A stretch of 33,413 nucleotides of DNA from Pseudomonadota bacterium. GTDB taxonomy: Bacteria > Pseudomonadota > Alphaproteobacteria > Rhodospirillales > Casp-alpha2. The translations under genes and the position numbers were made by a program. Position 1 is the first letter of the stretch, and each line of letters begins with the position of its first letter. Positions 1 to 33,413 of this stretch are shown here, piece after piece. Under the pieces are notes generated by a model. It was not told where the DNA came from, did no database searches, and saw nothing but the letters and a program-made list of their open reading frames with translations. Where the stretch lies: assembly GCA_022564115.1 (NCBI GenBank), contig JADFMB010000007.1:1-33413 (forward strand), given 5' to 3'.

Positions 1-176
1 AACCCGATCAGGAACATGCCCCCGGCAGACACCCGGACGGACCGGCCGTCGATGAAAACCTTGGCCCCCGGCTCGGTGGTGCCGATCACCAGCCCGCCCT
101 GGACCAAGGGCCCGTCGAGGGAAAGGCTGCCGGCGGCGGCGATGCCCGGCAGCCAGCAGGCCAGGAACACGCCCAT
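1..176 (-). CDS. N-terminal part of an M23-type metallopeptidase-like secreted protein (truncated by window edge)
   Basis: Reverse complement from ATG at 176 reads MGVFLACWLPGIAAAGSLSLDGPLVQGGLVIGTTEPGAKVFIDGRSVRVSAGGMFLIGF, with a signal-like N-terminus. It lies downstream of xseA. An alternative GTG start is at 182. The M23 assignment rests on remembered neighbourhood and N-terminal motif. Confidence 0.6.
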   Translation of the reverse strand, partial: MGVFLACWLPGIAAAGSLSLDGPLVQGGLVIGTTEPGAKVFIDGRSVRVSAGGMFLIG

Positions 177-232
177 GAACACGCCCTGGGCCCCCCAGCG
201 CCTCCCCCTGTGTCCCCCGGGGCACCACCTCG

Positions 233-1708
233 TCAAAACAATTTCCCCTGGCGGGCGTCGCCGGTTTTGGCTTTCGGCTTGCCGGATTTCCGGGCCGGTT
301 TTTTTCTTTTGGCCCCTTTGCCGCCGGCCTCCTCCACCGTCGCCTTGGCGACGCCGTCATGGAAGCCGAGCCGGACGCCCATGCCGGGGCTGAGCTTGGC
401 GACGGAATCCAGCGGCCGGTCGGCGGCGTCGGAAACCAGCACGAATCCCCGTTCCAGGACCCGCTGATAAGAAAAGCTCTCCAACAGGGCGGCGGCCTTT
501 TTCAGGGCCTGGCGGTGTTCGGTGAGGACCGCCTTGGCGGCCGCCTTCAGCGCCCGGGCCTCGCGCTTCAACAGGCCCTTGGCGTGGTTGACTTGCTGCT
601 GCGGTTTCGGAATTTCGGCCGCCAGCCGGGCCAGGTCCGCGCGCCGGCTTTCGATGCCGAAGCCGAAGGCGTTGTTCAGCCTGTCGGTCCAGTCGTCGAG
701 CCGCTGCACCAGTTCTTCCGTCAGTCGGCTTAAATCGGGCAGGCCCCGGGCCAGGCCATCGAGGCGGGTGCGGCCGTCCCGCAACAGCCGTCCCGCGGCG
801 CCGACCAGCCGCGCGCCCAGGTCTTCCACCAGGGCCAAAAGATCGGCCCGGACCGGCACCGCCATCTCGGCCGCCGCGCTCGGCGTCGGTGCGCGTTCAT
901 CGGCGGCGAAATCGATCAGCGTGGTGTCGGTTTCGTGCCCGATCGCCGAAATCAGCGGGATGGCGCTTGCCGCCGCGGCGCGGACGACGATTTCCTCGTT
1001 GAAGGCCATCAGGTCCTCGAGGCTGCCGCCGCCCCGGGCGACGATCAGCACGTCCGGCCGGGGAACCCTGTCCCTGGGGGAAATCCGGTTGAAGCCTTCG
1101 ATGGCGGCGGCGATCTCGGCCGCCGCCTTGTCGCCCTGTACCGTCACCGGCCATAACAGCACCCGGCGGGGAAAGCGGTCGTCGAGCCGGTGCAGGATGT
1201 CGCGGATCACGGCGCCGGTTTCCGAGGTGACGACGCCGATGACGTCGGGCAGGAACGGCAGCGGCTTCTTGGCCTCGGGATCGAACAGGCCATCCGCCGC
1301 CAGCTTCTTTCGCCGCTCCTCCAGGAGCTTCAGCAACGCCCCTTCACCGGCCAGTTCCAGGGCGTCGACGACAAGCTGATAGCTGGAGCGCTGGCTGTAG
1401 GTGGAGAGCCTTCCCGTCGCCACCACCTCCATGCCGATTTCGGGCTCGAGGCTCAGGCGCGCCGCCGTGCCGCGCCAGCACACCCCGTCGAGCACCGCGT
1501 CCTCGTCCTTGAGGGTCAGATAGATGTGCCCCGAGGCCGCCCGCGTGCACCGGGAAATCTCGCCCCGGACCCGAACCCGGGGATAAGTCTCCTCGACGGT
1601 GCGTTTCAGCAGCGCCGAAATCTCCCCCACGGTCAAGATCGGCGGGCTTTGATCGGCGTCAAGGCCGGAGCTTAAATCTTCGACAATGCTAGTTGGATGA
1701 TCGCTCAT
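233..1708 (-). CDS. xseA: Exodeoxyribonuclease VII large subunit
   Basis: Protein has an OB-fold N-terminus ([36 protein letters not shown]) and the motifs [22 protein letters not shown] and [22 protein letters not shown]...[28 protein letters not shown]. Start taken at MSDHPTS. Confidence 0.96.
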
Positions 1709-1756
1709 GATTGCAGTATGTATGATACTCAAGGATTACAGAAGGAAGCGAATTCC

Positions 1757-3028
1757 ATGAAGGTTCTGGTGATCGGATCGGGCGGCCGCGAGCATTCCCT
1801 GTGCTGGGCGATCGCCAAATCCGACAACTGCGACGAGCTTTACTGCGCGCCGGGCAACGCCGGTATCGATCAGGTCGCCATCACCGTTCCCATACCCGTC
1901 GACGACCTCGACGCGATCATGGATTTCGTCCGCGACAACGGCGTCGATTTCGTCGTCGTCGGACCCGAAGGCCCCCTGGTGGCCGGCCTGGTGGACCGGC
2001 TGGAGGACGCCGGCATCAAGGCCTTCGGCCCCACCGCGCGGGCCGCCGAGCTGGAAGGCTCCAAGGGCCTGACCAAGGACCTGTGCGCCAAGTATTCGAT
2101 CCCGACCGCCGATTACGCCCGCTTCGACGAGCCCGACGCGGCCAAGGAATACATCCGCGTCCACGGCGCCCCCATCGTCGTCAAGGCCGACGGCCTGGCC
2201 GCCGGCAAGGGGGTGATCCTGTGCCGCAACGAAAACGAGGCCTATGCCGCCATCGACCACATGATGACCGAAGCCGCCTTCGGCGAGGCCGGCGCCGAGG
2301 TGGTGATCGAGGAAATGCTGGTCGGCGAGGAGGCCAGCTTCTTCGCCCTGGTCGACGGCCAGACCGCGCTGCCGCTGGTCGCCGCCCAGGACCACAAGGC
2401 GGTGTTCGACGGCGACGAAGGCCCCAACACCGGCGGCATGGGGGCCTATACCCCGGCGCCGGTGATCACCGCCGACATGGAAAGGCGGATCATGGACGAA
2501 ATCATCAACCCCACCATCCGGGGCGCTTCCGCCGACGGCCGCCCCTACAAGGGTGTCCTCTACGCCGGGCTGATGATTACCGAAAAGGGGCCGGAACTGA
2601 TCGAATACAACGTCCGGTTCGGCGATCCGGAATGCCAGCCGATGATGATGCGGCTCAAGTCCGACGCGCTTGAGATGCTGCTCGCCTGCGCCGAGGGCCG
2701 GCTCGACAAGATCACCCTCGATTGGCGCGATGACGCCGCGCTGACCGTGGTCATGGCCACCGAAGGCTATCCCGGCGCCTACGCAAAAGGGTCCGAGATC
2801 AAGGGCCTGGAGGAGGCCGGCAGGCTCAAGGACGTTGTAATTTTCCATGCCGGCACCCGCGAAGACGATGGCAGGATCCTTGCCGACGGCGGCCGGGTGC
2901 TGAACGTGACGGCCCTGGGAAAGACCATCGGCGACGCCCAGAAGCGCGCTTACAGGGCCATCGGCCATATCGACTGGCCGGAAGGCTTCTGCCGTTCCGA
3001 CATCGGCTGGCGGGCGGCCGGGGGCTGA
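1757..3028 (+). CDS. purD: Phosphoribosylamine-glycine ligase (GARS)
   Basis: [19 protein letters not shown]...[14 protein letters not shown]...[13 protein letters not shown]...[13 protein letters not shown]...RFGDPECQ. Start taken at MKVLVIG. Confidence 0.97.
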
Positions 3029-3126
3029 GGTTTCCGTTGCCGCCCTTTCACCCGCCCTTTCATATGAGGCCGGGGCCGCTTATATAGTCGTCAACCGGAA
3101 AACACCGAAGATAAGGGAGGAAACCC

Positions 3127-3459
3127 ATGGCAACCGACATGGACGACACCACGCGCACCGAGCTCGAAGCGGCCGCCTTTCGCGGCCTGGTCGAGCACCT
3201 TCGCAAACGCACCGACGTCCAGAACATCGACATCATGAGCCTGGCCGGGTTCTGCCGGAACTGCCTTTCCAAATGGTACCGGGCGGCGGCCGGGGAAAGG
3301 GGCCTGGACATGACCTACGACGAGGCCCGCGAGATCGTCTACGGCATGCCCTACGGCGAGTGGAAGGACAAGTACCAGACAGAATCGACCGACCAGCAGA
3401 AGCAGTTGTTCGAGGACACCAAGCCGCTGCACGCCGACATCAGCGGCCACGCTAAATAA
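3127..3459 (+). CDS. DUF1244 family small protein
   Basis: 110 aa ORF with GFCRNCLSKWYRAAAGERGLDMTYDEAREIVYGMPYGEWKDKYQ. Preceded by an aagggaggaaa ribosome binding site. Confidence 0.85.
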   Translation: MATDMDDTTRTELEAAAFRGLVEHLRKRTDVQNIDIMSLAGFCRNCLSKWYRAAAGERGLDMTYDEAREIVYGMPYGEWKDKYQTESTDQQKQLFEDTKPLHADISGHAK

Positions 3460-3484
3460 ACCGCGAACAAACCGCCTTGGGCCG

Positions 3485-4528
3485 ATGGCCAATTTGACCT
3501 CCGACGGAATGATCCGCCCCGAGTTGTGGCCGAATTCCGGCTTCGGGCTGTTGGAGCGGGACGCCGACGGCCGGCTCGTGGTCACCGACGGCTTCCTCCG
3601 CGCCTACCTGGGGCGGCCCGAACTGGCGCCGGTGGCCGAATCGTGCGACGCCGAGCGCGCCCTTCACGCCCGCTTGCTGGACAACCCCCGCCTCGAGGTC
3701 GCCGACGGCGACATCCGGAAGATCGAGGACGATGACGCGCGCGAGAACTACACCGTCATGCTCGGCTTCCGCGACAGGCTGCTCGGGGCCGGCACCGTCG
3801 AAGGCTGTTACCTGAGCCTTTTCCAGTCCGGCGACGTGACCCTGCCGGGATTGTTCGTCGATCAAATGGCGCACGTCATCGTCCGCAACATCCTCGACGA
3901 GGCCACCGATCCGTTCCAGGCCCGGGCCGGCGAATTGCTGTTCCGCGAACAGAACGCCACCATCGAGCAGGGCGCCATCCTGCTCGGCGATACCGAGACC
4001 GTCGAGATGCTGGCCACCACCGGCGGCATGGGCAGCCTCGGCAAGCTGGTGGTCACGGGCGGCGTCAAGCCGAAGCAGGTGAACCTGGACGTGTTGCAGC
4101 CGGAATCCGCCGACATCTATTGGGACCGCAACGAACGCCACGACACGGTGCTCGACGTTTCATTCACCCGCCCGGGGCTGGAGGCGCTGTGCCGGGTGCT
4201 GGAGGCCTGGATCGACCATTTCCTCGCCACCCGCGTTTCCATCCAGCCGGTCGGCAAGATTGCCGACGAGCGCTGGGTCTGGCATGTCGGCCTGGACAAG
4301 GAATCGTCGGCGATCCTGAACGACCTCTATAAAGGCATCGACGTCGCCGAGGACCGCATGCAAAGGGTGCTGAGCCTGTTTCGGATGGAATTCGAGGATG
4401 CCAACCAGATGCGTTCCGACATCGCCGGGCGGCCGGTCTATATGGCGCTGTCGATGACGCCGGAGAAGAAGGTGCGCCTGAAGCCGCAGAACCTTCTGGT
4501 CAACCTGCCGTTGGCCCGGGAGTCCTGA
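3485..4528 (+). CDS. Conserved hypothetical protein (possibly DUF6352 family; name tentative)
   Basis: 347 aa ORF with alphaproteobacterial codon bias, co-directional with the DUF1244 gene and with a short gap. Confidence 0.75.
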   Translation: MANLTSDGMIRPELWPNSGFGLLERDADGRLVVTDGFLRAYLGRPELAPVAESCDAERALHARLLDNPRLEVADGDIRKIEDDDARENYTVMLGFRDRLLGAGTVEGCYLSLFQSGDVTLPGLFVDQMAHVIVRNILDEATDPFQARAGELLFREQNATIEQGAILLGDTETVEMLATTGGMGSLGKLVVTGGVKPKQVNLDVLQPESADIYWDRNERHDTVLDVSFTRPGLEALCRVLEAWIDHFLATRVSIQPVGKIADERWVWHVGLDKESSAILNDLYKGIDVAEDRMQRVLSLFRMEFEDANQMRSDIAGRPVYMALSMTPEKKVRLKPQNLLVNLPLARES

Positions 4529-4600
4529 AACCCAAGCCTGGCCTGGCTTTCCGGGACGAAAAGCCCGCCAACCGTATTATGGAAAATTCCGGCCGAAAAG

Positions 4601-4640
4601 TCCGCATTAGTCCGCATTAGTCCGCATTAGTCCGCATTTA
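4601..4640. repeat. Short tandem repeat, unit TCCGCATTAG, about 3.9 copies
   Basis: tccgcattag tccgcattag tccgcattag tccgcattta read directly. Confidence 0.95.
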
Positions 4641-4756
4641 GAATCCACGCACGAAAAAGCGCCGCCGCGATCAGTTTTTCCTATTCACCATGTCAAAGAA
4701 CGAAAACAGAACATAATCACCAACAGCGAGGATGTCAAGGGTAATGCTCTGAGGCA

Positions 4757-5665
4757 TTATCCTTTAAAAATAGTATCTCTGTGATACTCCAAAAAATGCC
4801 GATGGGGGCGTGATAAAGGATTTTCAGGAAGTAAAATTTTTTGATCGGGATGAAACATTCTTTTCATTTGGTCAGGAACCAGTTTCTCGGCGGTTAAAAT
4901 TTCGTAGTCGTCCGTAAGAGAAATCAGACCTCTATCAAACATCCAATGAACGGTCCGAGATAGAGCTACCCCGTTACGGACAGAATCCGGTCCATTATGA
5001 CCACCACCAACAGGGCGGATGTGGGCGGCTTCAATTTCGCACCGGCCACCTCCATTAATGAGTTTTAGACCTGTTATTGCGCAGGTTGAATCATAAGCAG
5101 ATCTCACATTTTTCTTGAACGCAATATCGCGAAACGGACGTTTAATTAATTGTTCGGTGATTGGGCGCTGGAAGGGTAATTGCTCCTCCATTAACCCGGG
5201 TTGATGATGCTTTGATAAGGGTAATTCCAACTCGCCAATAACGGCTGCAAATCCGGCTTCAAGGATGAGGCTATATTCATCTTCCGGAATTTCTCTGACA
5301 GCGTTCTGAAAAACACCGGTAGCAGTTTCACCTTGTGAGTTTCTCAGTGCGCTTTCATAGAAATGATCGCCCTCGCGAAAGGGTACGGGCCGATCAAATT
5401 CAATATAGCCTGATACATCAGCATAAAAATGATCTTGGTGTTGGGGGTCATTTCGAATCTTACCAACTTGCGCTATCGCAAAATATGCCTTCCGCCCATC
5501 ACGACGAGAAGAACCATCACCAATTCGGCTGGGTTCATAATAGACGATCCAATCGCCAACCGTTTTTTCTACGCGTTTAAGATATTGCTTTGGAAAATGA
5601 TAAAAATTTTCCGGAAGATCATCGTAGCTTGGATTAACCCGTGTCGTAAAAATTGCTTTAGACAT
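4757..5665 (-). CDS. HNH endonuclease with N-terminal PUA/EVE-like domain; putative modification-dependent restriction endonuclease
   Basis: C-terminal HNH signature CAITGLKLINGGGRCEIEAAHIRPVGGGHNGPDSVRNGVALSRTVHWMFDRGLISL. The N-terminal YHFPKQYLKRVEKTVGDWIVYYEP...AYFAIAQVGKI resembles EVE-like domains. The region is visibly AT-richer than its neighbours. Confidence 0.8.
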   Translation of the reverse strand: MSKAIFTTRVNPSYDDLPENFYHFPKQYLKRVEKTVGDWIVYYEPSRIGDGSSRRDGRKAYFAIAQVGKIRNDPQHQDHFYADVSGYIEFDRPVPFREGDHFYESALRNSQGETATGVFQNAVREIPEDEYSLILEAGFAAVIGELELPLSKHHQPGLMEEQLPFQRPITEQLIKRPFRDIAFKKNVRSAYDSTCAITGLKLINGGGRCEIEAAHIRPVGGGHNGPDSVRNGVALSRTVHWMFDRGLISLTDDYEILTAEKLVPDQMKRMFHPDQKILLPENPLSRPHRHFLEYHRDTIFKG

Positions 5666-5775
5666 GATAAAGCACAGGCTTTGGTTGATGAAGAAACTAG
5701 GTTGCTGTTGGCAGCTTTGTTTTTCAAGGATTTAAAAAAATATACGTAACCTTGGATGCAGCAATTCTGCTCCCC

Positions 5776-6246
5776 CTACCGCTTGCCCTTGAAGAAATCC
5801 TTCAGCAGCGCCGCCGCTTCCGTCTCGCCGAGGCCGCCGACGACTTCCGGCTTGTGGTGGCAGGTAGCGTGGGTGAAAACCCTGGCGCCGTGTTCGACGC
5901 CGCCCGATTTGGGGTCGTAGGCGCCGAAATAGAGCCGCCGGATGCGGGCCAGGGAAAGCGCCTGGGCGCACATGGCGCAGGGCTCCAGCGTCACGTAAAG
6001 GTCCATGCCGTCGAGCCGGGGTTCGCCTTGGGTTTGGGTGGCTTCCCTGATCGCCAGCATCTCGGCGTGGGCCGTGGGATCGGCCCGTTCCTCGACCCGG
6101 TTGCCGGCCTGGGCCAGCAGGCGTCCGGTCCGGCCGTCGACGATGACGGCGCCGACCGGCACCTCGCCGCGATCACGGGCGGCCTCGGCCTGGCGTAGCG
6201 CCAGCTCCATGGGCGGGGGTTCAGACTTGTTGTAGGGCTTGTTCAT
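5776..6246 (-). CDS. tadA: tRNA-specific adenosine deaminase
   Basis: Deaminase motifs DPTAHAEMLAIREA and LYVTLEPCAMCAQALSLARIRRLYFGAYDPKSGGVEHG. Start taken at MNKPYNKS. Confidence 0.95.
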   Translation of the reverse strand: MNKPYNKSEPPPMELALRQAEAARDRGEVPVGAVIVDGRTGRLLAQAGNRVEERADPTAHAEMLAIREATQTQGEPRLDGMDLYVTLEPCAMCAQALSLARIRRLYFGAYDPKSGGVEHGARVFTHATCHHKPEVVGGLGETEAAALLKDFFKGKR

Positions 6247-6498
6247 GGCCCAAACCCTGCCCCCGGGTGGTGGCGGCGTCAAGGGTCGCGGCCCACGTGG
6301 GATAAGGTAATAAAAAGATAACTGAGAAATGTATATGCATTAAAAAATGGCTGATAATCAGGTTTTTTAAAGATAAAATTAGTAAAATTTTTTAACATTA
6401 TTAATGTATATACACTTTTCTTAAAGCCTTTTGGCCTTCCTGGCTTGAGGCGCGGGGGACTCTTGCGGGAGGACGGGGCGCGACATAGAGTGCGAACC

Positions 6499-7293
6499 AT
6501 GGCCGCCAAAACAAAAACCCCTGTCACGCAAAAGCCCGAGCGCGTCGCCAAGGTGATGGCCCGGGCCGGGCTGTGCTCGAGGCGCGAGGCCGAACGTTGG
6601 ATCGCCGCCGGGCGCGTCGCCGTCGACGGCAAGACCCTGAGCACTCCCGCCGTCGTGGTGACGCAAGACAACATCGTGACCGTGGATGGCGAACCGATCC
6701 CGCCCGCCGCGCCCATGCGCCTGTGGCGGTATCACAAGCCGCCCGGCCTGGTCACCAGCCACGGCGATCCCCAGGGCCGGCCCACCGTGTTTGAGAAGTT
6801 GACGGAAACGCTGCCCCGGGTGGTCTCCGTCGGGCGGCTCGATTTGAACTCCGAAGGACTGCTTTTGCTGACCAACGACGGCGGCCTGGCACGGCGGCTT
6901 GAACTGCCGGCCACCGGCTGGACGCGGCGCTACCGGGTCCGCGTCCACGGCATCGTCGACGAAAAGAAATTGAAGGGTTTGGAAAACGGCGTCACCGTTT
7001 CCGGCATCAAATACGGGCCGATCCGCGCCCAGTTGGACAAGCAGAGCCGCGCCAATGCCTGGCTGACGGTATCGCTGGAGGAAGGGCGTAATCGTGAGAT
7101 CAGAAAAGTGATGGAGCATATGGGCCTGGAGGTGAACCGGCTGATCCGGCTCGCCTACGGGCCGTTTCAGCTCGGCAACCTGAAGCGCGGCCAGACATCG
7201 GAGATCACCGGCAAGGTCTTGCGGGAGCAGTTGGGGGAGCAAGAGGCGCGGACGGCCGGAGGCCGGACAGGGAAAAATCGGGGGGAAGGATAA
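6499..7293 (+). CDS. Pseudouridine synthase, RluB/RsuA-type with S4 domain
   Basis: S4-like RVAKVMARAGLCSRREAERWIAAGRVAVDG; catalytic region VGRLDLNSEGLLLLTNDGGLARRLELP; EGRNREIRKVMEHMGLEVNRLIRLAYGPF. Confidence 0.94.
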   Translation: MAAKTKTPVTQKPERVAKVMARAGLCSRREAERWIAAGRVAVDGKTLSTPAVVVTQDNIVTVDGEPIPPAAPMRLWRYHKPPGLVTSHGDPQGRPTVFEKLTETLPRVVSVGRLDLNSEGLLLLTNDGGLARRLELPATGWTRRYRVRVHGIVDEKKLKGLENGVTVSGIKYGPIRAQLDKQSRANAWLTVSLEEGRNREIRKVMEHMGLEVNRLIRLAYGPFQLGNLKRGQTSEITGKVLREQLGEQEARTAGGRTGKNRGEG

Positions 7294-7868
7294 TGCGCAT
7301 CGTCGGCGGCGCCCTGAGGGGCCGGACCCTGAAAGCGCCCCGGGATTCCCAAGGCGGCCGGGAATTGCGCCCGACCGCCGACCGGGTCCGGGAATCGCTG
7401 TTCAACGTCCTCGCCCACGGGGCCGGGGGGATCGACCTGGAGGGCGTGACCGTCATCGACGTCTTCGCCGGCACCGGCGCTTTGGGGTTGGAGGCGATGT
7501 CGCGCGGCGCCGGGCACGGCGTCTTCATCGACAACGACGGGGCCGCGCTGACCTTGGCGCGCAAGAACGCCGGGGCTTTGGGGCTCGGCCGCAAGGTGAC
7601 CATGTTGAGGCTCGACGCCGCCCGCCTGCCGCCGCCGCCCCGCATCGCCAAGACGCCGGGGGGATTGGCGTTCCTCGATCCGCCCTACGATTCGGGCCTG
7701 GTGGTGCCGGCGCTCTTGGGATTGGCGGACAAGGGCTGGCTGGTTGAGGGCGCCGTCGCCGTCGCCGAGGTCGCGGCCAAGGAGGCCCTGGAGCCGCCGA
7801 AGGGGTTCGAGATCTTCGACGAACGCCCCTACGGCGCCGCCCGGCTGGTGTTCCTGCGAAGGGTCTAG
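7293..7868 (+). CDS. rsmD: 16S rRNA (guanine966-N2)-methyltransferase
   Basis: MRIVGGALRGRTLKAP...LRPTADRVRESLFNVL...VIDVFAGTGALGLEAMSRGA and LAFLDPPYDSGL. Start codon overlaps the end of the preceding gene. Confidence 0.95.
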   Translation: MRIVGGALRGRTLKAPRDSQGGRELRPTADRVRESLFNVLAHGAGGIDLEGVTVIDVFAGTGALGLEAMSRGAGHGVFIDNDGAALTLARKNAGALGLGRKVTMLRLDAARLPPPPRIAKTPGGLAFLDPPYDSGLVVPALLGLADKGWLVEGAVAVAEVAAKEALEPPKGFEIFDERPYGAARLVFLRRV

Positions 7869-8665
7869 GCGCTGGCGCCCCTGAGGTCGGCGATCCCGGT
7901 CATCCGGAAGCGGAGGTCGATTTGCCGGGTGATTTCGGGCCGGGGCGCGATGTCCCAGGTCCATTTCAGGCCCGTCGCCGGAAGGGTTGCCCCGAACAGC
8001 GGGTCGATTTCCCGCAACACCTCGTCGCCGTCGCAGATCACGCGCTGGCTTTCCGTCAACAGGCAGACCCGGCCCGGCAGCGCCGCCAGCAGCTCCAGGT
8101 GGTGATCGACGATGCGCCGGGCGAAGGCCTTGATGCCGTCTTCATCGTAGCCCTTGCCCTTTTTCTCCACCCAGCCCATGGGCAACAACGGCAGTTGCGT
8201 CAGCACGTTGGCCGACACCACCAGGTCGGCGTCGGCGAAAGCCCCGGCGTCGGCTTGCGGCGGCGGCAGGGGCCCGGCGCGGCCTTCGCGGACGTGGGTC
8301 CAGGTGGCGTCGGCCAGGCCGGTGATGTCGGCGGTCTCGAGGCGCACGTTGGTCATGTCATGGACCTTTTTCCGGGCCGCCGGCAAGTGGAAGATATCGA
8401 CCAGAACCACGTCGGAGAAAGTCTCGGAAAGTTCGGCCAAAGGAATATCCAGCAACAGCCCCGAGCCCAGGACAATGACCCGGTCATGAGAAATACCCTC
8501 GGCCGCGTCCCCGATCACCTTGTGGCAGTGTTCCAGGTGCGGCGCCCAGGCGTCTCGGCAGCGCCGGTGCCGGGCCTCGATGGCGATCAGTTCCCTGGCG
8601 TAGCCCATGTCCCGGATCGGCGCCGGGCAGGGCAGGGTCAGATGCTTGAACCACTCGGCCAGCAT
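7865..8665 (-). CDS. SAM-dependent methyltransferase-like hypothetical protein
   Basis: 266 aa ORF with a Rossmann-like segment (RVIVLGSGLLLDIPLAELSETFSDVVLVDIFHLPAAR). Lies directly downstream of mutL on the same strand. Confidence 0.65.
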   Translation of the reverse strand: MLAEWFKHLTLPCPAPIRDMGYARELIAIEARHRRCRDAWAPHLEHCHKVIGDAAEGISHDRVIVLGSGLLLDIPLAELSETFSDVVLVDIFHLPAARKKVHDMTNVRLETADITGLADATWTHVREGRAGPLPPPQADAGAFADADLVVSANVLTQLPLLPMGWVEKKGKGYDEDGIKAFARRIVDHHLELLAALPGRVCLLTESQRVICDGDEVLREIDPLFGATLPATGLKWTWDIAPRPEITRQIDLRFRMTGIADLRGASA

Positions 8666-8677
8666 GAGGGGTAATGA

Positions 8678-10480
8678 CTACCGCCGCCCGAACAGCTTCT
8701 CGATGTCGGCCAGTTTCAACTCCACGTAGGTCGGCCGCCCGTGGCTGCACTGGCCGGAATGGGGGGTGGTCTCCATCTCGCGCAGCAGCGCGTTCATCTC
8801 CGCCCCGTTCAGCCGCCGCCCGGCGCGCACGCTTCCGTGGCAGGCCATGGTCGCGCAGACGTCGCCGAGGCGCTGCTTCAACGCCAGGCCTTCGTCGAAG
8901 GCCGCCAGGTCGTCGGCGAGGTCGCGGACCAGTCCCTGGATGTCGGTCTCCCCCAACAGGGCCGGGATTTCCCGCACCATCACGGCGCCGTCGCCGAAGG
9001 CCTCGATCACCAGCCCCAGTTCCGCAAGCTCATCGGCGCGTTCAATCAGCCGCCCCTGCGCGCCTTCGTCCAGTTCCACCACTTCCGGGATCAGCATCCC
9101 CTGGCGCGGGACGCCGCCGGATTCCAGCGCCTTCTTGATCCGTTCCTGGACCAGCCGTTCGTGGGCGGCGTGCTGATCGACGATGACGATGCCGTCCACG
9201 GTCTGGGCGATGATGTAGGTCTCGTGCACCTGGGCGCGGGCGACGCCGAGGGGGTAATCGGCCAAATCCCCGGTTTCCTGGTCGTCGACAATAGAACCGG
9301 ACGGCGGCGCGTCGAGGTCGGGGAGCGGGCGGTGGAATTCGTCGGCGCGTTCTCTTAGCCCGGCCCTGAGCCCGGCCGATGGGTAACCGCCTCCGCCTCC
9401 GGGGGCCCCGGAGGATATAGAAAACCCGCCGCCGCCGGGCCTGGCCGCGCCGAGCGCCGCGCTGGCGACCGTGGTCGAGGCCCGGTGTCCGGCTTTGGCC
9501 AGCGCGTGCTTCAAGGCGCCGACGATCAGCCCCCGCACCAGCCCGGAATCGCGGAACCGGACCTCTGCTTTCGCCGGATGGACGTTGACGTCGACGGCTT
9601 CGCCCGGCAGCTCCAAAAACAGCGCCACCAGCGGATAACGCTCCGCGGCGATGAATTCCCGGTACGCCCCGCGGAGCGCGCCGTACAGAAGCCTGTCCCT
9701 GACCGGACGGCCGTTGACGAACAGGAACTGCATTTGCGCGTTGCCCCTATTCAGGGTCGGCAGCCCGGCATAACCGGAAAGCTTCATCCCTTCGCGTTCG
9801 GCGTCGATGGCCATGGCGTTATCGTGGAAATCCCTGCCCATGATGCGCTCGAGGCGGTCGAGGAGGGCCTCGTTGCCGGAGGCCGGCGGCAGCTTGACCA
9901 GGTCGCGTTCGCCGTCGCTCAGGGAAAATCCGATCCCCGGATAAGCCATGGCCAGGCGCTTGACGGCGTCGACGGCGTGGGTCTGTTCGGTGCGCGGCGT
10001 CTTCAGGAACTTGAGCCTCGCCGGGGTGGCGAAAAACAGGTCGCGGACCTCGATGCGGGTGCCCTTGGGGTGGGCCGCCGGTTCCGGCCCCGTGAGCGCG
10101 CCGCCTTCGACGGAAAGGGCCCAGGCGTCGTCCGCCCCGGTGGCGCGGCTGGCGATGGAAAGCCTGGCCACGGCGCCGATCGACGGCAACGCCTCGCCGC
10201 GGAAGCCCAGGCTGTCGATGGCCAGCAGGTCGTCGTCGGGGAGCTTTGACGTGGCGTGGCGCTCGACGGCCAGGGTGAGGTCGTCCTTGCTCATGCCGTG
10301 GCCGTCGTCGGATACGGCGATCAGCGTCTGGCCGCCGTCGCGGATCACGGCGTCGATGCGCGTCGCCCCGGCGTCGATGGCGTTTTCCACCAGTTCCTTG
10401 ACCACCGAGGCCGGGCGCTCGACTACCTCGCCGGCGGCGATGCGGTTGATGACGGTTTCCGGCAGACGGCGGATGATCAC
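8678..10480 (-). CDS. mutL: DNA mismatch repair protein MutL
   Basis: [46 protein letters not shown]...DDGHGM...ATSKL...[17 protein letters not shown]-terminal [17 protein letters not shown] and [13 protein letters not shown]. Confidence 0.97.
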
Positions 10481-12057
10481 GGTTGTTTCTCCTGTTCGGC
10501 TTTGCGGGCGCGGGCGATCAGCCCCCGGGTGGAGGAATCATGATCCCCGGAAGCCGCCCGGCCCAGGACTTCCGGCAAGATCGCCGCCGCCAGTTCCTTG
10601 CCCAGCTCCACGCCCCACTGGTCGAACGGGTTGATGCCCCAGATGACGGCCTGGACGAAGACCTTGTGTTCGTAAAGGGCGATCAACTGGCCGAGGGTGA
10701 AGGGATCGACCCGGTCCATCAGGATGGTGTTCGACGGCCGGTTGCCTGCGAACGCCTTGTGCGGGGGCTGACCACCGTTGTCACGGCCCTTCATCAGGGC
10801 TTCCGACTGGGCGAAGGCATTGGCCAGGAGCCGTTGGTGGTGGTCGCCACCGCCGATAGGGTGGTGGGTCCGCAAGGGGACGATGAAATCGCTGGCGATC
10901 AATCGCCGGCCCTGATGGATGGCCTGATAAAAGGCGTGCTGGCCAACCGTCCCCGGTTCGCCGAAGACGATGGGCGCGCCGCCGGCCTCGAGGACGGTTC
11001 CGTCGCGGCCGATGGACTTGCCGTTGCTTTCCATCTCCAACTGCCGGAGGTAGTTGGGCAACAGAGCCAACCCCTCGTCATAGGGCAGCACCGCGAGCGC
11101 CTCGGCGCCCAGGAAGTCGATGTTCCAGATACCGATCAGCCCCAGTATCACCGGCATGTTGGAGTCGAGCGGCGCGCCCAGGAAGTGCCGGTCCATGTCG
11201 TGGGCGCCGGAAAGCAGGGCGGCGAAATTCTCCCAGCCGACGGCCAACGCCGCCACCAGCCCGACCCCCGACCACACGGAAAACCGCCCGGCGACCCCTT
11301 CGGACAGCGCAATGACGCTGTCTTCGCCGATGCCGAAATCCTTGGCCGCGCCGGCGTTGGCGGTGACGGCGATGAAATGAGTGGCGGCATCATAGCCCAG
11401 GGATTCGGTCATCCAGCTCCGCGCGGTTCGGGCGTTGGTCAGGGTTTCCTCGGTGGTGAAGGATTTCGACGCAATGATGAAAAGCGTCGTTTCGGGGACC
11501 AAGCCGTCGAGGATTTGCGCGATCTGGGCGCCGTCGACGTTGCAGACGAAATGGATATCGGGGCCGTCCCGATAGGCCTCGAGCGCGCCGACCACCATCG
11601 CCGGGCCCAGGTGCGAGCCGCCGGCGCCGATATGAACGACGGCCTCGAAGGGTTTTCCGGTGGCGCCGGTCATATTGGCGTCCCGGATGTCGCGGCAAAT
11701 CCGTTCCATGGCCTTGCGGGCGGCGATGATTTCCACATTATCGCCGGGGCCGCCGGGGTCACGGAGCGCCATATGCAGCGCCGGGCGCCCCTCGGTGGCA
11801 TTGATTTCCTCGCCGGCGGCCAGGCGCCCGCGCCAGCCTTCGACGTCGGCCTCGCGGGCGAGGTCAACCAACAACGCATAAGTTTCGGCGCTCGCCCGGT
11901 TCTTGGAATAATCGAGGAACAGCCCGCCCAGGCCCACCGACATCGCCTCGAAGCGGTCCTCGTCGCCGGCGAACAGGTCGCGCATGTGCAGGCCGGCGGT
12001 TTTCTCGCGGTGGGCTTCGAGCGCCTTCCAGGCGGGAGAGCTTTTCAAGGACGCCAT
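10477..12057 (-). CDS. pgi: Glucose-6-phosphate isomerase
   Basis: [17 protein letters not shown]...[23 protein letters not shown]...[20 protein letters not shown]...[11 protein letters not shown]. Start taken at [13 protein letters not shown]. Confidence 0.96.
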
Positions 12058-12168
12058 GGTGAAAACAACCGGTTCCGTCGGGGCGCTGTGCGGGAAGACG
12101 AGACTACCAGAGATGGATGGCCGCAACCAGTACCCCCAGGCGGCTGGACGGGGTGTTCATACCAAGGA

Positions 12169-13512
12169 TCAGTTAGTACTCTTGACCCCGTCGGGCTGGC
12201 CGACGACGACCACGGTCAGCATGTCAGGACGCAGCAGCTTCCTGGCCAGCCGGTTGACGTCGTCCAAGGTCACCGCCTCGATCAGGCCGTTGCGGCGGTC
12301 GGGATAGTCGATGCCCAGGTTGTCCATCTGGATGCCGATCAGCATCGAGGCGATGCGGCTCGACGACGTGAAGCTGAGCGGATAGGACCCGGTCAAATAG
12401 GTCTTGGCGTCGGCCAGTTCCTTTTCGCTCATGCCCTTTCTCGCCATGCGGGTCCATTCCGCGCGCATGACGGCAATGGTTTCCGAGGCGCTTTTGTTGG
12501 CGGTGCCGGCGCCGCCGAAGATCAACCCGGCGCGGTCCAGGGGATGCAGGGTGGAGTAGACGGAGTACGCCAGCCCCCGCTCTTCGCGCACCGTGTTGTA
12601 GAGCCTGGACGTGAAGCCGCCGCCGCCGAGCACGTGGTTCATCACGAAAGCGGCGTAGAAATCCTTATCCTGGCGTTTTAGCCCCTTGTCGGCGAAGATG
12701 ATGGCGCTTTGCGGCGCCGGCTTGGTGACGACCACCGTGCGGCCCTGGCCCTCGAGGACCGCTTCCGGGATCGCCCAGGCCCCAGCCTTTGCCGGCAGCC
12801 CGCCGAATATCTTGTCGAGCACGGTCTTCAGCGCCTCGGCGGTGATGTCGCCGACGACGCCGATCGTCAGGTTGTCCTTGGCCAGCCGGCGTTGGGCGAA
12901 GCCCTTGAGGTCGGCCTGGGTGATGGCGGCGACGGTTTCCAGGGTTCCGCCGACGGGGCGGCCATAGGGGTGGGCCGGGAACAGGGTCTTGAACAGGGTC
13001 TTGCCGGCGATGGCGTTGGGCTCTTCGGCTTCCTGGCGGAGAGAGGAAAGAAGCTGGCTCCTGATCCTTTCCATCGGCTCGGCATCGAAACGCGGCCGGG
13101 TCAGCGCCAGGGTCAGGAGATCGAAGGCCGTGGCCTTGTTTTCGACCAGGGTCCGGAGCCGGCCGCCGAAATTATCCCGCCCGGCATCGAAGTGCAGCGT
13201 AATGACCAGATCCTCGAGCCGCCCCTGAAAGGTCTTGCTGTCGAGATCGCCGGCGCCTTCGTCGAGCAGGGTGGAAACCATGTTGGCCAAGCCTCCCCGG
13301 CCCTCGGGGTCGAGCGCCGCGCCGCCGCGAAAGGCGAAGCGCATGGTGATGATCGGGTTGGTGTGATCGCGCACCAGCCAAGCCTCGATGCCGCCGGTTG
13401 ATATCACTCTCTCGATGGTCACCGCGTAGGCCGGCGGCGGGGCGAAGAGGACGCTCAACAGCACGGCCAGCAGGAACAGAGGCGCGAAAAAGGTTTTTGT
13501 TTTTCCGGTCAT
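12169..13512 (-). CDS. M16 family peptidase homologue lacking the HXXEH zinc motif (probable non-catalytic partner)
   Basis: M16 architecture (AFRGGAALDPEGRGGLANMVSTLLDEGAGD...VLGGGGFTSRLYNTVREERGLAYSVYS) with no HXXEH. Signal-peptide-like N-terminus. Confidence 0.92.
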   Translation of the reverse strand: MTGKTKTFFAPLFLLAVLLSVLFAPPPAYAVTIERVISTGGIEAWLVRDHTNPIITMRFAFRGGAALDPEGRGGLANMVSTLLDEGAGDLDSKTFQGRLEDLVITLHFDAGRDNFGGRLRTLVENKATAFDLLTLALTRPRFDAEPMERIRSQLLSSLRQEAEEPNAIAGKTLFKTLFPAHPYGRPVGGTLETVAAITQADLKGFAQRRLAKDNLTIGVVGDITAEALKTVLDKIFGGLPAKAGAWAIPEAVLEGQGRTVVVTKPAPQSAIIFADKGLKRQDKDFYAAFVMNHVLGGGGFTSRLYNTVREERGLAYSVYSTLHPLDRAGLIFGGAGTANKSASETIAVMRAEWTRMARKGMSEKELADAKTYLTGSYPLSFTSSSRIASMLIGIQMDNLGIDYPDRRNGLIEAVTLDDVNRLARKLLRPDMLTVVVVGQPDGVKSTN

Positions 13513-13519
13513 GGAGGGA

Positions 13520-14881
13520 TCAACCCGTCTTCTTTTGCAACAGCCACGCGGTCACCGAGCGGCCTTCCTTCAACACCGCCTTGGCCGCCGCGTTCACCTC
13601 CTCGACGGTGACGGCGCCGATGCGGTCCGGCCAGGCCTCGACGTCCTCGACCGTCATGCCGATGGCCAGCGCCGCGCCCAACGCCCGGGCGCCGCCTTGC
13701 AGGGAATCGCGGGCATAGACGGCCTGCGCCCGCAGGCGCTTCCTGGCCCGGGCGACCTCCGAGGCGGTGACGCCCTGGGTCAATATCTTCGTCAGTTCCG
13801 CCTCCATGGCCTTTTCCAGGGCCTCCATGGTAACTCCGGGTTGAGGGCTGGCGTAAAGGGAAAACCGGCCGGGCCCGCGGGCGTCGGGCGCGTAGTAGCT
13901 GCCCGCCGAGACGGCGATTTTATCTTCGACGACCAGGGACTGATAGAGGCGGCTGGTGGCGCCGGCGCCCAAAATGTCGGTCAACACCTCAAGCGCATAG
14001 GCGTGTACCGTTTCGCCGGTCAAATAGCTGGGCGCCAGGTAGGTGCGGCTCCACGACGGCTGGCGCACGCGCGCGTCCTTGTAAACGAGCCTGCGGCTGG
14101 CGCTCTGCGGCGGTTCCTGGGGCCGGACCCGGACCGTCGGTTCCTGGGCCGGGATGCGGCCGTAATATTTTTCCGCCAGTGGTTTCAGCTTCGCCGCCGT
14201 GATGTCGCCGGCGACGACCAGGATGGCGTTGCCCGGCGCATACCATTTTTTATAGAACGCCATGACGCTTTTCAGGCTCCGCGTCTCGATCTCGTGGGCC
14301 CAGCCGATGACCGGGCGGCGGTAGGGATAGTTCAGGAACAGCGCCGCGTTGACCTGTTCGCGCAGGATCGCTCCCGGGTTGTTGTCGGTGCGCGACCGGC
14401 GTTCCTCCAGCACCACCGCCTTTTCCGTCGCCACGCCCTGTTCGGTGAGCCTGAGATTGGTCATCCGGTCGGCTTCCATCTCCATCACCATCTCCAGGCG
14501 ATCAACGGCGATGGTCTGGAAATAGGCGGTGTAGTCGGTGGACGTGAACGCGTTTTCACGGCCGCCGTTGCGGGCCAGTATCTTGGAAAATTCCCCGGGC
14601 TGGCGTTTTTTCGTGCCCTTGAACATCAGGTGTTCGAGGAAATGCGCGATCCCGGATTCGCCCGGGCCTTCATCCGCCGACCCGACGCCGTACCAGACCA
14701 TGTGGGTGACCACCGGCACCCGGTGGTTGCCGACGACGACCACCCGCATGCCGTTGGCGAGCGTAAAGGTCTCGGGGTTGAACACCCCGGCCCGGGCGGC
14801 CGTGTTTAGGCCGGGAACCAGGCACAGAACCAAAAAGGCGAGCGCCAGGAACGCCCGCTTCGTCGTCGAAGCGTCTTTCAT
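13520..14881 (-). CDS. M16 family zinc peptidase
   Basis: HMVWYGVGSADEGPGESGIAHFLEHLMFKGT contains HFLEH (HXXEH). Signal-peptide-like N-terminus. Confidence 0.94.
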   Translation of the reverse strand: MKDASTTKRAFLALAFLVLCLVPGLNTAARAGVFNPETFTLANGMRVVVVGNHRVPVVTHMVWYGVGSADEGPGESGIAHFLEHLMFKGTKKRQPGEFSKILARNGGRENAFTSTDYTAYFQTIAVDRLEMVMEMEADRMTNLRLTEQGVATEKAVVLEERRSRTDNNPGAILREQVNAALFLNYPYRRPVIGWAHEIETRSLKSVMAFYKKWYAPGNAILVVAGDITAAKLKPLAEKYYGRIPAQEPTVRVRPQEPPQSASRRLVYKDARVRQPSWSRTYLAPSYLTGETVHAYALEVLTDILGAGATSRLYQSLVVEDKIAVSAGSYYAPDARGPGRFSLYASPQPGVTMEALEKAMEAELTKILTQGVTASEVARARKRLRAQAVYARDSLQGGARALGAALAIGMTVEDVEAWPDRIGAVTVEEVNAAAKAVLKEGRSVTAWLLQKKTG

Positions 14882-14884
14882 GGT

Positions 14885-15457
14885 CTAGAAGTCCAAAAGG
14901 CCCTTGCGCTTGGCTTTGCGTTTGATTTCAGGCGTCTCGCCTTCGTTCAGCGGTTTGCCGAGGGCCTGGTTCTCCTGGATGCGTTTTTGCTCTTTCCTGG
15001 CGTCGACGATAGTGCTGCCGGGCTCCTTGTCGTCGACCCAGAAGATCAATTTGTCGACAAACGCCTGATCCTGGGAGCTGAGGATCGAGGTTTCCTCATT
15101 GATGATGGCGCGGATGTCCGGGGTCGCGGACAGGGCGCCGGTATCCCTCAACAACGCCATCAGCCCGGTGCTGCCTTTCAGCGGCTTCGCCACGCCGCTT
15201 TTCCTGACCGTATTTTCCAGGATTGCCCGTTCGGCGCGGTACTTCGCGGAATCGACCTGTGGGCGGATGGTGCCCGGGGCCGGGGGCCGGAGCCTGTAAT
15301 CCGGCGGCAGGCTCAAGGGCGGGCGGGAATAGACGGCGAATTCATCGGGCGAGGTTTTATCGCCGCTAAAGGCCTTGCGCGCCGATTCGCAGCCCGAAAG
15401 CAACGCCACGGCCAGCGCGAGGGACAGAAAGGCGGTCGTTTTTTTCATTGGGTTCAT
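14885..15457 (-). CDS. DUF3035-type lipoprotein
   Basis: Lipobox-like LALAVALLSGC; SRPPLSLPPDYRLRPPAPG. Sits between lspA and the M16 genes. Confidence 0.82.
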   Translation of the reverse strand: MNPMKKTTAFLSLALAVALLSGCESARKAFSGDKTSPDEFAVYSRPPLSLPPDYRLRPPAPGTIRPQVDSAKYRAERAILENTVRKSGVAKPLKGSTGLMALLRDTGALSATPDIRAIINEETSILSSQDQAFVDKLIFWVDDKEPGSTIVDARKEQKRIQENQALGKPLNEGETPEIKRKAKRKGLLDF

Positions 15458-15552
15458 AATTCTATCGCGGGGGGTCTATCGCCGGCCGCCAGCGGTTTTG
15501 TTAAACGAACGATTGCGCCGAGGTCCGCCGATTTTCGTTCCAACCCCCTATT

Positions 15553-16086
15553 TTAGCTCTTTTTTTCCTTTTCAAACAAGGAATCTAGAATCAATACCAC
15601 GGCGCCGACAGTGATGGCGCTGTCGGCCAGGTTGAACGCCGGCCAATGGGTGTCCCAGGCGTGAAAGTCCAGGAAGTCGACGACCGCCCCGAATTGCAGC
15701 CGGTCGATCAAGTTGCCCATGGCGCCGCCGATTATCAAACCGAGGCCGACGGCGGCCCGGAGGTGGCGGACACGGTAAAGCCAGACCGCCAGGACGGCCG
15801 AAATCGCCACCGCCGCCAGGGGCAGGAACCAGGCGCTGAGCCAGCCGCCGGAATCGAGGAACCCGAAGCTGATACCCCGGTTCCAGCCCAGGACCAGGTT
15901 GAAGAAAGGCGTCAACGGGATGACCCGGGGCGGCTGCATGACGGAGCCGAGGATCCACCATTTGCTGATTTGATCGAGGATGATGACCGCCGCCGCCAGG
16001 CCCAGGCCCTTGAAGAACATGGGCCGGAACGTCATCCCGGCCGGGCCGTTGTTTTGGGTTGCGTCCGTGTCGGGGTCCGGGGCCAT
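15553..16086 (-). CDS. lspA: Signal peptidase II (lipoprotein signal peptidase)
   Basis: AAAVIILDQISKWWIL...GLIIGGAMGNLIDRLQFGAVVDFLDFHAWDTHWPAFNLADSAITVG. Start taken at MAPDPDTD; the longer ORF would overlap ileS. Confidence 0.95.
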   Translation of the reverse strand: MAPDPDTDATQNNGPAGMTFRPMFFKGLGLAAAVIILDQISKWWILGSVMQPPRVIPLTPFFNLVLGWNRGISFGFLDSGGWLSAWFLPLAAVAISAVLAVWLYRVRHLRAAVGLGLIIGGAMGNLIDRLQFGAVVDFLDFHAWDTHWPAFNLADSAITVGAVVLILDSLFEKEKKS

Positions 16087-16093
16087 GGCCCGA

Positions 16094-18925
16094 TCAACCG
16101 CCTTTGTCCGATTGGCGCACCACCTCGGCGCAGCGCCCGCAGGTGTCGGGATAATCCGCATCCTGGCCGACTTCAGGCAAAACTTTCCAGCACCGCCCGC
16201 ATTTCTCGCCATCGGCTTTCTCGGCAACGACCCAGGCGTCGCTAACATCATCTAACGAGAAACTGTTTTTGGGGCCAGAGTCCGGGATAAATCTCGCATC
16301 GGAGGTAATGAACAATTCGGCCGCGTCCAGTCCGTCGAACAGGGCGATGTCTTCGGAATTGGCATAGACCACGGGATGCGCCTGAAGCGAGGAGCCAATC
16401 CGCTTCTCCTTGCGCTCAAGCTCGATGGCCCCGGTGACCACCCGTCTCAGGTTTCGGATCTTGGCCCATTTTTCAGCCAAATCGTCGTCGCGCCAGGCTT
16501 CGGGAATGTCGGGAAAGGTGCGAAGGTGAACGCTTTCTTCCGTCTCCTCCTCCCCCCCCTCCTGATAGCGGGCTTGCCAGGCTTCTTCCGCCGTGAAGCA
16601 GAGGAACGGCGCCAGCCATGCGGTCAGGCAGTTGAAGACTTCGTCCAAGACGGTCCTGGCGGCGCGGCGCTTGGGGGCATGGGCCGGGTCGCAATAGAGC
16701 GAATCCTTGCGGACGTCGAAATAGAAGGCCGACAGATCGACGGCGCAGAAGTTATGCAGTTCGGCGAACACCGGGTGGAACTGAAAATCGTCGCAGGCCT
16801 GTCTCAGGTGGCGATCCAGTTGCCAAAGCCGGTGCAGCACCCATCGCTCCAGTTCCGGCATCTCGTCCGTGCCGACGCGTTCGCTTTCGCCGAATCCGGT
16901 CAGATTGCCCAACAGGTAGCGTAGGGTGTTCCTGAGCCGGCGGTAGATGTCGGCGTTTCTTTTCAGGATCTCCGGCCCGATGCGCAGGTCCTCGGAATAG
17001 TCCGAGCCGACCACCCACAGCCTGAGGACATCGGCGCCATGCCGGTCGATCACGTCTTGGGGCGAGACGACGTTGCCCGTCGATTTCGACATCTTACTCC
17101 CGTCCTCGCCCATGACGAAGCCGTGAGTCAGCACCGCCTCGTAAGGCGCCCGGCCCCGGGTGCCGCAGGATTCGAGGAGCGATGAATGGAACCAGCCGCG
17201 GTGCTGGTCGGTGCCTTCCAGGTACAGCGACGCCGGCCATTTCAGGTCGTCGCGGGTCTCGAGGACGAAGGTGTGGGTGGCGCCGGAATCGAACCACACA
17301 TCCAGGATATCCATCACTTGTTCGTAATCCTCGGCCTTTAGGTCGTCGCCCAGAAACCGCGACGGGTCGGACGAGAACCAGGCGTCGGCGCCTTCGGCCT
17401 CGACCGCCTCGACGATGCGCTCGAGCACCCCTTGGTCGCGCAGCGGCTCGCCGGTTTCCTTGTTGACGAAGACGGTGATCGGCACCCCCCAGGCGCGTTG
17501 GCGCGACACGCACCAATCGGGGCGGGTCTCGATCATGCCGCGAAGGCGTTTTTGCCCCGACGGCGGCACGAATCGGGTCTCCTCGATGGCTTTCAGGGCC
17601 TTGTCGCGGAGCCCCGTCTTTTCCATGGAAATGAACCACTGGGTGGTGTTGCGGAAGATCAGCGGCGCCTTCGAGCGCCACGAATGGGGATAGCGGTGGA
17701 CCAGTTGCCCCCGCGCCAGCAGGCCACCGGCGGCCTCAATGGCGTCGGCGATCTCGCCGTTGACCTTGAACACGTGCTGGCCGGCGAACAGCGGCACGTG
17801 ATCGAAGAAACAGCCGTTCCCGCCGACCGTCTCGGGCACCTCGATGCCTTCAGCCATGCCCAGTTCCCAGTCGTCGGAACCATGCCCCGGCGCGATGTGG
17901 ACGATGCCGGTGCCTTCCTCGGTGGTGGCGAAACCGGCGGGGAGCGCCGGCACCTCGAAGTCATAGCCTTGGCCGGCCAAGGGATGGCGGCAGACGGTGC
18001 CTTCCAGGTCCGAGCCCTTGAAGGTGGCGAGAACGGTGTGTCCGGTGATGCCGCATTCGGCGAGCGCCGTTTCCAGGCGGGCCTCGGCGATGACCAGTTT
18101 TTCACCCGGTTTTGCCAGACTTCCGTCGGCGGCCTCCTTGACCTCGATAACCACGTAATCGATGTCCGGCCCATAGGCGACGGCGCGGTTGCCGGGCATG
18201 GTCCACGGCGTCGTCGTCCAGATGACGATGGACGCCCCCTCGATTTCGGGTTGGGATGCCTTGGCGACGGGGAAACGCACGTAGATGGTGGTCGAGGTGT
18301 GGTCGTGGTATTCGATTTCGGCCTCGGCCAGGGCCGTCTTTTCGACCGGCGACCACATCACCGGCTTGGCGCCCCGGTAGAGCGATCCATCCATCAGGAA
18401 CTTGCCCAGTTCGCGGACGATCTGGGCTTCGGCCGAGAAGCTCATGGTCGTGTAGGGGTTGTCCCAGTCGCCGATGACGCCGAGGCGCTTGAATTCCTCC
18501 CTCTGGATATCGATCCAGTGCTCGGCGAATTCCCGGCATTCGCGGCGGAATTCGATGATCGGCACCTGGTCCTTGTCTTTCTTCTTCTTGCGGTACTTTT
18601 CCTCGATCTTCCATTCGATCGGCAGGCCGTGGCAGTCCCAGCCGGGGACATAGTTGGCATCCTTGCCCAGCATCTGCTGCGACCGAACGATGATGTCCTT
18701 GAGGATCTTGTTGAGCGCGTGGCCGATATGCAAATGCCCGTTGGCGTAAGGCGGGCCGTCGTGAAGGATGAATTTCTCGCGCCCCTTGGCGGCCTTGCGG
18801 TGCAGGGACTGGATGTCCATGTCCCGCCACCGGGCGAGGATTTCGGGCTCAAGCTTCGGCAAACCGGCCTTCATGGGAAAGCCGGTCTGGGGCAGGAACA
18901 CCGTCGATTTGTAATCGGTCGTCAT
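16094..18925 (-). CDS. ileS: Isoleucyl-tRNA synthetase
   Basis: HDGPPYANGHLHIGHALNKILKDII (HIGH), MGEDGSKMSKSTGNVVSPQDV (KMSKS), C-terminal zinc cysteines CGRCWKVLPEVG...CGRCAEVV. Confidence 0.98.
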   Translation of the reverse strand: MTTDYKSTVFLPQTGFPMKAGLPKLEPEILARWRDMDIQSLHRKAAKGREKFILHDGPPYANGHLHIGHALNKILKDIIVRSQQMLGKDANYVPGWDCHGLPIEWKIEEKYRKKKKDKDQVPIIEFRRECREFAEHWIDIQREEFKRLGVIGDWDNPYTTMSFSAEAQIVRELGKFLMDGSLYRGAKPVMWSPVEKTALAEAEIEYHDHTSTTIYVRFPVAKASQPEIEGASIVIWTTTPWTMPGNRAVAYGPDIDYVVIEVKEAADGSLAKPGEKLVIAEARLETALAECGITGHTVLATFKGSDLEGTVCRHPLAGQGYDFEVPALPAGFATTEEGTGIVHIAPGHGSDDWELGMAEGIEVPETVGGNGCFFDHVPLFAGQHVFKVNGEIADAIEAAGGLLARGQLVHRYPHSWRSKAPLIFRNTTQWFISMEKTGLRDKALKAIEETRFVPPSGQKRLRGMIETRPDWCVSRQRAWGVPITVFVNKETGEPLRDQGVLERIVEAVEAEGADAWFSSDPSRFLGDDLKAEDYEQVMDILDVWFDSGATHTFVLETRDDLKWPASLYLEGTDQHRGWFHSSLLESCGTRGRAPYEAVLTHGFVMGEDGSKMSKSTGNVVSPQDVIDRHGADVLRLWVVGSDYSEDLRIGPEILKRNADIYRRLRNTLRYLLGNLTGFGESERVGTDEMPELERWVLHRLWQLDRHLRQACDDFQFHPVFAELHNFCAVDLSAFYFDVRKDSLYCDPAHAPKRRAARTVLDEVFNCLTAWLAPFLCFTAEEAWQARYQEGGEEETEESVHLRTFPDIPEAWRDDDLAEKWAKIRNLRRVVTGAIELERKEKRIGSSLQAHPVVYANSEDIALFDGLDAAELFITSDARFIPDSGPKNSFSLDDVSDAWVVAEKADGEKCGRCWKVLPEVGQDADYPDTCGRCAEVVRQSDKGG

Positions 18926-18928
18926 TAT

Positions 18929-19927
18929 TCAGTCCCTGTCCGCCTCGGGGACCGGGGGTGTCCCCCGAAAACCCCGGCCGCCTTCCGCGCCTCTTGAAAG
19001 AATCCTTTGTGCCTTGGCCACATCCGAGGCGATTTGTGCCTTCAAATCGTCGACGCCGTCAAACTTCTTTTCCGGGCGCAGGAAATCGACCAGCCTGACG
19101 CGCAGGCGTTTTCCGTACAGATCGCCGTCGAAATCGAACAGGAACACCTCCAGGACCACGCCGTCGCCGCCGAAAGTCGGCCGGACGCCGATGTTGGCGA
19201 CGCCGGCAAGCCACATTCCCTCGTTTTCCTCTTCAATTGAGGCGCGCACCGCATAGACGCCCAGCGTCGGCCTCAGATAATCGCCCAAGGGGATGTTGGC
19301 GGTCGGGAAACCGATGCTTTTGCCGCGCGCCTCGCCCCGCGCCACCCGGCCCTCGATCTCGAAATCCCGGCCCAGGACCGCCGCCGCGCCTTTGGCGTCG
19401 CCGTCCAATAGCCGTTCGCGGACGCGGGTCGAGGAATAGGCCTCGCCCGACGGGTCTTTTTCAGCGTTGACGGCGGTAAAGCCGAAGCCTTTTTTGGCCC
19501 CCATCGCCAGCAGCAGTCCGCAGTCGCCGCCGCGTTTGTGGCCGAAGACGAAATCGTACCCCGAAACCACGTGCCCGGCGCCGAGGCCGTCGACCAGGAC
19601 GGTGTTGATGAAGTCTTCCGCCGGCAGGGAGGAAAAGGTTTTGTCGAACCGCTGCACGATCAGCAGGTCGGCGCCCAATTCGGCGATCCGCCGCGCCTTG
19701 GCCCGGAAAGGGGTGAGGCGGAAGGGCTCGGAGCCGGGGGTGAAAAAGGCCCGAGGATGGGGCTCGAACGTCAGCACCGCCCACGGCCGGCCCAAGTCGC
19801 CGGCGATCAGGCCGGCCTCGTGGATGACCGCCTGATGGCCCGGGTGGACGCCGTCGAAATTGCCGATGGCGACCGTCGCGCCCCTGGCGTCGGCGGGAAG
19901 CGCGTCATAATGGCGGTAAATCCGCAT
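18929..19927 (-). CDS. ribF: Bifunctional riboflavin kinase/FAD synthetase
   Basis: ATVAIGNFDGVHPGHQAVI...SSTRVRERLLDGD...RGEARGKSIGFPTANI...VYAVRASI...GVANIGVRPTF. Confidence 0.96.
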   Translation of the reverse strand: MRIYRHYDALPADARGATVAIGNFDGVHPGHQAVIHEAGLIAGDLGRPWAVLTFEPHPRAFFTPGSEPFRLTPFRAKARRIAELGADLLIVQRFDKTFSSLPAEDFINTVLVDGLGAGHVVSGYDFVFGHKRGGDCGLLLAMGAKKGFGFTAVNAEKDPSGEAYSSTRVRERLLDGDAKGAAAVLGRDFEIEGRVARGEARGKSIGFPTANIPLGDYLRPTLGVYAVRASIEEENEGMWLAGVANIGVRPTFGGDGVVLEVFLFDFDGDLYGKRLRVRLVDFLRPEKKFDGVDDLKAQIASDVAKAQRILSRGAEGGRGFRGTPPVPEADRD

Positions 19928-19962
19928 GGCGGGAAAGTGTCAGCGCCCCCCTCGCGGGTCAA

Positions 19963-20006
19963 GGGGAAAGGGCGCCAGGGGGGGGCCGAGGGGGAGGGCC
20001 GGGGGG
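19963..20006 (+). other. Cluster of six G-runs (potential G-quadruplex-forming sequence)
   Basis: gggg aaa ggg cgcca gggggggg ccga ggggg a ggg cc gggggg between the MaoC stop codon and the ribF start. Confidence 0.6.
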
Positions 20007-20007
20007 C

Positions 20008-20466
20008 CTAGTTGGTTTTGGCTTTCGACGGCACCAGAACCATGGCCTGTCCGTCCAGCACCACCTCGCCTAGGACGGAGCACACGGTGTCCATTTCGAT
20101 GATCCGTTTTTCGGCTATCAACCGGGTCACCGTGCACGTCGCCGTCACCGTGTCGCCGACCTTGACCGGGGCCTTGAAGCGCAGGTTCTGGCTGACGTAG
20201 ATGCAGCCCGGTCCGGGCAGCTTGGTGCCGATGACGGTGGAAATCAAACTGGCCGTCAGCATGCCGTGGGCGACCCGGCCCTCGAACATGGTTTCGCTGG
20301 CGAACTCGTGATTCAGGTGGATGGGGTTGGTGTCGCCGGAGATGCCGGCGAACGACATCACGTCGGCATCGGTGATGGTCTTGGCATAGACGTCCCGCAT
20401 GCCTTCCCGCAGGTCCTCGAAGTAATACCCGTGCAGCATTTCATGAGTGCTTTTGGCGGGTTCCAT
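20008..20466 (-). CDS. MaoC family dehydratase ((R)-enoyl-CoA hydratase-like)
   Basis: Hot-dog hydratase motif MSFAGISGDTNPIHLNHEFASETMFEGRVAHGMLTASLISTVIGTKLPGPG. Confidence 0.92.
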   Translation of the reverse strand: MEPAKSTHEMLHGYYFEDLREGMRDVYAKTITDADVMSFAGISGDTNPIHLNHEFASETMFEGRVAHGMLTASLISTVIGTKLPGPGCIYVSQNLRFKAPVKVGDTVTATCTVTRLIAEKRIIEMDTVCSVLGEVVLDGQAMVLVPSKAKTN

Positions 20467-20620
20467 CGGCTTTCACTCCGTCCTCGTTGAAATGGCCTCG
20501 TTGAAACGGCGCTTGTGCGGCGCAAAACAATGTACCGCACTGCAATATATGTTTTTCATGAAGGCGCGGCAAGTTAGATGATACAGGCTACTGGCCTTAT
20601 CACGGCGTCCCAGGCCTGCT

Positions 20621-21676
20621 ATGGGTAAAAGGATGAATTTCACCCGACCCGCGCCGAAATCCGCCGTTTTCGCCGCCGCCTGCTTTTTCGCGGCGGCGTT
20701 AGGGCCGGCAACCTTTCCGGCCCATGGCGCGGAGGCGAAACCGCCCGCCCTCGGCCTTCCGATTCGCTGCCGGCCGGGGAAGGACTGCTGGCTGGTCAAT
20801 TTCGTCGATGTCGATCCGGGCCCGGGCCGGCGCGATTACGCCTGCCGGAAAAGGACCTACAACGGACACAAGGGTACCGACATCGCCATCCGCGATCTGG
20901 CCGTGATGGCCGAGGGCGTCGACGTGGTGGCGTCGGCGCCCGGCATCGTCAAGGCCCTGCGCGACGGCATGAAGGACGTCGACTTCACCATTGCCGGCAG
21001 CGGTTCCGTCAAGGGGCGGGAATGCGGCAACGGCCTGGTTCTCGTCCACGAAGGCGGCTGGGAAACCCAGTATTGCCACATGCGCCGGGGCAGCCTCGCG
21101 GTCAAAAAGGGCGATTCCGTCGAACGGGGGCGGAAGCTGGGCCTGGTCGGCAACTCGGGCCGGGCGCAGTTCCCCCATGTCCATCTGGAAGTGCGCAAGG
21201 ACAAGCGGGTGATTGATCCGTTCGCCGGGGTGGGGCGGCAACGGGAATGCGGCCTAGGCGTTGCCCCCCTTTGGCGGCAGGACGCGCTTAAGGGTCTGAC
21301 GGGGGGGACGACGGCCCTCTACAACGCCGGTTTCGGTCCCGGCCGGCTGTCCCCCGGGGACGCCAGGCGGGGCGATTCTTCCGCCTCCCGGATGCCGCGC
21401 ACGGCGCCGGCCATGGTTCTGTGGGTGGATATGTTCTGGCCCCGGGCCGGCGATATCCTGAGCCTCCGCATCACCGCCCCCAACGGCCAGACCGTCGTTA
21501 AACGCCAGGCCACCATCAAAAAGACCCAGGCCCGGCGGTTCGTCCTTGTCGGCAAGAAAAGGAAGTCTCGTTTATTGCCGCCGGGGACCTACCGGGGCGA
21601 CATCACCCTGGTGCGCGACAAGGGCGGCGCGAAAGAGAAAATCATCTCCATCGTCCGCGAGGTCGAGGTCCGCTGA
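20621..21676 (+). CDS. M23 family metallopeptidase
   Basis: YNGHKGTDIAI...GNGLVLVHEGGWETQYCHMRRGSLAVKKGDSVERGRKLGLVGNSGRAQFPHVHLEVRKD. Signal-like N-terminus. Confidence 0.92.
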   Translation: MGKRMNFTRPAPKSAVFAAACFFAAALGPATFPAHGAEAKPPALGLPIRCRPGKDCWLVNFVDVDPGPGRRDYACRKRTYNGHKGTDIAIRDLAVMAEGVDVVASAPGIVKALRDGMKDVDFTIAGSGSVKGRECGNGLVLVHEGGWETQYCHMRRGSLAVKKGDSVERGRKLGLVGNSGRAQFPHVHLEVRKDKRVIDPFAGVGRQRECGLGVAPLWRQDALKGLTGGTTALYNAGFGPGRLSPGDARRGDSSASRMPRTAPAMVLWVDMFWPRAGDILSLRITAPNGQTVVKRQATIKKTQARRFVLVGKKRKSRLLPPGTYRGDITLVRDKGGAKEKIISIVREVEVR

Positions 21677-21707
21677 CGGTCCTTTGGCCAAGACAGGGAC
21701 CGGGGCC

Positions 21708-22187
21708 TCAGCTTTTCAACCGCCGCCGGGACACCAGCTTCGGGCTGGCGCTCATTCCCTTGCGGGTTTTTTTCCTGGCCGTCCGGTTGCCCTTGGCTGT
21801 CCCGGGGGCTGTCCCGGGGGCTGTCCCGGCGGCTTTCCGGGTTTTTCCGGCCTTGCCCGGCAACTTCCGTTCGAGGATGTCGTCTTCCGGGAACAGCGCC
21901 GCTTGTTTGTCCTTGGCCGATTTTTTCGCCTTGGCGCGGGTTTCGATGAGACTCAGCGTGCGCATGACCATGGGGTGGCGGTCCAGGCGTTTGCGCGTTT
22001 TCGTATAGTGGACCCGGGCGATGGCCTCGATGTTCCGGGCGACGGCCGGATAGGGGTGGTGGCGCTCGCTCCACCGGGCGTAAGCGGCCAGGGTCCAGGA
22101 GTTGGCCGGCACCGCCTTGAGGCCGCGCTCTCCGCACCACGAAACGAATTCGTTCCAGGCCTTGTCGTCGCCGCGTTTTGCCGCCAC
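21708..22187 (-). CDS. Small protein with tyrosine-recombinase core-binding (SAM-like)-type N-terminal region and Lys/Arg-rich tail; no catalytic domain
   Basis: NEFVSWCGERGLKAVPANSWTLAAYARWSERHHPYPAVARNIEAIARVHYTKTRKRLDRHPMVMRTLSLIE resembles an integrase N-terminal domain. Tail is GKTRKAAGTAPGTAPGTAKGNRTARKKTRKG. Confidence 0.6.
   Translation of the reverse strand: MAAKRGDDKAWNEFVSWCGERGLKAVPANSWTLAAYARWSERHHPYPAVARNIEAIARVHYTKTRKRLDRHPMVMRTLSLIETRAKAKKSAKDKQAALFPEDDILERKLPGKAGKTRKAAGTAPGTAPGTAKGNRTARKKTRKGMSASPKLVSRRRLKS
21795..21830. repeat. 12-bp in-frame tandem repeat (GGCTGTCCCGGG x3, last copy imperfect)
   Basis: ggctgtcccggg ggctgtcccggg ggctgtcccggc read directly. Encodes the GTAPGTAPGTA segment. 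Confidence 0.9.
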
Positions 22188-22265
22188 CCTTCTAGTCTCC
22201 CGCTGTCCCTTGGCTGGTTTCCGTTCAAGGGAATTAACTAAATTAACAGCCTTGCCGCCGCCGCC

Positions 22266-22305
22266 AAACCCCTAGATCGTAAAGGAAACCCCTAGATCGT
22301 AAAGG
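22266..22305. repeat. Perfect 20-bp tandem duplication AAACCCCTAGATCGTAAAGG x2
   Basis: aaacccctagatcgtaaagg aaacccctagatcgtaaagg read directly, between two divergent genes. Confidence 0.95.
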
Positions 22306-22374
22306 GTTGCCTTGGCTCCCCTGGAACGGCAAATTACCTGCCCCGGACAGCGGAAAGTCAAAAGGAAGCCAACC

Positions 22375-23538
22375 ATGAACGAGCCCAAGGATTCCTCCGG
22401 CGGCTGGGACGGATACCGGACCTTTTGCGTCGAGCGCAAGGAACCGGAAAGCCGGACCGTCACCTCGTTCTACCTGACGGCCAAGGACGCCCGCCCGCTG
22501 GCGCCCTACAAGCCGGGGCAGTTCCTGGGCTTCAAGCTCGACGTGCCGGGCCACGACAAACCGGTCCTTCGCACCTATACCATTTCCGACAGCTCGGGCG
22601 ACGCCACCCATTACCGCCTGTCCATCAAGCGCGAGCCGCCGCCTCCCGATCAACCGGACGCACCGCCCGGGGTGTCGTCCAACTATTTCCACGACCACGT
22701 CGAGGTCGGCGGCGAATTGCAGGTGCGCGCGCCCTCGGGCGATTTTTTCCTGCTCGAAGACGATGACGGAGATGGGGACGGGGAGGGGGGCGATTCGGGG
22801 CTGGTGGTGCTGCTGTCCGGCGGCGTCGGCCTGACGCCGATGGTCAGCATGCTCAACCACATCGTTTCCAACGGCGCCAAAAGGCCGGTGTGGTTCGTCC
22901 ATGGGGTCCGCAACGGCGACGAACACGCCTTCGGCGCGCACGTGCGGGGCTTGGCCGAAACCCACGCCAACGTCCATGCCCACATCGCCTATTTGGAACC
23001 GTGCCCCGGCGACGTCGAAGACCGGGACTACGACAGCGCCGGGGTGATTACCATGGAACTGCTGCAAAGCCTGCTGCCCGGCAAGGACGGCGATTTCTAC
23101 CTGTGCGGCCCGCCGCCGTTCATGAAGTCGCTGTTCAACGGGCTTCTCGACTGGGGGGTGGTGGAATCCCGCATTTATTACGAATTCTTCGGCCCGGCGA
23201 CGGTGCTCAAGAAGGGCGCCGGGGATAAAGCCGATCAAGAACCCGCCCCGGCTTCCCCCGGCCCCGAGGCGGCGGCCGACGGGCCGGTGGTGACGTTCAA
23301 GCGTTCCGGCGTTACGGTCAACTGGGACCCGGACCAGGAAACCATCCTCGAACTTGCCGAAGCCAACGGGCTGGCGCCCGATTTCAGTTGCCGGTCCGGG
23401 GTCTGCCATACCTGCATGTGCACGTTGATCGAGGGCGAGATCGAATACGTCAACGACGACGCCTTCCTGCCCGAGGAGGAAGGGCAGATCCTGATCTGCT
23501 CCTCGAAACCGAAGACCGACATCACCGTCGACGTCTGA
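22375..23538 (+). CDS. Flavin-dependent oxidoreductase fused to C-terminal plant-type 2Fe-2S ferredoxin (Hcr-like/phenol hydroxylase reductase-like)
   Basis: FAD-binding KPVLRTYTISDS; NAD-binding VVLLSGGVGLTPMVSML; YLCGPPPFMKSL; 2Fe-2S motif CRSGVCHTCMCTLIEGEIEYV...ILICSSKPKTDITVDV. Confidence 0.9.
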   Translation: MNEPKDSSGGWDGYRTFCVERKEPESRTVTSFYLTAKDARPLAPYKPGQFLGFKLDVPGHDKPVLRTYTISDSSGDATHYRLSIKREPPPPDQPDAPPGVSSNYFHDHVEVGGELQVRAPSGDFFLLEDDDGDGDGEGGDSGLVVLLSGGVGLTPMVSMLNHIVSNGAKRPVWFVHGVRNGDEHAFGAHVRGLAETHANVHAHIAYLEPCPGDVEDRDYDSAGVITMELLQSLLPGKDGDFYLCGPPPFMKSLFNGLLDWGVVESRIYYEFFGPATVLKKGAGDKADQEPAPASPGPEAAADGPVVTFKRSGVTVNWDPDQETILELAEANGLAPDFSCRSGVCHTCMCTLIEGEIEYVNDDAFLPEEEGQILICSSKPKTDITVDV

Positions 23539-23554
23539 AGTTCCTGACGTTTTC

Positions 23555-24382
23555 GTGAGTTGGCGCGGCGGCGGCCCGCCTGTAGGCTTTGCCGGCATGC
23601 TTGTCGGTTCTTCATTGCCGGAAATCTCTGCCCTTGAAGCGCTGGCGGCCAAGGGGGAAGCCCAGCAGTGGTCCTTCGATGACATCGACTGGGACATCGA
23701 GGCGGTGGTTCCGGCATGGCTGCCGAGAAAATTCTGTGCCGCCCTGATCAGCCAGTTCTATCACGGCGAGATGGCGACCCTCGCCATGTGCCGGCGAATC
23801 CTGGCCGAAGTGGACACCCCCGTGAGAATCCCCGGGGCCAGGCGTTGCGTCGAGCTTCAGATCGCCGACGAGACGCGCCACGCCGAGGTCTATCGGGCGT
23901 ATGTGGCCGGGATCGGCGGTCTCCAGCCCATCGATCCGACGCTAAAGGCCGCGTATGACAAGGCCCTTGCCTGGGACGGCCCGCCGGAGGCCATGATCGC
24001 CGCCTTCAACATCGTTCTCGAGGGCGAAGCGTTGTTCGCGCTCGATACCCTGGGCGGCTGGCTGCCGTGTCCCCGGTTCCGCCGCATCAACGCACGCGTA
24101 TCGCGCGACGAGGCCCGTCACCTCGCCTTCGGGCGGGCGTACCTGAAGGCCCGGCTCGTCACCCTCGGCGGGGACCGGCGCTTCGAGATTTACCGCTGGC
24201 TGAAGGATCTTTGGACGGACACCGCCTTCGGCGTCCTCGGCCGGTTCCCCATCCCCAATGCGATCCTTGGCCGCCGCTGCCGGACCTGGGCCGAAACCGG
24301 CTGGCAAGACCACCGCCGGGCCTTGTTCGATGTCGGCCTCGTCAGCGCCGATGAGGCCCGGCGCTTGGAAGGCGGCACATGA
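23555..24382 (+). CDS. Ferritin-like diiron-site protein
   Basis: Two EXXH motifs (DETRHAEVY, RDEARHLAFG) plus helices with Glu (FYHGEMATLAM, LEGEALFALD). GTG start at 23555; internal ATG at 23597 is an alternative. Confidence 0.75.
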   Translation: MSWRGGGPPVGFAGMLVGSSLPEISALEALAAKGEAQQWSFDDIDWDIEAVVPAWLPRKFCAALISQFYHGEMATLAMCRRILAEVDTPVRIPGARRCVELQIADETRHAEVYRAYVAGIGGLQPIDPTLKAAYDKALAWDGPPEAMIAAFNIVLEGEALFALDTLGGWLPCPRFRRINARVSRDEARHLAFGRAYLKARLVTLGGDRRFEIYRWLKDLWTDTAFGVLGRFPIPNAILGRRCRTWAETGWQDHRRALFDVGLVSADEARRLEGGT

Positions 24383-25113
24383 TTTCCGTCATCATCCCGA
24401 CCCTGAACGAGGCCCGAAACCTGCCGGGGCTGTTGAAGGCGCTCCGGGGAGAGACGGTCGCCCACGAAGTCCTCGTCGTCGATGCCTACAGCCTCGACGG
24501 CACCGCCGCCCAGGCCCGGGACCTGGGCGTCCGGGTGGTGATGTCGAATCCCGGCCGCGGCCGGCAAATCGACGAAGGCGCCCGCCACGCCCGGGGCGGC
24601 ATCCTGCTTTTCCTGCACGCCGATTCGGTGTTTCCCCAAGGCGGCTTCGCCGCCGTCGATCATGCGCTTGCCGCCAACCCAAACGCGCCCGGTGGAAATT
24701 TCCGGTTGCTGTTCGACGGCGATGACGGGTTCAGCCGCTGGCTCGAGGGCTTTTACGCCTGGATCCGGGCGCGCGGGGTCTATTACGGGGATTCCGGCAT
24801 CTTCGTGCGGCGCGATGTTTATGACCGCCTCGGCGGCATCCGCCCGCTGGCGCTGATGGAGGATTACGATTTCGTCCGCCGCCTGGAGAGGGCCGGGGAA
24901 ACCCTGTGCATCGGCGATCCGCCGCTGATCACCTCGTCGCGGCGTTTCCGGGGCCGCCGGCCGGTGAGGATCATCATCGGCTGGCTCTGGATCCACGCCC
25001 TTTTCCTGCTCGGCGTGCCGCCGGACCGCCTGGCCCGGCTTTACGATTCCGAGCGCCGCCGGGGCGCCGCCCCTCAAGACCGGGAATCGTTGAGGCCCCA
25101 GTCGTATTCGTAA
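24379..25113 (+). CDS. Family 2 glycosyltransferase (TIGR04283-like)
   Basis: MISVIIPTLNEARNLPGLLKALRG...GRGRQIDEGARHARGGILLFLHADS. Start overlaps the end of the preceding gene by 4 bp. Confidence 0.87.
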   Translation: MISVIIPTLNEARNLPGLLKALRGETVAHEVLVVDAYSLDGTAAQARDLGVRVVMSNPGRGRQIDEGARHARGGILLFLHADSVFPQGGFAAVDHALAANPNAPGGNFRLLFDGDDGFSRWLEGFYAWIRARGVYYGDSGIFVRRDVYDRLGGIRPLALMEDYDFVRRLERAGETLCIGDPPLITSSRRFRGRRPVRIIIGWLWIHALFLLGVPPDRLARLYDSERRRGAAPQDRESLRPQSYS

Positions 25114-26036
25114 TCGTCGATGGACGTCCGGCCCTCGAGGGCGCGGGCCAGCGGCGGTTCCGCCAGGTGCCGGAGATGGGCGAGGACGCCTTCCTCCGAG
25201 CCGCCGAAGTCATCGACGAACCAGGCATAGATCTTGGACACGATCAGCCGCCCGTCCTCGACGCGGGCGCCGCGCGGGCTGTTGACGTAGTTTTGCGCCG
25301 CGTGATCGAGAAGCGCCTCGGTGTTGGCGCCGGTAAAGGCCAGCGGCTGCAGGTTCGGGCAACCGACCGCCGCGCAGTTGACGGCATAATGGATGCGCGG
25401 GTCGCGCCAGATGGGCCTGAGGATGCGGTGCTCGATGTCATTGAGGCTCAACGGCTCCCCCCCGACATCCAGCAGCTTGCGGTCCCAGGGGCCGCTGAAA
25501 ACGCCGCCGAGCGGGTTCGACGAGATGTCGATGTCCTTGATGCTGTTGACCGGATAGAGCTCCAGCACCAGCCGCAGGGTGAGCGCGTTGTAGAGGTTGA
25601 TCCAGTAAGCCCGCTGTTCGGCGCGGTTGAAGCGTTCGATGGGGGTCAGGCGCAGCGCCACCAGGTACTGATAAAGCGCCTGGCGGTCGTCGCCGGTGAC
25701 GCGGCCGTAGGCGACCCGGTTGACGCCGTGCGGGCCGGGTTTCAGGTATTTTTTCAAAAATTGGTCCCAGGGGCCATGGTCGATGACCGCCGTCGAAGCC
25801 GCCTCAAAGGCCTGCCACCGGGGCCACGGGTCGGCCTTCGGCGCCAACGCCGCCTCCAGGAACATGAACCCGCCGAGCGCGGCGCCCAGGAAAAGGACCA
25901 GGGCGCTTCTTCGGCCCGCCCGACTGGCCCGGTTAGTCCTCGTGGCTCGGTTTTCCTTGTCCATGGACCGGGTATGGAAGGTCTTTCGGGGGCCTGTAAA
26001 TAAAAAGCCTTTCACGATTTCGTGGGTTGGGTTCAT
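25074..26036 (-). CDS. DUF547 domain-containing protein
   Basis: [34 protein letters not shown]...[42 protein letters not shown]-terminal membrane anchor. The true start may be a downstream ATG (MDKENRAT). Confidence 0.87.
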
Positions 26037-26521
26037 TTTGACTTGCCGGGCGGTGAAATGGGCAGCGCCGTCCGGTAGGTGACCTGCTTCAGGGCGAACG
26101 ACGACTTGATGGAGGCGACGCCGGGGATACGGGTCAGGTGCTCGATCAGGAACCGCTCATAGGCGCTCAGGTCCGACGTCACCACGCGCAACAGGTAATC
26201 GAAGTCGCCGGTCATCAAATAACACTCCATGACCTCGGGCCGGGCGCGGATTTCCTTCTCGAATTTTTCCAACGCCTTCTCGATCTGTTTCTCCAGGGTG
26301 ACGCTGACGAAGACGCTGACCGGCAGGCCCACGGCCTCGGCGTCGACCAGGGTCGCGTAGCCGCGGATGACGCCCGTTTCCTCCAGGTTGCCGACCCGGC
26401 GCAGGCACGGGCTCGGCGACAGGCCGACCTTTTCCGCCAACTCGACGTTGCGCATGCGGGCGTCGTTCTGGAGATTCTCCAGGATTTTCCGATCTATCGC
26501 ATCGAGGGATTTATTTGGCAT
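26033..26521 (-). CDS. Lrp/AsnC family transcriptional regulator
   Basis: [55 protein letters not shown] and a C-terminal RAM domain ([20 protein letters not shown]). Confidence 0.96.
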
Positions 26522-26533
26522 AAGTGTCTAAAA

Positions 26534-26565
26534 AATTAGTATATAATGACTATTCATTGCTAATT
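26534..26565. promoter_or_regulatory. Nested dyad in the Lrp/E1 divergent promoter; overlaps a TATAAT hexamer
   Basis: AATTAG(26534-26539)...CTAATT(26560-26565) outer arms; AATGA(26545-26549)-CTAT-TCATT(26554-26558) inner palindrome; TATAAT at 26542-26547. Confidence 0.5.
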
Positions 26566-26627
26566 CATGCCACTTTTCGGCTTGTTTCGCAAGGACATGC
26601 GCCGCCTTGCGGGGCTAGAATCCCTCC

Positions 26628-28997
26628 ATGCCGCCCTTGGATGAACAAACCCCAACCCGACAAACCCCGAACGCCGTTTCCACCGCGTTGCCGATCCTCC
26701 GCGAGCTGGAGAAAAAGGTGCTGTGGCTCAGCACCTGGATGATCCACCACGCCAATTACGTGCGTGAAAGCAAGGGCGGGCCCGGCGGGCTTAAGGTCGG
26801 CGGCCACCAGGCGTCGTCGGCCTCGGTGGCGGCGCTGATGACGGCGCTTTACTTCCACGAACTGCGGCCGCAAGACCGGGTCGCCGTCAAGCCACACGCC
26901 AGCCCGGTGTTCCACGCCATCCAGTACCTGTTCGGCAACCAGACGCGGCGCAACCTGGAAAATTTCCGCGCCTTCGGCGGCGCCCAGAGCTACCCGTCGC
27001 GGACCAAGGACACCGACGACGTCGATATCTCCACCGGCTCCGTCGGCCTCGGCCCGGCGATGACCGTGTTCGTGTCCCTGGCCCAGGACTACCTGCGCCG
27101 CCACACCGAAACCGTCCAGGCCCAGGACCCGGGCCGCATGATCGCCATCGTCGGCGACGCCGAAATGGACGAAGGCAACATGTACGAGGCGCTGCTCGAA
27201 GGCCGCAAGCACGATCTCAGGAACTGCTGGTGGATCATCGACTACAACCGCCAAAGCCTCGACGCCGTCGTCTCCGACCGCATGTTCCGCTGGATCGACC
27301 GCACCTTCCGCAACACCGGCTGGACCGTGGTGACGCTGAAATACGGCAAGCGGATGATGGAGGCCTTCAAGCGCCCCGGCGGCAAGGTGCTCAGGAAATG
27401 GATCAACGCCTGCCCCAATGACCTCTATTCGGCGCTGACCTTCCAGGGCGGCGCCCATTGGCGCCGGCAGTTGTGGAACGACATCGGCCATGAAGACGGG
27501 ATCGAGGACCTCCTGCGGTCCACCGACGACGACGCGTTGCAGGACCTGATGACCAACCTCGGCGGCCATTGCCTGGAAACCATCCTCGAGGCCTTCGCCT
27601 CCATAACCGATGACACGCCGGTGTGCTTCATCGCCTATACCATCAAGGGCCACGGCCTGCCGCTGGCCGGCCACAAGGACAACCACGCCGGTATCCTCAA
27701 CGCCGAACAGGTCGATGGCTTCCGCCGAAAGCTGGGAATCGCCGAAGGCGAGGAATGGGACCTCTTCGCCGGGCTGCAGGTTCCGCCCGCCGACATCGAG
27801 CGTTTCCTGGACCAGGCGCCGTTCAATGCCTTCAACGGCGGGCGCCGGAAGACGGCGGCGGCGATCGAGGTGCCGGCGAAGCTTTCATCTCCGGCGATCA
27901 GCGAAAAGGATGCGCCCCTCAGCACCCAGGAAGCCTTCGGGCGGATCCTGTTCGACCTCGCCGGCACCGACGATGCCCTGGGGGAGGCCCTGGCGGAGCG
28001 CATCGTCACCACGTCGCCGGACGTGACTCAATCGACGAACCTGGGCGGCTGGGTCAACCGCCGCGGCATCTTCGCCCGCGACAGGATTCGCGACACCTTC
28101 CGCGACCACCATGTGGCCTCGGTCCAGAAGTGGGCCGCCGACGAGCACGGCCAGCACATCGAGCTCGGCATCGCCGAAAACAACCTGTTCCTGATGCTCG
28201 GCGCGCTCGGATTGTCGCACGAGTTGTTCGGCGAGCGCCTGTTCCCCATCGGCACGGTGTACGACCCGTTCATCCAACGCGGCCTCGATGCGCTCAATTA
28301 CGCGTGCTATCAGGATTCGCGCTTCATGCTGGTGGCGACGCCGTCGGGGTTGTCGCTGGCGCCCGAAGGCGGCGCGCACCAGTCCATCACCACGCCGTTG
28401 ATCGGCATCGGCCAGCCGGGGCTGGCCTGTTTCGAGCCCGCCTTCGCCGACGAACTGGCCCTGATCATGCGCTGGGGGTTCGATTACATGCAGGCCGACG
28501 ACGGCGGCGCTGTCTCCCTGCGCCTGTCCACCCTGCCGCTGGTTCAGCCGAAGCGCAAAATCACCAAGGCCCTTCGCCGCGACATCCTGGCCGGCGCCTA
28601 TTGGCGGGCCAAGCCGGGGCCGAAATCAACCGGCGCCATCATCACTTGCGGCGCGCTGGCGGCCGAGGCCGAAGCCGCCCACGAAAAGCTTTCCGAATCG
28701 GTTGGCGGAATCGGCCTGATGGCGGTGACCTCGCCGGACCGGCTTTACGGGGACTGGCGGCAAAACGGCGGCAAGTCCCATCTGGCGAAGCTGTTGAGCG
28801 GGCTCAGGTCCAGCGCCCGGCTGGTGACCGTATTGGACGGCCACCCGGCGGCGCTGTCGTGGATCGGCGCGGTTGCCGGGCACCGGGTGCGGCCGCTCGG
28901 CGTCGACCGTTTCGGGCAGTGCGGGGACGTGCAAGACCTTTACCGCGCCTACGCCATCGACGCCGAAGCCATCGAGGCGGCCTTTTTGGATTCCTGA
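26628..28997 (+). CDS. Thiamine-diphosphate-dependent 2-oxoacid dehydrogenase E1 component, homodimeric AceE/MdeB-like (transketolase-like)
   Basis: GGHQASSASVAALMTALYF...VDISTGSVGLGPAMTVF...MIAIVGDAEMDEGNMYEALLEGRKHDLRNCWWIIDYNRQSLD...FIAYTIKGHGLPLAGHKDNHAG...IELGIAENNLFLMLGALGLSHELFGERLFPIGTVYDPFIQRGLDAL. Confidence 0.87.
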   Translation: MPPLDEQTPTRQTPNAVSTALPILRELEKKVLWLSTWMIHHANYVRESKGGPGGLKVGGHQASSASVAALMTALYFHELRPQDRVAVKPHASPVFHAIQYLFGNQTRRNLENFRAFGGAQSYPSRTKDTDDVDISTGSVGLGPAMTVFVSLAQDYLRRHTETVQAQDPGRMIAIVGDAEMDEGNMYEALLEGRKHDLRNCWWIIDYNRQSLDAVVSDRMFRWIDRTFRNTGWTVVTLKYGKRMMEAFKRPGGKVLRKWINACPNDLYSALTFQGGAHWRRQLWNDIGHEDGIEDLLRSTDDDALQDLMTNLGGHCLETILEAFASITDDTPVCFIAYTIKGHGLPLAGHKDNHAGILNAEQVDGFRRKLGIAEGEEWDLFAGLQVPPADIERFLDQAPFNAFNGGRRKTAAAIEVPAKLSSPAISEKDAPLSTQEAFGRILFDLAGTDDALGEALAERIVTTSPDVTQSTNLGGWVNRRGIFARDRIRDTFRDHHVASVQKWAADEHGQHIELGIAENNLFLMLGALGLSHELFGERLFPIGTVYDPFIQRGLDALNYACYQDSRFMLVATPSGLSLAPEGGAHQSITTPLIGIGQPGLACFEPAFADELALIMRWGFDYMQADDGGAVSLRLSTLPLVQPKRKITKALRRDILAGAYWRAKPGPKSTGAIITCGALAAEAEAAHEKLSESVGGIGLMAVTSPDRLYGDWRQNGGKSHLAKLLSGLRSSARLVTVLDGHPAALSWIGAVAGHRVRPLGVDRFGQCGDVQDLYRAYAIDAEAIEAAFLDS

Positions 28998-29050
28998 GGG
29001 GGAATTCTGAAATCTAGGAAACGGCGGTGGCCCCGGCGGCGGAGAGGCGT

Positions 29051-29452
29051 TCAGACGTCGGCCTCGCGCCAGTCGCTGGAGCCCAGAAGCCCGGTCAGGT
29101 CCTTGAGCCGCGCCTGCCAGACCTCCAGGTCTTCCGGGTCGGCGTCCTCGTCGCCATCGGCGATCAGCTTTTCGTGCATGGCGACCTGGTTTTCGACGAC
29201 GCCGATCACTTCTTTCAGTTGCGCCTCGGTGATGGCGTTGATGGTCACCTTGCCGTCGAACAGCATGTCGGCCCGGGGCATGGGGTCCAGTTCCTCGAGC
29301 CGCTCATCCAACACCTTCCATTGTTCGTGCCATTCGTTGTAAACCGAACCCTGGGGCGCTTTTTTGCCGGCCAGCTTCTCATCCATGCTACCCATGACGG
29401 CCATGAATTCGTGCACGGTGAATACGAGTTTGTCCAAGGAACGCTCCGCCAA
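29051..29452 (-). CDS. Conserved hypothetical protein
   Basis: 133 aa helical acidic ORF in a gap with no better alternative ORF. Confidence 0.6.
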   Translation of the reverse strand: MAERSLDKLVFTVHEFMAVMGSMDEKLAGKKAPQGSVYNEWHEQWKVLDERLEELDPMPRADMLFDGKVTINAITEAQLKEVIGVVENQVAMHEKLIADGDEDADPEDLEVWQARLKDLTGLLGSSDWREADV

Positions 29453-29566
29453 AAGAGTTTGGGCTCCGGGATATTCCCCAATCGGAGCCTGGGATGCGCT
29501 TTTTAAAGGATCATGCGCCGTGGCTCAACCTCGGATCGAAAAAGGGCCAGGGCCGAGGACAGCCCC

Positions 29567-30466
29567 ATGAGCCCCGCCGACCCCCCCGAACCCCTCCTGG
29601 ATCCCCGAACCCATCCCTACCGGGGCGACATCGCCGCCGACTTCCTGGAAGGCCGCGTCGAATCGGAATCCTTCGTCGCCGGCCGCGAACGCCGCCTGGG
29701 CACCGCCCAATCGGCGGTGATGACCAAGCCGATCACGGCGAATTCGATTTTGGGCGTATTGCAGGCAAGCGAACTTCTGTTCGGCGAGGCGTTCACCGTC
29801 TATGACGAATCCCACGGCTGGGCCTGGGGCCAATGCGGCCACGACGGCCAAGTCGGCTACGTGGCGGCGGCCGACCTTTACGGCAACCTGGCCCAACCGA
29901 CCCATTGGGTGACGGCGGCCCACTCCCTGGTGTTCCCGGACCCGAAGGGCGAATACCCGGCGATGATGTCGGTGTCGATGACGGCCCGGGTTGCGGTCGA
30001 CAAGGAAGAAGGCGAATACGTTCGCCTCGCGTCGGGCGGCTGGATGTTCGGGAATCACCTGGCGCCCCTGGGCGAGATCCGGTCCGATTTCATCGCCACG
30101 GCGCAGGTATTCACCCGCGTGCCCTACCTGTGGGGCGGGCGCGGCGGTCTCGGCATCGACTGTTCGGGGCTGGTGCAGGTGCCCCTGGCGGCGGCCGGCA
30201 TCGCGGTTCCCCGCGATTCCGACCAACAAGCGGACGCCGTCGGCGAGGACATCGAGGTGCCCGAAGACGTTTCCGATTTGCGGCCCGGCGATATTTTGTT
30301 CTTTCCCGGCCACGTCGGCTTCTATTTGGGCTCGGGCGCCTTCCTGCACGCATCGAGTTTCGGCATGATGGTCGCGACGCATACGCTGGCCGAAGTGCTG
30401 GAGCGCATCCATGAGCGCCACGGCACCGGCATCACAAGGGTCAGAAGGGTTAAGGTGGCGGGATGA
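29567..30466 (+). CDS. NlpC/P60 family cell-wall hydrolase with N-terminal SH3-like region
   Basis: VPYLWGGRGGLGIDCSGLVQVPLAAAGIAVPRDSDQQ...LRPGDILFFPGHVGFYLGSGAFLHAS. Start at MSPADPPE after a gagga ribosome binding site. Confidence 0.93.
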   Translation: MSPADPPEPLLDPRTHPYRGDIAADFLEGRVESESFVAGRERRLGTAQSAVMTKPITANSILGVLQASELLFGEAFTVYDESHGWAWGQCGHDGQVGYVAAADLYGNLAQPTHWVTAAHSLVFPDPKGEYPAMMSVSMTARVAVDKEEGEYVRLASGGWMFGNHLAPLGEIRSDFIATAQVFTRVPYLWGGRGGLGIDCSGLVQVPLAAAGIAVPRDSDQQADAVGEDIEVPEDVSDLRPGDILFFPGHVGFYLGSGAFLHASSFGMMVATHTLAEVLERIHERHGTGITRVRRVKVAG

Positions 30467-30822
30467 GGAAACGGCGCACACCGTTCGATTTGATCAGAAG
30501 CGTTTTAGGGACCGGCGTCCTGGTCGTCGCCCTGTTATTCCAGATGCTGCCGTTCTTCCTGCTTCTGGTGGTGATGGCCTATGCCATGGGTGTCACCGGC
30601 GGCGCGATGCTGGTCATCGTCCCCGTCCTCTTGTTGGCGATGATTTTTGCCGCCTGCGGGCTGGCCGCGAAACGCACGCGGCGGCGTTATCCCGCCTGGC
30701 CGCCGCCGATGAGGAGGCGAGCCCGCAGAAGGCCCGTTCGGCCAGCCGCGGTGGCGCTGCTGAAGACCCGAGCCGAGCGTTACCAGGAACTGAGGGACGT
30801 CATGAGGGGCGTTTGGCGGTAG
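30463..30822 (+). CDS. Small hydrophobic (membrane) hypothetical protein
   Basis: 119 aa ORF with 4-bp ATGA overlap to the NlpC/P60 gene and two predicted hydrophobic helices. Confidence 0.55.
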   Translation: MRKRRTPFDLIRSVLGTGVLVVALLFQMLPFFLLLVVMAYAMGVTGGAMLVIVPVLLLAMIFAACGLAAKRTRRRYPAWPPPMRRRARRRPVRPAAVALLKTRAERYQELRDVMRGVWR

Positions 30823-30880
30823 GGCGCCGCCGGCTTTACCTCGGCCGCCGACCATCCGTCTCATAAAATGTCTTGAAAAA

Positions 30881-30930
30881 TGGTACCCCCCGGGGGGACT
30901 CGAACTCACACTCCCTTGCGGGAACGGGAT
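30881..30930 (-). pseudogene. Degenerate 3' half of tRNA-Leu (direct repeat of the 3' half of the tRNA at 32007-32093)
   Basis: tggtaccccccggggggactcgaactcacactcccttgcgggaacgggat aligns to 32007-32055 with 44/50 positions identical by hand alignment. The T-stem is disrupted and homology ends at the anticodon stem. Confidence 0.85.
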
Positions 30931-31015
30931 CGTCCGCTCTCCGCCGCCGAACTCCCGACGAACCGGCTGGCCGACTGTCGTGCCGTGGATCGTAGTCACG
31001 CTCCCCCACGATGTA

Positions 31016-31044
31016 TTTACGATGTGCGCACAATAATGTATATT
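31016..31044 (+). promoter_or_regulatory. Candidate sigma70-type promoter of the TA operon with an operator-like palindrome
   Basis: -35 TTTACG (31016-31021), 17-bp spacer, -10 TATATT (31039-31044). Perfect 10-bp palindrome TGTGCGCACA (31023-31032) lies in the spacer. Confidence 0.6.
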
Positions 31045-31069
31045 GAATGTAGTGACAAAGGAGGATGAC

Positions 31070-31363
31070 ATGCCAAACACCCGTACGGCGGTTCGTGCGG
31101 CCCGGGACGTGAACATCAATCTGCGCGCCAGCCAGAAACAAAGGTCCCTGATCGACCGGGCGGCGGAGGCGCTCGGCAAGAACCGCTCGGACTTCATGCT
31201 TGAAGCCTCCTGCCGGGAAGCGGAGTCGGTTCTGCTCGACCGCCGGTATTTCGCGCTTGACGCCGAGACGTTCAAGGAATTCACGGCGATGCTGGATTCA
31301 CCGCCGGCGACCAACCCGAGGCTGCGCCGTCTGCTGGCCGAGAAGGCGCCCTGGGATCGATGA
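31070..31363 (+). CDS. DUF1778 ribbon-helix-helix antitoxin (TacA-like)
   Basis: RDVNINLRASQKQRSLIDRAAEALGKNRSDFMLEASCREAESVLLDRRYFALDAETFKEFTAMLDSPPATNPRLRRLLAEKAPWD. Preceded by an aaaggagg ribosome binding site. Confidence 0.94.
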   Translation: MPNTRTAVRAARDVNINLRASQKQRSLIDRAAEALGKNRSDFMLEASCREAESVLLDRRYFALDAETFKEFTAMLDSPPATNPRLRRLLAEKAPWDR

Positions 31364-31881
31364 GCGGCGAACAGGACATAAGCGCACCGGAAAAGCTTGA
31401 ACCGAATCACGACTTCTCGTCGTTCGATTCGGGCACGCCGGTTCTGGACGACTGGCTGCGGCGGTGGGCCTTGCCCAATCAGGAGAGCGGCGCGTCGCGG
31501 ACTTACGTGATCCGCGCCGGAAGGCGTGTGGTCGGGTATTACGCTCTGGCGGCCGGGGCGGTCGCACGGGCCGAGGCGACGGGGCGGACCCGGCGAAACA
31601 TGCCGGACCCGGTGCCGGTCATGGTGATCGCCCGCCTCGCCATCGATCGGAGTTGCCAGGGACGCGGCCTCGGCCGGGCGTTGTTGCGCGATGCGGTCCT
31701 GCGCACGATGCAGGCGGCCGACATCGCCGGAATCAGGGCGGTGCTGGTACATGCCATTTCCGAAGACGCCAGGCGATTCTATGAGCGATGCGGGTTTCAG
31801 CCGTCGCCGGTCGATCCCATGACCCTGATGATCACGATGCGGGACGCGGGGCAGGCGCTGATAGGCGGGAACGATACATGA
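31360..31881 (+). CDS. GNAT-family acetyltransferase toxin (TacT-like)
   Basis: GNAT motif ARLAIDRSCQGRGLGRALLRDAVLRTMQAADIAGIRAVLVHAISEDARRFYERCGFQPSPVDPMTLMITM. 4-bp ATGA overlap with the antitoxin gene. Confidence 0.94.
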   Translation: MSGEQDISAPEKLEPNHDFSSFDSGTPVLDDWLRRWALPNQESGASRTYVIRAGRRVVGYYALAAGAVARAEATGRTRRNMPDPVPVMVIARLAIDRSCQGRGLGRALLRDAVLRTMQAADIAGIRAVLVHAISEDARRFYERCGFQPSPVDPMTLMITMRDAGQALIGGNDT

Positions 31882-32006
31882 TCGCGGGCGGTCCGGCGGA
31901 GCGCCCCTCGTCGGTTTGTCTGATGACTGCCCTGTATTTCATGGCCGTCGAATCCTTGACCATCCAAATCATGACGGATACGGCTTTCAGCCGCCGAGGC
32001 GAAGGG

Positions 32007-32093
32007 TGGTGCCCCCGGGGAGAATCGAACTCCCACTCCCTTGCGAGAACGGGATTTTGAATCCCGCGCGTCTACCAATTCCGCCACAGGGGC
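32007..32093 (-). tRNA. tRNA-Leu(CAA)
   Basis: Reverse complement gcccctgtggcggaattggtagacgcgcgggattcaaaatcccgttctcgcaagggagtgggagttcgattctccccgggggcacca folds as a class II tRNA. Anticodon stem CGGGA/TCCCG, loop TTCAAAA (anticodon CAA), long variable arm, T-stem GGGAG/CTCCC, encoded CCA. Confidence 0.97.
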
Positions 32094-32255
32094 TTAACAA
32101 CCGGCCACATCATAGCGGGGCGCGTTGGCCGGTCAACAGGGGCCGTCAACACGCCCGATTCCTCTAAAAATCCGGTGTTTGCCCGGACCCCCTTGCCCTG
32201 CTAAACAGCCCGCGTCCGCTCCGGCCGCCGGAGCGGCGGAAAGGGGAACCGACTC

Positions 32256-32837
32256 TTGCTGCGACGCCTTTACGACTGGACCATGGACCTGGCCCAACAC
32301 CGCCGCGCGATGGCGGCACTGGCCGGGGTGTCGTTCATCGAAAGCTCGGTGTTTCCGATCCCGCCGGATATTTTGATGATTCCGATGGTGCTGGCCAACA
32401 GGGCGCGGGCCTTCCGCATCGCCTTCGTGTGCACCGTGGCGTCGGTCCTGGGCGGGATTCTGGGTTACGCCATCGGCGTTTTCCTGTTCGAGGAAATCGG
32501 CAAGCCGATGCTGGAATTCTATGGCTACGGGCCGAAATTCGCCGAGTTCCAGGACAAATACAACGACTGGGGCGCCTGGGCCGTGTTCATCGCCGGGGTG
32601 ACGCCGTTTCCCTACAAGGTCATTACCATCCTGTCCGGGGTCACGGCGCTTGATATCTTCATCTTCACCGTCGCCTCGGTGGCCGCCCGGGGGCTCCGGT
32701 TCTTCATCGTCGCCGGGCTGTTGTGGCATTTCGGGGAACCGATCCGCACCTTCATCGAAAAACGCCTGGGCCTGCTGTTCGGGCTGTTCTGCGTCCTGCT
32801 GCTGGGTGGCTTCGCCGCCGTAAAGTTCTTATTTTAA
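32256..32837 (+). CDS. DedA/YqaA (VTT domain) family membrane protein
   Basis: IESSVFPIPPDILMIPMVLANRARAFRIAFVCTVASVLGGILGYAIG...AGVTPFPYKVITILSGV. TTG start at 32256; ATG at 32283 is an alternative. Confidence 0.9.
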   Translation: MLRRLYDWTMDLAQHRRAMAALAGVSFIESSVFPIPPDILMIPMVLANRARAFRIAFVCTVASVLGGILGYAIGVFLFEEIGKPMLEFYGYGPKFAEFQDKYNDWGAWAVFIAGVTPFPYKVITILSGVTALDIFIFTVASVAARGLRFFIVAGLLWHFGEPIRTFIEKRLGLLFGLFCVLLLGGFAAVKFLF

Positions 32838-32844
32838 GGACACC

Positions 32845-33369
32845 ATGATTATTGATCCCGCCCGCGTGGACTGGTCCCGGCTGGTTCCTTTCGCCATTCT
32901 GGCCGCCAGCATCGGCGCCCTCGTCACCGCCTATACGGCCGAGTTGGCCTTCGGCATCGAGCCCTGCATCCTTTGCCTTTATCAGCGCATCCCCTATGCC
33001 CTGGCCGGGGCATTGGCGTTGGCGGCGCTGTTGGCGCCCGGGACATGGGGACCGCGGCCAAAGGTGTGGGCGGTGATCGGCGCCGCGGTGGCGTTCCTGG
33101 CCGGGGCTGAAATCGCCTTCTACCACGTCGGCGTCGAGCAGCACTGGTGGCGGTCCCTGGCGTCGTGCGCCGTCGCCGCAAGCGATCCGGAACCCGAGAC
33201 GGTGGAGGAGCTGCGCCGCCTGTTGACCGAGGCCCGGCCGGCCAAGGCCTGCGACGAGGTCGACTGGGCCCTGTTCGGGGTGTCGATGGCGACCTACAAT
33301 GTGGCGGCGTCGCTGGCCCTGGCGGTGGGGTCGTTCTGGGGCGCCGAGAAGATCCGGAGGCAGGCATGA
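32845..33369 (+). CDS. Disulfide bond formation protein B family
   Basis: IEPCILCLYQRIPYALAG (CXXC), EIAFYHVGVEQHWW, periplasmic cysteines (ASCAV, KAC). Confidence 0.9.
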   Translation: MIIDPARVDWSRLVPFAILAASIGALVTAYTAELAFGIEPCILCLYQRIPYALAGALALAALLAPGTWGPRPKVWAVIGAAVAFLAGAEIAFYHVGVEQHWWRSLASCAVAASDPEPETVEELRRLLTEARPAKACDEVDWALFGVSMATYNVAASLALAVGSFWGAEKIRRQA

Positions 33370-33413
33370 GCACGGCCCGAAAAACGAAAAAGCGGAAAGC
33401 GAAAAAGCCAAAA
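33366..33413 (+). CDS. Start of a downstream gene, truncated at window edge
   Basis: ATGA overlap with the dsbB-type gene stop codon. Reads MSTARKTKKRKAKKPK; product not identifiable. Confidence 0.45.
   Translation, partial: MSTARKTKKRKAKKPK

Follow-up and report, generated by a model that had tools for sequence, protein, structure and literature searches.

In the window, by which we mean the whole stretch of 33,413 nucleotides that was analysed, an intact tRNA-Leu(CAA) gene and a displaced copy of its own 3' half bracket ca. 1.1 kb of DNA whose only genes are tacA and tacT, a toxin-antitoxin (TA) pair. This islet is probably the scar of an island that a tyrosine integrase had placed at tRNA-Leu(CAA) and that has eroded to its addiction module.

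The intact tRNA gene, the presumed attachment target, lies on the minus strand at 32007-32093 (ARAGORN; Rfam RF00005, 57.9 bits) with its CCA encoded at 32007-32009 and its anticodon loop, TTTTGAA, at 32055-32061. Its 3' half recurs on the same strand at 30881-30930, in a copy that spans everything from the CCA up to and including the first anticodon-loop base. The two copies share an ungapped repeat of 44 nt with 91% identity (30887-30930 and 32012-32055), and an alignment with a single gap reaches 30881 through the CCA (30881-30883) with 44 of 50 columns matching. An initial annotation of this DNA had proposed from a hand alignment that the last ca. 50 nt of the tRNA gene recur in this way, and both shuffling and a genome search bear this out: the local alignment of the repeat scores 37 compared to a maximum of 15 in 2000 shuffles of the region, and the best match of the fragment in the whole assembly, besides itself, is tRNA-Leu(CAA) (E 4e-11), with nothing beyond these two below E ~0.8. 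That the fragment instead derives from some other, unrelated tRNA gene, or resembles tRNA-Leu(CAA) by chance alone, is extremely improbable and refuted by these two tests, since the assembly holds no tRNA gene that matches it better than tRNA-Leu(CAA), the shuffles stay below half of the observed score, and neither ARAGORN nor Rfam finds the 5' half of another tRNA nearby.

The end point of the repeat is informative as well. The homology had been described as ending at the anticodon stem; the true end lies one base further on, where the anticodon loop begins. The anticodon loop is a known sublocation of integrase sites in tRNA genes, others being the T loop and the T/acceptor junction. An intact tRNA gene combined with a displaced 3' fragment in direct orientation is the arrangement by which remnant islands are recognised, and the displaced copy has indeed begun to decay, as originally suggested: when read from the sequence, its T-stem keeps three of five pairs and has lost two. 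Active islands have an identical core at both ends, and in the displaced copy only the first of the seven loop bases aligns. Because the core is thus not intact on this side, we classify the element as an eroded remnant and not as an active island.

The interval between the repeats fits this classification in that it holds no integrase or other island genes as an active island would, but only the DUF1778-GNAT pair, so that gene content and Pfam searches agree with what had been noted at the outset. The first gene, tacA (31070-31363, plus strand), encodes a ribbon-helix-helix antitoxin of 97 aa with a DUF1778 domain (PF08681, E 3e-25, 88 bits at a cut-off of 21; PDB 7zg6, E 5e-24; 7ak7 chain C, E 6e-19). 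It overlaps by 4 nt with tacT (31360-31881, plus strand), which encodes a GNAT acetyltransferase toxin of 173 aa (PF13508/PF00583, with 46 bits for PF13508 at a cut-off of 27; PDB 7ak7, E 2e-49 over residues 7-163). For both proteins, alignments to TacAT-type proteins of solved structure cover most of the sequence, and the pair is not truncated. By its sequence it is a type II TA system of the TacAT (DUF1778-GNAT) kind with a predicted toxin activity, while PADLOC matched no family at these genes. Among three closely related pairs, i.e., that of the window and those of loci L079 and L080, dN/dS ranges from 0.18 to 0.41, which indicates that the pair is under constraint. The islet contains ca. 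140 bp to the left of tacA, including a putative promoter/operator region (31010-31069, plus strand) with the palindrome TGTGCGCACA at 31023-31032 as its candidate operator, and L079 and L080 have a similar stretch ahead of their own pairs. To the right of tacT, 125 bp (31882-32006) end in GGCGAAGGG directly abutting the CCA of the intact tRNA. The genome of the window encodes a second TacA-GNAT pair (L159, 6409-7265; G000:C191), which is distant (29-31% identical) and surrounded by a merely weak repeat of 25 nt.

Outside the islet, the genes are chromosomal: an NlpC/P60 gene conserved in congeners (29513-30466, plus strand) and the gene of a small membrane protein (30463-30822, plus strand) on one side, and the gene of a VTT-domain membrane protein (32256-32837, plus strand) at the 5' side of the tRNA on the other. 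In two congeners, G008 and G003, the genes for NlpC, the small membrane protein (truncated in G008), tRNA-Leu, VTT, and DsbB follow each other in the order of the window without the TA pair. The closest relative at this locus, the sister species G002 (VTT 97% identical), also lacks the pair there, and G007 and G006 agree with a pair-less locus on contigs that end inside the tRNA. The empty site that an insertion predicts, running from the NlpC/membrane gene region into tRNA-Leu, is therefore seen directly in G008 and G003 and on split contigs in G007. No TacA was found at the scan threshold in G002, G003, G006, and G007, the only TacA pair of G008 is a distant one elsewhere in the genome, and relatives of TacT are missing from G001, G002, G003, G005, G006, G007, and G009, several of which are incomplete genomes.

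The flanks of the two tRNA copies indicate which of them is the older resident. The displaced copy sits where the 3' end of the tRNA lies in congeners, and since its left flank, GAAAAATGG, resembles the tRNA flank of G003 and G004, it appears to be the 3' half that the chromosome originally had. Next to the intact tRNA of the window stands GGCGAAGGGTGG instead, a flank shared with G002, G006, and G008, and because these genomes lack the pair, it does not prove that the right end arrived with the islet. A palindromic sequence with the motif GCCACCC...GGCGAAGGGTGG lies directly next to the tRNA CCA in G002, G006, and partly in G008 (L039, L041, and L046), and its end, GGCGAAGGGTGGTG, has one exact occurrence in the genome of the window.

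Another reading of the repeat would be that illegitimate recombination or a partial tandem duplication copied the 3' half of the tRNA and that the TA pair came independently, e.g., by homologous recombination in the flanks. Besides the flank shared with pair-less genomes, this idea draws on G002, where a second tRNA-Leu 3' half (L039, 6506-6565) lies between the NlpC gene and the small membrane gene without bracketing cargo as in the window. This extra half, which is absent from the window, bears on the objection that pair-less relatives might carry both tRNA-like copies, yet it does not amount to that case given its other position and its identity of only ca. 79% to the tRNA. As it is also no closer to the fragment of the window than to the tRNA itself, it looks like a different, independent, and probably older scar; no signal of such an older layer between the NlpC and membrane genes was seen in G003 and G007. 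Duplication leaves unexplained why the boundary falls at the anticodon loop, why an integrase-bearing island occupies the same site in a congener, why tRNA halves repeatedly bracket TacA loci, and why close relatives of the pair lie beside tRNA-Leu(CAA) in other genomes, and we consider it quite unlikely.

The congener with an island at the same site is G009, in which tRNA-Leu(CAA) is split such that positions 1-56 are found beside NlpC and positions 49-87 beside VTT on different contigs. The two halves overlap only in the anticodon loop (TTTTGAAT), and between them lie a complete second tRNA-Leu(CAA) with 82% identity, a tyrosine integrase of 453 aa (phrog_1, E 1e-30), and, on the other contig, a further integrase-domain protein. 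This is the larger integrase-bearing island that the initial annotation had suggested to look for at this tRNA. The same arrangement is present in G028 (L049, 7756-9484) with an integrase 40% identical to that of G009, and G030 shows the tRNA 5' half beside a complete tRNA (L050, 10225-10483). In G005, the contig breaks off on the 3' side of the tRNA, and a short open reading frame at this end resembles an integrase N-terminus by eye. In G009 (island at L045, 7471-9119, and L044, 14175-14230), G028, and G030, all relatives of the bacterium of the window, the islands interrupt tRNA-Leu(CAA) at its anticodon loop and supply a complete tRNA-Leu(CAA) in its place, and by analogy their organisation looks like the tRNA-dependent integration of phage Gaia (see below). 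A separate observation concerns the tRNA-Leu(CAA) of G008 (L041, 1737-1823), which differs by ca. 10% from that of G000, G001, G002, and G004 despite flanking genes that are 88-93% identical in protein, and which has 99% identical counterparts in genomes of other families. This suggests that passing islands may have replaced the tRNA of G008.

The TA pair itself is also linked to this tRNA. The two closest relatives of the window's TacT in our genome collection (88% and 84% identical) are both encoded on contigs with tRNA-Leu(CAA), and the respective pairs at L079 and L080 are 84-91% identical to that of the window, though embedded in different chromosomal flanks. At L080, tRNA-Leu(CAA) lies 132 bp from TacT. 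At L079, it lies 1.3 kb from TacT and is followed by the 5' half of another tRNA-Leu that starts at the anticodon loop, i.e., a close relative of the pair sits beside a split tRNA-Leu(CAA). One TA subfamily next to one tRNA in three genomes fits a delivery by islands that target tRNA-Leu(CAA). Between TacA-TacT and the tRNA, L079 additionally encodes a protein of 339 aa (2995-4014) without any Pfam match at E 0.001 that appears SIR2-like by eye and is a possible candidate defence gene.

The interpretation as a tRNA-integrated island, as put forward in the initial annotation, is thus supported by the congener sites, the island of G009, the pair of L079, and the best match of the fragment. In the sequence of events that we favour, a tyrosine integrase would have inserted a mobile island into tRNA-Leu(CAA) at the anticodon loop. 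The island's own copy of the tRNA 3' half would have restored the gene (now at 32007-32093) and displaced the original 3' half to 30881-30930. Later deletions would then have removed the integrase and the remaining cargo, while the TacA-TacT operon presumably stayed because cells losing it are poisoned by residual TacT. Against this history stand the 7-bp crossover loop, which is not intact on the displaced side, the lack of any trace of an integrase or other island genes in the islet, the 3' flank of the intact tRNA, which is not specific to the islet but found in pair-less congeners, and the extra tRNA half elsewhere at the G002 locus.

To see how far such brackets extend beyond this locus, we surveyed 120 TacA loci, drawn from 297 genomes within the order, using offset positions on the same contigs as controls. 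Strong direct repeats, defined as at least 30 nt with E < 1e-10 and bracketing the TA block, were found at 9 of 108 TacA loci compared to 8 of 846 controls (Fisher p 2.5e-5), an enrichment that may partly reflect that TA pairs live in islands since the controls were not matched for lying inside them. A short T-arm regular expression showed no enrichment near TacA loci (13/106 versus 84/890) because this motif matches by chance. A stricter scan for T-arm plus CCA, run only after the result of the looser expression was known, placed a tRNA 3' end, whether intact or partial, no more than 400 bp away from 12 of 104 TacA loci, compared to 26 of 846 controls (p 4e-4). For ParE as a second TA family, none of 29 loci had a strong repeat, too few to call the pattern specific to TacAT.

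Reading the repeat sequences assigned several of them to displaced 3' halves of tRNA genes: tRNA-Asn at L138 (boundary in the anticodon loop, interval of ca. 1.0 kb), tRNA-Val at L177 (boundary at the anticodon loop, 1.14 kb), tRNA-Ser at L199 (boundary in the T-arm, 1.09 kb), tRNA-Pro at L217, and tRNA-Val again at L189 (G166, 338-2762), where both 3' halves are displaced, the interval measures 1.16 kb, and a tyrosine integrase gene lies ca. 60 bp outside the second copy. At L240, 43 bp from the 3' end of a dnaE2-like gene are repeated without a mismatch (interval of 0.93 kb). The nine positives also include a transposase-like repeat (L133), the 5' end of a comM-like gene with 76% identity (L195), and a terminator (L229), none of which is a clear integration scar. 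Outside the order, repeats of 80-87 nt were observed at L088, L089, L093, and L094. We considered integron cassettes with attC sites for L088, L093, and L094 and rejected them given that the translated repeats read, by eye, as ends of protein genes (yqeY-like and DUF4143-like).

Integrase-less elements with attachment sites are known as cis-mobilizable elements. The islet could itself be a mobile unit, a TA cassette of ca. 1 kb between two att sites that integrases of resident islands move in trans at anticodon-loop sites. Similarly small repeat-bounded intervals at L138, L189, L199, L177, and L240 speak for this proposal, as does the integrase gene just outside L189. Yet the target genes vary, including several tRNAs as well as protein genes, and would require different integrases, no conserved non-coding ends were seen between the islets, the displaced site of the window has no intact 7-bp core, and no viral contig with a close TacT relative was found, which together make a mobile cassette unlikely for the window. 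The broader notion that TacA-TacT recurrently forms stand-alone islets of ca. 1 kb between repeated 3' ends of genes for tRNAs or proteins, without an integrase and possibly moved in trans, is tentative and rather doubtful, if somewhat less so. The TacA-GNAT pair of L189 would lend itself well to a test of mobilisation in trans. Similar pairs in bracketed islets of ca. 1 kb occur in several other bacteria, so that such pairs may mark lost islands.

There is good support for reading the islet of the window as a scar left by a known type of element, here in unusually reduced form, and the islet is accompanied by a wider statistical pattern. If the island indeed eroded, lone chromosomal TA pairs between duplicates of a target gene would be relics of vanished islands and would directly record addiction at work, with the module persisting where the rest is gone. 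If the islet were instead a mobile unit, it would represent an overlooked new and minimal kind of integrating element. On the erosion reading, a TA pair between the 3' end of a gene and a displaced copy of it is a simple, searchable signature for the origin of lone chromosomal TA operons. The wider bracket pattern deserves a proper survey. Literature searches limited to a collection of open-access papers found no described class of such TA islets, an absence that is weak evidence.

The islet can be compared to several known systems. Islands of the type collected in Islander, which lists 2083 islands with anticodon-centred sites and 3760 with 3' fragments (PMC4383910), share with the window a regenerated tRNA at one end and a displaced 3' fragment at the other, whereas the islet has no integrase and measures only ca. 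1.1 kb. Since Islander requires an integrase gene and applies a length filter (PMC4383910), such islets fall outside of it. Mycobacteriophage Gaia integrates into tRNA-Leu-CAA, which it splits at a core of 8 bp, and supplies a tRNA of its own, a case of the tRNA-dependent lysogeny described for actinobacteriophages (PMC10865867). The island of G009 resembles Gaia in the split tRNA-Leu(CAA), the core of ca. 8 bp, and the tRNA-Leu(CAA) that it carries; this likeness extends to G028, G030, and possibly L079, while the window has a single, apparently restored copy of the tRNA. Regarding the proteins, TacAT, AtaRT, and KacAT have the gene order, gene overlap, ribbon-helix-helix antitoxin, and GNAT toxin of the pair in the window, and toxins of the TacAT family acetylate aminoacyl-tRNA, mostly Gly-tRNA (PMC9177977). 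Compared to these systems, the proteins of the window are ordinary, and what distinguishes them is their placement in a tRNA-bracketed islet. Fragments of tRNA genes are pervasive scars of integration (PMC9897764), and the elements described there include, like the window, attachment-site remnants without an integrase; the examples given are insertions of ca. 9-23 kb and larger, whereas in the window only the TA operon is left.
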